Assembly: GCA_947089145.1 (NCBI GenBank)
Contig: CAMUJH010000007.1
Location: 1-64,000, forward strand
Origin: an uncultured Hungatella sp.
Lineage (GTDB): Bacteria; Bacillota; Clostridia; Lachnospirales; Lachnospiraceae
Length of the DNA: 64,000 nucleotides
Direction of reading: 5' to 3'
In this document: piece after piece, positions 1 through 64,000 of the stretch
How the letters are laid out: the number at the start of each line of letters is the position of its first letter
Position numbering within the stretch: position 1 is the first letter of the stretch
Notes under the pieces: model-generated
What the model was told of the DNA's origin: nothing
The model's input: the letters and a program-made list of their open reading frames with translations, nothing else
Databases searched by the model: none
Position numbers and translations under genes: made by a program

Positions 1-669
1 TCTCTTCTGGGAGCGGATTTTAAAAATTTGGAGCGGGACATAAAAATTGTGGAGCAGGCAGGGGCAGGATACCTTCATCTGGACGTCATGGACGGGGCCT
101 TTGTGCCCAGCATTTCATTTGGAATGCCGCTTATCAAGTCTCTGCGCAGCTGTACGGACATGGTATTTGACGTGCATATGATGGTGGAGGAACCGGCCCG
201 GTATGTATTTGCCATGAGAGAGTGCGGGGCGGACCTGATCTGCATTCATGCTGAGGCATGCAGGCATCTGGATTCTGCAGTCAGCCAGATCCGCCAGACC
301 GGGGCAAAAGCCGGAATAGCCCTGAACCCTGCCACTCCGCTGTCAGCAGTTGAACTGGTGCTGCCCCTGGTGGACATGGTGCTTATTATGTCCGTAAATC
401 CCGGATTCGGAGGACAGAAGTTTATTCCCTATACTCTTGAAAAAGTGAGAAGCCTTCGGACACATCTGAATGAACTGGGACTTGGCACGGATATCCAGGT
501 AGACGGCGGCGTGACATTGGAAAATGCGGAGGCGCTGTTAAATGCCGGCGCCAATATACTGGTGGCAGGCACCTCGGTTTTTAAGGGGGATGCAGGGAAG
601 AATGTGCAGCAGTTTCTGGAAATTTTTGAAAAATATGAAAAAGGATCATTAAGGACAGGCAGGAAATGA
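1..669 (+). CDS. rpe: Ribulose-phosphate 3-epimerase, 5' end cut by window edge
   Basis: Interconverts ribulose 5-phosphate and xylulose 5-phosphate in the cytosolic pentose phosphate pathway. The frame is open from base 1 and reads SLLGADFKNLERDIK, the usual region just after the N-terminal APS motif of this family, so only a handful of residues lie outside the window and the TTG at 28 is not the start. Family hallmarks seen: LHLDVMDGAFVP, DVHMMVEEP, MSVNPGFGGQKF and IQVDGGV, which carry the metal and phosphate ligands of the TIM barrel. The stop overlaps the thiN start (ATGA). rpe-thiN coupling, often behind rsgA, is common in Firmicutes, so the operon probably starts upstream of the window. 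Confidence 0.95.
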   Translation, partial: SLLGADFKNLERDIKIVEQAGAGYLHLDVMDGAFVPSISFGMPLIKSLRSCTDMVFDVHMMVEEPARYVFAMRECGADLICIHAEACRHLDSAVSQIRQTGAKAGIALNPATPLSAVELVLPLVDMVLIMSVNPGFGGQKFIPYTLEKVRSLRTHLNELGLGTDIQVDGGVTLENAEALLNAGANILVAGTSVFKGDAGKNVQQFLEIFEKYEKGSLRTGRK

Positions 670-1328
670 AGACAGGACTGATTATAACCGGCGGAAAGGT
701 TGACCTGGCCTTTGCCCGTGAGTTTTTGCAGAAAGAGGGGAAAGAGGCAGGCTGCGTCGTGTCAGTGGACGGAGGATTGGAGATCACAAAGGCGCTGGGG
801 CTTATGCCCAATGCCATAGTAGGCGATTTTGACACTGTGCATAAAGAGGTTTTAGAAGAATACCGGAGGAACCCGGCCATTTCGTGGGATGTCCACAAGC
901 CGGAAAAGGATGAAACCGACACGGAACTGGCCATTCATACGGCCATAAAATTAGGGTGCAGGCGCCTTTTTATTCTGGGCGCCACAGGAGGACGGCTGGA
1001 TCATGAGCTGTCCAACATCCACCTGCTGAAACTTTGCCTGGATCATCAGGCAGAGGCTTTTCTCTATGATGCCTGGAACAAGGTGTACCTTTTAGAAAAG
1101 GGGAAAGTGTTTGGCAGGAGTGAGCTTTATGGAACCTATGTTTCTTTTATCCCTCTGACTGAGCAGGTAAGAGGGATTACTCTGAGAGGGTTTAAATATC
1201 CTCTCACCGATAAAAACATCTGTATAGGCGAAGAAGCAGGGCTGTGTGTCAGCAATGAGCTGGCAGAGGAGGAGGCTTCCATTAGGTTTGACAGCGGAAT
1301 TCTCATCTGCGTGGAATCCAGGGATTAG
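666..1328 (+). CDS. thiN: Thiamine diphosphokinase
   Basis: Transfers pyrophosphate from ATP to thiamine to make thiamine diphosphate in the cytosol. The 220-residue protein is of normal family length. Visible signatures are VSVDGGLE near the N terminus, the acidic catalytic motif VGDFDTV around residue 54, KDETDTELA around residue 80 and LGATGGRLDH around residue 105, followed by a beta-rich C-terminal thiamine-binding half. Translation is coupled to rpe by a 4-base ATGA overlap. No terminator directly follows, and the next gene has its own promoter at 1385-1413. Confidence 0.93.
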   Translation: MKTGLIITGGKVDLAFAREFLQKEGKEAGCVVSVDGGLEITKALGLMPNAIVGDFDTVHKEVLEEYRRNPAISWDVHKPEKDETDTELAIHTAIKLGCRRLFILGATGGRLDHELSNIHLLKLCLDHQAEAFLYDAWNKVYLLEKGKVFGRSELYGTYVSFIPLTEQVRGITLRGFKYPLTDKNICIGEEAGLCVSNELAEEEASIRFDSGILICVESRD

Positions 1329-1384
1329 AAAAGCTTCTCCCTTGTAAAAACTGGCCTGGTTTAAAATATAAAAACTGGCTATTT

Positions 1385-1413
1385 TTATCACTCCACTTAT
1401 ATGCTAATATAAT
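1385..1413 (+). promoter_or_regulatory. SigA-type promoter for the ECF transporter gene
   Basis: TTATCA at 1385-1390 and a perfect TATAAT at 1408-1413 are separated by 17 bases. It lies in the 180-base gap between thiN and the transporter gene. Transcription would begin near 1420, at the base of the structured leader. Confidence 0.6.
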
Positions 1414-1420
1414 GGAAATT

Positions 1421-1460
1421 CACTGATGTGCGCACAGAATCCGCCAGACGGCGGTCAGTG
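1421..1460 (+). promoter_or_regulatory. Structured 5' leader, possible cis-regulatory RNA
   Basis: CACTG (1421-1425) can pair with CAGTG (1456-1460). Inside this stem lie the palindrome TGTGCGCACA (1427-1436) and a hairpin CCGCC/GGCGG (1441-1445 / 1450-1454) with an AGAC loop. It starts at the predicted transcription start, about 50 bases before the ribosome binding site of a vitamin-type transporter gene. I could not match it to a riboswitch class I know, so any ligand is unknown. Confidence 0.4.
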
Positions 1461-1508
1461 AGGGAAAATTTTATTTCTTACCATTATAAAAGCAGGGGAG
1501 TGAAGAAT

Positions 1509-2159
1509 ATGAGCAGCAAAAATATCAAGGCCCAGTCCTTAAAAGCATCCGCCGGTGCAGGGACAGCCAATACCCATACTTCAGAGAAGGTGCATAAAAT
1601 CGTGATTACAGGTTTGATGGCCGCTTTGTGCTACGTGGCGTTTACGTATCTGAAGATTCCCATTCCGACTTTCGGAGGGGATATGGTGGCGCTCCATATA
1701 GGAAATGCATTCTGTGTCCTGGCAGCGCTTCTGCTCGGAGGATTTTACGGCGGCCTGGCCGGTTCCCTGGGAATGACCATTGCAGATCTGATTGACCCGG
1801 CCTATGTTACCAGCGCGCCTAAGACCTTTGTGCTGAAAATGTGCATCGGGCTGATAGCAGGCCTGGTGGCCCACAAAATTGCCCACATTACGGACAATCA
1901 TGACAGCAGGTATGTGTTTAAGTGGACATTGGCCGCATCCATAGCAGGGCTTGGGTTTAATGTGATTATGGACCCCATAGCTGGATTCTTCTACAAGAAT
2001 TACGTTTTGGGAGTAGAGTCTTCGGCGGCAAAGATTATGTCCACATGGGCCGCAGGGGTGACCTTTATCAATGCCGTGGCAGGGACAGCGGTGGTAGTGG
2101 CAGTCTATATGGCCGTAAGGCCGGTGCTTAAAAAGGCTGGACTGTTTTTCCGCATTTGA
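1509..2159 (+). CDS. ECF transporter S component (substrate-binding membrane subunit)
   Basis: A membrane protein of 216 residues resembling the substrate-specific S subunit of energy-coupling factor importers, which use a shared EcfA/A'/T module to take up vitamins. After a hydrophilic, Ser/Lys/Ala-rich N terminus of about 30 residues there are about five to six hydrophobic segments, with the S-component-like stretch ITGLMAALCYVAFTY, then HIGNAFCVLAALLLGG and a glycine-rich LGMTIADLIDPAY region. The start at 1509 is preferred because AGGGGAG lies at the right distance, whereas an upstream in-frame start at 1428 has none. The substrate cannot be told from sequence. The neighbouring thiN and the structured leader make a cofactor precursor plausible but unproven. 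Confidence 0.75.
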   Translation: MSSKNIKAQSLKASAGAGTANTHTSEKVHKIVITGLMAALCYVAFTYLKIPIPTFGGDMVALHIGNAFCVLAALLLGGFYGGLAGSLGMTIADLIDPAYVTSAPKTFVLKMCIGLIAGLVAHKIAHITDNHDSRYVFKWTLAASIAGLGFNVIMDPIAGFFYKNYVLGVESSAAKIMSTWAAGVTFINAVAGTAVVVAVYMAVRPVLKKAGLFFRI

Positions 2160-2170
2160 CAGACCCCAAT

Positions 2171-2213
2171 GCAGGCCGCCAAAAAGCCGGCAACAGGCAT
2201 TTTGGCAGCCTGC
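2171..2213 (+). terminator. Long hairpin after the ECF gene
   Basis: GCAGGC (2171-2176) and CCAAAA (2179-2184) pair with TTTTGG (2200-2205) and GCCTGC (2208-2213). It has no clear U-tract. A similar CCAAAA/TTTTGG hairpin occurs at 8368-8392, again followed downstream by the GGATTCG...ACTTTC repeat. Confidence 0.4.
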
Positions 2214-2245
2214 GGACAGAGCACCCGCGGGCAGCTTCGCCGCAG

Positions 2246-2260
2246 GGATTCGATACTTTC
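2246..2260 (+). repeat. Diverged core of a dispersed intergenic repeat
   Basis: The 15 bases here match the core of the 41-bp repeat at 8417-8457 and 36304-36344 at 13 of 15 positions. As with those copies it sits shortly upstream of a start codon (2305) and follows a CCAAAA/TTTTGG hairpin. Confidence 0.35.
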
Positions 2261-2304
2261 CCAGTGCAATCCGCTTTTCCATGCCAGCCAGAAAGGAGGA
2301 TTAA

Positions 2305-2655
2305 GTGAATAAAAAGATGTTTATAATTATGCTGATTCCTATGTATTTGCTAATCAGCCTTTTCTTATTTTGTACCATGGCAGTCAAAATGGTTCAGTAC
2401 TTCAATATTTTCTTCTATATCATTACGCTCATGTTTCTTCCCTGCTCCTATGCTCTTAGTCTGACAAAACGCAGATCTCTGAATTTGGCAGGCATGACAG
2501 GGTTCATAGCATTAGGCGTTCTCTTACCGGTTACCCAGTCTTTTGAATTTGAGTTTCAGGGGATCAACGGATGGATTGGGATAGGAGGGATCGCAGCTGT
2601 CTGCGGAATCGGAGGGCTTATTTATCAGAGGAAATCTTGGATTTTGCCGCAATAG
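2305..2655 (+). CDS. Small integral membrane protein, function unknown
   Basis: A 116-residue protein made almost entirely of hydrophobic segments, probably four transmembrane helices (about residues 5-28, 33-50, 60-78 and 90-108) joined by short loops such as LTKRRSLN. It starts at GTG 2305 with AGGAGG just upstream. I do not recognise a family. It lies between the ECF gene and a broken Fic gene and could be expressed on its own from the 2160-2300 gap. No function is assigned. Confidence 0.6.
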   Translation: MNKKMFIIMLIPMYLLISLFLFCTMAVKMVQYFNIFFYIITLMFLPCSYALSLTKRRSLNLAGMTGFIALGVLLPVTQSFEFEFQGINGWIGIGGIAAVCGIGGLIYQRKSWILPQ

Positions 2656-2671
2656 ACTTATGGAGGGGAAT

Positions 2672-2965
2672 ATGGCTCTTAAAAATCATTTAGGTATTAA
2701 TGATTCGGCGGAACTTGCAAGAATGGAAGAGAAAATAAGCAAGGCTAAAGCCGTTAAGTTGTATGAATGCAGTATTATTGAAGATTTTGAAGTTGGAAAA
2801 TTTTCCGGACTGGCCAAAATTCATAAATTTTTATTTGAAGAGCTATATGATTTTGCCGGAGAAGTAAGGACAGTAAATATTGCAAAAGGCAATTTTAGGT
2901 TTGCTCCTGTAATGTACTTGGTCGCTGCGCTAAAACATATAGAAAGAACTAAAGAAATTTTATGA
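2672..2965 (+). pseudogene. Truncated Fic-family protein, catalytic half missing
   Basis: The 97-residue product matches the N-terminal half of short Fic/Doc AMP-transferases: the opening MALKNHLGIND, the helix FSGLAKIHKFLFEELYDFAG and the flap-like stretch EVRTVNIAKGNFRFAPV are typical. Translation stops at IERTKEIL, before the catalytic HPFx(D/E)GNGR motif and the rest of the fold, and a terminator-like hairpin follows at once. Family members run to about 190-200 residues, so the protein cannot be an active AMP-transferase. GGAGGGG precedes ATG 2672. Codon use is more AT-rich than in polA or thiN, suggesting acquired DNA. It is a remnant, or less likely a protein that keeps only a binding role. 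Confidence 0.75.
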
Positions 2966-2972
2966 TAGAGAC

Positions 2973-3012
2973 GGATGGGAATTAGAAATAGCTGGCGCCC
3001 ATCCCTTTTTTT
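2973..3012 (+). terminator. Rho-independent terminator
   Basis: GGATGGG (2973-2979) pairs with CCCATCC (2998-3004) across an 18-base loop, followed by a run of seven T. It closes the Fic remnant eight bases after its stop codon. Confidence 0.65.
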
Positions 3013-3096
3013 GCGGGAACCCCTGGAAAAAATTCCGGTTCTATTGTATGATATAGAAGGTGGACAAAAAAGGCCAAGAAGCAGGAGGTGTTCGCA

Positions 3097-3450
3097 TTGA
3101 CATGCAAAGAAGCGGAGAATCTGGTTATGCCGTATATCCGCCATGAGCTGGATGTGGGGCAGATGGAGGAATTTCTGGAGCATATTGACCAGTGTGACAA
3201 CTGCAGAGAAGAATTGGAAATTTACTATACAGTAGAAGTGGGAATCCGGCAGCTGGACTCAGATACGGACACAGACCGCTACAACATTAAAGGAGATATG
3301 GAAGCGGATATCCTTGCATCAAGGCAGGAGATCTATAAAGCGCGGTTTATCAGCATTCTTCACTATGCGGCGGATACGCTGATGGTTATGAGCCTGGTGG
3401 TGATGCTGATTCTGCAGATGAGGATTTGGTGGCAGACAGGGATCTTTTGA
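3097..3450 (+). CDS. Anti-sigma-factor-like zinc finger membrane protein
   Basis: The 117-residue product begins MTCKEAENLVMPYIRHELD and has HIDQCDNCREEL at about residues 30-41. This is the H-x3-C-x2-C pattern of the zf-HC2 zinc-binding domain found in anti-sigma factors. One transmembrane helix lies near the C terminus (TLMVMSLVVMLILQM), so the zinc domain should face the cytosol with only a short tail outside. TTG 3097 is chosen because AGGAGG (3083-3088) is correctly spaced; a GTG at 3088 overlaps that site. No sigma factor gene is adjacent. It lies directly upstream of polA, which may simply be positional. Anti-sigma function is inferred from the domain only. Confidence 0.65.
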   Translation: MTCKEAENLVMPYIRHELDVGQMEEFLEHIDQCDNCREELEIYYTVEVGIRQLDSDTDTDRYNIKGDMEADILASRQEIYKARFISILHYAADTLMVMSLVVMLILQMRIWWQTGIF

Positions 3451-3524
3451 AGGCAGGCTGGGGAAATAAAAGGCAGCAGTTTTCATGATCAAGCCTGCTG
3501 CCATCATAAAAACAGGAGCAGACT

Positions 3525-6167
3525 ATGAAAAATAAACTGGTATTGATTGACGGACACAGTATTTTAAACCGGGCCTTTTACGGGGTGCCGCAGCTGACCA
3601 ATTCTGAGGGACTTCACACCAATGCGGTGTTTGGGTTCCTCAATATTATGTTTAAGATCCTGGAAGAGGAGGAGGCAGACCATTTGGCAGTTGCTTTTGA
3701 TCTGCCGGAGCCTACATTCCGCCACAAAATGTATGAGGGCTATAAGGGAACCAGAAAGCCTATGCCCCAGGAACTGGCGGAGCAGGTGCCCCTTATGAAA
3801 GATGTGCTGATCTCCATGGGAATTCCCATTATGACTCTGGCAGGGTATGAGGCGGACGATATTCTGGGAACCCTGGCCAAGAAAAATGCGGCAGCAGGGG
3901 CAGAGGTTTCCATTGTGTCCGGGGACAGGGATCTTCTGCAGCTGGCGGATACCCATATAAAGATACGGATTCCAAGAACCAGCAAGGGAACCACCGTGGT
4001 GAAAGACTACTATCCGGAGGACGTGAAGGCGGAGTATCAGGTGACTCCTATAGAGTTTATTGACGTAAAGGCGCTTATGGGGGATCAGTCAGACAATATT
4101 CCGGGAGTGCCTTCCATCGGGGAGAAGACGGCAACCAGCCTTATAGCCGCTTACGGAAGCATTGAAAATGCCTATGCGCATCTTTCAGAGATCAAGCCGC
4201 CCAGAGCCCAGAAGGCGCTGGGAGAACACTATGATATGGCGCAGATGAGCAAAGAATTGGCTGCCATCTGTATTGACTGCCCCATTGCCTTTTCCTATGA
4301 GGATATGGAGATTGGGAATCTGTATACCCAGGAAGCCTATGAGTATATGAAACGCCTGGAATTTAAGTCTATTTTGGCCAGATTTGACGCAGGGGCCATG
4401 GACGGACTTAGGGCGGAGGAACATTTTCGGACAGTTACAGACTTTTCGGAGGCGGAAGCCGTGTTCGAAAAGGCAGGGAAGGCAGGGCGGCTGGGCTTTC
4501 AGCTGATAGTGGAGAACGGGCAGATTGGCGCGGTTTCCCTCTGTTTCGGCGAGGAGGACTGCTATGCCGTCAGCGCCCAGGGATTTCTGACGGCAGGTTA
4601 TCTGGGGCAGAAAGTGGAGCAACTGGCCAAGGGAGAAGGGAAAACGGTGACTCTGAATCTGAAAAGCCAGCTTCCCTTCCTGAACCTTGAAGAGGATTGC
4701 CGGATCATGGATGCGGCAGTGGCCGGGTATCTTTTAAATCCTCTGAAAGATACTTACGATTATGATGACCTGGCCAGGGATTATCTGGGATTGACCGTAC
4801 CGTCCAAAGAGGATCTGCTGGGCAAAAAAGCCATGGCCGGGCAGATGCTTCTGGACGGCCAGGAGAAGGCAGGAATCTGCATCTGCTATATGGGCTACAT
4901 TGCATGGAAATCTGCAGAAGTTTTGGAGACGAAGCTGAAGGAAATGGACATGTGGCATCTGTTTACCCAGGTGGAGATGCCGCTGATCTACAGCCTTTAC
5001 CACATGGAGCGGGCAGGAATCCGGGTGGAGAAGGAGCGGCTTAAGGAGTACGGCGATAACCTGAAAGTCCAGATAGACAGTCTGGAAAAAGAGATCCATC
5101 AGCTGGCAGGGGAGGAATTTAACATCAATTCCCCAAAGCAGCTGGGAGAGATCCTGTTTGAGAAAATGAAGCTGCCTCATGGCAAGAAGACCAAGACCGG
5201 GTATTCCACGGCAGCGGACGTGCTGGAGAAACTGGCGCCGGATCACCCTGTTATCAGGAAGATCCTGGATTACCGGCAGCTGACCAAATTAAATTCCACC
5301 TATGCAGAAGGGCTTTATGGGTTTATCCGGGACGACGGACGGATACACGGCACCTTTAACCAGACCATCACAGCCACAGGACGCATCAGCAGCACAGAGC
5401 CAAACCTTCAGAACATTCCGGTGCGCATGGAACTGGGGCGGCAGATACGCAAGATTTTTGTGCCGGAAGACGGATATACGTTTGTGGATGCGGATTATTC
5501 CCAGATTGAGCTGCGGGTGCTGGCCCATATGTCAGGAGATGAAAGGCTGATTGATGCTTACAGGCAGGCTCAGGACATTCATGCCATTACGGCTTCCCAG
5601 GTGTTCCACATTCCCCTTGAAGAGGTAACGCCTCTTCAGCGGCGCAATGCAAAGGCAGTAAATTTCGGCATTGTCTACGGGATCAGCGCATTTGGCCTCA
5701 GCGAGGATTTAAGCATCAGCCGCAAAGAGGCTGTGGATTACATTGACAAGTATTTTGAGACATATCCGGCTGTAAAGGCGTTTTTGGATAAACAGGTGGA
5801 AGACGGGAAGAAAAACGGGTATGTGGAAACCATGTTCAAACGGCGCAGGCCGATTCCGGAGCTGAAATCAGGGAATTTCATGCAGAGGTCTTTTGGGGAG
5901 CGGGTGGCCATGAACTCTCCCATCCAGGGAACGGCGGCGGATATTATGAAAATCGCCATGATAGAGGTGGACCGGGAACTTAGAAGAAAGGAGCTGAAGT
6001 CCAGAATCGTGCTGCAGGTTCATGACGAGCTTTTGGTAGAGACATGGAAGCCAGAGCTTAAACAGGTAAAGGAGATATTGGAAACAAAAATGAGAGGGGC
6101 TGCAGACCTGCAGGTGGCTTTGGAAGTGGAGGCCTGCCAGGGAGAAAGCTGGTATGATGCGAAATAG
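3525..6167 (+). CDS. polA: DNA polymerase I
   Basis: 880 residues, normal length for a three-domain Pol I. It fills gaps and removes RNA primers during replication and repair. The N-terminal 5'-3' exonuclease domain (about 1-290) opens KLVLIDGHSILNRAFYG and has GYEADDILGT and a helix-hairpin-helix near DNIPGVPSIGEKT. The middle domain (about 300-480) lacks the acidic DxE proofreading motif, reading FQLIVENGQIG there, so the 3'-5' exonuclease is probably dead, as in other Firmicutes. The polymerase domain has DYSQIELRVLAH (D657 metal ligand), the O-helix region RRNAKAVNFGIVYG and VHDELLVE (D834). AGGAG precedes ATG 3525. coaE follows 33 bases downstream. Confidence 0.97.
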   Translation: MKNKLVLIDGHSILNRAFYGVPQLTNSEGLHTNAVFGFLNIMFKILEEEEADHLAVAFDLPEPTFRHKMYEGYKGTRKPMPQELAEQVPLMKDVLISMGIPIMTLAGYEADDILGTLAKKNAAAGAEVSIVSGDRDLLQLADTHIKIRIPRTSKGTTVVKDYYPEDVKAEYQVTPIEFIDVKALMGDQSDNIPGVPSIGEKTATSLIAAYGSIENAYAHLSEIKPPRAQKALGEHYDMAQMSKELAAICIDCPIAFSYEDMEIGNLYTQEAYEYMKRLEFKSILARFDAGAMDGLRAEEHFRTVTDFSEAEAVFEKAGKAGRLGFQLIVENGQIGAVSLCFGEEDCYAVSAQGFLTAGYLGQKVEQLAKGEGKTVTLNLKSQLPFLNLEEDCRIMDAAVAGYLLNPLKDTYDYDDLARDYLGLTVPSKEDLLGKKAMAGQMLLDGQEKAGICICYMGYIAWKSAEVLETKLKEMDMWHLFTQVEMPLIYSLYHMERAGIRVEKERLKEYGDNLKVQIDSLEKEIHQLAGEEFNINSPKQLGEILFEKMKLPHGKKTKTGYSTAADVLEKLAPDHPVIRKILDYRQLTKLNSTYAEGLYGFIRDDGRIHGTFNQTITATGRISSTEPNLQNIPVRMELGRQIRKIFVPEDGYTFVDADYSQIELRVLAHMSGDERLIDAYRQAQDIHAITASQVFHIPLEEVTPLQRRNAKAVNFGIVYGISAFGLSEDLSISRKEAVDYIDKYFETYPAVKAFLDKQVEDGKKNGYVETMFKRRRPIPELKSGNFMQRSFGERVAMNSPIQGTAADIMKIAMIEVDRELRRKELKSRIVLQVHDELLVETWKPELKQVKEILETKMRGAADLQVALEVEACQGESWYDAK

Positions 6168-6200
6168 TCTTTAAGCATATGCCGGAAAGGCTGAAACGGG

Positions 6201-6812
6201 ATGAAAGAAAAATTTATAATCGGTTTAACCGGCGGCGTAGGTTCCGGAAAAAGCCGCATTCTGGAATTGCTGAAACAAGAGTATGGGGCTGTGATCATTG
6301 AAACGGATGCGGTTGCAAAGAAACTGGAAGAACCAGGGCAGCCGGGCTTTGCTGCCCTTGCAGAAGCACTGGGAGAGGGGATCATCGGTGAGGACGGAAA
6401 TCTTAGGAAGGATCTGCTTTCCCGCATGGTGTTCGGGAACCAGGAAACCAGGCAGAGAATCAACAGCCTGATCCATCCTCTGGTGTGGGATTATGTAAAA
6501 CAGCAGGCGGAGCAGGGAAATTTTTCGATCCTTGTGGCAGAATCCGCCCTGCTGCTGGAAAATCCAGATGACATTTTCCATGAATTGTGGTATGTTTATA
6601 CAGCGAGAGAGACACGGATACAAAGGCTGATGAAAAGCCGGGGATATACCAGGGAAAAATGCCGCCAGATGATACAGGGGCAGCCGACAGAGGAAGAGTA
6701 CCGCAGACATGCGGATTTTATCATTGACAATAACGGTTCCCTGGACAAGGTAAGAGGGCAGATTGACCAAAGGCTGCAGCCGCATTTTGGCAAAGGCATT
6801 TTCTGCAGGTAG
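6201..6812 (+). CDS. coaE: Dephospho-CoA kinase
   Basis: Catalyses the last step of coenzyme A synthesis, ATP-dependent phosphorylation of the 3'-hydroxyl of dephospho-CoA. 203 residues, normal for the family. The P-loop GLTGGVGSGKS lies at residues 8-18, IETDAVAKKL follows with the substrate-binding aspartate, and NSLIHPLV and the lid helices (RIQRLMKSRGYTREK) are in the expected order. It is 33 bases from polA and probably co-transcribed, a pairing common in Firmicutes where mutM sometimes lies between them. Confidence 0.95.
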   Translation: MKEKFIIGLTGGVGSGKSRILELLKQEYGAVIIETDAVAKKLEEPGQPGFAALAEALGEGIIGEDGNLRKDLLSRMVFGNQETRQRINSLIHPLVWDYVKQQAEQGNFSILVAESALLLENPDDIFHELWYVYTARETRIQRLMKSRGYTREKCRQMIQGQPTEEEYRRHADFIIDNNGSLDKVRGQIDQRLQPHFGKGIFCR

Positions 6813-6906
6813 AGCACAGGCCTGAAGGCAGCAGGCTTTAAGCGGCGCCGGAATCAGGCCCTATGGAAAAACCCGCACCAAAAGTATGGAAAAGGAAGAA
6901 CAGATC

Positions 6907-7704
6907 ATGAGATTAGTAAGTATTGCCAGCGGCAGCAGCGGCAACTGCATCTATGCAGGCACAGAAAGCACCCATATTCTTATTGACGTAGGCATCAGCA
7001 ACAAAAGGATTGAGCATGGGTTAAATGATATCGGGGTCAAAGGCAGCGAGCTGGACGGAGTGTTTATTACCCATGAACACTCAGACCATGTAAAAGGGCT
7101 TGGAGTGCTGGCAAGAAAACACGGCGTCCCTATTTACGCCACAAAAGAGACGCTGAGAGAAATCGGGAAGATGAAATATCTGGGAGAATACCCGGAGGAA
7201 CTTTTCAGGCCCATTCTGCCGGATGCAGAAGTGCAGGTGGGGGACATGGAGATAAAGCCTTTCCGCATTGACCATGACGCCGCCAATCCGGTGGCGTACC
7301 GCATCCGCAGCGGCCGCAAGGCGGCGGCAGTGGCCACGGACATGGGGCACTTTGACCAGTATATTATTGAACATCTTCAGGGGTTGGATGCGCTTCTCCT
7401 GGAGTCAAACCATGATGTGCGCATGCTGGAAACAGGACCCTATCCCTACTATCTGAAACAAAGGATTTTAAGCGACTTTGGCCATCTGTCTAATGACAAT
7501 GCAGGACGGCTTTTAAATTACATACTTCACGACAACATGAAGCATATTCTTCTGGGCCATCTGAGCAAGGAAAACAATTTTGAAGAGCTGGCCTATGAGA
7601 CCGTGAAGGTGGAGATCGACCAGGGGGATCACCATTACCGTTCCGGAGATTTTCACATAGCTGTTGCAAAAAGGGATGAGATGTCTGAGATCATCACCAT
7701 TTAA
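6907..7704 (+). CDS. MBL-fold metallo-hydrolase of the YycJ/WalJ type
   Basis: A 265-residue metallo-beta-lactamase-fold protein. The opening MRLVSIASGSSGNCIYAG and the metal-binding THEHSDH are typical of the YycJ/WalJ family, which in other Firmicutes is linked to cell wall regulation and possibly to nuclease-type DNA maintenance. Further ligands are probably in VATDMGHF, LLESNHD and LLGHLSKEN. ATG 6907 is preferred to ATG 6886 because AAGGAAG precedes it and family members start at this point. No walRK genes are adjacent here. The exact substrate is unknown. Confidence 0.85.
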   Translation: MRLVSIASGSSGNCIYAGTESTHILIDVGISNKRIEHGLNDIGVKGSELDGVFITHEHSDHVKGLGVLARKHGVPIYATKETLREIGKMKYLGEYPEELFRPILPDAEVQVGDMEIKPFRIDHDAANPVAYRIRSGRKAAAVATDMGHFDQYIIEHLQGLDALLLESNHDVRMLETGPYPYYLKQRILSDFGHLSNDNAGRLLNYILHDNMKHILLGHLSKENNFEELAYETVKVEIDQGDHHYRSGDFHIAVAKRDEMSEIITI

Positions 7705-7730
7705 TTCTAAGATGTCGCAAGGCCAGTCCG

Positions 7731-7835
7731 CATGGAGCTCCTGCCCGGGTGAATTTTGCTGGGGAGAAAAGACCTGTTTTCCGGGGCTTTTCGGAATGCC
7801 CTGCAAACCTGGACCCGGGCAGGACATGGCTTCTC
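7731..7835 (+). ncRNA. Structured hairpin element, copy 1
   Basis: TCCTGCCCGGGT (7739-7750) and ACCCGGGCAGGA (7813-7824) form a perfect 12-bp outer stem. Inside, TTTGC/GCAAA and GAAAAG/CTTTTC (7766-7771 / 7787-7792) stack on a small apical hairpin CCTG-TTTTC-CGGG. A second copy of the same design lies on the minus strand at 50578-50697 and carries paired base changes in the stems. It occupies the 222-base gap before the ACT-domain gene and may be a leader element or a free-standing RNA. I could not match it to a named RNA family. Confidence 0.55.
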
Positions 7836-7926
7836 TCGGGCTTTGCGGTAACCCAGGCCATGGAAACAGGCTATCATAGAACTGTTTAATCATGAGGAAC
7901 CATAGGAGTAAAAAAGGAGACAGCCA

Positions 7927-8199
7927 ATGAACAAGATTATTATTACTGTAGTGGGAAAAGACACTGTGGGCATTATTGCAAAAGTATGTACTTACCTGGC
8001 AGAAAATCAGGTGAACATCCTGGATATTTCCCAGACCATTGTACAGGAGTTCTTTAATATGATGATGATTGTGGATATGGAAAAGTCTTTAAAGCCTTTT
8101 GAGCAGATGTCTGCTGATCTGGAGAAGATTGGCCAGGATATCGGCGTCCGCGTTAAGTGCCAGAGGGAAGAGATTTTTACGAAAATGCACCGCATCTGA
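7927..8199 (+). CDS. ACT-domain protein, UPF0237 family
   Basis: A 90-residue single ACT domain. It starts MNKIIITVVGKDTVGIIAKV, the usual beta-alpha opening with the ligand-binding DxxGI turn, and ends with a short basic tail. Proteins of this family resemble the regulatory domain of GcvR, bind small molecules such as amino acids and act as homodimers; the ligand is not known. It is typically encoded next to the PFL (UPF0210) protein, as here (8495). AAAAGGAG precedes ATG 7927. Copy 1 of the structured hairpin element lies in the gap just upstream. Confidence 0.88.
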   Translation: MNKIIITVVGKDTVGIIAKVCTYLAENQVNILDISQTIVQEFFNMMMIVDMEKSLKPFEQMSADLEKIGQDIGVRVKCQREEIFTKMHRI

Positions 8200-8367
8200 A
8201 GACGGAGCTGATGAAATCTAATTGAACCTGCATGCGCCCGGCAGCGGACAACATCATTACAGATAAAAGACAGGCGGGCGCGCTTGGAATACCTGAATGC
8301 ATGCCGCTTTCCCGGCACCGCTATAAATGGAAGCGGGGTTTACTATGAACCCTCCGGGGGATGCACA

Positions 8368-8392
8368 CAAAATGCCAAAAGCAGGCATTTTG
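8368..8392 (+). terminator. Hairpin before the dispersed repeat
   Basis: CAAAATGCC (8368-8376) pairs perfectly with GGCATTTTG (8384-8392) around a 7-base loop. No long U-tract follows. It precedes the 41-bp repeat by 24 bases, the same order as at 2171-2260. Confidence 0.4.
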
Positions 8393-8416
8393 GCGCTGTA
8401 CGGTCAGCGCAGCATA

Positions 8417-8457
8417 TGCGCAGACCTACCGTGAGGATTCGGGACTTTCAAAGTAAA
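8417..8457 (+). repeat. 41-bp dispersed intergenic repeat, copy A
   Basis: Identical at 40 of 41 positions to 36304-36344. The core is CCTACCGTGAGGATTCGG followed by the mini-palindrome ACTTTCAAAGT. It ends 37 bases before the PFL gene start. The rest of the 295-base gap from 8200 to 8494 shows only the hairpin at 8368-8392. Confidence 0.7.
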
Positions 8458-8494
8458 CACGTTCAATGACAGGAAATAGAATGGAGAAAACAAT

Positions 8495-9859
8495 ATGCTG
8501 AATATGTTTGAGGTCATTGAGACTAACAATATGATCGAGCATGAGAAGCTGGACGTCCGTACCATTACCATGGGAATCAGTCTTTTGGACTGCTGTGACA
8601 GTGATCTGGCTGCGCTCAATGAGAAGATTTACAACAAGATTACAGCAACAGCCCGGGACCTGGTTTCCACCGGGGAGGCCATTGCCCGGGATTTTGGGGT
8701 GCCTATTGTGAACAAAAGGATTTCTGTGACGCCCATTGCCCTGGCAGGGGGCTGCGCCTGCAAAACGCCTGAGGATTTTGTTGCCATAGCCAGAACCCTG
8801 GATAAGGCGGCAAAAGAGGTGGGAGTCAACTTCCTGGGAGGGTATTCTGCACTGGTCAGCAAAGGCATGACAAAAGCGGATGAGAATCTGATACGATCCA
8901 TTCCGGAGGCTCTTGCGGTTACAGAGAGAGTGTGCAGTTCCGTCAATGTCGGTTCCACCAAAACCGGGCTTAACATGGATGCGGTGAACCTTATGGGGCA
9001 GATGATAAAAGCAACGGCAAAAGCCACAAAGGATCAGGATTCCCTGGGCTGCGCCAAGCTGGTGGTGTTCTGCAACGCGCCTGATGACAACCCGTTTATG
9101 GCCGGGGCATTTCACGGGGTAACGGAGGCGGATGCCATTATCAACGTGGGAGTCAGCGGGCCGGGAGTGGTAAAGGTGGCTTTAGAGCAGGCCAGAGGAG
9201 AAAACTTTGAGGTGCTGTGTGAAACCATTAAGAAGACAGCCTTTAAGATTACCCGGGTAGGGCAGCTGGTGGCCCAGGAGGCTTCCAGGCGCCTTGGCAT
9301 TCCTTTTGGAATCATTGACTTGTCCCTGGCTCCTACCCCGGCAGTTGGCGACAGTGTGGCGGAGATACTGGAGGAAATCGGCCTGGAGCGGGTGGGGGCG
9401 CCGGGGACTACGGCAGCCCTGGCCATGCTGAATGACCAGGTGAAGAAGGGGGGCATTATGGCTTCTTCCTATGTAGGAGGCTTAAGCGGCGCCTTTATTC
9501 CGGTCAGTGAAGACCAGGGGATGATTGACGCCGTGTCCATGGGAGCGCTGACTCTGGAGAAGCTGGAGGCCATGACCTGCGTCTGCTCTGTGGGCCTTGA
9601 CATGATTGCCATACCCGGAAGCACCTCTCCAAGCACCCTGGCAGGGATCATCGCAGATGAGGCTGCCATCGGCATGATCAATCAGAAGACTACAGCCGTT
9701 CGGCTGATTCCTGTAATCGGAAAGGATGTGGGGGATACCGTGGAATTCGGCGGGCTTTTGGGATATGCGCCGGTAATGCCTGTAAACTCTTACTCCTGCG
9801 AGAAATTTGTAAGCCGCGGCGGCCGGATTCCGGCGCCGGTACACAGCTTTAAGAATTAG
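8495..9859 (+). CDS. PFL family protein (UPF0210/DUF711)
   Basis: 454 residues, the usual full length for this conserved family. Typical stretches are [17 protein letters not shown] at the N terminus, GVSGPGVVK in the middle and ALNEKIYN early on, with many small glycine/alanine-rich segments suggestive of a large alpha/beta enzyme. The fold is said to resemble pyruvate formate-lyase-like or YfcA-like barrels, but no reaction has been assigned that I know of. It is nearly always found behind the small ACT-domain protein, which is probably its allosteric partner. The long gap between the two here, with a repeat in it, may allow separate expression. Confidence 0.88.
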
Positions 9860-9885
9860 GCGGCTTTAAGCGGGGAGGAAGTATT

Positions 9886-10533
9886 TTGGGGAATCCTTAT
9901 ATTACCATATATCTGATCAGGCATGGCAGGCAAAGCAGCAGGCTGTGCAATGTAGACGTGGATCTGTCCCTGCAGGGACTGCGGCAGGCAGCCCTTGTAG
10001 GGGAGCGGCTGGCGGGAAATGGAATCCAGACGGTGTATTCCAGCGCCCTGATCCGGGCAGAGCAGACGGCCCGGACCGCCAATCAGTACTGGAATGCGGA
10101 ATATGTGACAGAGCCTGAGCTGAGGGAGATAGATTTCGGACAGATGGAAGGCTTAAGCGATCAGGAGATCAGCCTTCGGTTCGGTGCCTGGAGGCAGGAA
10201 CAGCAGAAGATGGAAAAAGACTTGCCTTATCCCGGCGGAGAGTGCGCCGGGGATGTGATCAGACGGGTTATGCCTGTTCTGGAGAGAATAGGAAACCATG
10301 CAAAGGGCACTGTGGCGGTCATCACCCATGGAGGCGTTATCCGCAGCGCGGCCGCCTGCGTTCTGGGCATGGAACCGGCAAAGTACAGGCTTCTTGGGAA
10401 AGACCTGGAAAACTGCAGCATTACGGAACTGCGGTTTGACCGGAGAAGCAAAAGATTTACCCTGGAGCGGTTTAATGATTATGCCCATCTGGAAAAAGAA
10501 CCGCAGCTGCTTCGGGGACAGTGGGGCGGCTAA
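9886..10533 (+). CDS. Histidine phosphatase family protein (phosphoglycerate mutase-like)
   Basis: A 215-residue cytosolic phosphatase of the branch-1 histidine phosphatase superfamily. The catalytic motif YLIRHGRQ near residues 9-16 holds the phospho-histidine; SSALIRAEQTA gives the second arginine; ELREIDFGQMEG carries the acid; ITHGGVIR supplies the second histidine. The substrate is not predictable from sequence (phosphosugar, phosphoserine or alpha-ribazole phosphate are all possible). TTG 9886 is chosen because GGGGAGGAAG lies just upstream. It is 26 bases behind the PFL gene and may be co-transcribed. Confidence 0.85.
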   Translation: MGNPYITIYLIRHGRQSSRLCNVDVDLSLQGLRQAALVGERLAGNGIQTVYSSALIRAEQTARTANQYWNAEYVTEPELREIDFGQMEGLSDQEISLRFGAWRQEQQKMEKDLPYPGGECAGDVIRRVMPVLERIGNHAKGTVAVITHGGVIRSAAACVLGMEPAKYRLLGKDLENCSITELRFDRRSKRFTLERFNDYAHLEKEPQLLRGQWGG

Positions 10534-10623
10534 ACCGGGAGTCACATCATTTTAAAGCCGTTTTGCAACATTTCACTTGAAACCTTCCATACTTTATGTC
10601 ATAAATGTATGGGAGGTATTTTT

Positions 10624-11325
10624 ATGTTAAAAATTGCAATCTGTGATGACGAAGCGATCATGTGCCGGCAGCTGAGAGACATGGTGTCTGAGATACTGGC
10701 CGAGAGGAAGGAAGACTTTACAGCCGCCTGCTTTTCCAATGCCCACAGACTTTTGATGTCTCCCATGGCTTTTGACGTGATCTTTCTGGATATCCGCATG
10801 CCGGGCATGGACGGAATGGCCCTGGCAGGGAAACTGAGGCAGAAAGGGTTTGACGGGGTTTTGATCTTCGTCACTGCGCTGAGGGAATACATGCCCGATG
10901 CCTTTGAGGTGGAAGCCATGGATTATCTTATAAAGCCGATTGAACGCGTTCGGCTGAGATCGGCATTGGAGAGAGCTTTGAAACGCCTGGGAGCCGGCGC
11001 AGGAAAAAGCCTGTTTATCCATACGAGAAATTGGTGCCGGACCATAAGGATACAGGATATCTATTACTGCGAGGTTATTGACAGGAAAATCTATGTTCAT
11101 ACCAAAGACGGCACTTTGGATTATTACGGGAAAATAAAGGATGTGGAAAAGCAGGCAGCCTCTGATCTCATCCGGTGCCATAGAAGCTATCTGGTGAATC
11201 CGGAGTATCTTGTGGAGTACCGCGGCGGTTTCGGGCTCCTGGAAAACGGGGAGAAGATCCCCGTTGCAGCCAGCTGCCATCAGAAGGTTATGGAAGGGAT
11301 GATCCGGTATATGGAGGAGAGATAA
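10624..11325 (+). CDS. LytTR-family response regulator
   Basis: 233 residues: a receiver domain (about 1-118) with phosphoacceptor D56 in FLDIRMPGMDG and the conserved lysine in DYLIKPIE, then a C-terminal LytTR DNA-binding domain (about 135-233) with YYCEVIDRKIYVHTK and RCHRSYLVNPEYL. Such regulators bind pairs of short direct repeats upstream of target genes, often for quorum sensing, bacteriocins or cell surface functions. ATG 10624 follows GGGAGG (10611-10616); an in-frame ATG at 10609 has no such site. The sensor kinase gene starts 16 bases later. No agrB- or agrD-like gene is in view. Confidence 0.92.
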   Translation: MLKIAICDDEAIMCRQLRDMVSEILAERKEDFTAACFSNAHRLLMSPMAFDVIFLDIRMPGMDGMALAGKLRQKGFDGVLIFVTALREYMPDAFEVEAMDYLIKPIERVRLRSALERALKRLGAGAGKSLFIHTRNWCRTIRIQDIYYCEVIDRKIYVHTKDGTLDYYGKIKDVEKQAASDLIRCHRSYLVNPEYLVEYRGGFGLLENGEKIPVAASCHQKVMEGMIRYMEER

Positions 11326-11340
11326 GGAGGCAGCGGGGAT

Positions 11341-12708
11341 ATGATGGAAGGAACCGTTTTCGGGTTTTGGCAGTGGTATATGATACTGCCTGCTGTTCTG
11401 GGACATTTGATTCTGCCTGCAGTGATATTTTCTTTTTTTTGCCGCTACTGCAGAGGTGGCTGTCCGTTTTTTGTGAAATGGCTTTGGTGCGGCATCTATG
11501 TGGCTCTGTCTGCCTTGCTGACAGCTATGGAATACAAGCTGGGTTTCAAGGGAAGCCTGGGACTGGCGCTGGAAATCGTGCTTTTGGCCTGCTGCGGGAA
11601 AAGCCCGGGAAAGAAAAAGTGGGTGGAAACGTTTGCAGTTTCAGTGCTGATCCTGTCTGTGTTCAGCGTTGCAAACGGCATTATCTCCTGGTTGGAAAAG
11701 CGGATTTTTGTGCCAATTATATTTTCACATGAAAAACTCATACCTCCCAGTGACGGGGCCAGGGAACTTCTGAAAATTTTGGGGGTTATGGCCTTGCTCT
11801 GGGCAGTGCTTGGACGGTTTGGCAGGATTGTGGAGGAGGGGGATAAAAGGACTCTGGGGTGGATGACGGTTCCTGTCTTTTTTATTGCCATGGTGGAGAG
11901 GATCATACAAAACTCTATTTACGGCGACAGCCTTTCCATAGATAATGTTTCAGGGGAAATCAGCAGCATCATTGACATTAATCACGGGGAAATGCTGTTT
12001 TTGCAGATTTTTGCCTGCATCTGCCTGTTTCTGGCTTTATTTGCCCACGGAAAGATCGTGTGCATATTCCAGGAGACAGAAAGGCTTAAGCTGTTAAAGC
12101 AGCAGGCTGATTCCCAGGAGCTCTATGTTCAGGAAGCCGCCATGCGCTATAAACAGACCAGGGCTTTCCGCCATGACATTAAAAACCATCTGGCTGTTTT
12201 GGAAAAGCTTTTAAGGGGCGATCAGACGGAAGAGGCGTGGAGATACTTATCCCAGCTGAAAGAAGCGGCAGAAGAGCTTTCCGGCGGGATTTCTACAGGA
12301 AATGCTGCTGCGGACGCCCTATTGTGCAGCAAGCTTGGCCTTGCGCGGCAGGAGGGGGTTGAAGTGGAATGCCGCATCCGCATTCCGGACAACGGAGGCA
12401 TCAAAGACATGGACTGGTGCGTGCTTTTGGCCAACGGGGCGGACAATGCCATTAAGGCATGCCGGGAGGTGGAGAAGGGCCGGAAATATCTCAAGCTGGA
12501 AGGCAGGAAAAAGGGAAATTTTTACCTGATTACAATGGAAAACAGCTGCCGCAGAGATATGGAAGAAGTTCCCCAGGACGGCACGGGGCTTTCCAATATC
12601 CGGGCAACCGCAAAGAAATACGGGGGGAGAGTGGAAAATCAGGTTTCATCAGGCAGCTACCAGCTGAAAGTGCTGCTGATAGATTCACATCAGGAAAAAG
12701 AGATTTGA
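11341..12708 (+). CDS. GHKL-domain sensor histidine kinase (AgrC/ComD-like)
   Basis: 455 residues. The N-terminal half has about six hydrophobic segments forming a membrane sensor; then come a linker helix, the phosphoacceptor region FRHDIKNHL (H278) and a C-terminal GHKL ATPase domain with LANGADNAIKAC (N box) and GTGLSNIRATAKKYGG (G box). It should phosphorylate the LytTR regulator encoded just upstream. In peptide quorum-sensing systems such kinases sense a processed peptide, but no peptide or processing gene is visible nearby, so the signal is unknown. Confidence 0.9.
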   Translation: MMEGTVFGFWQWYMILPAVLGHLILPAVIFSFFCRYCRGGCPFFVKWLWCGIYVALSALLTAMEYKLGFKGSLGLALEIVLLACCGKSPGKKKWVETFAVSVLILSVFSVANGIISWLEKRIFVPIIFSHEKLIPPSDGARELLKILGVMALLWAVLGRFGRIVEEGDKRTLGWMTVPVFFIAMVERIIQNSIYGDSLSIDNVSGEISSIIDINHGEMLFLQIFACICLFLALFAHGKIVCIFQETERLKLLKQQADSQELYVQEAAMRYKQTRAFRHDIKNHLAVLEKLLRGDQTEEAWRYLSQLKEAAEELSGGISTGNAAADALLCSKLGLARQEGVEVECRIRIPDNGGIKDMDWCVLLANGADNAIKACREVEKGRKYLKLEGRKKGNFYLITMENSCRRDMEEVPQDGTGLSNIRATAKKYGGRVENQVSSGSYQLKVLLIDSHQEKEI

Positions 12709-12872
12709 CAGCAGAATGGTTTCTGAGGGGTGAGAGTTTGACGATATGGAGATCAGGATGAAAGGGCGCAGCGCCTGAAATCCTGCCGGAAATCTGCCGG
12801 AAGGCGCAGAGGATACAGCAGATTGGCGGATTCCGGAAAATGTAAAATACGCATAGAAAGGAGAACATGGTT

Positions 12873-13208
12873 ATGGCAGGCGTAAACGCAATGGGTGCAG
12901 GCATCCAGGCAATGGCGGCCCCGCAGGCCAATTCAGGGGGAAACCCCAGGCTGCAGGCACTGGAGAGAAAACTGTCACAGTTAAAAGACGAGAAGGAGAA
13001 GGCTGTCAGAAATAAGGACAAAGAGAAGGAAAAGAAGCTGGAAGAAGAGATCAAGAACGTGGAAAAGCAGATCGAACAGCTGAAATTAAAGGAGAAGCAG
13101 AAAAAAGAGCAGGGAAATAAGGGCGGACAGGAGGAGGCAGAAGACGGCCAAAACCCTGGACCCTATGCATCTTTGGGGCTGGGCGGCATGATTGACGTGT
13201 ACGGATGA
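12873..13208 (+). CDS. FlxA-like coiled-coil protein
   Basis: A 111-residue soluble protein. After a small, Gly/Ala/Met-rich start (MAGVNAMGAGIQAM) residues about 25-85 are an almost uninterrupted charged coiled coil of Lys and Glu (LSQLKDEKEKAVRNK, EEIKNVEKQIEQLKLKE), then a Gly-rich tail ending GGMIDVYG. This layout fits FlxA-like proteins, whose genes belong to the flagellar regulon in enterics; the function is unknown. ATG 12873 is favoured over ATG 12867 because AAGGAG is then correctly spaced. No flagellar genes are in the window, although a YjfB-like gene occurs at 32773-32946. Confidence 0.6.
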   Translation: MAGVNAMGAGIQAMAAPQANSGGNPRLQALERKLSQLKDEKEKAVRNKDKEKEKKLEEEIKNVEKQIEQLKLKEKQKKEQGNKGGQEEAEDGQNPGPYASLGLGGMIDVYG

Positions 13209-13239
13209 AACCATACGGGAGAACCTCAAAAACCTGATG

Positions 13240-13268
13240 TTGCGCTTCCATGTTAAAAATGGTATAAT
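13240..13268 (+). promoter_or_regulatory. SigA-type promoter of the sugar-sensing operon
   Basis: TTGCGC (13240-13245) and a perfect TATAAT (13263-13268) are 17 bases apart. It precedes the YesN-like regulator gene by about 70 bases. Confidence 0.7.
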
Positions 13269-13279
13269 AAGCTTATTGC

Positions 13280-13311
13280 AAATCCCATCCATTCCGGGTG
13301 GGATTTTCTCT
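13280..13311 (+). promoter_or_regulatory. Hairpin in the leader, possible attenuator
   Basis: AAATCCCA (13280-13287) pairs with TGGGATTT (13299-13306) and is followed by TTCTCT. It lies a few bases after the expected transcription start and just before the ribosome binding site of the regulator gene, so it could terminate early or shelter the leader. Confidence 0.4.
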
Positions 13312-13335
13312 AATTTCGGAAAGGCGGTGACATCC

Positions 13336-14967
13336 ATGAGCTTATACGGCATTATGCTGGCAGACGATGAGGAAGAGGTGCGCAAGGCCATTATCCGCAA
13401 GATGGACTGGGAGAAGTTAGGCTTTAAGGTGGTGGGAGATGCGGAAAATGGGGAGGATGCCCTGGAAAAGCTGGAGCAGCTGGAACCGGATGTTGTCATG
13501 ACCGACATCCGCATGCCCTATATGGACGGGCTGACGCTGGCGGCCAGAATCCGGGAACAGCACCCCTCCATCAAGATTCTGATCTTTTCCGGCTATGATG
13601 ACTTTGAATATGCCCAGCAGGCCATTAAGCTGGGAGTCACCGAGTATATTTTAAAACCGGTTAACTGCCAGGAACTGGCTGAGATCTTAGAGCGGGTAAG
13701 GCTGAACCTGGATCAGGAGATTGAACAGCGGCGCAACATTGATACCTTAAGGGAAAGCTATTTGGGAAGCCTGCCTATTTTGCGGGAACTGTTTTTAAAT
13801 GATCTGGTGCGCAAAACCGCAGATATTGGGTCGGTGATGCCAAAGCTTCGGGAGTATGGCATTGACATTCTGGACGCCCGCAAATGGCTTGCAGCGGTGA
13901 TCCATGTGGAACAGGTGGAGAGGACAGAGGGACAGGTGCTTTCCCAGCACCAGGAGCTGATCCCCATCTCCGTGCGGGGACTGGCGGAGGATCATTTAAA
14001 GCCTTACTGCCGTTTCGCCATTTTCAATTCCATGGAAGGCATAACGGTTATTGCCGCCGTGGATGGGGACAATACCCAGACAGGGCTTATGAACGTGCTC
14101 AATGATATCTGCAAAGAAAGCAGGCGTATGCTGGAGGTTGCCATTACCGTAGGCGTAGGCCATAGCTGCGATACGCTTCAGGAGATTGCCCGCTCCTACC
14201 AGACGGCTGTGGATGCCCTGGGCTACCGGGCCATTGTGGGCAAGGGCAGGGTTATTTATATTAACGACGTGGAACCTGTAAGCCGGGGAAAGCTTCAGAT
14301 GGATGCAGGGGAGGAGGAGGAGCTGGCGGCTGCCGTCAAATTCGGGCCCCAGTCACGGATTGCCTCAGTGATTCACCAACTGGCGGCCCGCATGGATGAC
14401 GCCAAGGTTCATGCCAGGCAGTACCAGGTGTACATGCTTTCCATAGCCAACTGTATTATCAGGCTGATGCAGCAGTACGATCTGAATATGGATCAGATGT
14501 TTGAAGAGCAGATAACATACAGGAACATTTTGGACAACATCTGCTGCAGGGAGGAATTTGCGGAACGGATAATTCCCATTGCCTGCCGGATGAATGAGGC
14601 CATGAACCAGGAGCGGGACAATACAACCAGGAACGTGATCCGCAAGGCAAAGGAATACATCCGGGAGCATTACGCCAACCCGGAATTGTCTGTGGAAATG
14701 CTCTGCCGCCATCTGCACATGAGCCCGGCGTATTTTTCCACCATGTTTAAGAAAGAGACAGGACAGACGTATATTAACTATCTGACGGAAGTGCGCCTGA
14801 AGAAGGCGGTGGAGCTGTTAAATGAGACAGATGACAAGACGTATGTGATTGCAGGGAAAGTAGGGTATCAGGAGCAGAATTACTTTAGCTATGTATTTAA
14901 GAAACGGTTCGGAGTCTCCCCTACAAAGTACAGAAGCACCGGCCAAAGCGGCGAAGGCCCGGGCTGA
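13336..14967 (+). CDS. YesN-like response regulator with AraC-type DNA-binding domain
   Basis: 543 residues: a receiver domain (1-120) with D57 in VVMTDIRMPYMDG and ILKPV, a long middle linker with helical and ligand-domain-like character, and a C-terminal AraC helix-turn-helix pair (about 440-540; LSVEMLCRHLHMSPAYF and VIAGKVGYQEQNYFSYVFKK). It is paired with the YesM-like kinase encoded next, and the pair should switch on the downstream sugar transport genes when the sugar is bound outside the cell. ATG 13336 is used because GGCGGTGA precedes it and the receiver fold begins there. An unusually strong promoter is at 13240-13268. Confidence 0.9.
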   Translation: MSLYGIMLADDEEEVRKAIIRKMDWEKLGFKVVGDAENGEDALEKLEQLEPDVVMTDIRMPYMDGLTLAARIREQHPSIKILIFSGYDDFEYAQQAIKLGVTEYILKPVNCQELAEILERVRLNLDQEIEQRRNIDTLRESYLGSLPILRELFLNDLVRKTADIGSVMPKLREYGIDILDARKWLAAVIHVEQVERTEGQVLSQHQELIPISVRGLAEDHLKPYCRFAIFNSMEGITVIAAVDGDNTQTGLMNVLNDICKESRRMLEVAITVGVGHSCDTLQEIARSYQTAVDALGYRAIVGKGRVIYINDVEPVSRGKLQMDAGEEEELAAAVKFGPQSRIASVIHQLAARMDDAKVHARQYQVYMLSIANCIIRLMQQYDLNMDQMFEEQITYRNILDNICCREEFAERIIPIACRMNEAMNQERDNTTRNVIRKAKEYIREHYANPELSVEMLCRHLHMSPAYFSTMFKKETGQTYINYLTEVRLKKAVELLNETDDKTYVIAGKVGYQEQNYFSYVFKKRFGVSPTKYRSTGQSGEGPG

Positions 14968-15031
14968 ACTTAAAAATATGCTTGTCTGCGGGAAACAACA
15001 AAAAACAGATAATCAGATGACGGAGCATGGA

Positions 15032-16870
15032 ATGCAGGAAAAAAAGGCAAAGCAACTGGGAAAAAGCGTCAGAAGCTTTATGGGACGGCAGCTGTCAGGG
15101 GACTTCTGGAAAAAGACCAGTATCCGCTACACGATTTTTATCTATTTTACAGTCAGCGCACTGGCGGCAATCGTGTTCATCGGGGCGGCACTTTACGTAC
15201 AGATGTCCCGGCAGCTGATGGCGGCCGTGCAGGAGGAGAACCAGGCGGTCTTAGGACAGGTCAGCCGTTCTGTGGATGCTTATCTGCGCACCATCATGAA
15301 ACTGTCAGACAGCCTGTACTACGGCGTTATTAAAAATGCGGACCTGTCCAGGGAGTCGGTTAACAGCCAGTTCACCCTGCTGTATGACAACAATAAGGAC
15401 AGCGTGGCCAACATTGCCCTTCTCAGCAAAGAAGGGGAGCTTTTGGAGGCGGTGCCGGCTGCCAGGCTGAAAACGGGGCTGGATGTGACAAAGGAGCAGT
15501 GGTTTCACAATACTCTGAACAGGACGGACAACCTTCACTTCACAACGCCTCACGTGCAGTATATCTTTGACAATATGGAGAACCAGTACCGGTGGGTCAT
15601 TACCCTGACCCGGGCAGTGGAGATCACCCACGGCACCTCCACGGATCAGGGGATTCTGCTGATTGACATCCGCTACAGCAGCCTGCAGCAGATTCTGGAA
15701 AACATTACCCTGGGCAATGAGGGGTATCTGTATATGATAGGAAACGGCGGGGAGATTATCTGCCATCCTAAGATGCAGCTTATCGGCACGGGACAGATGA
15801 CGGAGAACCTTGAGACGGCGGCATCATACCGGGACGGAAGCTATAGGGAACAGTACCGGGGCGAACGCAGGGAAGTCAGTGTCAAATCCGTAGGCTACAC
15901 CGGATGGAAGCTTTTAAGCGTCACGCCGGAAAGAAACCTGCTTTTAAGCGATCTGAAAATGCGCCTCTTTGCCTTGTTTGTGGTGGCGGCGTTTCTGCTG
16001 CTGCTGGTGCTTATAAACGCATTTATCTCTTCCCGCATTACCAATCCCATCCAGGAGCTGGAAAAATCGGTTAACGCCATTGAGGCGGGGGAGCTGGACA
16101 CTCAGGTATATGCCGGAGGTTCCTATGAGATACGCCATCTGGGCCGCTCTATTGGGGACATGGCAAACCGGATCAAGGCGCTGATGGAAGACATTGTGAC
16201 AGAGCATGAAAATAAGCGCAAAAGGGAGTTTGAAACGCTGCAGTCCCAGATAAATCCCCATTTTCTCTACAATACCCTGGATATTATCGTATGGATGATC
16301 GAAAATGAGCAGAAGCAGGAGGCTGTAAAGGTGGTAACCGCCCTGGCGCGCTTTTTCCGCATCAGTTTAAGCAAGGGCAAAAGCATTATCACGGTAAGGG
16401 ACGAGCTGGAGCATGTGAGAAATTACCTGATGATCCAGCAGATGAGGTTTAAAAACAAATTTACTTATAAGATCCATGCCGCAGATGAGGTTCTGGAACT
16501 GGCCAGTTTAAAGCTGATGCTGCAGCCCCTTGTGGAAAATGCCATTTACCATGGCATGGAATTTATGGACGGGGACGGGGAGATCGGCGTGAAGGCGTAT
16601 CTGGATCTGGGGGAGCTGTGGTTTGAGGTGAGGGATAACGGGTTGGGAATGACCGAAGAGCAGACAAAAAATCTTCTGGGAGACAGCCCTCATGTATCAT
16701 CGCGCCGGGGGTCCGGCATTGGCGTTAAGAATGTAAACGAGCGGATTCGCCTGTACTTCGGCGAGGAATACGGGCTTTCCATTTGGTCGGAGCCGGATGA
16801 AGGCACCGTTATCCGCATCCACCTGCCGGCCTGGGCATACAGGGAGATGGCAAAAAAGGAGCGGACATGA
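15032..16870 (+). CDS. YesM-like sensor histidine kinase with HAMP domain
   Basis: 612 residues. TM1 at about 28-52 (IYFTVSALAAIVFIGAALYV), an extracellular dCache-like sensor (about 55-290), TM2 (LFALFVVAAFLLLLVLI), a HAMP linker (SSRITNPIQELEKSV), the His_kinase domain with QSQINPHFLYNTLD (H410) and a C-terminal HATPase with LVENAIYHGM and GSGIGVKNV. The start is uncertain: GGAG at 15022-15025 favours ATG 15032, but the frame is open further upstream and overlaps the end of the regulator gene. The stop overlaps the next gene by ATGA, so the binding protein is made with the kinase and may be its extracellular sugar sensor. Confidence 0.88.
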   Translation: MQEKKAKQLGKSVRSFMGRQLSGDFWKKTSIRYTIFIYFTVSALAAIVFIGAALYVQMSRQLMAAVQEENQAVLGQVSRSVDAYLRTIMKLSDSLYYGVIKNADLSRESVNSQFTLLYDNNKDSVANIALLSKEGELLEAVPAARLKTGLDVTKEQWFHNTLNRTDNLHFTTPHVQYIFDNMENQYRWVITLTRAVEITHGTSTDQGILLIDIRYSSLQQILENITLGNEGYLYMIGNGGEIICHPKMQLIGTGQMTENLETAASYRDGSYREQYRGERREVSVKSVGYTGWKLLSVTPERNLLLSDLKMRLFALFVVAAFLLLLVLINAFISSRITNPIQELEKSVNAIEAGELDTQVYAGGSYEIRHLGRSIGDMANRIKALMEDIVTEHENKRKREFETLQSQINPHFLYNTLDIIVWMIENEQKQEAVKVVTALARFFRISLSKGKSIITVRDELEHVRNYLMIQQMRFKNKFTYKIHAADEVLELASLKLMLQPLVENAIYHGMEFMDGDGEIGVKAYLDLGELWFEVRDNGLGMTEEQTKNLLGDSPHVSSRRGSGIGVKNVNERIRLYFGEEYGLSIWSEPDEGTVIRIHLPAWAYREMAKKERT

Positions 16871-17955
16871 TAGGCAGACGGGGAAAATGGATGATAATCT
16901 TGTACATGGCATTTCTGACAGTCCTGTTTCTTATGTGTTCCACGGATCTGATCATCCGGGAACCGGAGAAGGAGGTTTATCAGATAGCTGTGATTATTGA
17001 GGATGCCAGGGACGACAATTACGGAAGCTTTCGCAAAGGCATGGATCAGGCGGCCATGGAGCTGAATGCAGACGTCCATTTCATTACCCTGTATGAGAAA
17101 ATGGATGCTGACCAGCAGATGGATCTGATCAGCCGGGAACAGCAGGACGGAGCCGATGCGCTGATTATTGTGCCGGCGGACGCAGACAAGGTGGCAGGGG
17201 CTTTGACAGACGGAAGAGTAACCGTCCCGGCAGTGATCATAGGGTCAGAGATCACAGGAGAAAAGGCGGCAGGAACCATAGGCGCGGACTACAAAAACAT
17301 GGGAAGGCAGCTGGCGGAGGCGGTGATGAGGGATGCGGATGAAACATGCCAGGTGCTGATTTTGGAGGAACCGCAGAAAAGAAGCATTATGAGCCGCCTG
17401 TTTCTGGAGGGAATAAAAGAAGAATTTGAGGAATGCGGGCGCGGCTGGAAAAGCGCGGCGGGGCAGGAGACGAGCCAGGGGTTCTGGAATCTGGCAAAAA
17501 GCCTTGACAGCGGGGGCGGCCAGCGTCTTGTCATCCTGGCGGAGACGCCGGAGCTTTTGACAGAGGCGGCGGGATTTCTGGCGGAAAATCCGGAGGTCCT
17601 GGCAGCGGCAGAAGAAAAAAAGCCAGGAGAGCCGCAGCCAGAGGCTTTGCCGGAGGAAAAGGAATCCCGGATGCGGGACGGCATAGGTGAAGGCGTTTTT
17701 GAGAGCAGGGGAGCCGTCCTGGGGCTTTACGGCCGGGGCAGCACCCTCCCCGCTTTAAATTATCTGGACCGGGGCATGATTCAGGGCATCTGCGTAACGG
17801 ACGAATACAGCATCGGCTATCTGAGCGTTGATATGGCGGTGCGGGCGCTGGAGGGGGATTCAAGCCGGAACCGGCTTCAGACGGATTCCTATTACATTGA
17901 AAAAGAAGATCTGCGAAAACCGGAGTATGAGAAACTGCTGTTTCCTGTAGAGTAG
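16867..17955 (+). CDS. Membrane-anchored periplasmic-binding-protein-like sugar sensor
   Basis: 362 residues of the LacI/ribose-binding type (periplasmic binding protein 4 fold). It has one N-terminal membrane anchor (WMIILYMAFLTVLFLMC) with no clear lipobox, then VYQIAVIIEDARDDNYGSF, DGADALIIVPADADK and AVIIGSEI. A Glu/Pro-rich insert (about 250-275) interrupts the second lobe, which is unusual. It overlaps the kinase gene by ATGA. In related operons such a protein presents the sugar to the kinase, so a sensory role is more likely than transport. The Mgl-type transporter has its own binding protein downstream. Confidence 0.75.
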   Translation: MIGRRGKWMIILYMAFLTVLFLMCSTDLIIREPEKEVYQIAVIIEDARDDNYGSFRKGMDQAAMELNADVHFITLYEKMDADQQMDLISREQQDGADALIIVPADADKVAGALTDGRVTVPAVIIGSEITGEKAAGTIGADYKNMGRQLAEAVMRDADETCQVLILEEPQKRSIMSRLFLEGIKEEFEECGRGWKSAAGQETSQGFWNLAKSLDSGGGQRLVILAETPELLTEAAGFLAENPEVLAAAEEKKPGEPQPEALPEEKESRMRDGIGEGVFESRGAVLGLYGRGSTLPALNYLDRGMIQGICVTDEYSIGYLSVDMAVRALEGDSSRNRLQTDSYYIEKEDLRKPEYEKLLFPVE

Positions 17956-17962
17956 GGATGCA

Positions 17963-18016
17963 CTCTCGGAATCTCTCCTGCACCTGCTTTTGCGGATGTA
18001 GGAGAGACTCCGAGAG
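17963..18016 (+). promoter_or_regulatory. Intercistronic hairpin
   Basis: CTCTCGGAATCTCTCCT (17963-17979) pairs with the segment at 18000-18016 at 16 of 17 positions, around a 20-base loop. No U-tract follows. It separates two binding-protein genes and may set relative message levels by RNA processing or partial termination. Confidence 0.55.
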
Positions 18017-18046
18017 CACATTAGGGCAGGAAAGGAGGGAGAAAAC

Positions 18047-19066
18047 ATGTGGAGAAAAATGCTGCTGATGCTTGGGGCATGCGCGGTGCTGACATCCTGT
18101 CAGGGCAGCCAGAAAGAGGAGCAGAAAACGTCTATCCGTATCGGCATCAGCCTGTACCGCAGTGATGACACGTTTATTAACAATATCCGGAGCCAGCTGG
18201 AAGAAAAGGCAAAGGAATATGAGCGCAGAAGAGGAATCAAGGTAATTCTGGACATTCAGGACGCCAAGGGAAGCCAGAATACCCAAAATAACCAGGCGGA
18301 GCGGTTCATTTCTCTGGGGTGCGACGTGCTGTGCATCAACCCTGTGGACCGCATGGATGCCACGCTTATTATTGATAAGGCTATGACGGCCCAGGTGCCG
18401 GTGGTATTTTTTAACCGCCAGCCAGTAGAAGAGGATATGGATCGGTGGGATCAGCTTTACTACGTAGGCGTGGACGCAAAGGAAACAGCCGTCCTCCAGG
18501 GACGGATTGTTGCAGAACTTTATGGGAGGCAGCCAGAAGCGGTGGACTTAAACGGGGACGGCGTGGTCAGCTATGTGCTGCTGGAGGGGGAAAGCAGCCA
18601 TCAGGATTCCCTGATCCGCACTGAATGGTCCATCCAGACTTTAAAGGACGGCAAAGTTCCTATAGAGAAAATCGCCGGAGGCATTGCCAACTGGGAAAGA
18701 AGCCAGGCGTCGGCTTTGATGGAACAGTGGCTCCTTGCATACCCGGACACCATAGAGCTGGTGGTCAGCAACAATGACGACATGGCCCTGGGCGCCATTG
18801 ACGCCCTGAACCGGGCAGGGATCGAGGGAATGAACGTGGTGGGGATTGACGGCACCACTCCGGGGCTGGAGGCGTTAAAAAACGGAAAGCTTTTAGGAAC
18901 TGTGTGTGCGGATAAGGAAATCTATGCCGGAGCCATTTTGGAACTGGCTGCCAGCTGTGCCCTGGGGGAGGAGCCGCCTGAGGAATACCCCCTGACAGAC
19001 GGGACTTATTACTGGGCTCCCCAGGAGATTATCGTCTCAGAAGAAGGATTCCTAAAAGAAAATTAA
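18047..19066 (+). CDS. Galactose/glucose-type sugar-binding lipoprotein
   Basis: 339 residues, a lipoprotein (lipobox LTSC, C18) of the MglB type. IRIGISLYRSDDTFINNI opens the first lobe, and DLNGDGVVSYVLLEG is the EF-hand-like calcium loop typical of galactose-binding protein. LVVSNNDDMALGAIDAL and NVVGIDGTTPG form the second lobe. The hinge and sugar-binding Asp/Asn residues are in the usual places. It is a paralogue of the MglB protein encoded next; having two in one operon suggests one is for sensing or a different sugar. A long hairpin precedes it. Confidence 0.85.
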   Translation: MWRKMLLMLGACAVLTSCQGSQKEEQKTSIRIGISLYRSDDTFINNIRSQLEEKAKEYERRRGIKVILDIQDAKGSQNTQNNQAERFISLGCDVLCINPVDRMDATLIIDKAMTAQVPVVFFNRQPVEEDMDRWDQLYYVGVDAKETAVLQGRIVAELYGRQPEAVDLNGDGVVSYVLLEGESSHQDSLIRTEWSIQTLKDGKVPIEKIAGGIANWERSQASALMEQWLLAYPDTIELVVSNNDDMALGAIDALNRAGIEGMNVVGIDGTTPGLEALKNGKLLGTVCADKEIYAGAILELAASCALGEEPPEEYPLTDGTYYWAPQEIIVSEEGFLKEN

Positions 19067-19218
19067 TAAAAAATCAAAAAAATTCTTATAGAAAATTGGA
19101 AAATAATCACCTATAATAGGAGTGTCAGTAGTCATAGTATACAAAATAGCAGGTATTTCCATGACGAAAACTGATAAAATAGCTCAAAGCGAGCAGAACG
19201 ATGGGAGGATTTATACTT

Positions 19219-20313
19219 ATGAAATTAACAAGAAAAGTAACTGCTTTGGCAATGGCGTCCATGATGGTATTCTCCATGGCTGCATGCGGCGGTGATTCTG
19301 CACCGGAGACAACGACTGCGGCAGCTTCTACGGAAGCGAAAGCAGATGCGGCAACGGATGCGGCCACCGAGGCAGCGAAAGAGACGGCGGCTCAGGCTGA
19401 GGCATCAGGCGGAGCAGGCGGCAACATCGGCGTCTGCATTTACAAGTTCGATGATGCGTTTATGACCACTTACCGGAATGCCCTTCAGGAGATTCTGGAA
19501 GGCAAGGGATACACGGTTACCTTTATGGATGGCAAGAATGATCAGGCCGAGCAGAACAACCAGATTAACAACTTCATTGCCCAGGGTGTTGACGCGCTGA
19601 TTATTAACCCGGTTATGACCTCCGCGGCAGACCAGATTATTGCCACTGTAAAAGATGCTGACATTCCTACTGTACTGATCAACCGCGAGCCGACTGCTGA
19701 TCAGATGAGTGCATATGAGAAGCTGGTTTACGTTGGATGCGATGCCCGTCAGTCCGGTACCATGCAGGGCGAGCTGATTCTTGACACTGCCAACAAGGGC
19801 GACATTAACGGCGACGGCAAGGTTTCCTACATTATGATTCAGGGCGATCCGGAGAACGTGGACGCGCAGTACCGTACCGAATTCTCCGTAAAGGCTTTGA
19901 CGGATGCAGGCATGGAAGTGGAAGAGCTTGACTTGCAGCGCGGTGACTGGGATCGCAACAAGGGCCAGGAGATTGCGCAGAACGACCTTGCAAAGTTCGG
20001 CAATGACATTGAAGTTATTTTCTGCAACAACGACGATATGGCAATCGGCGCCCTGCAGGCGATTCAGGCAGCTGGCCGCAAGGTAAACGAGGACATCTAC
20101 CTGGTAGGCGTTGACGCACTTGACGCAGCTCTTAACGAGGTTGTTAACGGCAACATGACCGGTACGGTTCTCAATGACGCCAACGGACAGGCACAGGGTG
20201 CGGTAGACGCTATGGAAGCGCTGCTGGGCGGAAAGACCTACGCAGCAGGCGAGCAGTCCATTTATGTTGACTATGTAAAGGTTACTCCGGAGAATGCTGC
20301 TGATTTCCAGTAA
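19219..20313 (+). CDS. mglB: MglB-type galactose/methyl-galactoside binding lipoprotein
   Basis: 364 residues. Lipobox MAAC (C23), then an Ala/Thr/Glu-rich linker (about 24-65) that holds the protein off the membrane, then a two-lobe sugar-binding domain starting NIGVCIYKFDDAFM. The calcium loop is DINGDGKVSYI, and IFCNNDDMAIGALQAI and LVGVDALDAALN are conserved. It feeds sugar to MglA/MglC. ATG 19219 follows GGGAGG (19203-19208). A TATAAT at 19112-19117 (poor -35) could be an added promoter, and a strong hairpin follows the gene. That arrangement is typical for making more binding protein than permease. Codon choice is strongly biased, suggesting high expression. Confidence 0.9.
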   Translation: MKLTRKVTALAMASMMVFSMAACGGDSAPETTTAAASTEAKADAATDAATEAAKETAAQAEASGGAGGNIGVCIYKFDDAFMTTYRNALQEILEGKGYTVTFMDGKNDQAEQNNQINNFIAQGVDALIINPVMTSAADQIIATVKDADIPTVLINREPTADQMSAYEKLVYVGCDARQSGTMQGELILDTANKGDINGDGKVSYIMIQGDPENVDAQYRTEFSVKALTDAGMEVEELDLQRGDWDRNKGQEIAQNDLAKFGNDIEVIFCNNDDMAIGALQAIQAAGRKVNEDIYLVGVDALDAALNEVVNGNMTGTVLNDANGQAQGAVDAMEALLGGKTYAAGEQSIYVDYVKVTPENAADFQ

Positions 20314-20391
20314 GCTGAACGGGGCAATTCACACAGCCGTTGAACTGCTGCGTCCCAATACTTTATAACCATATGAAAGCATAAAACATTG

Positions 20392-20430
20392 GAAGTGCGT
20401 GTGCATTGGCGCACGCACTTCTTAAATTTT
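20392..20430 (+). terminator. Strong hairpin between mglB and mglA
   Basis: A 13-bp stem (20392-20404 with 20409-20421, one G-U pair) with a 4-base loop is followed by TTAAATTTT. It would protect the mglB message and let only part of transcription pass into mglA. The remaining bases up to 20666 hold nothing else I can recognise. Confidence 0.75.
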
Positions 20431-20666
20431 GCCTGGCGGGACTGGGACAGGAAGGCAGCCTATGGCGGAATTTTCATTATGGTTTCTATGAGACAGAAGA
20501 CATGAACACAGGTTTGAAAATGCCTGCAGCCGGGATCAAGCACCCGGAACAGGATTAAAGACGGGGATTTCCAGACCCTTGCTGCCAAAGGCAGGGCGGC
20601 TTAGGATTGGCGAATGCCCAGAAGTGTACTCCAGCAGTACATAAATTAATAAAGGGGGTCAGCAAA

Positions 20667-22175
20667 TTGTCAGAGTATCGTTTGGAAATGCACAATGTCG
20701 TAAAGACATTTCCGGGCGTTAAAGCGCTGGACGGAGCGCAGCTGAATCTGCGTCCCGGTACGGTTCACGCCTTGATGGGTGAGAACGGAGCCGGAAAGTC
20801 TACCCTGATGAAGTGCATGTTTGGTATCTACCACATGGATCAGGGCGAAGTAATCTATGAGGGGGAGAAGGTTCAGATCAAGGGGCCGCTGGATGCCTTA
20901 AACAGGGGTATTGCCATGGTGCACCAGGAACTGCAGCCCATCCCCGAAAGAAGCATTGGCGAGAATATCTATGTAGGCCGGTATCCCACGAAAAAAATGG
21001 GCCCTCTGACTGTGATTGACCATGATAAGATGTATGAAGATGCGGCCAGAGTTCTGGAGGAAGTTCACCTTGGCTATGACCCGAAGGCCAGGCTGGGCAG
21101 CCTTTCCGTATCACAGATGCAGCTGGTAGAAATCGCAAAAGCGGTTTCCGCGGACTGCAAAGTGCTGATTCTGGATGAGCCTACATCCTCCCTGACAGCG
21201 GCGGAGGTGGAGGCGCTGTTTACCATTGTGGATGAACTGAGGGCGAAGGGCGTTTCCATTGTCTATATCAGCCATAAGATGGATGAAATTCTCCGTATCA
21301 GCGATGAAGTTACGATCATGAGAGACGGCCAGTATATCGGTACCTGGTCCGCCAAAGAACTGACTACGGATTTTATTATTACCAAGATGGTAGGCAGGGA
21401 ACTTTCTGAGCTGTACCCAGAGCGGCAGAACGTGCCGGGGGAAGTGGTGTTTGAAGTGGAAGATTTTACTTCCATCAATCCCAAAAGTTTCCGCCATGCG
21501 TCTTTCCAGCTGAGAAAAGGGGAGATTCTGGGAGTGGCAGGCCTGGTAGGGGCACAGCGGACGGAGCTGATGGAAGGATTGTTCGGACTCCGCGCCCACA
21601 CTGCCGGCAGGATTACCTATAAGGGGCAGGAACTTAAGATCAGCCAGCCCAAGGATGCCATTAACAACGGCATTGCCATGCTGACTGAGGACCGCCGCGC
21701 CACGGGGATTCTGGGCGTGCTGTCCATTGCAGATAATGTCTCCATCGCTTCCCTGAACCAGTATCTCATCGGCGGCATTATGCTGGATGATGCGAAAATC
21801 GAAAATCTGGTGCAGGAGAATGTGGCAAAGCTTTCCATAAAGACGCCGTCATCCAAGACGCAGATACAATCTCTCTCCGGCGGCAACCAGCAGAAAGTGC
21901 TTATCAGCCGCTGGCTGGCCAATGACCCAGATATTTTTATTATGGATGAGCCTACCCGAGGCATTGATGTAGGCGCCAAATATGAGATTTACTGTATTAT
22001 CGCCGAAATGGCAAAACAGGGCAAGAGCATTATCATGATCTCTTCCGAGATGAGCGAGCTGATTGGCATGTCAGATCGCATTATGGTCATGTGTGACGGC
22101 CGCGTGACCGGATTTATTGACGGCGACAAGGCGAACCAGGAGAATATCATGGCTCTGGCAACCCAGTTTGAATAA
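20667..22175 (+). CDS. mglA: MglA-type sugar ABC transporter ATPase (two ABC domains)
   Basis: 502 residues with two tandem ATPase domains. The first (about 1-245) has the Walker A GENGAGKST, the signature LSVSQMQLVEIAKA and the Walker B LILDEPTSSL. The second (about 250-500) has a degenerate P-loop (VAGLVGAQRTELME), the signature SGGNQQKVLISRWL and IMDEPTRGIDVG. That pattern, one full and one degenerate site, is typical of MglA, RbsA and XylG. TTG 20667 is chosen because AAAGGGGG (20651-20658) is at the right distance and conserved sequence starts at SEYRLEMHNVVK. It powers uptake through MglC. mglC begins 17 bases later. Confidence 0.93.
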   Translation: MSEYRLEMHNVVKTFPGVKALDGAQLNLRPGTVHALMGENGAGKSTLMKCMFGIYHMDQGEVIYEGEKVQIKGPLDALNRGIAMVHQELQPIPERSIGENIYVGRYPTKKMGPLTVIDHDKMYEDAARVLEEVHLGYDPKARLGSLSVSQMQLVEIAKAVSADCKVLILDEPTSSLTAAEVEALFTIVDELRAKGVSIVYISHKMDEILRISDEVTIMRDGQYIGTWSAKELTTDFIITKMVGRELSELYPERQNVPGEVVFEVEDFTSINPKSFRHASFQLRKGEILGVAGLVGAQRTELMEGLFGLRAHTAGRITYKGQELKISQPKDAINNGIAMLTEDRRATGILGVLSIADNVSIASLNQYLIGGIMLDDAKIENLVQENVAKLSIKTPSSKTQIQSLSGGNQQKVLISRWLANDPDIFIMDEPTRGIDVGAKYEIYCIIAEMAKQGKSIIMISSEMSELIGMSDRIMVMCDGRVTGFIDGDKANQENIMALATQFE

Positions 22176-22192
22176 GGAGGGAGAACATTATC

Positions 22193-23185
22193 ATGGAAAA
22201 ATCAGAGAAATCTTTTGACGTGAAAAAATTCATGTCCAACAATGCGATTATAATTTTGATTGTCCTTCTGGCCATCCTGACCGGATGTACCACAAAAAAT
22301 TTCTTCACTTTGACCAATTTTAAGAATCTGGTGGTAAACGTTTCACCCAGGTTTATTATAGCGTGCGGCGTGTCAGGCTGTCTGATCACCAAAGGCACGG
22401 ATCTTTCCGCAGGACGTGCGGTAGGTCTGGCGGCATGTCTCTCCGCCATGATGCTGCAGAGCCTTGATTATTCTGCCCGTATGTTTTCCTGGATGCCGGA
22501 TATTCCGTGGCCGGTGGCTCTGGTAATCGTAATGATCATCATGGGCGCTTTCGGCGCCGTCAACGGCATCGTGATCTCCGTGCTGAAGGTTCCTCCGTTT
22601 ATTGCTACCCTGGGCATGCAGACCATTATCTATGGCCTGTGCTCACTGATTACCAACAACCAGCCTATGGGCGGCTACAAGAAGAGCTACCTGACAGTTG
22701 CCAGCGGCTCGTTAGGCCCCATTCCCTATCTGATGATTTTTGCCATCATCGTAGGAGGTTATTTCCTGTTCCTGTACAACAAGACCCGCCACGGCAAATA
22801 CATGTATGCCATTGGCGGCAACGAGAACGCGGCCCAGGTGGCAGGCGTTAACGTGCGCGGCTCCCTGATCCGGATCTACGTTCTGGCAGGCTGCATGTAT
22901 GCCCTGGCCGGATTCTTAGTAGGCGCAAAGGCAGGCGGCGCTTCCACGGCAACAGGTATGGGCTATGAGCTGGAGGCCATTGCAGCCTGTACCATCGGCG
23001 GCGTTTCAGCCAACGGCGGCGTAGGCCGCGTAGGCGGTATTTTAGTAGGCGTGCTGGTGTTCGAGATCCTGAAGATCTGTCTGCAGTTCCTGCGTGTTGA
23101 CCCGGCTTATACATACATTGCGCAGGGCCTTGTAATCGTTGTTGCAGTTGCGCTTGACTTGAGAAAGTATCTGCAGAAGAAGTAA
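22193..23185 (+). CDS. mglC: MglC-type sugar ABC transporter permease
   Basis: 330 residues with about 8-10 transmembrane helices, in the branched-chain/ribose permease family. GTDLSAGRAVGLAACLSAMM, VPPFIATLGMQTI and GGNENAAQVAGVNV are conserved sites; the last contains the cytoplasmic EAA-like loop. It forms the membrane channel for the galactose-type importer with MglA and MglB. Start at ATG 22193 after GGAGGGAG. It ends the operon; an 81-base palindrome follows at 23267-23347. Confidence 0.93.
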   Translation: MEKSEKSFDVKKFMSNNAIIILIVLLAILTGCTTKNFFTLTNFKNLVVNVSPRFIIACGVSGCLITKGTDLSAGRAVGLAACLSAMMLQSLDYSARMFSWMPDIPWPVALVIVMIIMGAFGAVNGIVISVLKVPPFIATLGMQTIIYGLCSLITNNQPMGGYKKSYLTVASGSLGPIPYLMIFAIIVGGYFLFLYNKTRHGKYMYAIGGNENAAQVAGVNVRGSLIRIYVLAGCMYALAGFLVGAKAGGASTATGMGYELEAIAACTIGGVSANGGVGRVGGILVGVLVFEILKICLQFLRVDPAYTYIAQGLVIVVAVALDLRKYLQKK

Positions 23186-23266
23186 TAGCATAAAGTAATG
23201 CCATGGCCGTTATATTTGATCAAAACGGCAGATAGAACCATAATTATAAAGGAATAAGATACAGGC

Positions 23267-23347
23267 AAGATTCTGACAATATATTCAATGTAAGGCTGTC
23301 ATGGATGTCCATGAGGGAAAGGTCTTGGAATATATTGTCAGAATCTT
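23267..23347 (+). repeat. 81-base palindromic element
   Basis: Bases 23267-23286 and 23328-23347 are perfect inverted 20-mers, beginning AAGATTCTGACAATATATTC. The 41-base loop carries a second palindrome, CATGGATGTCCATG (23300-23313). No U-tract follows. It lies 80 bases after mglC. It could be a message-stabilising or processing hairpin, or the footprint of a small palindromic mobile element. Confidence 0.6.
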
Positions 23348-23400
23348 TGATCATATCCGGGCTGTCCAAAGGACGGCAAGGAGAGGAAAGGGGAATCATT

Positions 23401-23691
23401 TTGGCAGAAAAACCAGTTGAAGAGGCAAGGGCATGGGACACTGTGCCGGAGGGAAGAAGTACAGAGACAGAAAGGCATAAGCCGGAAAAAGAGGCTGCAG
23501 AAGGCCGCAATACGGACGGTCAGGGGGAAGAAGGCCCCAAGAAAGCGCTGGCAGGCAGCGCTTTTGAAGGCATCTATGACCGTATGCCGGATATTTCCGT
23601 AAAGGCTTTAGACCGGTTTATTCTGGCCTGCGTCATTGCCCTGGTGGCAGTTGTCCTTATTGGGATTTTGCGGGCCAATCATGTGTTCTGA
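23401..23691 (+). CDS. Small single-pass membrane protein, unknown
   Basis: 96 residues. A hydrophilic, Glu/Lys/Arg-rich N-terminal two-thirds with no recognisable domain is followed by a conserved-looking stretch FEGIYDRMPDISVKALDRF and one transmembrane helix (ILACVIALVAVVLIGILRA) at the C terminus, so most of the protein should lie in the cytosol. TTG 23401 has GGAAAGGGG upstream; an earlier in-frame start at 23305 falls inside the palindrome and has no ribosome binding site. It follows the mgl operon, but a functional link cannot be shown. Confidence 0.55.
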   Translation: MAEKPVEEARAWDTVPEGRSTETERHKPEKEAAEGRNTDGQGEEGPKKALAGSAFEGIYDRMPDISVKALDRFILACVIALVAVVLIGILRANHVF

Positions 23692-23724
23692 CGGATTTTG
23701 CTGTCAGGAAAGTTTGAGTTGTTT

Positions 23725-23754
23725 TTGACAATGATATATGGTATCGTTTATGAA
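23725..23754 (+). promoter_or_regulatory. Possible promoter for the SDR gene
   Basis: A perfect TTGACA (23725-23730) is followed after 18 bases by TATGAA (23749-23754). The -10 is only fair. Confidence 0.4.
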
Positions 23755-23837
23755 AAGAAAGAGGAATCCTGAAAGTGATTTCTCAATTGCCGTAGGGATG
23801 GAAACGCAAATCAATCACAGAAAGGAAGGGCTTAGTC

Positions 23838-24617
23838 ATGAAAACTGCAGTTATAACAGGGGCATCCTCTGGAATGGGCCGGCAGGCTGCCATGCAGATA
23901 GGGGATCAGCTGGGCGGAATCCAGGAAATATGGCTTATTGCCAGAAGAGGGCAGCGGCTGGAAGAACTTCAAGGGAGAATGCCGACAAAAGTCCGCTGCT
24001 TTGCCATGGACATTACTTTGCAGGAGGACAGAACACAGTTTGCCCGTGTGCTGTCAGAAGAAAAGCCTGTCGTAAAAATTCTGGTCAATGCAGCAGGCTT
24101 TGGTAAGATCGGAAAGGTGGAAGATCTGGATGGAGAATCCCAGCAGGAGATGGTTCGGCTTAACTGCCAGGCCCTGTGTGCCATGACCAGCATGGTGCTT
24201 CCCTATATGAGCAGTAACAGCAGGATTATCCAGTTTGCCTCATCGGCAGCCTTTCTCCCTCAGCCGAAGTTTGCCGTTTATGCGGCGACGAAAGCCTTTG
24301 TCCTAAGCTATTCCCGGGCCCTGGGAGCAGAACTTAAAAGAAGAGGTATCTATGTAACTGCTGTGTGTCCAGGGCCGGTGAGAACAGAATTTTTTGACAT
24401 TGCGGAGAAGACCGGTGAGATTCCGGTGTACAAAAAGCTGGTTATGGCTGATGCCAGGAAGGTGGTTCAAAAAGCTTTGCGGGACAGCTATATGGGAAAG
24501 GCAGTGTCTGTATACGGCATAACTATGAAGGCCTTTCATGTTCTGTGCAGAACCGTTCCCCATTCATGGCTTCTTGAGATTATGACATTTTTGGACAGGG
24601 ACTTATGCGGCAGATGA
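23838..24617 (+). CDS. Short-chain dehydrogenase/reductase family oxidoreductase
   Basis: 259 residues with an N-terminal Rossmann fold. TGASSGMGRQAA (residues about 7-18) is the cofactor glycine motif, and the catalytic triad lies in FASSAAF and YAATKAFV (Tyr-x3-Lys). CPGPVRTEFFD is the usual segment after the active site. The arginines after the second strand (ARRGQRL) suggest NADP. The substrate cannot be predicted; the nearest named relatives are the DltE/YqjQ-like ketoreductases. It is followed 16 bases later by a small unknown membrane protein that may share the transcript. Confidence 0.88.
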   Translation: MKTAVITGASSGMGRQAAMQIGDQLGGIQEIWLIARRGQRLEELQGRMPTKVRCFAMDITLQEDRTQFARVLSEEKPVVKILVNAAGFGKIGKVEDLDGESQQEMVRLNCQALCAMTSMVLPYMSSNSRIIQFASSAAFLPQPKFAVYAATKAFVLSYSRALGAELKRRGIYVTAVCPGPVRTEFFDIAEKTGEIPVYKKLVMADARKVVQKALRDSYMGKAVSVYGITMKAFHVLCRTVPHSWLLEIMTFLDRDLCGR

Positions 24618-24633
24618 TGAGAGGATAAAGATA

Positions 24634-25209
24634 ATGATAAGGGGAAAACGGGAAAAGGGGCAGTACGGGTATCGGGATTTCAGAAGACGGGCGGAGACGG
24701 CAAAAGTGCTTTTTGGAGCAGCCATGATCCTTGCACAGCTTTTTGCAAGGAATTTTACGGATAATCAGGCAGCAAAGAATATTTTGACGGTTATGGCCAT
24801 ATTGTCGGTGCTGCCTGCGGCGAACGTGGCGGCGCCTCTTCTGGCTTCGTGGAAATACCGGACCCCTTCCCGGGAATTTTATGAGAGAATGACAGCGCTG
24901 GAAGAAAAAGGGTGTATGCTCTATGACCTGATCATCACATCCAGAGAACAGATTATTCCGGCGGATGCGGTAATGGTTCATCCTATGGGCATATTTGTCT
25001 GCTGCGTGGAGAAAAAGGTGGATGCCAGGAAGGGTGAAGCGTTTTTAAATGACACATTAAAATCCCATAAGCTCAGTAAAAGTGCCAGAATCATAAAAGA
25101 TGAGAAGACGTTTTTAAAAAAGATGGAAAGCCTGAAGCCTGCAGGGGGACCGGGTGAGGGCGAAAGCCTGGTGCCTGAAATTAAGGTGCTGAAAGGGCTG
25201 TCAATGTAA
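24634..25209 (+). CDS. Membrane protein of unknown function
   Basis: 191 residues. A basic N terminus (MIRGKREKGQYGYRDFRRR) precedes two hydrophobic helices (about 22-42 and 50-75). The C-terminal 110 residues are soluble and mixed alpha/beta, with YDLIITSREQIIPADAVMVHPMG and VCCVEKKVDARKGEAFLND resembling a small nuclease- or NERD-like beta sheet, but without motifs I can name. It lies 16 bases after the SDR gene and 38 bases before the pseudouridine synthase gene. No function is assigned. Confidence 0.55.
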   Translation: MIRGKREKGQYGYRDFRRRAETAKVLFGAAMILAQLFARNFTDNQAAKNILTVMAILSVLPAANVAAPLLASWKYRTPSREFYERMTALEEKGCMLYDLIITSREQIIPADAVMVHPMGIFVCCVEKKVDARKGEAFLNDTLKSHKLSKSARIIKDEKTFLKKMESLKPAGGPGEGESLVPEIKVLKGLSM

Positions 25210-25247
25210 GGCTCACTAACGTAGGGCGGCAAAGAAAGGAAATTGCC

Positions 25248-26264
25248 ATGAGAGCAATCAGGGTAACAGATAAAGAGGCAGGACAGCGGCTGGACAAACT
25301 GCTGGGAAAATATCTGAATCTGGCGGGAAAAGGATTTATTTACAAAATGCTCCGGAAAAAAAATATTACGCTTAACGGAAAGAAATGCGACGGATCGGAA
25401 AAGCTTTCCCCTGGAGACGAGATAACCTTATTTTTGTCTGATGAAACCATAGAAAAATTTTCCCAGGTACATGTGCAGGCGGTGAAAAAGACCCATCTGG
25501 ACATTATTTATGAGGATGACCATATTCTGCTGATCAACAAGCCTGCCGGGATGCTGTCACAGAAAGCCAAGGAGGGGGACGAATCACTGGTAGAGCATGT
25601 AACGGACTATCTTTTGGATACCAAAGCTCTCACAAGGGAGAGCCTGAGGACGTTCCGCCCCGGTATCTGCAACCGCCTGGATCGGAATACCAGCGGGCTT
25701 GTGGTGGCGGGAAAGTCTCAGACAGGGCTGCGGATTATGGCAGAGGTTTTCAGAGACAGGAGCATCCACAAATATTATTACTGCTTTGTAAGCGGAAAGG
25801 TCAGCAGAGCCCAGACTATAGAAGGATTTCTTGCAAAAGACGGCGCAGCCAATGAGGTGAGAATTTATGAGAGAGAAGGAACAGGCACGGCAAAGATTAT
25901 CACAAAGTATGAGCCTGTTTTTTGGATTCCTGCCGGCCAGACAGGCGGACAGGACTACACCTTTTTAAAGGTCACGCTGATTACCGGGCGCACCCATCAG
26001 ATCCGCGCTCATCTGGCTTCCATAGGCCATCCGCTGGCAGGGGACGCCAAATACGGGAGCCGGCAGGTAAACGAGGAAGCCAGGAAACGCTTTGGGGTCC
26101 GCAGGCAGATGCTTCACTGCTTTGAGACGGAATTCCCAAAGCTTCCGGAACCCTTGGACTATTTGTCTCAGAAATCCTTCTGTGCGCCGCTTCCAGATGA
26201 CTTTAAAAGATTTTTGGGGGAGCAGCGCACAAAAGCCCTGGGGAAGGAACATGGTTTTTCGTAA
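25248..26264 (+). CDS. RluA-family pseudouridine synthase
   Basis: 338 residues. An N-terminal S4 RNA-binding domain (about 1-65; GQRLDKLLGKYL and YKMLRKKNITLNGKK) is followed by the catalytic domain with ICNRLDRNTSGLVVAGKS, where D145 is the invariant catalytic aspartate, and by TGRTHQIRAHLASIGHPLAGD near the C terminus. It isomerises uridines in 23S rRNA or tRNA; the S4-RluA layout fits the RluC/RluD group, but the target site cannot be read from sequence. The stop codon lies within a terminator hairpin shared with the convergent gene. Confidence 0.9.
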   Translation: MRAIRVTDKEAGQRLDKLLGKYLNLAGKGFIYKMLRKKNITLNGKKCDGSEKLSPGDEITLFLSDETIEKFSQVHVQAVKKTHLDIIYEDDHILLINKPAGMLSQKAKEGDESLVEHVTDYLLDTKALTRESLRTFRPGICNRLDRNTSGLVVAGKSQTGLRIMAEVFRDRSIHKYYYCFVSGKVSRAQTIEGFLAKDGAANEVRIYEREGTGTAKIITKYEPVFWIPAGQTGGQDYTFLKVTLITGRTHQIRAHLASIGHPLAGDAKYGSRQVNEEARKRFGVRRQMLHCFETEFPKLPEPLDYLSQKSFCAPLPDDFKRFLGEQRTKALGKEHGFS

Positions 26265-26298
26265 CCGACAGGGTTTCCCTGAACGGTTACGGGTTTTA
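26261..26298 (+). terminator. Terminator between convergent genes
   Basis: GTAACCG (26261-26267) with CGGTTAC (26284-26290), and an inner CAGGG/CCCTG, form a long hairpin followed by GGGTTTT. It overlaps the rluA-like stop codon and ends just before the SGNH gene stop on the other strand. Confidence 0.65.
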
Positions 26299-26300
26299 CG

Positions 26301-27122
26301 TCAATCCAACACCAGCGCTGCAGCCGTCTGCTGCAGCGTTAATGCCACGTCCGGCTCCAGATCCCCGATGTAAGTGCAGTTTACCGGCGATTCCTGAAAG
26401 AGCACGGAATAGAGGATGCAGGCTGTCAGATAGCTTCCTGCAGAGGAGGGATGCTGCCCGTCGGCATCCCACAGCTCGATGTCCGGGTTTTCCTGGGCGC
26501 AGCGCATAAAGCCGATGCCGGCAGGAATCATCAGCGCATCCAGTTCGTCGGCAATGGCCATATAGTTGGTCGCCAGGTCTGCCTGGACGGTTTCGCGGTT
26601 CTGTTTTTTTAATCCTATTTTCATGCCGTCTTTAGGCGCCCACGTCATAAGGAAGACGGACTGCCCGCCGGCTGCTTTGATCTTTTCATCCAGAATACGG
26701 GCCGGGGGGAACATCTCGTCGGCAGCGGAGGAGGATAACGCCTTGGTAACGTTTTCCTGAAGGATGACAAAATCCCAATGCTGTTTGCTTAAGGTCTTAT
26801 CCAGCATGGCCCCTCCCTTGTCCTCCATGTCCGCATACTGGCCAAGGGTGTAATATATGGAGGAAAGCTCTTTCACATCGCTTTTATGGCCCTGGCTATG
26901 TACAATATTGACAAACATGCCGGAAAGGCCGTTATAAAATAAATGGCTGTTGCCTACAAATAAGATTTTGGGGCGCTGCCCTGCTGGCGGATCGGGTACT
27001 TTTAAATCCAGCTGGGCATGAAAATCCATGGCGTTGGCCTGGGATGCTGATGAACATCCGGTCAATGCCGCAATCAGCAGGACGGCAGAAAACAGCATTA
27101 TCATTTTGAAATTTTTTTTCAT
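26301..27122 (-). CDS. SGNH-like (DUF4886-type) lipoprotein hydrolase
   Basis: 273 residues, exported as a lipoprotein (lipobox LTGC, C23). The mature part resembles SGNH/GDSL hydrolases: ILFVGNSHLFYNGLSG carries block I with the catalytic Ser (in GNS, a variant of GDS), VILQEN fits block III, and WDADGQHPSSAGSYL gives the block V Asp and His. Its substrate could be an acyl or acetyl ester on extracellular carbohydrate. ATG at 27122 is preferred because GGAGGAG precedes it on this strand. It is a monocistronic gene, convergent with rluA. The 391-base gap from 27183 onwards holds its upstream region and a repeat array. Confidence 0.75.
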   Translation of the reverse strand: MKKNFKMIMLFSAVLLIAALTGCSSASQANAMDFHAQLDLKVPDPPAGQRPKILFVGNSHLFYNGLSGMFVNIVHSQGHKSDVKELSSIYYTLGQYADMEDKGGAMLDKTLSKQHWDFVILQENVTKALSSSAADEMFPPARILDEKIKAAGGQSVFLMTWAPKDGMKIGLKKQNRETVQADLATNYMAIADELDALMIPAGIGFMRCAQENPDIELWDADGQHPSSAGSYLTACILYSVLFQESPVNCTYIGDLEPDVALTLQQTAAALVLD

Positions 27123-27367
27123 GGTTTCTCCTCCATTTCTATGCCAACGATCGTAAAGTCTGAAAACAAGCCGTATGTACAAGTATATATTTTAGATCTT
27201 AACAACTTTTTAACGGTTTGTAAACAGATTTTTTAATAATTTTTTCGAAAAATTATATATTAACTGGCAGTATGAAATCTGCACAATGTTTCGTATACAA
27301 ATATAGAAGAAAGAAATTTTTTCCATTCGACTTTGGTGGATTATCCATGTTATTTTCTGACTTCTCA

Positions 27368-27376
27368 TGGTACAAT
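27368..27376 (+). promoter_or_regulatory. Extended -10 promoter element
   Basis: TGGTACAAT: TG one base ahead of TACAAT (27371-27376). No good -35 is visible. Transcription would begin at the left end of the GAC repeat array. Confidence 0.4.
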
Positions 27377-27382
27377 CAAGAT

Positions 27383-27467
27383 GACATTATTATAGACATC
27401 ATTGGAGACGGAATTACGGACATCAGGAGCGACATCTTTGGCAGACACAATCACAGACATCCCCAGA
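27383..27467 (+). repeat. Degenerate 12-bp tandem array starting GAC
   Basis: GAC-starting units begin at 27383, 27395, 27407, 27419, 27431, 27444 and 27456, with GACATC in four of them, so the period is 12 or 13 bases. Less regular GACA units continue to about 27510. It lies in the leader of the binding protein gene. Read in one frame it gives a Asp-Ile-x-x four-residue repeat, but no convincing gene start is present. Confidence 0.55.
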
Positions 27468-27573
27468 CGACAGAAAGAATGCATAATCACAGACAGCATG
27501 GAAGACACAGACACTGGCAGAAGTCTCGGAAGTTTGTTTTGGAGTTACTGACCAAGGAGGAACCTTTTTTGTT

Positions 27574-28971
27574 ATGAAGAGTGATCTTAAAGCACTTTCT
27601 CTGGCGATGGCCGCAGCCGTGAGCATATACGGCCTGGCTGGATGCTCTATGGCCCGCAGGCAGGAGCCGGCAGCCACATCAGAGACGACAGCACGGCAGA
27701 CAGAATCCATGACAGCTGCTGCAGAAGGTGCGGCACCAGAAGGGGCTTCCGAGGCAGAAACCAGGACTGAGGGATGGCAGTACAGAGAGGCTGCATTATC
27801 CCTGCTCATTGACAGCAACGTATCGTTGGACGGTTTGAGGGCGGTTTGCGACTTGGCAAAAGAAAAGCTGGGCATTACTATTGACATTGAGTATAAAGTG
27901 GACGACAGTGTATTGAAGACAAGGCTGGCGGCTGGAGAGATGACGGATCTGGTGGTATACAATTCGGGGTCGCTCCTGAAGGCTTTGAACCCGTCAGAGT
28001 ATTTTATGGATCTGACAGGGCAGCCTTTTACGGACAAGTATGATGACATTTACAGAGATTCCGTCACGGTTGACGGGGTGGTGTACGGTATTCCGTTTGC
28101 ATCTACCCAGGCCGGGGCGGTGATGTATTACAAACCTATATATGAAGAGCTGAATCTGGAGATTCCCCACACATGGGATCAGTTTCTGGCCAACTGCCAG
28201 GCTGTAAAGGACAGCGGGCGCACGGCGTTTATCAGCGCCACGGAAGGAAAGTCCATGACCCAGGTTCTGTTTCTTGGTGATCATTATAATGTGGCGGCCG
28301 CCGACCCGGATTTTACGGCGGAATTTGAGAAAGGCGCTGCCGGATACGCCACCCATAAGGCGGCCCTGAAAAGCTGGAAGAACTATGAGGACGTGCTTCC
28401 CTATCTGCAGGAGGATCATGAGACGACTACCTATGACCAGGCCTGCGACTTGCTGGCGCAGGGGGAGGGAGTTCACTGGGTCTGTCTGACCCAGGCTCTT
28501 TCTAATATTTACTCCATGTACGGCAAGGAGACGGCGGATCGGATCGGGGTCTTCGGAATTCCTGGTTCCGACGAGGATGATCACGGGCTTACGGTCTGGA
28601 TGCCCAACTCTCTTTATGGAAGCCTTACTTCGGACAAGCAGGATGACATTCTCAGGTTTATGGAGTTTTATGTTTCAGACGAAGCGCTGAATGCCTATGC
28701 GCAGGCGATTCTTCCTGATGGCCCGTACTGCATCAGGGGCTACTCCCTTCCAGAAGGCTCCTATGCGGCGGTAAAGGAAGATATGCAGGCGTATTTTGAC
28801 AAGGGCAAGACAAAAGTTGCCATGGAATTTGAGACTGCCGTAAAGGGAGCGAACTGCTCTGCCATTACCCAGTCCCTGATCTCCGGAGAGATTACCGGTG
28901 AGATGGCCGCAAGGCGGTATGATGAAGACTGCAGGCGGCAGGCGGCTCAGATGGGATTTGAGTGGAATTAG
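27574..28971 (+). CDS. Family 1 extracellular solute-binding lipoprotein
   Basis: 465 residues, lipobox LAGC (C24), then a Thr/Glu/Ala linker (about 28-65) and a large two-domain sugar-binding fold of the MalE/UgpB type (IDIEYKVDDSVLKTRL, VYGIPFASTQAGAVMYY, HWVCLTQALSNIYSMYG). It is followed by a YesM-type kinase and YesN-type regulator but no ABC permease genes, so it may be a dedicated sensor or serve permeases encoded elsewhere. AGGAGG lies 13 bases before ATG 27574. A hairpin at 28980-28997 follows it and the kinase has its own promoter. Confidence 0.85.
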   Translation: MKSDLKALSLAMAAAVSIYGLAGCSMARRQEPAATSETTARQTESMTAAAEGAAPEGASEAETRTEGWQYREAALSLLIDSNVSLDGLRAVCDLAKEKLGITIDIEYKVDDSVLKTRLAAGEMTDLVVYNSGSLLKALNPSEYFMDLTGQPFTDKYDDIYRDSVTVDGVVYGIPFASTQAGAVMYYKPIYEELNLEIPHTWDQFLANCQAVKDSGRTAFISATEGKSMTQVLFLGDHYNVAAADPDFTAEFEKGAAGYATHKAALKSWKNYEDVLPYLQEDHETTTYDQACDLLAQGEGVHWVCLTQALSNIYSMYGKETADRIGVFGIPGSDEDDHGLTVWMPNSLYGSLTSDKQDDILRFMEFYVSDEALNAYAQAILPDGPYCIRGYSLPEGSYAAVKEDMQAYFDKGKTKVAMEFETAVKGANCSAITQSLISGEITGEMAARRYDEDCRRQAAQMGFEWN

Positions 28972-28979
28972 GATTGGAC

Positions 28980-29003
28980 GGGGCGCATCTGCGCCCCTCT
29001 TTA
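28980..29003 (+). terminator. Terminator-like hairpin after the binding protein
   Basis: GGGGCGC (28980-28986) and GCGCCCC (28991-28997) form a perfect stem with a 4-base loop, then TCTTT. The short U-tract suggests partial termination. Confidence 0.6.
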
Positions 29004-29049
29004 AGCTTCCCGTTTTCTCTCTGCCTTTGAAAGAAATTTCCGAATTGCC

Positions 29050-29078
29050 TTGCAAATATAGGCTTTATTCTTTATACT
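29050..29078 (+). promoter_or_regulatory. SigA-type promoter of the kinase/regulator pair
   Basis: TTGCAA (29050-29055), 17 bases, TATACT (29073-29078). It allows the two-component genes to be made without the binding protein. Confidence 0.65.
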
Positions 29079-29204
29079 TATTACAAGATCCCAAAAGAAT
29101 GACAGCAGGAGAGGCAACAGAAAATCAGAGGATTTCCGGAGAATCGGCTGCAGGGTACAGGGGGGCGGAATGCCGTGATTCCCTGTTCATAAAGGCAGGT
29201 AAAT

Positions 29205-30986
29205 ATGAGATTTCAAAAGAAAATACTGATTCATTATGTAATGTTTCTTGCTGCATCTGTGGCAGTGATTATGGCGGTCTATTGCCGCTCATCCAAAAGA
29301 CGTTTCCAGTCAGAAGAGTATTCCCGCCTTCAGGCCATGGCAGAGCAGATGGCTAAACAGATGGAACTGCGGTACAGCTCCATGGAAGCGGCAGGGGAAG
29401 CCCTTCTTTCAGACAGGGACCTTCTGGATGCTTTGAAGATCTTACAAGCGGTTCCCACAGACAGCGGTTACCGGGATGACGCAATAAAACAGGTGACTGT
29501 GAAACTGAATACTTACTATATTGTAAAGCGGTATTACCGCGTGGTGATATATAATGAGGCAGGAGATGTCTTTGCAAGCTATGATTTCGACAGCCGGAAG
29601 GTTGTGGACTTTGTTCCAAAGGAACAGGAGGTATGGACTAGCCAGGCAGAAAAGCTGCGGGGGAAGGCGGTTTTGATTCCGCCTCATAAGGATCTGTGGG
29701 GAATTTATGACAGGGGCTGCACCTTTGGCCTGCTTCGGGGCATTGTGGGGTACGGAGCTTATCTGGAGGTACAGCAGACAGAGGATATTTTAAACCAGAT
29801 TTTTAACACATATGACGACAACATAAAGGTCATTGCCATGTTCGGGGAGAGAGATCTCTTCTATAATACGGCAGGCCGGGAGACAGGCGAACGTTACGGA
29901 CAGATGGGACTTGAGGGAAAGACAGGAGTATTCCAGGTGAAAAATCCTCAGACCGGTAACAGGGAGATTGTCTCAGCGGTCTGTTCGGATTTGACAGGCA
30001 TGACCATTTTGCTTATAGAGGACAGCCGTGTGGTGATGCAGAAGATGTCAGGGTTTTTAGCGCTGACGTGTTCTGTTGTTTTGCTGTTTGCAGGAGTATT
30101 TACTGTATTTCTTTACCATATCTCCAAAAGGATGGCAGAGCCGGTAAACCAGCTTCGCCAGCGGATGGAGAACATTACCATAAATAATCTTGAGGATTCT
30201 ATCTATATTGAGAACAGTATTGATGAGATAAAGGCTTTATCCGATGCCTACGGGCAGGTGATAAAGCGGCTGAGGGAATCTTTGATAAAAGAGAAGAATC
30301 TGTCATATTTGCAGCTTCAGGCTAACTATGACCTTTTGCAGGCGCAGATCAACCCTCATTTCTTTTATAATGTGCTGAACGTGCTTTCAGCAAGGGGGCT
30401 TTCTCTGGGAGATGAAACCATCTGTCAGATCTGTGACAGCCTGTCAGGGATGCTCCGCTATGCCACCGGCAACCGGATTCGGTATGCGTCCATTGAGGAT
30501 GAAATCGGATATGTGGAAAAATATCTGTACCTGATGAAATTAAGGTATCAGCACAGGCTGGAGTACACGGTAAATGTGGGAGAGGATATGAAAGGCCAGA
30601 AGGTCCCGAAGATTGTGTTTCAGCAGATTGTGGAGAATTCTATAAAGCACGGATTTGACAGCGGCCGAGACATCATAAAGATTTCCATAGAGGGCAGACT
30701 CAGCAAGGAAAAGGGACAGTGGGAGATGCGCTTTCAGGACAACGGCGGAGGCATCAGCCAGAAGGCAGCCCGGGAGATCGAGGAGCGCATGGCCCGGATG
30801 CGGAAGACTTTGACAGACAATGATACAAACATCGAGATGGAATTGGGAGGAATGGGGATTTTAAATACGTACGCCAGACTGGTGCTGTTTTTTGGAGACG
30901 GTGTGGATTTTTCCATTAAAGGGGATGGAGAGGGGACAATGGTTTTGATTGCGGCTCCAGTGTTTTTTAATGAAAAGCGGCTTTAA
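29205..30986 (+). CDS. YesM-like sensor histidine kinase
   Basis: 593 residues. TM1 lies at about 9-28 (YVMFLAASVAVIMAVY), an extracellular sensor at about 30-280, TM2 at about 285-305 (LTCSVVLLFAGVFTVFL), then a HAMP-like linker. The His_kinase region is QAQINPHFFYNVLNVL (H385) and the ATPase domain has VENSIKHGFDS and GGMGILNTYARLVL. It should phosphorylate the YesN-like regulator encoded 107 bases downstream in response to a ligand of the lipoprotein encoded upstream or to free sugar. Confidence 0.9.
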   Translation: MRFQKKILIHYVMFLAASVAVIMAVYCRSSKRRFQSEEYSRLQAMAEQMAKQMELRYSSMEAAGEALLSDRDLLDALKILQAVPTDSGYRDDAIKQVTVKLNTYYIVKRYYRVVIYNEAGDVFASYDFDSRKVVDFVPKEQEVWTSQAEKLRGKAVLIPPHKDLWGIYDRGCTFGLLRGIVGYGAYLEVQQTEDILNQIFNTYDDNIKVIAMFGERDLFYNTAGRETGERYGQMGLEGKTGVFQVKNPQTGNREIVSAVCSDLTGMTILLIEDSRVVMQKMSGFLALTCSVVLLFAGVFTVFLYHISKRMAEPVNQLRQRMENITINNLEDSIYIENSIDEIKALSDAYGQVIKRLRESLIKEKNLSYLQLQANYDLLQAQINPHFFYNVLNVLSARGLSLGDETICQICDSLSGMLRYATGNRIRYASIEDEIGYVEKYLYLMKLRYQHRLEYTVNVGEDMKGQKVPKIVFQQIVENSIKHGFDSGRDIIKISIEGRLSKEKGQWEMRFQDNGGGISQKAAREIEERMARMRKTLTDNDTNIEMELGGMGILNTYARLVLFFGDGVDFSIKGDGEGTMVLIAAPVFFNEKRL

Positions 30987-31093
30987 GCAGGACAATACCG
31001 GTTCGCAGTATTACTGCGGGATATGGTAAATGATAAAATGTCTGCCAGACCGTATGGAAAAAAGAAACATATCTGAAGAAGCGGAGGTGGATT

Positions 31094-32602
31094 ATGTTTC
31101 ATGTTTTGGTGGTAGATGACGAACCTGCTGCAGTGGACTATATCTGCAGTATGATAGAAAAGAAATGCCCGGATCTGACCGTCTCGGCGACGGCGGAAAA
31201 CGGGAGAGAGGGGCTGCTGAAATTTCACGAATATATGCCGGATTTGATTATCAGCGACGTAAAGATGCCGGTAATGGACGGTCTTGACATGATAAAAGCC
31301 ATAAAGGATTCCGGCGAGCAGGTGCCGGTGCTGCTGTTAAGCGGGTATCAGGAGTTTGAGTACGTTAAGACCGCCTTGACATACGGGGTGGCGGACTACA
31401 TTTTAAAACCTGTGACCCCGGACGGATTTATGGCTGCCGTGGTTCCGGTTATACGGCTGCTGCGTCAGAACGTGTATGAACAGCGCAAAGAACTGGCGCG
31501 CTCCATGATTATGGGGGAGGATGTAAGGGAAGAGAAAATCCGGCGGTATTTTCCGGAACAGGCTTACTATATGGTTGTTATGCGGGAAAACGGTTTGCCC
31601 AGGCGGTTTACAGATACCCGGGAAACCGAATTGATCTCCGAATTGGAAGATATCATGTTTGTCTATGGAAGGGATGAGAGGGAGGCTCTGTACATCTGCC
31701 CTTCTGCGGCGGTTTCCGGGGCTGAGTTTGCAGGTTATATGAGGGAGGAGAGGATCAGAAAAAAGGGAAGCCACAATTTTATCACCGTGGTCATGGTGGA
31801 GGAGGCTGTTCCCAGGGAAAAGCTGAAAGACGCGGTCAGCGGATTGTATGAGGAGATGAACAGGAGTCTGTCTGTGGGCGTCACTCAGACGATTCTGGCA
31901 GGCCTGGACAGAGACAGGGATAAGGAGGATTTAGGGGAAAAGCAGGAGGCCCGCATTCATGAGCTCCATGGGACAGAGGTGATAAACGGGCTGAACCGGT
32001 ATCTGGAGAAACGGGATTACGGGAAGCTTTTTGAGGAACTGCGGAAAATGATTGATAAAGCGGAGGCGGTGAAATGCCCGCAGCTGGGGCTGGAGCGCCT
32101 GGTACGGCAGTTTGCTTCTAAAGTCCAGCAGTATTTTGACAGCACCCAGGATGTTCTGGAGGAGGAACTTATGCTGGAGGATGCGTTTTATGAGGCAGGG
32201 ACATCCCAGGAGCTGTATGAGAGCCTGAAAAGCATCCTGGTGCGGTATTGGAAAAAGGACAAGGAGTCTGTGAAGCTTGATTCTCCGGAATTTATAGAGG
32301 AGATCAGAGAATATGTGGAGAGCCATCTGTCCCAGGAACTGACCGTGTCCGGCCTTTGCAGGGAGTTTAACCTGTCCCAGTCCTATTTAAATTTGATTTT
32401 CAGGAAACACGGAATGGTGTCGTTTAATACATATCTGCGGAACGCCAGGATTGAAAGGGCGAAGGAGATTATGGAGAGAAATCCTCAGATGTTTATTAAA
32501 GACGTTGCCATGATGGTAGGATATAAAGATCAGTTTTATTTCAGCCGGATCTTCCGGGCGGTTACGGGAATGTCGCCGTCAGGATATCCGGGGAGGCAGT
32601 GA
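31094..32602 (+). CDS. YesN-like response regulator with AraC-type DNA-binding domain
   Basis: 502 residues. Receiver domain 1-120 with D55 in IISDVKMPVMDG and YILKPVT; a middle region (about 130-390) without a clear domain; a C-terminal AraC double helix-turn-helix (about 400-500; LTVSGLCREFNLSQSYL and DVAMMVGYKDQFYFSRIF). Its partner is the kinase just upstream. Likely targets are sugar uptake or degradation genes, but none is adjacent; the alpha-galactosidase gene is the nearest candidate at 33.9 kb. A bidirectional terminator follows at 32699-32735. Confidence 0.9.
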   Translation: MFHVLVVDDEPAAVDYICSMIEKKCPDLTVSATAENGREGLLKFHEYMPDLIISDVKMPVMDGLDMIKAIKDSGEQVPVLLLSGYQEFEYVKTALTYGVADYILKPVTPDGFMAAVVPVIRLLRQNVYEQRKELARSMIMGEDVREEKIRRYFPEQAYYMVVMRENGLPRRFTDTRETELISELEDIMFVYGRDEREALYICPSAAVSGAEFAGYMREERIRKKGSHNFITVVMVEEAVPREKLKDAVSGLYEEMNRSLSVGVTQTILAGLDRDRDKEDLGEKQEARIHELHGTEVINGLNRYLEKRDYGKLFEELRKMIDKAEAVKCPQLGLERLVRQFASKVQQYFDSTQDVLEEELMLEDAFYEAGTSQELYESLKSILVRYWKKDKESVKLDSPEFIEEIREYVESHLSQELTVSGLCREFNLSQSYLNLIFRKHGMVSFNTYLRNARIERAKEIMERNPQMFIKDVAMMVGYKDQFYFSRIFRAVTGMSPSGYPGRQ

Positions 32603-32698
32603 AGGAGGCGTTTGGGGAGCGGGAAAGCATGCAGGCAGAGGTTCTCTTAGGTTTGCGGCAGCTTTGACATAACGACATTGGCATCGGAACAGTTTAAG

Positions 32699-32735
32699 AA
32701 AAACAGGCCGCAGATTTTTAAACGGCCTGTTTTTC
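32699..32735. terminator. Bidirectional terminator
   Basis: AAAACAGGCCG and CGGCCTGTTTTT flank a 12-base loop, so a T-run follows the stem on the plus strand and an equivalent one follows on the minus strand. It separates the convergent regulator and YjfB-like genes. Confidence 0.75.
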
Positions 32736-32772
32736 TTATAGACTTTTCGGAAACCTATAATATGGGACGAAT

Positions 32773-32946
32773 TTAAGCCCGTATGTCAATCTGTCCTCCC
32801 AGCCCGGTTACGGCGGCTTCCATCATCTTGGCAATGGCGTCTCCGCTTTCCTCAACAGTGTCAAGGGCCTTAGACAGCATCACATAATCCAGACCGGTGT
32901 TGATCCCGCCGGTAGGCATGGAAACCGATAATGCTGATATATCCAT
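32773..32946 (-). CDS. YjfB-like putative motility protein
   Basis: A 57-residue protein that begins MDISALSVSMPTG and continues with an amphipathic helix LSKALDTVEESGDAIAKMME. This fits the small YjfB family, annotated as putative motility proteins because their genes are in the flagellar regulon in Bacillus; the function is unknown. A run of five G lies 8 bases before the ATG (minus strand, 32946), and a good SigA promoter (TTGATT, 17 bases, TATACT; complement of 32980-33008) lies upstream, so it is not obviously controlled by the flagellar sigma factor. Confidence 0.65.
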   Translation of the reverse strand: MDISALSVSMPTGGINTGLDYVMLSKALDTVEESGDAIAKMMEAAVTGLGGQIDIRA

Positions 32947-32979
32947 AGCTTTTCCCCCTTCTTTGAATGTTGTGACTTT

Positions 32980-33008
32980 AGTATATCAAAGGCGCCGGCA
33001 AAAATCAA
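32980..33008 (-). promoter_or_regulatory. SigA-type promoter of the YjfB-like gene
   Basis: On the minus strand TTGATT (complement of 33003-33008), 17 bases, TATACT (complement of 32980-32985). The palindrome at 33010-33026 abuts its -35. Confidence 0.65.
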
Positions 33009-33009
33009 T

Positions 33010-33026
33010 GGCATATCGAATATGCC
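33010..33026. promoter_or_regulatory. 17-base palindrome between divergent promoters
   Basis: GGCATAT-CGA-ATATGCC, with perfect 7-base arms. It sits between the -35 elements of the YjfB-like and TPR genes (33003-33008 and 33037-33042), where a dimeric regulator could control both. The regulator is unknown. Confidence 0.5.
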
Positions 33027-33036
33027 TGCCGATATA

Positions 33037-33065
33037 TTGAAAACTGTCCTTTTTTATGGTATTCT
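33037..33065 (+). promoter_or_regulatory. SigA-type promoter of the TPR gene
   Basis: TTGAAA (33037-33042), 17 bases, TATTCT (33060-33065), with a TG one base before the -10. Confidence 0.6.
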
Positions 33066-33115
33066 GATCTATATCAAAGAAAGATGTATTTTTTCTGATT
33101 TTGAAGGAGCGGATA

Positions 33116-33745
33116 ATGGTAGATATTGAAAAATGCCCTGGCTGCGGCGCCATTCTGGTCTTGTCCAAAGATAGGCGAAATATGATTTGCGAATATTGCG
33201 GGAGTACATATCCCATAAAAAATATTAATGGGGAATTGGCATCGAAGGATGCCGTAGAAGCAAAAATCGTGAGTCTTTATGCTGAAGCTGAAGAGTACCG
33301 GCAAAAGGGAGATTATGGTTTGGAACTTAAAGCACTGGCAAGCGCGTTAGAGCTGTCACCTGACAATGCGCGTACTTTGGTCAAGTTGGGCAGAGCTTAT
33401 CGGACTATGAACTTTTTTGCAAAGGCTGAGGAGTGCTATGAAAGAGCCATTGAGATTGATCCCCAGTATGGAGCTGCCTATTGCAATTTGGGCGCTATAT
33501 GTTTATTGTCAGGAGAAAATCAAAAAGCGGTTGAGTATTATGAAAAGGGGATTGAATTGGTAGACAAACGGAATGTCTCGGAGTACTCAACGTCCCTTGC
33601 AAATTACGCTCTGGCCATTGGCAGGAGCGGAGATAAGAGAAAAGCGGCAGCTCTTTTGGACAAAGCTGAAGGATTAGGGTATAGAAATGGGAAAGTCATA
33701 CGGAAAGAACTGAGGATTTCTATATTCAGCAGGTTATTCGGTTAA
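33116..33745 (+). CDS. Zinc-ribbon and TPR repeat protein
   Basis: 209 residues. An N-terminal zinc ribbon (CPGC at about 8-11 and CEYC at about 25-28) is followed by about four tetratricopeptide repeats, with typical helices such as YRQKGDYGLELKALASALEL, FAKAEECYERAIEIDPQYGA and GENQKAVEYYEKGIEL. It is predicted cytosolic and to bind a partner protein; no enzyme activity is suggested. ATG 33116 has AAGGAG at 33104-33109. It is transcribed divergently from the YjfB-like gene across a shared palindromic site. Base use is somewhat AT-richer than the surrounding genes. Confidence 0.75.
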   Translation: MVDIEKCPGCGAILVLSKDRRNMICEYCGSTYPIKNINGELASKDAVEAKIVSLYAEAEEYRQKGDYGLELKALASALELSPDNARTLVKLGRAYRTMNFFAKAEECYERAIEIDPQYGAAYCNLGAICLLSGENQKAVEYYEKGIELVDKRNVSEYSTSLANYALAIGRSGDKRKAAALLDKAEGLGYRNGKVIRKELRISIFSRLFG

Positions 33746-33867
33746 TCGGTTTGACGCTTGTATGCCTGTAGATCAAGGATTTTTGAGATAATCGGCCATT
33801 TTATATGAAAATTTAAAAATAAGGATTTTATCGTACATTTTCTATATTATCTTTGACATAAACACTC

Positions 33868-33896
33868 TTTCCATTTCCCGCTTTTTCGGGTATACT
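33868..33896 (+). promoter_or_regulatory. Probable promoter of the alpha-galactosidase gene
   Basis: TATACT at 33891-33896 is clear. The -35 TTTCCA (33868-33873) is only fair at 17 bases. A perfect TTGACA at 33853-33858 is too far upstream to serve this -10. Confidence 0.45.
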
Positions 33897-33929
33897 GGTT
33901 AGGAATCTGAGAGAACGGAGGTTTTTATT

Positions 33930-36149
33930 ATGAGTGTTATATTTCATCAGGCATCAAGGGAATTCCATCTGTGCAATGACGGCATCAGTTATATTATAAA
34001 GATACTGCCTAATGACCAGCTGGGGCAGCTGTATTTTGGGAAAAGAATTCATGACAGGGAGGATTTCGGATACCTGCTGGAGTTTGCCAACCGGCCTATG
34101 ACGTCGGTACAGCAGGATTACGGTTTTTCCATGGAACATGTGCGCCAGGAATATCCGGCTTACGGAACCACGGATTTCCGCGTTCCGGCCCTGGAAGTGC
34201 TGCAGGAGGACGGAAGCAGGCTGACAAATTTTACATATGAGTCCCACCGTATTTTTGCGGGGAAGCCAAAGCTTAAGGATCTTCCGGCAACCTATGTGGA
34301 AGGGGAGGAGGAAGCGGATACTCTGGAGATTACCTTAACGGATAAGCTTTTGGATATGAAGCTGATCCTTTTGTATACGGTTTTTAATGGGGAGAATGCC
34401 ATTGCCAGAAGCGCAAGGTTTGAGAATCACGGGAAAAAGGCAGTGCATGTTACCAGAGCCATGAGCCTTAGCCTTGATCTGCCGGACTGCGATTATGACT
34501 GGATTCAGTTTTCCGGGGCATGGTCCAGGGAGAGACAGGTGAAGGCCCGCCGTCTGGAACAGGGGATTTTGGCGGTAAGCAGCGCAAGGGGGCATTCCAG
34601 CCATAACCATAATCCGTTTATTGTGCTGAAGCGGCCTGAGGCGGATGAGTTCCAGGGGGAGGTTATGGGATTTTCCCTGGTGTACAGCGGGAACTTCCTG
34701 GCACAGGCGGAAGTGGACACTTATAACGTAACCAGGGTAATGCTGGGCATTAATCCGTTTGCATTTTCCTGGAAGCTGGAAAGCGGGGAGACGTTCCAGA
34801 CTCCGGAGGCAGTGATGGCGTACTCCGGGGAAGGGTTAAACGGCATGAGCCAGACACTGCACCGCCTTTACCGTTCGCGGCTGGCAAGGGGCGTGTGGAG
34901 AGACAGGGTGCGGCCGGTGCTTTTGAATAACTGGGAGGCTACTTACTTTGACTTTAACGAGGAGAAGCTGGTAGATATTGCAAAGGCGGCCAGGGAAGAC
35001 GGCGTGGAGCTGTTTGTTCTGGATGACGGGTGGTTCGGCGCGAGAAGCAGCGATTCCAGCGGCCTGGGAGACTGGTATGCAAATGAGGAACGGCTTCCAA
35101 ACGGAATCAAGGGGCTTTCCGAGAAGATAGAGGCTTTGGGCATGAAGTTCGGCCTGTGGGTAGAGCTGGAGATGGTGAATCCGGACAGCGATCTGTACCG
35201 GCAGCATCCGGACTGGGCGCTTCAGACGCCGGGACGGACTTGTTCCCAGGGACGGAATCAGCTGGTTCTGGATTTTGCCAGAAAAGAAGTGGTGGATCAT
35301 ATTTATAATATGATTGCAAAGATCCTGTCAGAATCAAAGGTTTCCTATATTAAGTGGGACATGAACCGTTCCATTACAGAATGCTATTCCAAGGCTTTTC
35401 CTGCAGACAGGCAGGGGGAGATTTTCCATCGGTATATTCTGGGAGTTTACAGCCTGTATGAACGGCTGATCCAAAACTTCCCGGAGATTCTGTTTGAGTC
35501 CTGCGCCAGCGGCGGCGGCAGGTTTGATGCAGGCATGCTTTACTATGCGCCTCAGTGCTGGACCAGCGATGATTCGGACGCGGTGGAGAGGATTAAGATC
35601 CAGTACGGCACGTCATTTGGATATCCGGTAGTAAGCATGGGGGCTCATGTGTCAGCCACGCCGAACCATCAGCTTTACCGTCTGACGCCTCTTGAGACAA
35701 GGGGAAATGTGGCGTATTTCGGCGCATTCGGCTATGAGCTGGATCTGCAGAAGCTGTCTGAGGACGAGAGGAAGACAGTAAGGAAGCAGATCGCATTTAT
35801 GAAGGAGTACCGGGAAGTGATCCAGTTTGGAACGTTTTACCGGCTTCAGAGTCCTTTTGAGCACAATATCGCCGCATGGATGGTGGTGTCAGAGGATAAG
35901 AAGACAGCCCTGGTGGGATATTATAAGATTCTCAACGATGTAAATTGTGAGTTCCGCAGGCTGCGCCTTAAGGGCCTTGACCCGGATGCCAAATATGAGG
36001 TGGAAGGCAAGGACAACTGGTTCTACGGAGATGAGCTGATGAACGGAGGCCTGGTGACCACGGACCCATCTGCAGGGCAGGTAATAGCCGGGGAGGTGTG
36101 TACGGACTTCTGGTCAAAGATTTATGTGCTGAAGGAAAAAGACAGGTAA
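33930..36149 (+). CDS. aga: GH36 alpha-galactosidase
   Basis: 739 residues, full length for clan GH-D family 36. It hydrolyses terminal alpha-1,6-galactose from melibiose, raffinose-family oligosaccharides and galactomannan, releasing galactose. An N-terminal beta-sandwich (about 1-330) precedes a TIM barrel. The nucleophile is D477 in YIKWDMNR, and the acid/base lies in WTSDDSDA (D547 or D548). SCASGGGRFD and FVLDDGWFG are also diagnostic. No signal peptide, so it acts in the cytosol on imported oligosaccharides. A galactose-type ABC operon lies 11 kb upstream in the window. The gene looks monocistronic between its own promoter and a strong terminator. Confidence 0.95.
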   Translation: MSVIFHQASREFHLCNDGISYIIKILPNDQLGQLYFGKRIHDREDFGYLLEFANRPMTSVQQDYGFSMEHVRQEYPAYGTTDFRVPALEVLQEDGSRLTNFTYESHRIFAGKPKLKDLPATYVEGEEEADTLEITLTDKLLDMKLILLYTVFNGENAIARSARFENHGKKAVHVTRAMSLSLDLPDCDYDWIQFSGAWSRERQVKARRLEQGILAVSSARGHSSHNHNPFIVLKRPEADEFQGEVMGFSLVYSGNFLAQAEVDTYNVTRVMLGINPFAFSWKLESGETFQTPEAVMAYSGEGLNGMSQTLHRLYRSRLARGVWRDRVRPVLLNNWEATYFDFNEEKLVDIAKAAREDGVELFVLDDGWFGARSSDSSGLGDWYANEERLPNGIKGLSEKIEALGMKFGLWVELEMVNPDSDLYRQHPDWALQTPGRTCSQGRNQLVLDFARKEVVDHIYNMIAKILSESKVSYIKWDMNRSITECYSKAFPADRQGEIFHRYILGVYSLYERLIQNFPEILFESCASGGGRFDAGMLYYAPQCWTSDDSDAVERIKIQYGTSFGYPVVSMGAHVSATPNHQLYRLTPLETRGNVAYFGAFGYELDLQKLSEDERKTVRKQIAFMKEYREVIQFGTFYRLQSPFEHNIAAWMVVSEDKKTALVGYYKILNDVNCEFRRLRLKGLDPDAKYEVEGKDNWFYGDELMNGGLVTTDPSAGQVIAGEVCTDFWSKIYVLKEKDR

Positions 36150-36160
36150 GAAAACGAGAA

Positions 36161-36194
36161 AGCAGGGTATGGAACCGCAGATACCCTGCTTTTT
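36161..36194 (+). terminator. Rho-independent terminator of aga
   Basis: AGCAGGGTAT (36161-36170) pairs perfectly with ATACCCTGCT (36181-36190), then TTTT. Confidence 0.85.
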
Positions 36195-36237
36195 GCTGTT
36201 GCCCTGTCAGAAGCATCTGCGGCTTCCATAAAAACAG

Positions 36238-36266
36238 TTGAATATGAGCATGGAATATGGTAAAAT
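36238..36266 (+). promoter_or_regulatory. SigA-type promoter of pyrE
   Basis: TTGAAT (36238-36243), 17 bases, TAAAAT (36261-36266) with a TG one base before. The transcript would begin near 36273 and carry the 41-bp repeat in its leader. Confidence 0.65.
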
Positions 36267-36303
36267 GGGAAAAATATTTGAATATGCATCTGGTAAATCC
36301 CCG

Positions 36304-36344
36304 TGCGCAGTCCTACCGTGAGGATTCGGGACTTTCAAAGTAAA
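36304..36344 (+). repeat. 41-bp dispersed intergenic repeat, copy B
   Basis: Differs from 8417-8457 at one base, where T replaces A. In this copy TCCT-ACCGTG-AGGA forms a short hairpin and ACTTTCAAAGT a mini-palindrome. It ends 44 bases before pyrE, in its 5' leader. Confidence 0.7.
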
Positions 36345-36388
36345 GAGGATGGAGTGAGATTACGGATGCTTAAGGAGGAGACTGCCCC

Positions 36389-37066
36389 ATGGAAGATTAC
36401 AAGAGAGAATTTATTGAATTTATGGTGGAGAGCCAGGTGCTGAAATTTGGCCAGTTTACATTGAAAAGCGGGAGAAAATCTCCTTTTTTTATGAATGCAG
36501 GGGCGTATATAACCGGTTCCCAGCTGCGCAGGCTTGGGCAGTACTATGCAAAGGCGATTCATGACCATTATGGGGAAGATTTTGACGTGCTGTTTGGGCC
36601 GGCTTATAAGGGGATTCCTTTAAGCGTAGCTACCACCATTGCATTCAGCGAACTGTATGGCAGAGATATCCGGTACTGCTCCAACCGCAAGGAAGAGAAG
36701 GACCATGGGGATGCGGGGATTCTTCTGGGAAGCCCCATTAAGGACGGGGACAAAGTGGTGATCATTGAGGATGTGACAACATCCGGCAAGTCTATCCAGG
36801 AAACCTTTCCTATCATAAAAGCCCAGGGAGATGTGGAGATCATAGGGCTTATGGTATCATTAAACCGCATGGAGCGGGGGAAAGGCACAAAGAGCGCCAT
36901 GGAGGAGATTCAGGATCTTTATGGGTTTAAGGCCAATGCCATAGTGTCCATGGCGGATGTGGTGGAGCATCTTTACAACCGGGAGTGCCTGGGCCAGATC
37001 GTGATCAACGACAGCCTTAAGGCGGATATTGACGCTTACTATGAGCAGTATGGAGCAAAGCAGTGA
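36389..37066 (+). CDS. pyrE: Orotate phosphoribosyltransferase
   Basis: 225 residues. Transfers ribose 5-phosphate from PRPP to orotate to make OMP in pyrimidine synthesis. The PRPP-binding motif is VVIIEDVTTSGKS, and FGPAYKGIPLSV and YCSNRKEEKDHGD are conserved. The form resembles the longer Clostridial OPRT. It stands apart from other pyr genes, with its own promoter at 36238-36266 and the dispersed repeat in the leader. A 49-residue protein is encoded 30 bases downstream. Confidence 0.95.
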   Translation: MEDYKREFIEFMVESQVLKFGQFTLKSGRKSPFFMNAGAYITGSQLRRLGQYYAKAIHDHYGEDFDVLFGPAYKGIPLSVATTIAFSELYGRDIRYCSNRKEEKDHGDAGILLGSPIKDGDKVVIIEDVTTSGKSIQETFPIIKAQGDVEIIGLMVSLNRMERGKGTKSAMEEIQDLYGFKANAIVSMADVVEHLYNRECLGQIVINDSLKADIDAYYEQYGAKQ

Positions 37067-37096
37067 TGCGATATTCGAGGGAAAGGAGAGTGGGGT

Positions 37097-37246
37097 ATGG
37101 AGCGAATCTATAAGACTATGAGAAATATCGGGGCAGCCAATATTGCGGTGGGAGTGGTTTTGATCAGCGTAGGCCTGATCTCCGGAACTGTGTCCATTGT
37201 CACAGGGGCTCTTCTGCTGAAGAGAAAATCAGAAATTACATTTTAA
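37097..37246 (+). CDS. 49-residue single-pass membrane protein
   Basis: Starts MERIYKTMRNIGAAN and has one transmembrane helix of about 22 residues (IAVGVVLISVGLISGTVSI and onwards), then a basic tail KRKSEITF. A near-ideal AAAGGAGAG precedes ATG 37097. The basic residues on both sides give no clear topology. It is 30 bases behind pyrE and before the pyrE terminator, so it is probably co-transcribed. It resembles other short conserved Lachnospiraceae proteins that I cannot name; no function is assigned. Confidence 0.65.
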   Translation: MERIYKTMRNIGAANIAVGVVLISVGLISGTVSIVTGALLLKRKSEITF

Positions 37247-37252
37247 ATTACA

Positions 37253-37285
37253 GGCAGTATTCCAAGGACGGAATACTGCCGTTTT
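37253..37285 (+). terminator. Rho-independent terminator
   Basis: GGCAGTATTCC (37253-37263) pairs perfectly with GGAATACTGCC (37270-37280), then GTTTT. A second, weaker GC-rich hairpin follows at about 37290-37318. Confidence 0.8.
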
Positions 37286-37388
37286 CGGCGCACCCTGCCC
37301 GATGATGGCGGGGTGCGTTTATGACCGCCTTTAATGGGTGCGGGGCGGTACAGGAAGTTTATGTTCAGCGAAGACCACGGGAGTTTAT

Positions 37389-37889
37389 ATGATTCGAAAT
37401 ACCACAAAAATTCAGAAAACGGGCTGGGTGCTGTTTGTTCTGTACTTAATAGCCCTGGTTTATTTTATGTTTTTTGCCGAGTCCATGGGAAGGACGGGCA
37501 ATGCGGAAGCGGAGTACGCTTACAATCTGGAATTATTTAAGGAAATCAGCCGTTTTATTGTTTACAGAAGACAGCTTGGGTGGAAGGCGGTCATTCTCAA
37601 TCTTGGGGGAAATGTGGCAGGATTTATGCCTTTTGGATTTATACTGCCTATTGTCAGCAGAAGGGGAAGACGATGGTACAATACCTTTTTACTTGGATTT
37701 TTCTTAAGTCTGTGCATTGAGACTACGCAGCTGGTTTTTAAGGTGGGCAGCTTTGATGTGGATGACTTATTATTAAATACAATTGGCGGGATTTTGGGAT
37801 TCGCTACCTACAAGGTGGTGCAGGGAGTCCGCATAAGGAGGAAACGGCGTGCCGCAGAGAACAGGGAGACGCCAGAAAACGGCAGGTAG
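37389..37889 (+). CDS. VanZ-family membrane protein
   Basis: 166 residues with four transmembrane segments and the family pattern: NLGGNVAGFMPFGFILP after the second segment and SLCIETTQLVFKVGSFDVDDLLLNTIGG near the third and fourth. VanZ itself gives low-level teicoplanin resistance, but most family members have no known role. ATG 37389 follows GGGAG. It overlaps the next gene by 41 bases, which implies coupled translation of the two. Confidence 0.85.
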   Translation: MIRNTTKIQKTGWVLFVLYLIALVYFMFFAESMGRTGNAEAEYAYNLELFKEISRFIVYRRQLGWKAVILNLGGNVAGFMPFGFILPIVSRRGRRWYNTFLLGFFLSLCIETTQLVFKVGSFDVDDLLLNTIGGILGFATYKVVQGVRIRRKRRAAENRETPENGR

Positions 37890-38487
37890 AGGAAGCAAAA
37901 AGCCAGGAAAGGAAAAGCCGAAAAGACAGGAGGACGTAAAAAGATCCTCAATGAGGGCCAGCAGCTATCAGGGGCCAAGGACTGGACAGACAGGAAACGG
38001 GAAACGGGATGGCAGCACGGAACGGGTAAGAGGGATTATACAGAAATATCTGGAGCCGGAGAGGGAGAGAGAAAGGGAGATACAGCGGAAGAAAAAGGAG
38101 ATCATGGCTTCAAAGGCCAGAAGAGAAAAGAACCGCAGGGAAATTAAGGAGTCAGCCATCAGCAGAACCCCAAGGGTATCCTATGTAAGGAAGCCTTTTG
38201 CCTCCCGAAGCAAAATATCCATGTTCCTGACTGCTGCTGCGCTTCTTTTGGGAGGCGGAGGAATCTACGGGGCGGTTAGCACCCAGGGACAGGCTACCCA
38301 GACCCATGGCGCTATGGGCTTGTGCAGCATGATTTTGTCAGCCTTTGCCATCTGGTATGGAGGCATTTCTTTTTTGGAAGATGATAAAAATTATATATTG
38401 GCAAGACTGGGAATCGGGATCAGCGTGTTGGTGCTGATTGGATGGACCCTGGTGGTTGCCGTTGGACTAGGAGGTTTTGGATCATGA
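37849..38487 (+). CDS. Basic membrane protein of unknown function
   Basis: 212 residues. The first 120 are strongly basic and low in complexity (Lys/Arg/Gln/Gly with a charged coiled-coil near EREREREIQRKKKEIM), then two to three transmembrane helices follow (ISMFLTAAALLLGGGGIYG, LCSMILSAFAIWYGG, LGIGISVLVLIGWTLVV). GTG 37849 has AGGAGG 8 bases upstream. It overlaps VanZ by 41 bases and the next gene by ATGA, so it is part of a three-gene operon. The basic N terminus could bind nucleic acid or acidic lipid. No family was recognised with confidence. Confidence 0.65.
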   Translation: MPQRTGRRQKTAGRGSKKPGKEKPKRQEDVKRSSMRASSYQGPRTGQTGNGKRDGSTERVRGIIQKYLEPEREREREIQRKKKEIMASKARREKNRREIKESAISRTPRVSYVRKPFASRSKISMFLTAAALLLGGGGIYGAVSTQGQATQTHGAMGLCSMILSAFAIWYGGISFLEDDKNYILARLGIGISVLVLIGWTLVVAVGLGGFGS

Positions 38488-40562
38488 ATGATAAAGAGTT
38501 GTTAGATGCAGATAATAAGGCGGTTATGGAGCGGTTTGAACTGTCTATGAACCGTATCGGGGCCATAGGACAGGAATCAACGGCAGCGGAGCCTTTTGGA
38601 AATTATTTTGAGAAGGTAGCTGATTTTATTGTTATGATTGAGGAACTGTATGAGGCAGTGGCGGAGGGGCGCTACCGCTTATTGCGGCTTCCCCAGCTGG
38701 AAGAGTGGAACCAGTGGCTTTATGGCGACATACTGCCGGGAAATTATGAGAAAAGCTATGCAAATCCGGAGTATGCGTCCAGAAAACTGGGGGAAGAGTG
38801 GGGGCCTGTTTTGGCTTACCTGTATACAGAGATCAGAGGGCAGATTGTGTTTGCCATGGAGAGCCGCCTGACGGAGATCACCATCTTAAATGAGCTGTTT
38901 CTTCAGATCTACGATCTCTTTGAAGAGGGGGTTCCGGAAACGGAATCCGTGAAGGATATTATTTACTGGTTTAATACGGATTATACGGATCTGACTGTAA
39001 CATACCGCACCAGGGAGCTTCTTGATCCAAAGCTTTCCTTTGGCAGGGATATTGTCATGAACAGCAATCTGGAGGATATGCGGTATCTGTACTATTATGG
39101 GGAGTATGTGTCGGAAGAGGAAAAAAAGATCGCTGACTTTTTAAATCACCTGCCCCAGGAAACCATTGACAAAATGGCCCGCACGTATACAGAAGGATAC
39201 CAGAAAGGCTTTCAGGTTATGGGAAAGAGCCTGGCAGGAAAAAAGACCGTGGCGGTGCTTTACGAACTTGGTTTTGAACGCATGGTGCGGCGGGCTGTGG
39301 AGCTGTTTAAGGATATGGGGCTGGAGTCTGTCATTTTCCGGGCTCCCGTATGGTCTGTCAACAGGAATCCTAACAGGAAGAGGGGATTTCACGGCACGTC
39401 GCCTAATAAACAGTATGATTATGATCATCGGTATGACTCGGCTTTGTATTTGAAAAAGGAATTTACGGACAGGAAGCTTTCGGCTTTAAAGAAGGCTCAT
39501 GAGACGTGGAAAAAGGAAGGGAAAGAGTATAGCGGTCCGGCATTAATTGAGACATTTGGGGAGGATGGCTTTGAACCGGTGAATAAAAAGGAGGCTTTTG
39601 CCTTAAGTGAGAAGCAGGAAAAGCTGACAATCGTCCATGCAAATGAGTGCACTCAGGTAAGCAATGAGTATGTTCCTGGGGACGAAACCAGCTTTACGAT
39701 CATTGCCTTTCCCAAACCATCTGTGGGAAAAGATTTTCAGGAGATTTTTCAGGAGACGATCCGCATCAATACCCTGGACTATGAGGTGTACAAGACGATC
39801 CAGCAGGCGATTATTGACAGGCTGGATAAGGCAGAGCATGTGGTGGTCACAGGGAAGGACGAGAATAAGACCAACTTAAAAATAAACCTTCATAAGCTGA
39901 GAGATCCGCAGAGGGAGACAAATTTTGAAAACTGTGTGGCTGACGTAAACATTCCTCTGGGGGAGGTTTTTACTTCCCCGGTACTTGCGGGGACTGAGGG
40001 AACGCTGCAGGTCAGCAGCGTGTATATCGGCCATTTCCGATTTAAAAATCTGGTTATGGAATTTAAGGAAGGAAGAGTAGTCTCCTACTCCTGTGATAAT
40101 TTTGAGGATAGGAAGGCAGGGGAAGCCCTGGTGAAACAGGTGATTATGAAGAACCATGACAGTCTGCCCATGGGAGAGTTTGCCATTGGGACTAACACTG
40201 TGGCCTATGCCATGGCGCAGAGATTTGGGATTGTGGATAAGCTGCCGATTCTGATTGTGGAGAAAATGGGACCTCATTTTGCAGTGGGGGATACGTGCTA
40301 TAATTGGTCGGAGGATGCAGTTATCTATAATCCTGACGGAAAGGAGATCATTGCCAAAGATAATGAGATCTCTATTTTAAGGAAAGAAGATCCGGGAAAG
40401 GCGTATTTTAGCTGCCATACGGATATTACGATTCCATACAGGGAACTGGGGGAGATTTACGGAGTTGACGAAAACGGGGGGAAGCTGCCTGTGATTGCAG
40501 ACGGAAGGTTTGTGGTGCCGGGTGCTGAAAAACTAAATGAGGCGCTGGAAACCAGTGCCTGA
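38484..40562 (+). CDS. M29-type aminopeptidase
   Basis: 692 residues. The C-terminal half carries the M29 signatures: NVCxx-type FENCVADVNIPLGEVFTSPV, EGTLQVSSVYIGHFRF and VKQVIMKNHDSLP, with Glu and His metal ligands. The N-terminal 300 residues are an extra helical domain compared with classic AmpS (about 410 residues), as in a larger Clostridial subgroup. It should remove N-terminal residues from peptides in the cytosol using a two-metal centre. ATG 38484 overlaps the preceding gene by ATGA, with AGGAGG upstream. Confidence 0.8.
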   Translation: MNDKELLDADNKAVMERFELSMNRIGAIGQESTAAEPFGNYFEKVADFIVMIEELYEAVAEGRYRLLRLPQLEEWNQWLYGDILPGNYEKSYANPEYASRKLGEEWGPVLAYLYTEIRGQIVFAMESRLTEITILNELFLQIYDLFEEGVPETESVKDIIYWFNTDYTDLTVTYRTRELLDPKLSFGRDIVMNSNLEDMRYLYYYGEYVSEEEKKIADFLNHLPQETIDKMARTYTEGYQKGFQVMGKSLAGKKTVAVLYELGFERMVRRAVELFKDMGLESVIFRAPVWSVNRNPNRKRGFHGTSPNKQYDYDHRYDSALYLKKEFTDRKLSALKKAHETWKKEGKEYSGPALIETFGEDGFEPVNKKEAFALSEKQEKLTIVHANECTQVSNEYVPGDETSFTIIAFPKPSVGKDFQEIFQETIRINTLDYEVYKTIQQAIIDRLDKAEHVVVTGKDENKTNLKINLHKLRDPQRETNFENCVADVNIPLGEVFTSPVLAGTEGTLQVSSVYIGHFRFKNLVMEFKEGRVVSYSCDNFEDRKAGEALVKQVIMKNHDSLPMGEFAIGTNTVAYAMAQRFGIVDKLPILIVEKMGPHFAVGDTCYNWSEDAVIYNPDGKEIIAKDNEISILRKEDPGKAYFSCHTDITIPYRELGEIYGVDENGGKLPVIADGRFVVPGAEKLNEALETSA

Positions 40563-40593
40563 GAGGTTGAATGTGGGGATGAAAAAGGAAAGG

Positions 40594-40629
40594 CCGCTGT
40601 GTGAGATGTCATGCAGCGGTGTTGTTTTT
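40594..40629 (+). terminator. Rho-independent terminator
   Basis: CCGCTG (40594-40599) pairs with CAGCGG (40614-40619), with inner TGA/TCA pairs, followed by TGTTGTTTTT. Confidence 0.7.
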
Positions 40630-40741
40630 AAACGGGGAGAATTTAGGCGGCAGCGTATAAACGGCCATGAACAGGGAGTTACAAAAAAGGGCTTTAAAAA
40701 AATCAGGAAGTGAAGTATACTGTTTTTAGCGGATCATGATG

Positions 40742-40755
40742 CCGTGCCGGCACGG
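40742..40755. promoter_or_regulatory. 14-base GC-rich palindrome before the DHFR gene
   Basis: CCGTGCCGGCACGG is a perfect palindrome 49 bases before the DHFR start and about 20 bases after a TATACT box at 40716-40721, which has only a fair -35. It could be an operator or a leader hairpin. Confidence 0.35.
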
Positions 40756-40804
40756 TGCGGGGATAATGGCGTGAAACGATGATGAGGCAGGCAAAGGAGT
40801 GCAT

Positions 40805-41311
40805 ATGAATGTGATCGCTGCGGTTGACAGAAACTGGGGAATCGGGAAAAACGGAAGGCTTTTGGTGGCGATTCCTGAGGATCAGAGGCTGTTTCGCCAG
40901 GAAACCCTTGGAAAGACAGTGATTATGGGGAGAAAGACTTTGGAAAGCCTGCCCGGGGGAAAGCCTTTATACGGCAGGAATACAATAGTATTGTCCAGAA
41001 ACCCGGAGTACGGGATAAGGGGCGCATGCTGCGTGTCCAGTGTTTCGGAGGCCCTTGCGGCAGTGAAGGGCTGTAAAGCGGAAGACGTATTTGTGGCAGG
41101 GGGAGAGGAGATTTACAGGGCCTTTCTGCCGTACTGCCGCACTGCCCATGTGACTTATATTGATTATGCCTATGAGGCGGACGCCTATTTCCCGGACTTG
41201 GACAGGGATCAGGAATGGGTTCTGGATGTGGAGACAGAGGAGGCTACTTATTTTGACATTTGTTACAGCTTCCGCAGGTATGTCAGAAGATCGGCAGGGC
41301 TGCGATTATGA
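40805..41311 (+). CDS. folA: Dihydrofolate reductase
   Basis: 168 residues. Reduces dihydrofolate to tetrahydrofolate with NADPH. MNVIAAVDRNWGIGKNGRL carries the substrate and Met20-loop region (variant VAIPEDQ in place of the usual LPWxxPxD), TVIMGRKTLESLP is the NADPH-binding strand and helix, and VFVAGGEEIYRAFLP is the second nucleotide site. The Ala in LLVAIPED at the usual Pro/Trp position is somewhat unusual. ATG 40805 is favoured by AAAGGAG upstream. Confidence 0.9.
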   Translation: MNVIAAVDRNWGIGKNGRLLVAIPEDQRLFRQETLGKTVIMGRKTLESLPGGKPLYGRNTIVLSRNPEYGIRGACCVSSVSEALAAVKGCKAEDVFVAGGEEIYRAFLPYCRTAHVTYIDYAYEADAYFPDLDRDQEWVLDVETEEATYFDICYSFRRYVRRSAGLRL

Positions 41312-41448
41312 CAGCAAGGCTTAAGGCGGCAGTTTATCCCTATGGCGCAGGTGCAGGGAAAGAAAGAAGTGCAGGGAACCTGGCATTGGCGGCTGTCGGG
41401 AAGGGAGGCTGCGGCTGATTGCAGAGGATAAAGGAGAGTAATAGGCAG

Positions 41449-42840
41449 ATGGTAAATAGACGAAAAAAGTACCTGGCAAAAATCCGGCAGGCGGGAGTGC
41501 TTGTGCTGGCAGGAATGCTTTTGTGGCAGCATCCTTTGACAACGTTTGCTACTTCGGCGAGCAAGGCGGCGAAAGAAAAAAAGGAAGCGGAACAGAAGCT
41601 TAAGGATGCCAACCGCAAAGCAGATGAAGCGCAGCAGAAGATCAACAGTACAAAGACAGAGGTTACTACTTTAAGCAGTGAGCTTTCAGAACTGTTAGCG
41701 GAGATCTCCCTTCTGGAAACGGATATCGAGTATAAAAACCAGCAGATCCACCAGGCTCAGGAGGAATACGATGCGGCGAAGGTAAGGGAAGAGAGCCAGT
41801 ATGATGCCATGAAGAAGCGGATCAAATATATGTATGAGCGGGGGGAGACGGAGTATCTGGATATTCTCCTGCAGGTAAAAAGCATGACAGAGCTTTTAAA
41901 TAAGAGCGAATACATAGAGGCTCTCTATACATATGACAGGGAGAAGCTGGAGGAATACCAGGAGACAAAGCTTCAGGTAAAGCAGTACAAAGCCCAGCTG
42001 GAGAATGAGAAGGCGGAGATGGAGGGCATGCAGCTGGAGTATGCGGCCCAGCAGAGGGAGCTGGAGACTACGATTGCCCAGAAGCGGAAAGAGATTGCCA
42101 ATTTTGACGAGCAGCTGGCAGCCGCCAAAGCGGAGGCTGCTGCTTATACGGCGACCATTGCCAGAAAGAATGAGCAGATCCGTCAGGCTCAGGCAGAGGA
42201 AGCCAGGAGAAGGGCAGAGGCCCAAAGGCAGGCGGCGGAGGCCAGCAGGCAGGCAGCAGAGGCAGCCAGCCTGGCCGCTGCCGCAAGCAGCGCAGCAGCG
42301 GAGAGCCTGGCGGCTGCGGATGGGATCATCGCCCAGAATCCAGGCGGCGGAGAGAATCCGGGAGATACCCAGGTGATGCAGGCGCCGCCGGCCCAGACGA
42401 CGGCTGCCACAACGGCTGCGTCAGAAGGGCCAAAAGCTGAGACGACCAAGGCTCAGGAACCGGCGGCTACAAAAGCCGCCAGCAGCGGAGGCTCAGGGCA
42501 GGGGCAGTCAGTGGTAAATTATGCCATGCAGTTTATTGGCAACCCTTATGTATACGGAGGCACCAGCCTGACAAATGGTGCGGACTGCTCCGGATTCGTT
42601 CAGAGCGTGTACAAGAACTTCGGCGTCAGCTTGCCCAGAAGTTCGTCCCAGCAGCGCTCTGCGGGGACAGCTGTGGATTATGCCGACGCTCAGCCGGGAG
42701 ATATCATATGTTATGCAGGCCATGTGGGCATTTATATCGGAAACGGACAGATTGTCCATGCCAGCTCGCCTACTACGGGAATCAAGGTGGGAACTGCTAC
42801 CTATCGGAGCATTTTAAGCGTGCGGAGGATTTTTAACTAA
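41449..42840 (+). CDS. NlpC/P60 peptidoglycan hydrolase with coiled-coil domain
   Basis: 463 residues, exported (signal peptide to about 36, ending TTFATSAS). A long coiled coil (about 40-275) resembles the PcsB/CwlO-type regulatory domain that is held by FtsEX, and a Thr/Ala/Pro linker (about 290-350) leads to a C-terminal NlpC/P60 domain. NGADCSGFV gives the catalytic cysteine C380, and GHVGIYIGNG the histidine H425. It should cut D-glutamyl-meso-DAP bonds in the wall during growth or separation. The start is the ATG after AAGGAGAG; an earlier TTG (41419) lies before that site. Confidence 0.88.
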   Translation: MVNRRKKYLAKIRQAGVLVLAGMLLWQHPLTTFATSASKAAKEKKEAEQKLKDANRKADEAQQKINSTKTEVTTLSSELSELLAEISLLETDIEYKNQQIHQAQEEYDAAKVREESQYDAMKKRIKYMYERGETEYLDILLQVKSMTELLNKSEYIEALYTYDREKLEEYQETKLQVKQYKAQLENEKAEMEGMQLEYAAQQRELETTIAQKRKEIANFDEQLAAAKAEAAAYTATIARKNEQIRQAQAEEARRRAEAQRQAAEASRQAAEAASLAAAASSAAAESLAAADGIIAQNPGGGENPGDTQVMQAPPAQTTAATTAASEGPKAETTKAQEPAATKAASSGGSGQGQSVVNYAMQFIGNPYVYGGTSLTNGADCSGFVQSVYKNFGVSLPRSSSQQRSAGTAVDYADAQPGDIICYAGHVGIYIGNGQIVHASSPTTGIKVGTATYRSILSVRRIFN

Positions 42841-42900
42841 AGCTTCTGGGGCAGGATCGGAATGTATGGGAAAATTGTGCGGAAGAAAGGGAGAGGACTT

Positions 42901-44289
42901 ATGCCGAGGGCAATGACAAAAGAGGAAAAATATAGGCAGATGATTGAAACGCCGGTGCAGAAACTGATTCCGCGTCTGGCGGTTCCCACGATTATCAGCA
43001 TGCTGGTTACCTCGATTTATAATATGGCGGACACGTTTTTCGTAAGCCAGATTGGGACCAGCGCTTCAGGGGCTGTTGGGGTCATGTTTTCTGCGATGGC
43101 CATGATCCAGGCTATCGGTTTTACCTTGGGAATGGGAAGCGGCAATTACATTTCCAGATCCCTGGGCAGCCGGGATGAGGAGACGGCGTCCCAGTCAGCG
43201 GCCACGGCGTTTTTTACCGGGGGGATCATCGGCATTGTGATTGCCGTGGCGGGAACCATATTTTCAAGGCCCCTGGTGTATCTTCTGGGCGCCACAGACA
43301 CCATCGCTCCTTTTGCCCGGGATTATGCCAGATATATTCTGATTGCTGCGCCGTTTATGATTACTTCTTTTGTAATGAATAATATTCTGCGTGCTCAGGG
43401 AAATGCGGTGTTTGCCATGATCGGCATTACTGCGGGAGGGATTCTCAACATGTTTCTGGACCCGGTGCTGATTTTTGGCTTTGGCATGGGGATATCCGGT
43501 GCTGCCATCGCCACTATGGCAAGCCAGATGGTCAGTTTTGTCATTCTCCTCTATCAGTGCAACAGGCAAAAGGGGTGTATCAGCATCCGCCTGGGCAAAT
43601 TTACTCCAACCTTAAAAATGTATGGGGAGATTCTTCATGCTGGTCTTCCTTCCTTCTGCCGCCAGGGACTGGCAAGCGTGGCCACGGTAGCCTTGAACTT
43701 TGCGGCGGGGCCTTACGGGGATGCGGCTATTGCCGCCATGTCCATTGTATCCCGGTTTATGATGTTTATCAATTCCAGCCTTATCGGTTTTGGCCAGGGA
43801 TTCCAGCCGGTATGCGGGTTTAATTTCGGAGCCAGAAGATATGACAGGGTGCTGGGGGCATTCTGGTTCTGCGTGAAAGTGGCAGTGGTTATGTTAAGCG
43901 GGTTCGGCATCGCGGCATTTGCGTTCAGCCGGCCTATTATTACGGTTTTCCGAAGAGAGGATGCGGAGGTGATCCGCATTGGGACCAGGGCGCTGCGGCT
44001 GCAGCTGATTACCATGCCCTTCCAGGCCTGGGTGATCATGGTCAACATGCTGACTCAGTCCATTGGGTACGGGTTCAGGGCCTCTCTGGTGGCCATGGGG
44101 CGCCAGGGGCTGTTTCTGATCCCGGCGCTGCTGATCCTGCCCGAAGCCTGGGGGCTTCTGGGGCTGCAGATTTCGCAGCCAACGGCAGATATGCTTACAT
44201 TTGTGCTGGCAACAGGAATCGTTGCAGGGATTTTAAAAGAATTGGGACAAATGAGGGATGAAGAGAGAAGGGAAACATTTCAAAACTGA
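42901..44289 (+). CDS. MATE-family efflux transporter
   Basis: 462 residues with about twelve transmembrane helices in two matching halves. KLIPRLAVPTIISMLVTS at the start, YNMADTFFVSQIGT and the second-half repeat IGFGQGFQPVCGFNFGARRY are family features. It exports drugs or metabolites using a sodium or proton gradient; the substrate cannot be predicted. GGGAGAGG precedes ATG 42901. It lies 60 bases behind the NlpC gene and 63 before the carboxypeptidase gene. Confidence 0.9.
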   Translation: MPRAMTKEEKYRQMIETPVQKLIPRLAVPTIISMLVTSIYNMADTFFVSQIGTSASGAVGVMFSAMAMIQAIGFTLGMGSGNYISRSLGSRDEETASQSAATAFFTGGIIGIVIAVAGTIFSRPLVYLLGATDTIAPFARDYARYILIAAPFMITSFVMNNILRAQGNAVFAMIGITAGGILNMFLDPVLIFGFGMGISGAAIATMASQMVSFVILLYQCNRQKGCISIRLGKFTPTLKMYGEILHAGLPSFCRQGLASVATVALNFAAGPYGDAAIAAMSIVSRFMMFINSSLIGFGQGFQPVCGFNFGARRYDRVLGAFWFCVKVAVVMLSGFGIAAFAFSRPIITVFRREDAEVIRIGTRALRLQLITMPFQAWVIMVNMLTQSIGYGFRASLVAMGRQGLFLIPALLILPEAWGLLGLQISQPTADMLTFVLATGIVAGILKELGQMRDEERRETFQN

Positions 44290-44352
44290 AAGATTGATAG
44301 ACAGGGAGACTGGCAGAATGCACATCAGCAAAAGATTGGAGGAGAGTGAGGG

Positions 44353-45894
44353 ATGAACGTTCTTAAAAAGAGAATCACAAGCTTTTTTATGGCTGCTGCC
44401 TTGGTTTTGAATCTTGGAACCATTACGTCCCATGCCGAGCCGCCTCAGTGGCCTGGGGACGTGGGAATCGTGGCCGGGGCAGGCATTGTCATAGACGCAG
44501 ATTCCGGGGCGGTTCTTTTTGGACAGCAGATACATGTCCCTTATCCGCCTGCCAGTATTTTAAAGCTGCTGACGGCTTTGGTGGTGGTGGAAAACTGCGG
44601 GATGGATGAAACCGTAACCTTTTCCTATGATGCAATCCATAATCTGGAGGCAGGCGCAGGAAATAAGCTGTCTCTGGCAGAGGGGGATCAGATTTCTGTG
44701 GACGACTGCCTTCACATGATGATTCTTCTGTCCAGCAACCAGTCCGCCAATGCGCTGGCAGAGCATGTGGGGGGAAGCAGAGACGGGTTTGTGGAGATGA
44801 TGAACAAGAAGGCAATGGAGCTGGGATGTTCGCCAGACGAGACTCATTTTGCCAACCCGTCAGGCCTTAATGATGACAATCAATATGTCAGCGCATACGA
44901 CATGGCTCTGATTGCCGCCGCCGCATTTGAAAATGAGGAGGTATTTCGGATCAGTTCTACCAAACGGTATTCTGTGGGACCTACCATCAATAATCCTGAC
45001 GGCGCCAATATCAGCATGGAACACCGCATTGTTATGGAGGAGAACAAAAGCAGTGAATATTACTGCCAGGGCGCTAAGGCTGGAAAGACCGGCTATACTT
45101 CCAAGGCGGGAAATACGCTTGTGACTTATGCGGAACGGGACGGAAGAAGGATCATCTCCGTTATTTTAAAGGGCAGCGACAAATACCAGTACTACATGGA
45201 TGCAAAGAGTATTATGAATTTTGGCTTTTCTTCTTTTAAGAATGAACCTGTCAATGAGGCGGAAGGCTTTTTGCAGGAGCAGGAGGAGTTTGAGTTTGCC
45301 GGAAACACATATCCTGCGTCCAGGCTGCGGCTGGAAGATTCGGTGATCACGATTCCTAATGGGGCTGCATTTTCAGATGCCGAAAGGAGCCTGACAACGG
45401 ATCTGCCAGAAGGCCATCCGGAGGCGGCAGTGGCTATGCTGACATACACTTATAATGAGAGAAAAGTGGGAAGCGCATACATTTTTGATACCCAGCGGGA
45501 AGCAGAATTGGCCCAGGAGCAGGCCAGCAGAGAGGCGGCAGAGGCTTCCAGGGCGGCAGCGGAGGCGCTGGGGGAGACATCTGCAGAAAGCCAGGAAGAG
45601 GAACCTTCCTCCGCCTCAGAGGAAAATGAGAAGGGGCAGGAAAGGGGCGGGCTGTTTTCCGGATTTTCACTGGGACAGAATCAGATTTTAATATTGGTGG
45701 CTGCTGTGGGTGCTGCTGCTGTCCTGGGAATCGGGATTTTCTTAGGGATCAGAAAAAAGAAAGAGAGGATTGAAAGGGAGAAACGCCGGGAAAGACGGAG
45801 ACAGCGGCTTTTGGAGATTGGATATAATGAGGAGGATTTCGAGGAGCTGGTGAGGAAACGCAGAGAAAACGGATCGGGAAAAGGAAGAAAGTAG
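44353..45894 (+). CDS. D-alanyl-D-alanine carboxypeptidase (DacF-like penicillin-binding protein)
   Basis: 513 residues with a signal peptide (to about 26). The serine-peptidase S11 triad is complete: S68-x-x-K71 in ASILKL, S127-S128-N129, and K245-T246-G247 in GKTGYTS. It trims the terminal D-Ala from peptidoglycan side chains. A Glu/Ala/Ser linker (about 390-430) leads to a C-terminal transmembrane helix (LILVAAVGAAAVLGIGIFL) and an Arg-rich cytosolic tail, so it is a membrane-anchored type, longer than standard DacF. A strong bidirectional hairpin follows. Confidence 0.9.
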   Translation: MNVLKKRITSFFMAAALVLNLGTITSHAEPPQWPGDVGIVAGAGIVIDADSGAVLFGQQIHVPYPPASILKLLTALVVVENCGMDETVTFSYDAIHNLEAGAGNKLSLAEGDQISVDDCLHMMILLSSNQSANALAEHVGGSRDGFVEMMNKKAMELGCSPDETHFANPSGLNDDNQYVSAYDMALIAAAAFENEEVFRISSTKRYSVGPTINNPDGANISMEHRIVMEENKSSEYYCQGAKAGKTGYTSKAGNTLVTYAERDGRRIISVILKGSDKYQYYMDAKSIMNFGFSSFKNEPVNEAEGFLQEQEEFEFAGNTYPASRLRLEDSVITIPNGAAFSDAERSLTTDLPEGHPEAAVAMLTYTYNERKVGSAYIFDTQREAELAQEQASREAAEASRAAAEALGETSAESQEEEPSSASEENEKGQERGGLFSGFSLGQNQILILVAAVGAAAVLGIGIFLGIRKKKERIEREKRRERRRQRLLEIGYNEEDFEELVRKRRENGSGKGRK

Positions 45895-45912
45895 GAAATA
45901 AGATACTATATG

Positions 45913-45950
45913 TCAAAACGCCACAATTCAAACGAATCATGGCGTTTTGA
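45913..45950. terminator. Bidirectional terminator
   Basis: TCAAAACGCCA (45913-45923) pairs perfectly with TGGCGTTTTGA (45940-45950). T- and A-rich ends on either side suit both strands. It separates the carboxypeptidase gene and the convergent GGGtGRT gene. Confidence 0.75.
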
Positions 45951-45992
45951 CTGTCTTTATATGCTATCTTTTCGTTTTTCGATGCAGCTCAC

Positions 45993-47003
45993 TTAAAATT
46001 TTCCAGCCTTCGCCGCTTCCTCAACCGCAACAGCCACGGAAACAGTCATACCAACCATAGGATTGTTGCCTGCGCCGATGAGTCCCATCATCTCAACGTG
46101 TGCCGGTACAGAGGAAGAACCAGCAAACTGAGCGTCGGAATGCATACGGCCCATCGTATCAGTCATACCGTAAGAAGCCGGTCCTGCTGCCATGTTGTCC
46201 GGATGCAGAGTACGTCCTGTGCCGCCGCCGGAAGCAACGGAGAAATACTTTTTACCTTTTTCCACGCACTCTTTCTTGTATGTGCCTGCAACGGGATGCT
46301 GGAATCTGGTTGGGTTGGTGGAGTTGCCGGTGATGGAGACGTCCACGCCCTCTTTCCACATGATGGCAACGCCTTCGGTTACGTCATTGGCGCCATAGCA
46401 GTTAACTTTTGCACGGGGGCCGTCGGAGTATGCCTTTCTGTATACTTCCTTTACCTCGCCGGTGTAGTAGTCCATCTCAGTCTCAACGAAGGTAAAGCCG
46501 TTGATCCTTGCAATAACCTGGGCGGCGTCTTTTCCAAGACCATTTAAGATAACGCGGAGAGGTTTCTGACGAACACGGTTGGCTTTCTCTGCGATGCCGA
46601 TAGCGCCCTCTGCAGCTGCGAAGGACTCATGGCCTGCCAGGAATGCGAAACAGTCAGTCTCCTCTTCCAGAAGCATCTTGCCTAAGTTGCCGTGGCCAAG
46701 GCCCACTTTGCGCTGATCGGCAACAGAACCGGGGATACAGAAAGACTGAAGTCCCTCGCCGATGGCCGCAGCAGCGTCAGCAGCCTTACGGCATCCCTTT
46801 TTAATAGCAATAGCAGCGCCTACGGTGTAAGCCCACTTTGCATTCTCAAAACAGATAGGCTGAATGCCTTCTACCATCTTATATACATCCAAGCCGGCAT
46901 CCTTGGTTATTTTCTCTGCCTCTTCAATAGAAGCGATGCCGTAGCTTGCCAATACTTCATTGATCTGTTTAATACGTCTCTCGTATGATTCAAATAATGC
47001 CAT
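45993..47003 (-). CDS. GGGtGRT protein
   Basis: 336 residues. Belongs to the family named for its motif, here GGGTGRTLHPDNMA, with MGRMHSDAQFAGSSSVPAHVEMMG close to the C terminus. It is a cytosolic protein of unknown reaction in strict anaerobes. Family members occur with a NifU-type scaffold gene, encoded next and probably co-transcribed (61-base gap, scaffold first). AGGAGGG precedes the start on this strand. Codon choice is biased towards a few codons, suggesting abundant expression. Confidence 0.88.
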   Translation of the reverse strand: MALFESYERRIKQINEVLASYGIASIEEAEKITKDAGLDVYKMVEGIQPICFENAKWAYTVGAAIAIKKGCRKAADAAAAIGEGLQSFCIPGSVADQRKVGLGHGNLGKMLLEEETDCFAFLAGHESFAAAEGAIGIAEKANRVRQKPLRVILNGLGKDAAQVIARINGFTFVETEMDYYTGEVKEVYRKAYSDGPRAKVNCYGANDVTEGVAIMWKEGVDVSITGNSTNPTRFQHPVAGTYKKECVEKGKKYFSVASGGGTGRTLHPDNMAAGPASYGMTDTMGRMHSDAQFAGSSSVPAHVEMMGLIGAGNNPMVGMTVSVAVAVEEAAKAGKF

Positions 47004-47064
47004 GATATGTATTTCCCTCCTGAATAATTATAACGGAAATGGTTCGAAAAATTCCTCTACAGCT

Positions 47065-47757
47065 TTATTCCTGACGCGGATCGATGATCTTTACTGCGTC
47101 TGCAACGCGGCCGTACTGGCCTTTTGCCTTCTCCCATGCGGTGTTGGGATCGTCACCTTTCTTGATGAAGTCAGTCATCTTGCCAAGGCTTACGAACTGG
47201 TAGCCAATGATCTGATCTTCTGCATCCAGAGCGATGCCTGTAACATAGCCTTCCGCCATCTCAAGATAACGAGGGCCTTTTTTCAGAGTTCCATACATAG
47301 TACCAACCTGAGAACGCAGGCCCTTGCCCAGATCCTCCAGCCCGGCGCCGATGGGCAGACCTTCTTCGGAGAACGCACTCTGGGTTCTGCCGTATGCGAT
47401 CTGTAAGAACAGTTCTCTCATAGCGGTATTGATCGCATCACATACAAGGTCGGTGTTCAATGCCTCTAATACGGTTAAGCCCGGAAGAATCTCAGATGCC
47501 ATAGCTGCAGAGTGGGTCATGCCGGAACAGCCGATGGTCTCAACCAAAGCTTCCTGGATGATGCCTTCCTTAACATTCAGGGTCAGCTTGCAGGCGCCCT
47601 GCTGCGGAGCACACCAGCCAATGCCGTGGGTCAGGCCGGAGATGTCGGAAACCTGTTTGGATTTTACCCATTTTGCTTCCTCCGGGATCGGAGCTGCGCC
47701 ATGATGAACGCCCTGTGCAACTGTGCACATCTTCTCTACTTCATGTGAATAAATCAT
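47065..47757 (-). CDS. Iron-sulfur cluster assembly scaffold-like protein (NifU N-terminal type)
   Basis: 230 residues with NifU/IscU N-terminal features, including conserved cysteines in WCAPQQGACKL, ETIGCSGMTHS and DLVCDAINTA. The C-terminal extension (about 120-230) is not seen in short IscU. It probably holds an Fe-S cluster or delivers one to the GGGtGRT protein encoded next. ATG at 47757 follows AAAGGAG on this strand; an earlier in-frame start at 47817 has no such site. The 357-base gap up to 48114 contains its upstream region. I see a possible extended -10 there (TGTGATAAT on the minus strand), but no certain -35. Confidence 0.8.
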   Translation of the reverse strand: MIYSHEVEKMCTVAQGVHHGAAPIPEEAKWVKSKQVSDISGLTHGIGWCAPQQGACKLTLNVKEGIIQEALVETIGCSGMTHSAAMASEILPGLTVLEALNTDLVCDAINTAMRELFLQIAYGRTQSAFSEEGLPIGAGLEDLGKGLRSQVGTMYGTLKKGPRYLEMAEGYVTGIALDAEDQIIGYQFVSLGKMTDFIKKGDDPNTAWEKAKGQYGRVADAVKIIDPRQE

Positions 47758-48049
47758 TGTAAAACTCCTTTCAAATAAGTAATAATTGTGAAGTACTTTG
47801 CTCGTTAAAATTATCACATCATACTTAGTAGTATTTTCTCACAAAATGCCAAATTAGTCCAGAGTTTTTTTCTAAATTTTACCGGAAATTTCTTTCGGAA
47901 ACAGGAATCGTTTGGATACTATAATTTTTTTAGAAAGGATTTGGGAAATTCGGGGGAAAAGGCGCAGGAAATCCCCAAAGTTTGGAAAATATGGCCTGTG
48001 TGAGGGCGGAAAACGTGGTTTTAAGTGAATAACCGCTTTGATTCTGACA

Positions 48050-48055
48050 TATAAT
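48050..48055 (+). promoter_or_regulatory. -10 box of the small coiled-coil gene
   Basis: A perfect TATAAT at 48050-48055, 60 bases before the start codon. No convincing -35 is seen at 16-18 bases. Confidence 0.4.
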
Positions 48056-48114
48056 GGAATAAATGGACATCCATCATTAAGGATTCATAATCAAATATAC
48101 CAGGAGGGCAAATT

Positions 48115-48372
48115 ATGGAGAGAAGGCATAGGAGAACCAGGCAGGAGAAGCTGGAGGATGAACTGTTAAAAACAGAAGAGGCTATTGAACAGTATACGGA
48201 GGCTATTGCCACAATGCGGGAGAAGAGGCAGTCTCTTATGGAAGAGATTGAGGCGGAGCATATGCGGGAGGTAACAAAGCTTCTTAAGGAAAAGAATCTG
48301 TCAGTGGAGCAGCTGAAGAACCTTTTAGGCGGGCTTTCACCGGAAAATATGATGGAGCAGCAGGGCGCATAA
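48115..48372 (+). CDS. Small coiled-coil protein, possibly DUF4315-like
   Basis: 85 residues, charged throughout. A long helix with heptad-like spacing (TEEAIEQYTEAIATMREKRQ) is followed by a short motif HMREVTKLLKEKNLSVEQL that looks like a small helix-turn-helix. The layout resembles DUF4315 proteins, which occur on conjugative elements, but also many small phage or plasmid proteins, so the call is tentative. CAGGAGG precedes ATG 48115. A strong terminator overlaps the stop codon, so it is a single-gene transcript. Confidence 0.55.
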   Translation: MERRHRRTRQEKLEDELLKTEEAIEQYTEAIATMREKRQSLMEEIEAEHMREVTKLLKEKNLSVEQLKNLLGGLSPENMMEQQGA

Positions 48373-48384
48373 GCCCTGCTTTTT
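48359..48384 (+). terminator. Rho-independent terminator
   Basis: AGCAGGGC (48359-48366) pairs with GCCCTGCT (48373-48380), then TTTT. It overlaps the end of the small coiled-coil gene. Confidence 0.8.
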
Positions 48385-48432
48385 AAAATGCGCTTTAAAA
48401 AATTTACTTTAAAAAATGGCGCATTTAATTTC

Positions 48433-48461
48433 TTGTTGGAAATCAGCATCTGTGATATACT
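48433..48461 (+). promoter_or_regulatory. SigA-type promoter of the cytidylyltransferase gene
   Basis: TTGTTG (48433-48438), 17 bases, TATACT (48456-48461). A TATAAT overlaps just downstream (48461-48466). Confidence 0.6.
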
Positions 48462-48564
48462 ATAATTTTAGAAATGTTTCAGATGGATGGGAGGCTGCTG
48501 TGAAAAGGACAGTAAAAGTTTCTTTCCCTGCGGCAGGATTAACAAAAAGAGGAGGCAGAACGAT

Positions 48565-49296
48565 TTGAATATTGCATTGCTTTTATCCGGAGGCACTGGA
48601 AGCCGCATGGGAGGCAGCGTTCCGAAACAGTATAGAAAAGTATCCGGCAGGCCGGTCTTTTCCTATTGCATGGAGCGTCTGTTTGTCCATGAGAAAATTG
48701 ACGGGGTGCAGATCGTGGCTTCTTTGGAGTGGCAGCCGGAGATATGCCGCTGGGCAGAGCTGACTATGGGAAGGACATTGTGGGAGGGGAAGTTTCGGGG
48801 TTTTTCTCTTCCCGGGGAAAACAGGCAGATGTCTATCTATCATGGGCTGGAAGGGATACAAAGGTATGGGCATAAGGAGGATTATGTACTTGTCCATGAC
48901 GCTGCCAGGCCGCTGCTTTCGACAGAGCAGATCAGCGCCTGCCTGGACAAAGCCATGGGCCATGACGGGGCTATGCCGGTTCTTCCCATGAAAGATACGG
49001 TGTACTGCAGCCATGACGGGCGGAAAGTGGAAAAGCTGCTGGATCGGAAGACCATTTATGCGGGGCAGGCTCCAGAAGTATTTCTTTTAGGAAAATATTA
49101 CGAGGCCAACCGGCGGCTTCTGCCGGATAGGATTCGGGAGATTAACGGTTCCACAGAGCCGGCGATTATGGCAGGGATGGATATTGCCATGATTTTTGGA
49201 GATGAAAAGAATTTTAAGATTACCACCATGGCTGATCTGGAACGGTTCCAGGGGCTGATTCAGGGAGACTTGGCCGAAAAACAGGTAAAGGAGTGA
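48565..49296 (+). CDS. IspD/TarI-family cytidylyltransferase
   Basis: 243 residues. The nucleotidyltransferase motif is LLLSGGTGSRMGGSVPKQY (about 5-23), and VHDAARPLLS and PMKDTVYC are conserved. The family transfers CMP from CTP to a polyol phosphate: methylerythritol 4-phosphate (IspD, isoprenoids) or ribitol 5-phosphate (TarI, teichoic acid). The following polyol-phosphate dehydrogenase-like gene and the surface glycan genes favour a TarI-type role, but IspD cannot be excluded without knowing whether another copy exists. TTG 48565 follows GAGGAGG. Confidence 0.78.
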   Translation: MNIALLLSGGTGSRMGGSVPKQYRKVSGRPVFSYCMERLFVHEKIDGVQIVASLEWQPEICRWAELTMGRTLWEGKFRGFSLPGENRQMSIYHGLEGIQRYGHKEDYVLVHDAARPLLSTEQISACLDKAMGHDGAMPVLPMKDTVYCSHDGRKVEKLLDRKTIYAGQAPEVFLLGKYYEANRRLLPDRIREINGSTEPAIMAGMDIAMIFGDEKNFKITTMADLERFQGLIQGDLAEKQVKE

Positions 49297-49411
49297 TTCC
49301 CGCAGTACATAAACAGACAGTTATGAAGGCAGGAGCTGTCTGGAAGATTCGGCGGATCTTCAGATCTTCCGGCGGCCTTAAGAGCACATCAATCGAGAAA
49401 GGAGGCTTTTT

Positions 49412-50488
49412 ATGAAAGCATGGGTTTTACATGATGTTAATGATTTGCGTCTGGAAGAGGTACCGGTTCCGTCGCCAGGGGAGCAGGAGGTATTGGTGGC
49501 AGTAAAGGCGGCAGGCATCTGCGGTTCGGATATTCCAAGGATATTTTATACAGGCGCCCATACCCATCCCCTGATTCCCGGACATGAATTTTCAGGAGAA
49601 GTGGTGGAACTGGGAAAAGGGGCAGATAAAAATTGGCTGGGACAGAGAGTGGGCGTTTTTCCTCTGATTCCGTGCAGGGAATGTGAACAGTGCAGGAAAA
49701 AGCAGTATGAAATGTGCCGGGATTACAATTATCTGGGCTCCCGCAGAGACGGCGGCTTTGCAGAGTATGTGGCAGTGCCGGTGTGGAACCTGGTTTCTCT
49801 TCCAAGGCATGTATCATTTGAGGAGGCAGCTATGCTGGAGCCTATGGCAGTGGCGGTTCACGCCATGAGGCAGATGGTGCCGAAAATACGCCTGTTCCAG
49901 AAAGTGCGCAGCTCGGAAAAGATAGCGGTATGCGGCCTTGGCCCCATAGGGCTGCTTCTCGTGATGTTTCTTAAGGATGCGGGATTTGAGGATGTTTCTG
50001 TCATAGGAAACAAGGAGTTTCAGAAAAAGATTGCATTAAAGCTGGGGCTGGAGGAAGCGGATTACTGCGACGGCAAAGTGCGGGACCCGTATGAATGGCT
50101 TATGGAAAGAACCGGCGGAACCGGCACGGACGGATTCTTTGAGTGCGTGGGGAAAAACGAGACGTTTGGGCTGGCATTAAAAAGTGCGGCGCCAATGGGA
50201 AAAGTGACGCTGGTAGGCAATCCGTACTCAGACATTTCTTTGGAGAAAGAGGTATACTGGAAGATTTTGAAAAGGCAGATAACGCTGGCCGGAACTTGGA
50301 ATTCTTCATTCCTCCATAATCCGGAGGACGACTGGAGCTATGTGCTTGGCAGTCTGGCACAGAGAAGACTCTTTCCCACAGAACTGATCTCTCACAGATT
50401 TCCGCTGGAAGAGCTGGAGCAGGGCCTTGGAATTATGAAGAATAAGACTGAGGAATATGTAAAAATAATGATGACTGCGGGGAAATAA
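49412..50488 (+). CDS. Zinc-dependent polyol-phosphate dehydrogenase-like protein
   Basis: 358 residues of the medium-chain dehydrogenase family. Catalytic zinc ligands lie in GICGSDIPR and PGHEFSG; structural zinc cysteines in PCRECEQCRKKQYEMC; the cofactor glycine motif is CGLGPIG. It resembles galactitol-1-phosphate 5-dehydrogenase. Next to the IspD/TarI-like gene it may instead act as a TarJ-type ribulose 5-phosphate reductase that feeds CDP-ribitol synthesis. AAAGGAGG precedes ATG 49412. Confidence 0.78.
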   Translation: MKAWVLHDVNDLRLEEVPVPSPGEQEVLVAVKAAGICGSDIPRIFYTGAHTHPLIPGHEFSGEVVELGKGADKNWLGQRVGVFPLIPCRECEQCRKKQYEMCRDYNYLGSRRDGGFAEYVAVPVWNLVSLPRHVSFEEAAMLEPMAVAVHAMRQMVPKIRLFQKVRSSEKIAVCGLGPIGLLLVMFLKDAGFEDVSVIGNKEFQKKIALKLGLEEADYCDGKVRDPYEWLMERTGGTGTDGFFECVGKNETFGLALKSAAPMGKVTLVGNPYSDISLEKEVYWKILKRQITLAGTWNSSFLHNPEDDWSYVLGSLAQRRLFPTELISHRFPLEELEQGLGIMKNKTEEYVKIMMTAGK

Positions 50489-50509
50489 TTTTTAATAATG
50501 GATTGGACA

Positions 50510-50549
50510 GGCCTGCCCTTGAGGACGAAACGATTCGCTCTGGCAGGCC
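50510..50549 (+). terminator. Hairpin after the dehydrogenase gene
   Basis: GGCCTGCC (50510-50517) pairs perfectly with GGCAGGCC (50542-50549) around a 24-base loop. No U-tract follows, so termination is uncertain. Confidence 0.4.
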
Positions 50550-50577
50550 AAATGTCATTTAGTTAAGGTTGTTGCAA

Positions 50578-50697
50578 GCCCATGGGGGGCATCTCCTGTC
50601 AAGGTTCAGAATTGCCAAACGTTCCGAAGAGCCCGAAAAACAGGTCTCTTCTCCACGGCATTAATTCACCCTGACAGGAGATGGCCCCCATGGGGCA
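50578..50697 (-). ncRNA. Structured hairpin element, copy 2 (minus-strand orientation)
   Basis: Read on the minus strand it repeats the design at 7731-7835: a long outer stem (50668-50681 with 50592-50605, further extended through GGGGGC/CCCCC outward), an inner stem GAAGAG/CTCTTC (complement of 50646-50651 / 50626-50631), and the apical hairpin CCTG-TTTTT-CGGG. Where copy 1 has GAAAAG/CTTTTC this has GAAGAG/CTCTTC, and the outer stem likewise keeps pairing despite changes. The 650-base gap (50489-51137) also holds the invertible promoter. Confidence 0.55.
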
Positions 50698-50913
50698 AAA
50701 GCAGGATTCGCTTAACTCTATATGATATTGCTGGCAGGCCTGGGCATTTTTTGAAAAATCTCATAGGCGGTGACAAGGGGGCGGGAAGAACTTTTCCTGC
50801 TGAAACCATAAAGAGTATGTGAAAAGGGTACCGCATATAAATAAAGAAGTATAACCGCAGCATTGATAAGACATTTTTAGCGAAAAAGCAGAAGAAAAGA
50901 TTGATAAAAACAG

Positions 50914-50939
50914 TTGCCAAAATGTATAGGTTTTGGCAA
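50914..50939. repeat. Recombinase-type site, left copy
   Basis: Arms TTGCCAAAA (50914-50922) and TTTTGGCAA (50931-50939) surround an 8-base asymmetric core TGTATAGG. Its exact reverse complement is at 51041-51066. The arm-core-arm design is that of tyrosine recombinase sites such as dif and lox. Confidence 0.75.
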
Positions 50940-51040
50940 TAGAAAATCATGGGTAAAAATCCATAAGAAAAATGGTTAAGAATATTGAATTTTTGACGAT
51001 ATTATGATAGGATGAACTGAAATTTATAGATATCATAAAG
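50940..51040. other. Candidate invertible promoter segment (101 bp)
   Basis: The DNA between the two inverted 26-bp sites. It contains one good promoter, at present facing right towards the TnpB-like gene and the glycan locus. Recombination between the sites would turn the promoter to face left, towards the structured element at 50578-50697. Confidence 0.65.
50985..51013 (+). promoter_or_regulatory. Promoter inside the invertible segment
   Basis: TTGAAT (50985-50990), 17 bases, TAGGAT (51008-51013) with a TG one base before it (extended -10). Transcription would start near 51020 and read through the right recombinase site. Confidence 0.6.
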
Positions 51041-51066
51041 TTGCCAAAACCTATACATTTTGGCAA
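51041..51066. repeat. Recombinase-type site, right copy
   Basis: TTGCCAAAA (51041-51049), core CCTATACA, TTTTGGCAA (51058-51066): the exact reverse complement of the left copy over 26 bases. In RNA it also forms a 9-bp hairpin in the leader of the TnpB-like gene. Confidence 0.75.
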
Positions 51067-51137
51067 CATATTTGCCGCTGGCTGATTTGTTTAAGGCAAG
51101 ATTAAATCTTTTCAAATACCGCAGCAAGGAGGCAGAA

Positions 51138-52451
51138 ATGCCGCAGAATACCATATGCAAAACTGTTCATCAGTATAATAAGACCCGGATTCCTAGTGAG
51201 GATATGGCCAGGCTTTGTGAGATTGCAGAGGACTGCCGCAGGGTGAAGAACTATGTATACCGGTTATATGGCGGAATCGGCGGCCTGTCAAAGATTTATC
51301 CGGGATATACGGTTCAAAATGAGATGACTGCATCCGGGCTCCGCCAGGAACTGGGACTGCCCTCGGTGTACTTTTATCTGGCAGTGTTTGATGCGCTGGC
51401 AGACATAAAAAGCCAATGGACCAGGACGAAATCCCAGGTTTTGGGAAGGATAAACCAAAATCAGGGCCTGACGCCGGAGGAGAAGCACTTTTTGCGGTTC
51501 CTTTTAAAAGTAAACAATGCGCTGGATGCAGTTCTTAGCCGCAGCAGCGTGCAGCTGCGCCAGGACCTGCAGAAGCAATATGATCAGCTGGCGTCTGGGG
51601 TGGAAGTAAAAAAGCTGGAAAATTATATGCGTAGACAGGTGAGAGCCCTGCATGTGCGGCAGAATTCCCAGAAGGCCGACGGCTTTTCCCTGTCAGAGCG
51701 GGCTTATCGCTATGAGGATCATGGGATCTACATCACCATAAAAGAAAAGCGAAGGAGGATTTTTATTCCTCTGACGGACAATAACCATTACGACAGGCAG
51801 ATTTACTTGAAACTGTTTCCCCAGGAGGGAAACATTGAGATCAAGGTTCCGGTTCAGGTGGCCGTGAAAAGGCATAGGGACTATAAAGCCAGCGTTGGAC
51901 TGGCGCTGGGACTGACCGCCATGTTCGTAACAGATGAAGGGCACATTTACGGGGAAAAGCTGGGAGAATATCAGAGGGAGCAGTCAGAATGGCTGCGCAC
52001 CCAGACAGCCAGACGCCACGCCGACAGGGAGGCAAAACCGGGAAGAAAGAAATATTCCGCAAAAAAGAGGCGGATGGAGGAGAGGCTTCACAGCTACATC
52101 AATATGGAACTGAACCGTTTTCTGAAAACGGAAAAGCCGGAAGTCATTTACATTCCCAAACTGCCCCGGCCAGGGAGACACGGGGGAAACAAAGCGGTGA
52201 ACCATCTGGTTACCCTGTGGCAGAGAGGATATATCAGAAAAAGGCTGGAACAGAAATGCGGCCAGCAGTCCGTAAGGATTGTGGAAGTATTTGGGAAGGG
52301 GATCAGTATTGAATGCAGCGGCTGCGGCGGGGAAGGAATCAGGGAGAACGGGATGTTTAGGTGTCCTGGCTGCGGATATGAGGCGGATGAAAAGAAAAAT
52401 ACGGCCAGGAATGTAAAAAAGCGGGGAACCGCAATGGAAGATTGTCCATGA
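51138..52451 (+). CDS. TnpB-like protein with substituted RuvC catalytic residues
   Basis: 437 residues of the IS200/IS605 TnpB type, the ancestor of Cas12. A helical N-terminal region (CRRVKNYVYRLYGGIG, VYFYLAVFDALADIK) is followed by a RuvC-like core and a zinc ribbon (C393, C396, C409, C412). Aligned by eye to active TnpB, the first RuvC aspartate (G-I-D-L-G) is A256 in GLALGLTAMF, the glutamate (V-V-E-D-L) is P340 in IYIPKLP, and the last aspartate (D-R-D-x-N-A-A) is K419 in DEKKNTARN. It should bind RNA and DNA but not cut. ATG 51138 follows AAGGAGG. No TnpA is present. It is the first gene behind the invertible promoter; a role as an RNA-guided regulator is inference. Confidence 0.75.
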   Translation: MPQNTICKTVHQYNKTRIPSEDMARLCEIAEDCRRVKNYVYRLYGGIGGLSKIYPGYTVQNEMTASGLRQELGLPSVYFYLAVFDALADIKSQWTRTKSQVLGRINQNQGLTPEEKHFLRFLLKVNNALDAVLSRSSVQLRQDLQKQYDQLASGVEVKKLENYMRRQVRALHVRQNSQKADGFSLSERAYRYEDHGIYITIKEKRRRIFIPLTDNNHYDRQIYLKLFPQEGNIEIKVPVQVAVKRHRDYKASVGLALGLTAMFVTDEGHIYGEKLGEYQREQSEWLRTQTARRHADREAKPGRKKYSAKKRRMEERLHSYINMELNRFLKTEKPEVIYIPKLPRPGRHGGNKAVNHLVTLWQRGYIRKRLEQKCGQQSVRIVEVFGKGISIECSGCGGEGIRENGMFRCPGCGYEADEKKNTARNVKKRGTAMEDCP

Positions 52452-52822
52452 AATAGGATCATAGGAGTGTCTGCCCCGATAAACCAGGATGACGAATCCT
52501 GATTTCATCCAGAAAAAAGCAGGGCTTTTGAAAAGGGAACCGGGCAGAAATTCATGATATAAAAAATGTACGGCATTAGAAGGCGGACAGATATAGGAAA
52601 GTCTGCGTATTGGGTATGCCAGGACTCTGCGAACACGGGCTTTGTGTTTCCCATAGGGGCATCAAGGTGAAAAACCTGCCTGAGGGCCAAATTCGGGCGG
52701 GGTATGTGACGTAGCAGGGAGCGAAGCGGGAAGGGCCGCATCATCGTAGGGCCTGCCTGAGGGCGGAGGGCTTTAAGATGACCAATATGCCTTATTTTAA
52801 AATAAACTGGAGAGGGCAGAAC
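52452..52822 (+). ncRNA. Non-coding region after the TnpB-like gene, candidate guide RNA
   Basis: 371 bases without a credible gene, in the position where TnpB guide RNAs (omega RNA/reRNA) are encoded, at the 3' end of the gene and beyond. It contains a 13-base direct repeat CCTGCCTGAGGGC at 52675-52687 and 52752-52764, and several GC-rich stems between 52680 and 52770. The evidence is position and apparent structure only. Confidence 0.35.
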
Positions 52823-54190
52823 ATGAGAAAGCAGCAGAAGAGACAGGCAGAGGAAATCGTCAGCCTGCTGGGAAAGGTCCATGAAGGGATAAAAAAGGCA
52901 GTCGACACAGGAAGATGCGAAGAGGCCATGGGGCTTTTAGCCCAATGCCAGGAAAGCGCCATTCTTCTGGGAGAAACCATAGAAGAGTCAGAAGGGGAAG
53001 GGTTTGAGACGGTTCCGCTTTTGGAAGGATATTGTGAGAAAGTCTACCAGCTCTATGATGCTTTAGGGAAGGGACAGGAAGTAAATGGGGCCAAGGCTGT
53101 TAAGGCGCTGAGAAAGGCTCTGATTCCTGTAGAAAACAGCGTTAAAAATAATATAAAGGTTCGCATGGAAGCGGTGTTCCTGCCATATAAGGCCTCCATG
53201 TGGGATTCTCTGGAGAGCGTGTGGAAGGCGGCAGAAGAAGATCCGGACTGCGACGCTTATGTGATCCCGATTCCTTATTATACGAAAAACCCGGATGGGA
53301 GTTTTCGGCAGGAGCATTACGAGGGTGACCAGTACCCGGATTACGTACCAATAACCAGGTATGAGGATTATGATTTTGCAGGGCGTCATCCGGATATGAT
53401 ATTTATCCATAATCCGTATGATAATTACAATTATCTCACCAGTGTGCATCCTTTTTTTTATTCTAAAAATCTGAAGCAGTTTACAGAAAAATTAGTTTAT
53501 ATACCTTACTTTATACTGGGTGAAATTGAGCCTGAAGATAAAAAAGCAGTGGAGGGAATGTCCCACTTTGTCACGCAGCCTGCAGTGATCTATGCGGATC
53601 GGGTGATCGTTCAGTCTGAGAAAATGCGTCAGATCTATGTAAACGTGATGACAGAGTTTACCAGAAATATATCTGCGGACAGGAAGTACTGGGAGGGGAA
53701 GATCCTTGGCCTTGGATCGCCCAAGACGGATAAGGTGCTGAATACCAGAAAAGATGATGTGGAAGTGCCGGAGGAGTGGCTGAACGTCATAGAAAAAAAG
53801 GACGGAAGCTGGAAAAAGATAATCTTTTATAATACCAGCATTACGGCGCTTCTGCAGAACAGCGAGGGGATGCTTGCTAAGATGCGGGACGTGTTTCAGG
53901 TGTTTCGGGAAAACCAGGAACAGGTGGCGCTGCTTTGGAGGCCCCATCCCCTGATTCGGGCAACCTTTGAGGCCATGAGGCCGCAGCTGTGGGAGGAATA
54001 TGAGGAGATCGTCAAGGAATACCGTGAAGCCGGGTGGGGAATCTATGATGACACGGCGGATGTTGACCGGGCCATCGCCCTGTGCGACGGGTATTATGGG
54101 GATCACAGTTCCCTGGTAAGGCTGTGCAGGGAAGCGGGGAAACCGGTGATGATACAGAATGTGAAATTATGCGCTAAGAGAATGGGATAG
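52823..54190 (+). CDS. CDP-glycerol:glycerophosphotransferase-like protein
   Basis: 455 residues. A helical N-terminal part (about 1-115) precedes a GT-B-like domain of the TagB/TagF family: VIPIPYYTKNPDGSF, FIHNPYDNYNYLTSVHPFF, LLWRPHPLIRAT and CDGYYGDHSSLVRLCREA, the last two being the usual His-Pro and Asp/Ser-Ser substrate sites. It probably attaches a glycerol- or polyol-phosphate to a surface polymer, which fits the TarI/TarJ-like genes upstream. GGAGAGGG precedes ATG 52823; ATG 52778 is an alternative start with GGAGG. It is the last gene of typical base composition before the AT-rich block. Confidence 0.7.
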   Translation: MRKQQKRQAEEIVSLLGKVHEGIKKAVDTGRCEEAMGLLAQCQESAILLGETIEESEGEGFETVPLLEGYCEKVYQLYDALGKGQEVNGAKAVKALRKALIPVENSVKNNIKVRMEAVFLPYKASMWDSLESVWKAAEEDPDCDAYVIPIPYYTKNPDGSFRQEHYEGDQYPDYVPITRYEDYDFAGRHPDMIFIHNPYDNYNYLTSVHPFFYSKNLKQFTEKLVYIPYFILGEIEPEDKKAVEGMSHFVTQPAVIYADRVIVQSEKMRQIYVNVMTEFTRNISADRKYWEGKILGLGSPKTDKVLNTRKDDVEVPEEWLNVIEKKDGSWKKIIFYNTSITALLQNSEGMLAKMRDVFQVFRENQEQVALLWRPHPLIRATFEAMRPQLWEEYEEIVKEYREAGWGIYDDTADVDRAIALCDGYYGDHSSLVRLCREAGKPVMIQNVKLCAKRMG

Positions 54191-54219
54191 GCTATATTAA
54201 TAGTAAAAAAGGAAAACAT

Positions 54220-55407
54220 ATGTCAAAAAGTAAAAGAGGGATCTTGGCTTATGGAGCCTATGTAGAAGAAAATAAATTGTGGATACCTTCCAGAGAAGTA
54301 AATGGATTATTTTATGCTGATCATACAAATAGTGGACATGTAGAGTTTCAACAGACATTTTTAAATTGTAAACAAGAGAACGCTTGGAATATTGGGAAAA
54401 TAATCAACACTGGTGAAGAATTATTTTTTTTCTCCAAGAACGCCTATCAGGTATGGATTTGGAATAAAAAGACCAGGACAATGGAAGATTATTTCTATTG
54501 CCCAGAACAGATGGGAAAAATAACAAATATTGAGCAAGTTCGAAACGAAATTTGGATATTTCCGGATTCTTTTCGGAACCCTATTATTATCTTTGATATA
54601 AAGAGTAAAAAAAGCAGTGCTTTAGAATGGAAAGATATGGGAGTTGTAGACTCGGACAGCTCACCATTTACAAGAACAGTTCAAGAAAAAGGAAAATTAT
54701 ACTTAGCTACAAGGAAAAAAAATGCAATCCGTTTATATGAAATTGACTGCCTGAAAAGACGATGCTTTTCTAAACCGTTAGTTGATCTCTGCTATATTAA
54801 CTGTATAGAAGTAAAGGATAAAACCATATGGATATTAGGCAGAAATAGATCAGAAAAGACAGCTTTATATAGATATGACATTAATACTATGCATCTGGTT
54901 CAAATGATCGAAATGAGGAATATCAAACTTAATGATGACATTTTCATGCAGTATTTCAGAATGGTTCTCATTGGCTTCAGATTGATCTTTATTCCGGCTT
55001 TAGCCACGAATATTATTATATATGATATAGAGAAACAAAAGGATGAAGTATTGCAGTATCCAGAAGGTTTTAGATATGATAAGCAGAAAAAGGGATGCAG
55101 TATGTTTACTGAAATACAAATAGCAGACGGAGTCATGTATTTATTTCCTTTTTCTACGGAACAGATATTGAGTTTGAATTTGTCGGATTTTCGACTAAAA
55201 AGCGTAAATATAGAATGTGACAATGAAGAATATATTAAAGCATGCGCAAATTACTTTTTTAGTGAGAACCGCATTTTTTATGAAGACGAATTCATGACAT
55301 TACCATGCTTATTCTACGACAGTCATAGAGAGAAAAAAAGGGTTAAGAAAATAGAGGCAATATCAGCAGGTGATATGATTTATCAATATATGAGAGATAA
55401 TTGCTAA
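54220..55407 (+). CDS. Beta-propeller-like protein of unknown function
   Basis: 395 residues with no signal peptide. The sequence is mostly short beta strands with recurring patterns of a Trp/Phe/Tyr pair and a turn (KLWIPSREVNGLFYAD, EIWIFPDSFRNPIIIFDI, TIWILGRNRSEKTALYRYDI), spaced by about 45-50 residues, as in six- or seven-bladed propellers. No catalytic motif was recognised. It follows the glycerophosphotransferase-like gene by 29 bases and is in the AT-rich block, so it is probably part of the glycan operon, perhaps a binding or scaffold protein. Confidence 0.5.
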   Translation: MSKSKRGILAYGAYVEENKLWIPSREVNGLFYADHTNSGHVEFQQTFLNCKQENAWNIGKIINTGEELFFFSKNAYQVWIWNKKTRTMEDYFYCPEQMGKITNIEQVRNEIWIFPDSFRNPIIIFDIKSKKSSALEWKDMGVVDSDSSPFTRTVQEKGKLYLATRKKNAIRLYEIDCLKRRCFSKPLVDLCYINCIEVKDKTIWILGRNRSEKTALYRYDINTMHLVQMIEMRNIKLNDDIFMQYFRMVLIGFRLIFIPALATNIIIYDIEKQKDEVLQYPEGFRYDKQKKGCSMFTEIQIADGVMYLFPFSTEQILSLNLSDFRLKSVNIECDNEEYIKACANYFFSENRIFYEDEFMTLPCLFYDSHREKKRVKKIEAISAGDMIYQYMRDNC

Positions 55408-55433
55408 GAAAACAGAAAGGTATAAAAATTTAA

Positions 55434-56585
55434 ATGTTTTCAGAGAAGTTTATAATATATGGTACATCTTGGAATGCTGTTAAATGCATATGGAAAATAG
55501 GAATTGAACATATTTTGCTCTTTGTAGATGAGAAGAAAAATGTATCACAATTTTATGGAAAACCCGTAAGAAGAACAGAGGATGCTTTGGCAATCAGAAA
55601 GAGGGAATACATATTAGTTGCTTCTTCCGAGTCAACTTATTTACAGATTAAAAAGTTTTTAGAAAATTTCGGATTGATAGAATTTGAGGATTTTATCTTT
55701 TATGAGTTATTTAGAAAAAAAATAGCGCTTATTTACGGGAACTGTCATACGATTCCAATAAAAGAGGGGCTGCGTTTAAATAGAAAATTCTATGAAGAAT
55801 ATAGTTTTTACCCATTAAAACCAATTCAGGATATTAAACGCGACAACACATCAGATTATAATTTTCCTGTCTTTGAGAGAAGTGATTTATTTATACACCA
55901 AAATATCAGAGAAAATAATTCTTATGGGCCGGAATACGCTTCAAAGCATTTGTTAAGACGTCTTAAGCCTTCTTGTAAAGTGATTGCAATCCCGAATGTA
56001 TACAAAATTCCGAAATGTTTTTTTCCACAAACTTATGAAGGGAAAGTAATTGAACGGGGGGGCATTAAACTATTTCCTTTTAGAGATACATTTGTTGATC
56101 AGCTTTATGAGGAGCGAAATTCTATAGAAAAAATAGTATCTATACTGAATCAGGATACCTTTATTGATAGAAAGAAAATACATTTGGAATGGGATGTGTT
56201 TTACGATAAAGTGAGAAAAAGAGAATACGAATGGGATGTAAAGCTATCTGACTTTTTAATAGAAAATTATCGCGAGCAGCAGCTTTTTTATGATCAGAAC
56301 CATCCAACAAATGTAATGATTCAATATTTTGTAGTCAGCATTTTAAAAATTCTATATTCAGATATTATTATAGATGAAAGACTCTTTGAAAATTTATTAC
56401 GCTTGGATACATATGAGATTCCAATATATAATTCAGTAGCTAAAGCATTGGATCTGAGATATAAAAAGTGTTTTTTTAGGGAATATAGTAAAAATAAAAT
56501 TTGGCTTAAAGCTATGGATTTCGAAGAATATATCCGACAATATATAATTTGGAATTTTTCAGAACCGGAGGCAGCTTTGAAATAA
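55434..56585 (+). CDS. WcbI-like polysaccharide biosynthesis protein
   Basis: 383 residues. An N-terminal nucleotide-binding-like half (about 1-95; FIIYGTSWNAVKCIW, ILLFVDEKK) is fused to a WcbI-type domain starting KKIALIYGNCHTIPIKEGL, which has the GNC(Q/H) motif of capsule proteins proposed to bind CoA and act in acyl transfer. DLFIHQNIRENNSYG and QLFYDQNHPTNVMIQY fit later family motifs. It may acetylate or otherwise modify a capsule sugar. It is 26 bases behind the propeller-like gene. Confidence 0.65.
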   Translation: MFSEKFIIYGTSWNAVKCIWKIGIEHILLFVDEKKNVSQFYGKPVRRTEDALAIRKREYILVASSESTYLQIKKFLENFGLIEFEDFIFYELFRKKIALIYGNCHTIPIKEGLRLNRKFYEEYSFYPLKPIQDIKRDNTSDYNFPVFERSDLFIHQNIRENNSYGPEYASKHLLRRLKPSCKVIAIPNVYKIPKCFFPQTYEGKVIERGGIKLFPFRDTFVDQLYEERNSIEKIVSILNQDTFIDRKKIHLEWDVFYDKVRKREYEWDVKLSDFLIENYREQQLFYDQNHPTNVMIQYFVVSILKILYSDIIIDERLFENLLRLDTYEIPIYNSVAKALDLRYKKCFFREYSKNKIWLKAMDFEEYIRQYIIWNFSEPEAALK

Positions 56586-56666
56586 ACCTAGGCGTTTTGC
56601 GAATATTTGCTGTATGGAAGCTGTATGCTGATGACATGAAAAAACTAGAAGAAGGAAACAATCGGT

Positions 56667-57529
56667 ATGGAAAATGAGAATGAGCTATCTAAGCTTATAT
56701 TCGATAAGTTTAGTGATATAGACGATATGGAGGAAAAAGAGTTTATTATCTATCCTTTTGGAAAGATAGGAAGAGCAGTAAAAAAAATATTGAATGAAGA
56801 ATGGGGAATTAAAGAGAAATACATTATTGACAGCAAGGAGACAGGAGAAAACATATATCCAATATGTTTTTTGAAAAATAAGGAATTATCTCAATGTTAC
56901 ATAATAATAGCGTGCGACAATCATGAAATCTATAAAGAAATCGTAGAGAATATTTTGGAATATGTCCACAGGTGGCAGATTATAGAGTTGTTTCCAAGAG
57001 TACGGATTGGAAGGTATTCTTATGGACCGCTATGTAATCAGTGGCAGTGTCTTGAGAGTATTGGTGCATTTTGTTCCTTTGCACAAGGAACAGAGATAGT
57101 GGGAAAACATGATGTGTATATATCATCCCATGAATTTCTTTCGTATCCTGGAAATTGGATGCGGCATCCGGGATACATTCCCGGAATAAAAATAGCAAGG
57201 CCTAGAATAAATAAGAAGACACGGATTGGAAATGATGTGTGGATCGGTAAGAATGCTATAATAATTGCTGGATGCAATATTGGAAACGGAGCTATCGTTG
57301 GAGCGGGAGCTGTTGTGACTGCTGATGTACCAGATTATGCTGTTGTCGGGGGGTTCCGGCAAGAATAATAAAGTACAGGTATACTTCCGATCAGATCGAA
57401 AAGCTGAATCAGATAGCATGGTGGGATTGGCCACATAAGAAAATAAGAGAGAATTATTTGGATTTTTATTTAGATATCAATGAATTTATAAAGAAGCACT
57501 ACAGAAATGGAATCCAATATGATAAATAG
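56667..57529 (+). pseudogene. CatB-type hexapeptide O-acetyltransferase, frameshifted at a G-run
   Basis: The N-terminal part (about 1-105) resembles the PglD-type nucleotide-binding domain ([17 protein letters not shown]); then comes a left-handed beta-helix with [27 protein letters not shown] and [22 protein letters not shown]. The first frame stops at 57368 as GGFRQE. One more base in the run of six G at 57348-57353 would restore the family ending G-G-V-P-A-R-I-I-K and 58 more residues (57353-57529, ending RNGIQYDK). That tail is of normal length and composition. Either the gene is phase-variable through the G-run, or it is a recent mutation or a sequencing error. It probably O-acetylates the glycan. 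Confidence 0.75.
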
Positions 57530-57588
57530 TGTTCGGTGTAATGGTATTGTAAATTAATTATATAAAATAAATAGGAGAAAGAAAAGAA

Positions 57589-58242
57589 ATGACTGTAGGA
57601 ATGATACCTGTCAAATTGAATAATCAGCGTGTTCCAGGGAAAAATTTAAAGGCTTTTGAAGACGGTACTCCATTAATTACATTTATTCAGACAGCAATGT
57701 TGGGATGCAAGCTGCTGGATGATATCTATATTTATTGCAGCAATGAGAAAATTACTGACTATGTTTTACCAGGGATAAAATTCTTGAAAAGACCAGAATA
57801 TTTAGATTCTGATCAATGCAATTGCAATGATATTATTTACGAATTTATGAAAGAGATAGATGCAGATATTTATGATGTATCCCATGTTACAGGGCCGTTT
57901 ACAAGAAGCGAAAGTATAGATGCCTGTATTAGGAAGGTGAGGTCAGGAGAATATGATTCTGCATTTCTGGCAAAACGGATGCAGGAATTTCTTTGGTGTG
58001 ATGGAAGTGCGCTTAATTTTGATATACAGAATTTCCCCAGAACACAAGATTTGGCACCGATTTATTCTGAAACTCCAGGAGCATACGTATTTACAAAGAA
58101 GACATTTGAGACATATAGACGCCGCGTAGGGATAAATCCATATATCCATGTGGTTTCAGAAATAGAAAGCAGAGATATTGATTATCCTGAAGACTTTGAA
58201 ATAGCAAATGCCATATATATGAATATCATTAAGAAACAATGA
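57589..58242 (+). CDS. Acylneuraminate cytidylyltransferase-like CMP-sugar synthetase
   Basis: 217 residues, about the length of a NeuA/KdsB catalytic domain. The N-terminal motif IPVKLNNQRVPGKNL is the CTP-binding loop, and later DVSHVTGPFTRSESIDACI and SAFLAKRMQEFLW line the pocket. The family activates alpha-keto acid sugars (sialic, legionaminic, KDO) as CMP-sugars. No NeuB- or KdsA-type synthase is nearby; instead an HMGL-type aldolase gene follows 12 bases later. The actual acceptor may therefore be a different keto acid. Confidence 0.8.
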   Translation: MTVGMIPVKLNNQRVPGKNLKAFEDGTPLITFIQTAMLGCKLLDDIYIYCSNEKITDYVLPGIKFLKRPEYLDSDQCNCNDIIYEFMKEIDADIYDVSHVTGPFTRSESIDACIRKVRSGEYDSAFLAKRMQEFLWCDGSALNFDIQNFPRTQDLAPIYSETPGAYVFTKKTFETYRRRVGINPYIHVVSEIESRDIDYPEDFEIANAIYMNIIKKQ

Positions 58243-58254
58243 GGCAGAATAGAA

Positions 58255-59880
58255 ATGGGACATGTGGAACTGCTTGACTGCACTCTGAGAGACGGAGCAT
58301 ATTTACTGAATAAAAAGTTTGGAAATACAACAATTGCCGGAATAATAGAAGGATTGATATCAGCCAAAATTGACATTATTGAAATCGGATTTCTTCAAAA
58401 TGAAGGATTTGGTCAGGGTATGACTGTATATAGAAATACGAGAGACGCATCAAAGTTTATACCTGCAGATAAAGGAAAAAGTCAAATAGCTGTTCTGGCA
58501 GATTACAGCAGGTATGATATAGCATTTTTGGATGAAAACGATGGAAAGAACATTGATATCATAAGAGAATGTTTCTTTAAACACGAACGCTTTAATGCGA
58601 TTAAAGCCTGCAGAAAAATAAAAGAGAAAGGATATAAGGTATTTGTCCAGCCGGTTGATATACTGGGATATTCTGATTTAGAACTGATTGAATTTATAGA
58701 TTTAATAAATGAAGTTGAACCATATGGAGTATCAATAGTTGATACATTTGGAAGTATGTATCAGGAAGATTTGCATAGAGTTTTTGAAATAATGAATCAT
58801 AACTTAAATACTTCCTGTAAATTAGGATTTCATTCGCATAATAATTTACAGCTGTCAAATGCGCTTTCACAGGAATTTATTCGGATATCAACTGGCAAGA
58901 GGCGTACAGTAATTGATGGAACGATATCGGGAATGGGAAGAGGAGCAGGAAATACACCTATCGAATTGGTAGCACAATATTTGGTATCCCAGTTAGGATA
59001 TGATTATGATATGGATGTTCTTCTTGATTTAATTGATACCTATATGGATAATATTCGTGCAAAGTGCAGCTGGGGGTACTCTACTTCTTATTTTGTTGCC
59101 GGATGTTATGGTGCGCATGTTAATAATATAGATTATTTAGCTAATAAAAACAGTATTAGGCATAAGGATATGCGCCTGATCCTGAACAAAATAGGAGCCG
59201 ATGCCAGAAAACGGTATAATTATGATTTGTTAGAAAAAACCTATTTAGAAATATTGAATGCTGATATTGATGACAGCCAGACTATTGACAGGATAAGACA
59301 GGAAATCAGTGACAGACGTGTATTAATTTTGATTCCAGGTAAAACACTAGATACCGAGAGGGAAAAGATATCAAATTATATTGAAGCACAGAATCCAGTT
59401 GTAATTACAGTAAATTTTATTGATGATAGATTAAAAAGTGATTATGTCTATATGAATAATGTGAAAAGATACCGATACTGGAGCAGTAATAAAAACTTTT
59501 TAAAAGCAAAAAAGATACTAACTTCGAATATATTAGGCGAAGACATTCCTGATAACGCAGAGATTGTATCATTTACCAGACTAGTTAAGTGCGGATGGGA
59601 TTATCTGGATAATTCTGCGGTTATGTTATTCAGGCTTTTAGACGAATTTAATATTTTAGAGATTGCTGTAGCAGGATTTGACGGATACGAAACAAATGGA
59701 AACTATGCTAATGATGATTTAGAGGTTTTGCAGACTTCTGTAAGCGCAGTAAAAGTAAATCAAGAGGTAGAAGAAATGTTGCATGACTATTATAAAAACA
59801 GAAAAAATAGGATGACAAATATTCTTTTTATAACGCCATCGAGATTTGAAAAGTCCTTTCAGATGGATGGAGAAGAATAG
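58255..59880 (+). CDS. HMGL-like aldolase fused to an unknown C-terminal domain
   Basis: 541 residues. The first 290 are a DRE-TIM metallolyase barrel: LLDCTLRDGAYLLNKKFG gives the catalytic Arg and metal Asp, GFHSHNNLQLSNA the metal histidines, and GMGRGAGNTPIEL a conserved loop. It should make or break a C-C bond next to a carboxylate, as 4-hydroxy-2-oxovalerate aldolase or HMG-CoA lyase do. The C-terminal 250 residues (VLILIPGKTLDTEREKISNY) look like a Rossmann-type domain I cannot name. The pair with the CMP-sugar synthetase suggests a role in making an unusual keto acid for the glycan. Confidence 0.78.
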   Translation: MGHVELLDCTLRDGAYLLNKKFGNTTIAGIIEGLISAKIDIIEIGFLQNEGFGQGMTVYRNTRDASKFIPADKGKSQIAVLADYSRYDIAFLDENDGKNIDIIRECFFKHERFNAIKACRKIKEKGYKVFVQPVDILGYSDLELIEFIDLINEVEPYGVSIVDTFGSMYQEDLHRVFEIMNHNLNTSCKLGFHSHNNLQLSNALSQEFIRISTGKRRTVIDGTISGMGRGAGNTPIELVAQYLVSQLGYDYDMDVLLDLIDTYMDNIRAKCSWGYSTSYFVAGCYGAHVNNIDYLANKNSIRHKDMRLILNKIGADARKRYNYDLLEKTYLEILNADIDDSQTIDRIRQEISDRRVLILIPGKTLDTEREKISNYIEAQNPVVITVNFIDDRLKSDYVYMNNVKRYRYWSSNKNFLKAKKILTSNILGEDIPDNAEIVSFTRLVKCGWDYLDNSAVMLFRLLDEFNILEIAVAGFDGYETNGNYANDDLEVLQTSVSAVKVNQEVEEMLHDYYKNRKNRMTNILFITPSRFEKSFQMDGEE

Positions 59881-59923
59881 GAATGCAGCATGAAAGGCAT
59901 ATACAAGTAGAGGGAGAAAGAAT

Positions 59924-61630
59924 TTGAAGGTTATATTTATTCTGTCAAAAGACGTTTATAATATTCCTGCTGTAAAAGTTGCAAAAGAAATGATAAAAAG
60001 AGGGTATGAATTGTTTTTTTATGCCTGGTTTACAGAAGAAATACATATACGGATGTTTCACGAACTTGGGGTCGATATTCATCTGCTTGAGGAGCTGAAT
60101 GAAGACGGTATTAAAGAATGTGATTTTATCTATTCCGCTGCAATGTTGGATAGTCTGCCGCAGCTTTTGAATGTGCCCAAATATATATTTACATTTACTA
60201 CGGTATTTATGGATGAACCGCTTGGATTTGCTGATTTTACATTTACACAGAGAGATATGGGGAAATACTTACAAAGATATGAATATTCCATGGAAAGGAT
60301 AAATGAAATTAAAAGCATACCAGGTCTGAAGGTAGGGAACCCTAAATTTGATTTTGAAGAAGATGCTGTAAATCTTGAACAAAATGAGAAACAGATTCTG
60401 TTTATTGATGCGGGCCATTTCCCATTTGGAAAAAAGGGAAAGTGTGCAGTTGCAGAAATGCTATTAAATATAGCAAAGACATTCCCTGACTATAAAGTAA
60501 TTATTAAGCCCAGATTTTTAAAGACCGACCAGAATGTGACGCATAAAAATGTGGTTAATTTGTATGATTGTTTATATGAAGTCTCTGGTGAAAAAATACC
60601 TGAAAATATAATTTGTCTGCAAAATCACACTGACCTGGAGAGACTGGTTAGAAATAGTAGAACAGTAGTAACTACAGATATGACAACTAGTTACTTAGAT
60701 ATTGCTGCGTATAACAAAAAGGGGATTATTGCAACAGAGATCCCGTCAGAAGAATCACTGACTCACAATAAAGGCCATGTGAAGCGGTTTTTAGAGATTA
60801 GCCACAGAAGTGGGCTCTGCGTTCCGTATAAAAATATAGTAGATTACTTGCCAAGCGGAAAGAGTTTCTCTGAAGTGCATAAAAGAGAAATGGGAATTGG
60901 GGAGAGACAGATATCAGTACATATGGTAGATGTCATGGAAATGATCTATATGGATTTTATAAAGAGGGGACGATATCCTGGATTAGAAGCAGATTTTCGA
61001 GATGAAAAAAATACTTTGACAATGGAGGAAGTAATCAATATTCGTCACATCAAACACCTGTATACGATTATGCAGATTGAAAAGTACAGGATAGAGGAGC
61101 TGGATTTCTCAAATATCGAAAATTTTATTTATGGCTTATTAAAACATCGAAAATCGTTCAATAGAAATAATTATGCAGAATATTGCAAAAAAATTAAGTT
61201 AGAGGTACGCAATACAATTTTAAACAGCAGAGAAATTCTAATGGAAAATGCAATGAAGCAGAGCTATTATTTGCAGGCTGTCTTTGATGCAGAAAGAATT
61301 CATTTAGAAGATGAGAATCAATATGATGCAAAGGAAATGTATTGGTTCTTATTAGGAAAATATGAGATTAGCAAAAGAGGGAATGCAGAACAGGCTATCA
61401 AGTTATTTGACAAGTATTTTGATGGAATTGGCAGGAATGATTACGAAAAAACCTTGGCAGACATACAATATTGCATTGAGTCGGCAACATATTGGAGTGG
61501 TGTTTGTTGCTTTGAACTGGGTATGATGGAAAGGGCCAGAAAATATTTTGAAAAGTGTCAGGTTTTGACTAATAATAAGCATAGAAAAGCTAATGAATAC
61601 TTGAATTACATTAGCGAGAGAAAGATGTAG
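59924..61630 (+). CDS. Glycosyl- or glycerophosphotransferase-like protein with TPR tail
   Basis: 568 residues. The first 350 resemble a GT-B fold (MKVIFILSKDVYNIPAVKVAK, YKVIIKPRFLKTDQ, SRTVVTTDMTTSYLDIAAY), like the glycerophosphotransferase and UDP-GlcNAc epimerase groups. After a helical linker, the C-terminal 130 residues are TPR-like helices (YWFLLGKYEISKRGNAEQAI, ELGMMERARKYFEKCQ). It probably adds a sugar or a phosphate-linked unit and interacts with partners through the tail. TTG 59924 follows AGGGAGAAAG. No transmembrane segment is seen. Confidence 0.6.
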   Translation: MKVIFILSKDVYNIPAVKVAKEMIKRGYELFFYAWFTEEIHIRMFHELGVDIHLLEELNEDGIKECDFIYSAAMLDSLPQLLNVPKYIFTFTTVFMDEPLGFADFTFTQRDMGKYLQRYEYSMERINEIKSIPGLKVGNPKFDFEEDAVNLEQNEKQILFIDAGHFPFGKKGKCAVAEMLLNIAKTFPDYKVIIKPRFLKTDQNVTHKNVVNLYDCLYEVSGEKIPENIICLQNHTDLERLVRNSRTVVTTDMTTSYLDIAAYNKKGIIATEIPSEESLTHNKGHVKRFLEISHRSGLCVPYKNIVDYLPSGKSFSEVHKREMGIGERQISVHMVDVMEMIYMDFIKRGRYPGLEADFRDEKNTLTMEEVINIRHIKHLYTIMQIEKYRIEELDFSNIENFIYGLLKHRKSFNRNNYAEYCKKIKLEVRNTILNSREILMENAMKQSYYLQAVFDAERIHLEDENQYDAKEMYWFLLGKYEISKRGNAEQAIKLFDKYFDGIGRNDYEKTLADIQYCIESATYWSGVCCFELGMMERARKYFEKCQVLTNNKHRKANEYLNYISERKM

Positions 61631-61640
61631 GGGAGTGGCT

Positions 61641-62834
61641 ATGAGAATATTATTTATAGCAACTGATTATCCTGAACGTGGAAAACCGACTACAGGATTT
61701 CCTAATTATATCAAAAGAGTTTCTTTGGCGTTAAGAAAAATGGGACATGAACCGCTAATCTTAGCTGCTGGCAGGAGAGACTGGTATAGGGTAGAGAATG
61801 AAATTGATATCTGGACAGTAGCTGTAGACTGTAAAGATTATAAAATTCCGGAATTATCCTATGTAGTAAATGCATTGAAAAAGAGTTATGCCCTTAACAA
61901 AAAAGCTGATGATATAATTAAAAAATTATCTGTTGATGTAATTCAATTTACGTCTCTTGAAGGCAGTGCAATATTTTATAAAGGAACTGTTCCTGCTATT
62001 CTGAGGCTCTCTTCTTATGCTAAAACTTATTACAGCTCTTTTCAGACTCTCTCACCGTCTATGGTAGGAATTATGTCTTTGTTGGAAAGATGGTCTGCAC
62101 GAAAATGTAAGGTTATATTTGCTCCTTGCCAGATCACAGCATATGCTTTTGGAAGAGACTGTAACAGAGATGTTAAGGTAATAGAGACTCCCTTTATAAA
62201 CGATGTAGAGGATTATGATGATAGTTACTTTGATAACTATTTAAAGGATAAAAAGTATATATTGTTTTTTGGAAGCCTGTATGCAGAAAAGGGAATTTTA
62301 ATAATCGCAGACATACTTGAAAGGTTTTTACAGAAAAATCCGGAATACTATTTTGTATTTGCAGGAGATGCGTGCAGCATAGATGGGGAAAAAAGTGACA
62401 ATTTGCTGAAGAGAAAGGCGGGAAAAAATGCAGATAGGGTATTAATATGGAGTGCATTGCCGCATGAAAAATTGTATCCAATTATAAAAGGATCAGACTT
62501 TGTTGTGCTTCCGTCTTTAATGGATAATTTTCCTAATGCATGTATTGAGGCAATGTATTTTGGGAAGGTTGTAATAGGTACAGATGGGGCAAGTTTTGAA
62601 CAGCTTATTATACATGGTAAAAGCGGGTTATTATGTAAAATAGGAGATTCAGAAGATCTGATGAAAAAGATAGAACAAGCCGCTTTGATGACTGAGGATC
62701 AGAAATTTCAAATGGGGAAACGGGCGCAGATGCGGATAGAAAGACTGAAGCCGGATTTAGCGGTGAATAGGCTGCTCCGTCTGTATGAATATACGATAAA
62801 AAATAGAAAGTCCACTATTTTCAAAGGAAATTGA
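61641..62834 (+). CDS. Family 4 glycosyltransferase
   Basis: 397 residues with the GT4 GT-B fold: an N-terminal domain opening RILFIATDYPERGKPTTGFPN and a C-terminal nucleotide-sugar domain with ILFFGSLYAEKG, VLIWSALPHEKLYPIIKGSDFV and LPSLMDNFPNACIEAMYFGK, containing the E-x7-E motif. It is a retaining transferase using a nucleotide sugar, probably making part of the capsule or cell wall polymer at the inner membrane face. ATG 61641 follows GGGGAG and is 10 bases after the previous stop. Confidence 0.88.
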   Translation: MRILFIATDYPERGKPTTGFPNYIKRVSLALRKMGHEPLILAAGRRDWYRVENEIDIWTVAVDCKDYKIPELSYVVNALKKSYALNKKADDIIKKLSVDVIQFTSLEGSAIFYKGTVPAILRLSSYAKTYYSSFQTLSPSMVGIMSLLERWSARKCKVIFAPCQITAYAFGRDCNRDVKVIETPFINDVEDYDDSYFDNYLKDKKYILFFGSLYAEKGILIIADILERFLQKNPEYYFVFAGDACSIDGEKSDNLLKRKAGKNADRVLIWSALPHEKLYPIIKGSDFVVLPSLMDNFPNACIEAMYFGKVVIGTDGASFEQLIIHGKSGLLCKIGDSEDLMKKIEQAALMTEDQKFQMGKRAQMRIERLKPDLAVNRLLRLYEYTIKNRKSTIFKGN

Positions 62835-62839
62835 AATAC

Positions 62840-63928
62840 ATGAAAGAAATCAGTGTAGAAGGAAAAAGTATTTTGGTAACAGGAGCTGCCGGATTTATTG
62901 GAGCAAATTTGATTTTAAAGTTATTAAAAGACTTTGAGAATATCAAGATTATTGGTATTGATAATATGAACAGCTATTATGATGTCTCGATAAAAGAGTA
63001 TAGACTTCATCAGATTGAAGAACTTGCGAAGTCAGTTTCAGGTACATTTAGATTCATCAAAGCTGATATTGCGGATAAAAAAGTAATCCAGGCGTTATTT
63101 ACTCTTTCTAAGCCAGAAATCGTAGTGAATCTGGCTGCACAGGCAGGAGTCCGTTATTCTATTATTGAGCCAGATGCATACATAGAAACAAACTTGAAAG
63201 GATTTTACAATATTTTAGAAGCATGCAGACATTCTGGAGAGGGTAATAATAGGGGAGTGAAACATCTGGTATATGCATCATCTTCCAGCGTTTACGGGAA
63301 CAGCAGAAAGAAAAACTATAGTATTGAGGACAAAGCAGATTATCCAGTTTCTCTTTATGCAGCTACCAAAAAATCCAATGAATTGTTAGCTCATGCATAC
63401 AGCAAACTTTATGACATTCCATCAACCGGCCTTCGTTTTTTTACAGTTTATGGTCCGGCCGGGCGTCCGGATATGGCATATTTTTCCTTTACAAAAAAGT
63501 TATTGTCTGATCAGGTAATTCAGCTTTTTAATTATGGAAACTGCAAGCGGGATTTTACTTATATAGATGATGCTGTGGAGGGCATTGAACGGGTGATACA
63601 GAAAGCACCTGAAAAACGAGACGGTGCAGATGGACTGCCTGCGGCACCTTATGCAATCTATAATATTGGAAACGGCAATCCGGTCGATCTTATTAATTTT
63701 GTAGATGTGCTGCAGCAGGAACTGATAAGAGCAAAAGTATTGCCGGAAAATTTTGACTTTGAGGTTCATAAAGAATTAACTTCTATGCAGCCGGGAGATG
63801 TAGAGGTTACTTGTGCGGATATAAGCGAATTGGAACGGGATTTTGGTTTTAGGCCATCAATACCGTTAAGAACAGGGTTAAGAAGATTTGCCCAATGGTA
63901 TAAGGATTTTTATCAAAATAAATTATAA
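62840..63928 (+). CDS. UDP-glucuronate 4-epimerase-like protein
   Basis: 362 residues of the extended SDR family. TGAAGFIGANL binds NAD; SSSVYGNSRK, YAATKKSNELLAHAY (catalytic Tyr and Lys) and RFFTVYGPAGRPDMAYFSF follow. The length and the VYGPAGRPDM motif fit UDP-glucuronate 4-epimerase (CapI type), giving UDP-galacturonate for an acidic capsule. ATG 62840 follows AAAGGAA; the first 6 codons of an alternative TTG start (62831) overlap the previous stop. Confidence 0.85.
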   Translation: MKEISVEGKSILVTGAAGFIGANLILKLLKDFENIKIIGIDNMNSYYDVSIKEYRLHQIEELAKSVSGTFRFIKADIADKKVIQALFTLSKPEIVVNLAAQAGVRYSIIEPDAYIETNLKGFYNILEACRHSGEGNNRGVKHLVYASSSSVYGNSRKKNYSIEDKADYPVSLYAATKKSNELLAHAYSKLYDIPSTGLRFFTVYGPAGRPDMAYFSFTKKLLSDQVIQLFNYGNCKRDFTYIDDAVEGIERVIQKAPEKRDGADGLPAAPYAIYNIGNGNPVDLINFVDVLQQELIRAKVLPENFDFEVHKELTSMQPGDVEVTCADISELERDFGFRPSIPLRTGLRRFAQWYKDFYQNKL

Positions 63929-63939
63929 GGAAATGAAAT

Positions 63940-64000
63940 ATGAAAGAAAGAATGACAGCAGCTATTCTCTTCGCATGCGGAATTATTGGAGGTATTATTG
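63940..64000 (+). CDS. Start of a membrane protein, cut by the window edge
   Basis: The first 20 residues read MKERMTAAILFACGIIGGII, a basic start followed by a hydrophobic helix, so it begins a membrane or exported protein, perhaps a flippase, polymerase or transporter of the glycan locus. AAGGAAA precedes ATG 63940. It lies 11 bases behind the epimerase gene. Confidence 0.5.
   Translation, partial: MKERMTAAILFACGIIGGII

Follow-up and report, generated by a model that had tools for sequence, protein, structure and literature searches.

In Bacteroides, several capsule loci per genome each have an invertible promoter of their own, with Mpi acting in trans and a regulator (UpxY/UpxZ) as the first gene, and the mutual exclusion of surface types is the role of UpxY/UpxZ. 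In Clostridioides difficile, the tyrosine recombinase RecV serves several sites; to our knowledge, no TnpB takes part in the RecV switches. In the literature searched, which has subscription papers and preprints outside it, the only close parallel found is the flagellin-linked TldR case, i.e. the CsrA-associated TldR loci of Oscillibacter and Flavonifractor, which the consulted part of the source describes as combining hin with promoter inversions of ~120 bp (PMC13418256). None of six terms around glycan, capsule and Lachnospiraceae occurs in the main text of that source.

The DNA analysed here, called the window, is a stretch of 64,000 nt from an uncultured Hungatella sp. It is contig C7 of a genome of 4.46 Mb in 127 contigs that is 87% complete; the other contigs are numbered in the same way. 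A sequence-only reading had proposed an invertible promoter at 50914..51066, and the dead TnpB and the conserved RNA described below lie beyond these coordinates. The locus has the following features:

50914..50939, + strand: left 26-bp recombination site (predicted), exact reverse complement of the right site
50940..51040, + strand: invertible segment of 101 bp, ON orientation in the window; C24, C34 and C52 have a similar segment that is turned the other way with respect to the gene
50985..51013, + strand: promoter, TTGAAT (50985-50990), 17-base spacer, TAGGAT (51008-51013), extended -10; the words are present and the motif occurs in 26/85 loci
51041..51066, + strand: right 26-bp recombination site (predicted), exact reverse complement of the left site
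51138..52451, + strand: TnpB-like, nuclease-dead protein of 437 aa; PF07282 (3.3e-08), TnpB/Cas12f-like model, A256, P340 and K419
52570..52796, + strand: conserved structured RNA of 227 nt, gRNA/omegaRNA-like; end motifs in 61/85 loci, covariation on 35/61
52823..54190, + strand: glycerophosphotransferase-like protein, first glycan gene; PF04464 (2.8e-04, below cut-off)
54220..63928, + strand: further genes, several of surface glycan type; Pfam, and translations read by eye

The 85 loci used for comparison comprise 80 from one scan of named genomes (81 matched, 80 were kept) and the five loci of the source genome.

Our best explanation, to which we assign a probability of about 0.77, is a phase switch in which a serine recombinase of the C21 type flips the promoter, and the dead TnpB acts together with its RNA as an RNP regulator. 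A small Hin/Sin-like serine recombinase encoded elsewhere in the genome (C21) would recombine the two 26-bp sites and flip the 101-bp promoter segment. In the ON orientation, as in the window, the promoter would drive transcription of the nuclease-dead TnpB-like gene, of the structured RNA and of the surface glycan genes that follow; in the OFF orientation it would point away from the TnpB-like gene. The five loci of the source genome are represented in the assembly by two ON and three OFF states. The dead TnpB and the RNA would form a TldR-like RNP, which might repress targets by RNA guidance or act on the glycan transcript as it is made; our best guess for this pair is a phase-controlled RNP of the TldR type. 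The explanation is built on sequence evidence (the cassette, the orientations of its paralogues, a contig junction, catalytic loss, RNA covariation and recombinase association), and we infer transcription from the cassette and the role of the RNP.

The two 26-bp elements that the sequence-only reading had described as exact reverse complements around 101 bp were confirmed at 50914-50939 and 51041-51066. The left site reads TTGCCAAAATGTATAGGTTTTGGCAA, and the inverted repeat grows to 27 nt if the outer G/C is counted. No third copy of the site within three mismatches is present in the window. Two copies of the site were found in 0 of 100 shuffles, and exact inverted arms of 16 nt, 30-300 bp apart, occurred in 0 of 30 mononucleotide shuffles of the window, the observed value being 27 nt. 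Chance does not account for the site pair. A second inverted pair, with arms of 38 nt that are 82% complementary and 40 nt apart, lies between a dehydrogenase gene and the switch (50579-50694) and could be a hairpin or a terminator.

A search for other copies of the site had been proposed as a check, and the genome proved to have four more cassettes, all at TnpB-like genes. The five cassettes (C7, C24, C34, C36 and C52) are each located upstream of a full-length TnpB-like gene. Those of C24 and C52, whose interior is similar to that of C7, were found with the site, and a search with three TnpB-like proteins revealed the full-length genes on C7, C24, C52, C34 and C36 as well as fragments on C62. 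With up to two mismatches, the site pattern occurs in the assembled genome only at the five TnpB-like loci, at C35:40074, at C62:18661 and at the start of C52; the reversed pattern has 0 matches under the same conditions. At C62:18219-18680, TnpB-like fragments with stops have a decayed site alongside. C35:40074-40093 (L236) is an orphan cassette remnant with one site and a promoter-like stretch, while neither a second site by pattern nor a TnpB-like match was found on C35. Only C7 has an identical site pair. The two sites differ at some bases in the C24, C34, C36 and C52 cassettes, and some of these cassettes may therefore flip poorly. Among 397 genomes of the family, the exact site pattern is found in one, the source genome itself, which we would explain by variable outer arms together with the rarity of the TnpB-like family; the latter is patchy, being present in 5 of 150 family genomes, source included.

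The promoter claimed to face the downstream genes scores weakly in a generic consensus scan. The words TTGAAT and TAGGAT with a spacing of 17 and a TG before the -10 are present, but in a generic sigma-70 scan the pair reaches 8 of 12, under the limit of 9, and hence is absent from the output. The scan gave two matches in the region versus a shuffle mean of 2.6, i.e. no excess. The promoter call for C7 is supported by conservation of the motif across related loci: a 29-nt promoter motif, picked by eye from loci that included C7, scores at least 21 on one strand in 26 of the 85 loci, the maximum in 740 shuffled sequences being 20. Apart from the promoter words, the invertible segments of C7, C24, C36 and C52 have a well-conserved stretch like GGGTAAAATTCCATAAGAAAAATGGTTAAGA; it may be a site for a further regulator.

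The TnpB-like gene most likely starts with the ATG at 51138, which has GGAGG upstream; the TTG at 51060 given in the ORF list is less likely. The predicted model of the protein (mean pLDDT 86, pTM 0.59) matches Cas12f and TnpB in Foldseek (E 2.0e-12 and 3.2e-12, respectively), and the PF07282 match represents the TnpB zinc-finger domain. At the three RuvC positions, which were confirmed against two TnpBs, the window protein has A, P and K versus D, E and D in the archaeal TnpB; the phage TnpB in the alignment has the first two residues and lacks the third D. D and E are absent from all three positions in 84 of 84 members (the 85 loci minus the partial L123), with one gap at position 419, and the zinc-finger Cys are kept in 83 of the 84. 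With a predicted TnpB fold and a RuvC that appears inactive, the window protein resembles the TldRs in this property. In Thermus phage TMA (L274), a TnpB for which the third RuvC aspartate is absent in the alignment adjoins a resolvase-like gene.

Downstream of the TnpB-like gene, both end motifs of the structured RNA are present in 61 of the 85 loci; at C24, the RNA was not detected by motif. The alignment comprises 35 of the 61, the 26 longer ones, C7 included, having been dropped before counting. In these 35 loci, 95.8% of the cells are paired and 21 of 34 pairs have two-sided changes, for a structure that was drawn from the same alignment. The two-sided changes amount to 147 cells versus 41 in shuffles, 0 of 500 shuffles being as high, and when the partners are slid, pairing drops from 95.8% to 33-42%. 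RNAalifold alone gives 22 of 30 pairs with two-sided changes and pairs some columns otherwise. A pseudoknot has no covariation support in this alignment: of its six pairs, five are invariant and the remaining one is broken in 13 of the 35 loci. An Rfam family was rejected for the region (one match, E 0.23, far under the gathering score), and so was a repeat array after the RNA, as no locus has two copies of the motif.

Guide targets were sought in several ways. The conserved RNA 3′ end was rejected as a guide to a genomic target, its exact matches in the whole assembly being confined to the RNA scaffolds of C7 and C52; with up to one mismatch, 21 matches were obtained versus 23 for the reversed control. 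The locus-specific RNA ends had no exact match outside the RNAs in the part of the source genome that was searched. Stretches after the RNA share 12-mers in 11 of 45 same-genome locus pairs versus 273 of 2055 other-genome pairs, almost a doubling of the rate (Fisher p 0.04), and in 7 of 29 same-genome pairs (p 0.10) when the source genome, with its longer stretches, is left out. The shared 12-mers are mostly AT-rich, and the clearest exception is common to L084 and L088. The 13-nt word TGCGGACAGAAAA, which is not AT-rich, follows the RNA of L084 and recurs in L088, a locus of the same genome, and within L084; it is a possible guide lead. A 12-mer of the C7 end recurs at position 3529 of the window, and such a pair was seen in 0 of 100 shuffles; we judge it to be due to chance because 34 words were tried and because it falls at the beginning of an ORF of 880 aa. 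The comparisons of conserved ends, locus-specific ends and shared words revealed no convincing guide target in the genome.

For this reason, a role on the glycan transcript is nearly as likely as TldR-like guidance. The corresponding alternative leaves the switch as it is and turns the dead TnpB and its RNA into a cis-acting regulator of the transcript, e.g. by antitermination; it is compatible with our best explanation, and we entertain it tentatively. The RNA separates the TnpB-like gene from the glycan genes, and its end is often near the start codon that follows. At C7, the end of the RNA overlaps the ribosome-binding site of the following gene, which makes a free guide awkward there. That the conserved 3′ end matches exactly only two RNA scaffolds of the own genome points in the same direction. 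In contrast, the predicted model and the zinc finger are those of the guide-RNA-dependent TnpB and Cas12f, and published TldRs with a dead RuvC bind DNA by a guide, according to the consulted part of the source (PMC13418256). An extension of the guided reading is that the dead TnpB and RNA of an ON locus silence or exclude the remaining glycan loci or, in the branch linked to flagellin, the flagellin, resulting in mutually exclusive surface types. We consider this rather unlikely; if true, inversion and RNA guidance would together make a phase-variable switch of the coat.

The position at the head of a surface glycan locus with a TnpB-like gene is supported by the gene order of the window and by the relatives. 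For the glycerophosphotransferase-like gene, the ORF list has a start at 52778, and the ATG at 52823 with its ribosome-binding site fits better; PF04464 is over the cut-off in the relative at L047. Pfam assigns WcbI-like, HMGL-like and NAD-dependent epimerase families within 54220..63928 and no family to the genes at 54220 and 59924; by our own reading of the translations, acyltransferase-, NTP-transferase- and glycosyltransferase-like genes are probably also included. A homologue of the glycerophosphotransferase-like protein is present in 59 of the 84 other loci, 58 times downstream, in a set in which 78 of the 85 loci have more than 1 kb of downstream sequence. The C36 locus encodes LicD and cytidylyltransferase domains.

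Near the TnpB-like gene, a script found repeats 99-119 bp apart in 28 of the 85 loci (short type), versus none of the 85 in any of five shuffles, as well as repeats 1.1-1.6 kb apart in 15 of the 85 (long type); some cassettes seen otherwise, e.g. that of C52, are missed by the script. Strain 1XD21-70 and Sporofaciens musculi are examples of cultured bacteria with short-type loci. A search of the genome for recombinase genes, which had been put forward as a check, turned up a serine recombinase on C21 and tyrosine recombinases on C1, C12 and C66, and none in the window: the earlier statement that the window holds no recombinase gene was borne out for PF00589 and PF00239, neither of which has a match on C7. 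The layout of the sites had been ascribed to a tyrosine recombinase. This is not supported for the short cassette, for which the likely enzyme, judged from sequence comparisons, is the small serine invertase C21:32006-32596. The C21 protein (about 200 aa) is over the cut-off for PF00239 (96.5 bits), matches the PHROG DNA invertase (1.9e-49) and, in the PDB, Sin, gamma-delta resolvase and DNA-invertase; it is under the NCBIfam cut-offs for named enzymes, its match to the Mpi model being weak and below cut-off. A putative C-terminal helix-turn-helix was read by eye. The 26-bp palindromic site of the C7 type presumably resembles the hix sites of Hin.

In the source genome, the C21 gene is not beside any cassette. 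A C21-like serine recombinase is located upstream of eight sister loci (62-75% identity, one partial), and in the six of them with short-spaced repeats found by the script, the distance from the end of the match to the left repeat is 70-284 bp in five and 1.3 kb in L120. All 18 short-type genomes examined have a C21 homologue (61-98% identity); this set leaves out the genomes of L060 and L104, the latter locus being adjoined by a serine recombinase, and G111 and G410, which have the same recombinase matches, are probably one genome. For comparison, 24 controls were drawn outside the five genomes with a TnpB-like match: nine have a homologue of near full length at 53% identity or higher, two a partial one and one a homologue at 41%. 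The difference gives a Fisher p of 1.4e-5 for 18/18 vs 9/24 and of 3e-4 for 18/18 vs 12/24 (any match), in genomes that are not matched for relatedness. In the same-genus genome G114, neither a TnpB-like gene nor a C21-type recombinase was found. From these associations, we infer that the C21 recombinase acts on the 26-bp sites.

Half of the controls match C21 and four cassettes have non-identical sites, which slightly lowers the serine reading and slightly raises the alternative of a real switch worked by a tyrosine recombinase, i.e. a homologue at C1:48879-49841 or C12:2479-3414, or the tandem pair of C66. Overall, we regard this alternative as improbable. A tyrosine recombinase is located upstream in 20 of the 85 loci (15 in the direction of the gene, 5 opposed; an extra expression match in L104 is a false positive by sequence and was not counted), the script's long-spaced repeats enclose it in 14 of the 20, and the C1 and C12 proteins are ~28-46% identical to these cis-encoded enzymes. 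However, the long-type sites, TTCGCAGAAT...ATTCTGCGAA, are unlike the short-type sites, relatives of the C66 pair at 40% identity or higher occur in 10 of the 18 short-type genomes and also in G114 without a TnpB-like gene, and no L012-like match was found within short-type loci with flanks of up to ~5 kb. In two loci (L085, 2437-6326, and L093, 2674-6344), a C66-like tyrosine recombinase is followed by a flagellin gene and then by the TnpB-like gene, a possible bridge to the flagellin TldRs; L078 and L090 also have a C66-like tyrosine recombinase. Very long inverted repeats (239 and 55 nt) surround the recombinase segment upstream of the TnpB-like gene in L100 and L109, respectively.

That the promoter is invertible, as the sequence-only reading had proposed, is supported mostly by comparison: paralogues in both orientations, a contig end at C36 and a double junction in L051. 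C7 and C36 have the promoter directed toward the gene, whereas it is directed away in C24, C34 and C52, and the window locus was not encountered in a flipped copy; among all 85 loci, it is directed toward the gene in 8 and away in 18, the other 59 having no orientation call. C52 begins with the initial 55 bases of C36 in reverse complement. This exact overlap of 55 bp stops where the left repeat of the C36 locus has its inner edge; from there, the unflipped sequence continues with TAG and the flipped one would continue with CTT. De Bruijn assemblers leave a fixed-length overlap of this kind at a branch. The reads of the C36 locus probably held both orientations, because the overlap ends where the flipped and unflipped sequences diverge. 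Among the loci of the source genome, a break at the predicted junction is seen only at C36. In L051 (isolate B67_67_LP_H), a single N in the scaffold separates an OFF junction from an ON junction; L052, 95% identical to L051, is OFF. Homologous loci also differ in the direction of the recombinase-bearing segment with respect to the gene, which is inverted, e.g., in L110 vs L119, L114 and L116.

The repeats could instead be fixed repressor operators around the promoter without any DNA inversion, as befits palindromic sites that flank a promoter. Each locus of the source genome is assembled in one state only, which is compatible with this view. Fixed operators, however, leave the mixed orientations and the contig ends unexplained: of the 26 scored loci, 18 have a promoter directed away from the gene, a contig ends at the predicted base, both junctions are found in L051, and the loci are associated with serine recombinases. 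We therefore hold this alternative to be very improbable. Several copies with a similar interior and one orphan at C35 might suggest a spreading MITE-like mobile repeat without a regulatory role, but this is hardly credible, as all two-site copies in the source genome stand at TnpB-like genes and the arrangement is found again near the gene in many genomes.

Under the phase-switch explanation, the bacterium appears to flip short promoters before several surface-sugar clusters, each begun by a disabled relative of TnpB, which suggests that the dead TnpB, usually with a structured RNA of its own, is an unstudied regulator of the bacterial coat. As two classes of recombinases serve the same dead-TnpB family, the regulator is suggested to be the constant part. 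If this is true, Lachnospiraceae-type bacteria contain a large glycan-linked family of dead TnpBs under the control of DNA inversion, which would offer a test case for whether RNA-guided factors choose the surface polymer that a commensal presents to host and phages.

Compared with the TnpBs of IS607/IS605 and with Cas12f, the window protein shares the fold and the zinc finger, but is without all three catalytic residues. With the RecV system of C. difficile, the locus has in common a recombinase-worked promoter switch in a Firmicute, as far as the consulted part of the source describes it (PMC8890394). The likeness to Bacteroides includes several surface polysaccharide loci per genome, invertible promoters worked in trans and a regulator as the first gene; in contrast, the first gene here encodes a dead TnpB accompanied by an RNA instead of an antiterminator, and the similarity of C21 to the Mpi model stays below cut-off. 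The CsrA-associated TldR loci share a dead TnpB homologue downstream of an invertible promoter, an adjoining serine invertase and several loci per genome, whereas they are linked to csrA, fliC and a FliA-dependent promoter, and the present loci to surface glycan genes and another conserved promoter. Based on the consulted part of that source, the parts have thus already been combined for flagellin, in the form of CsrA-TldR loci with hin-linked inversions (PMC13418256), and the present family is mainly tied to glycans.
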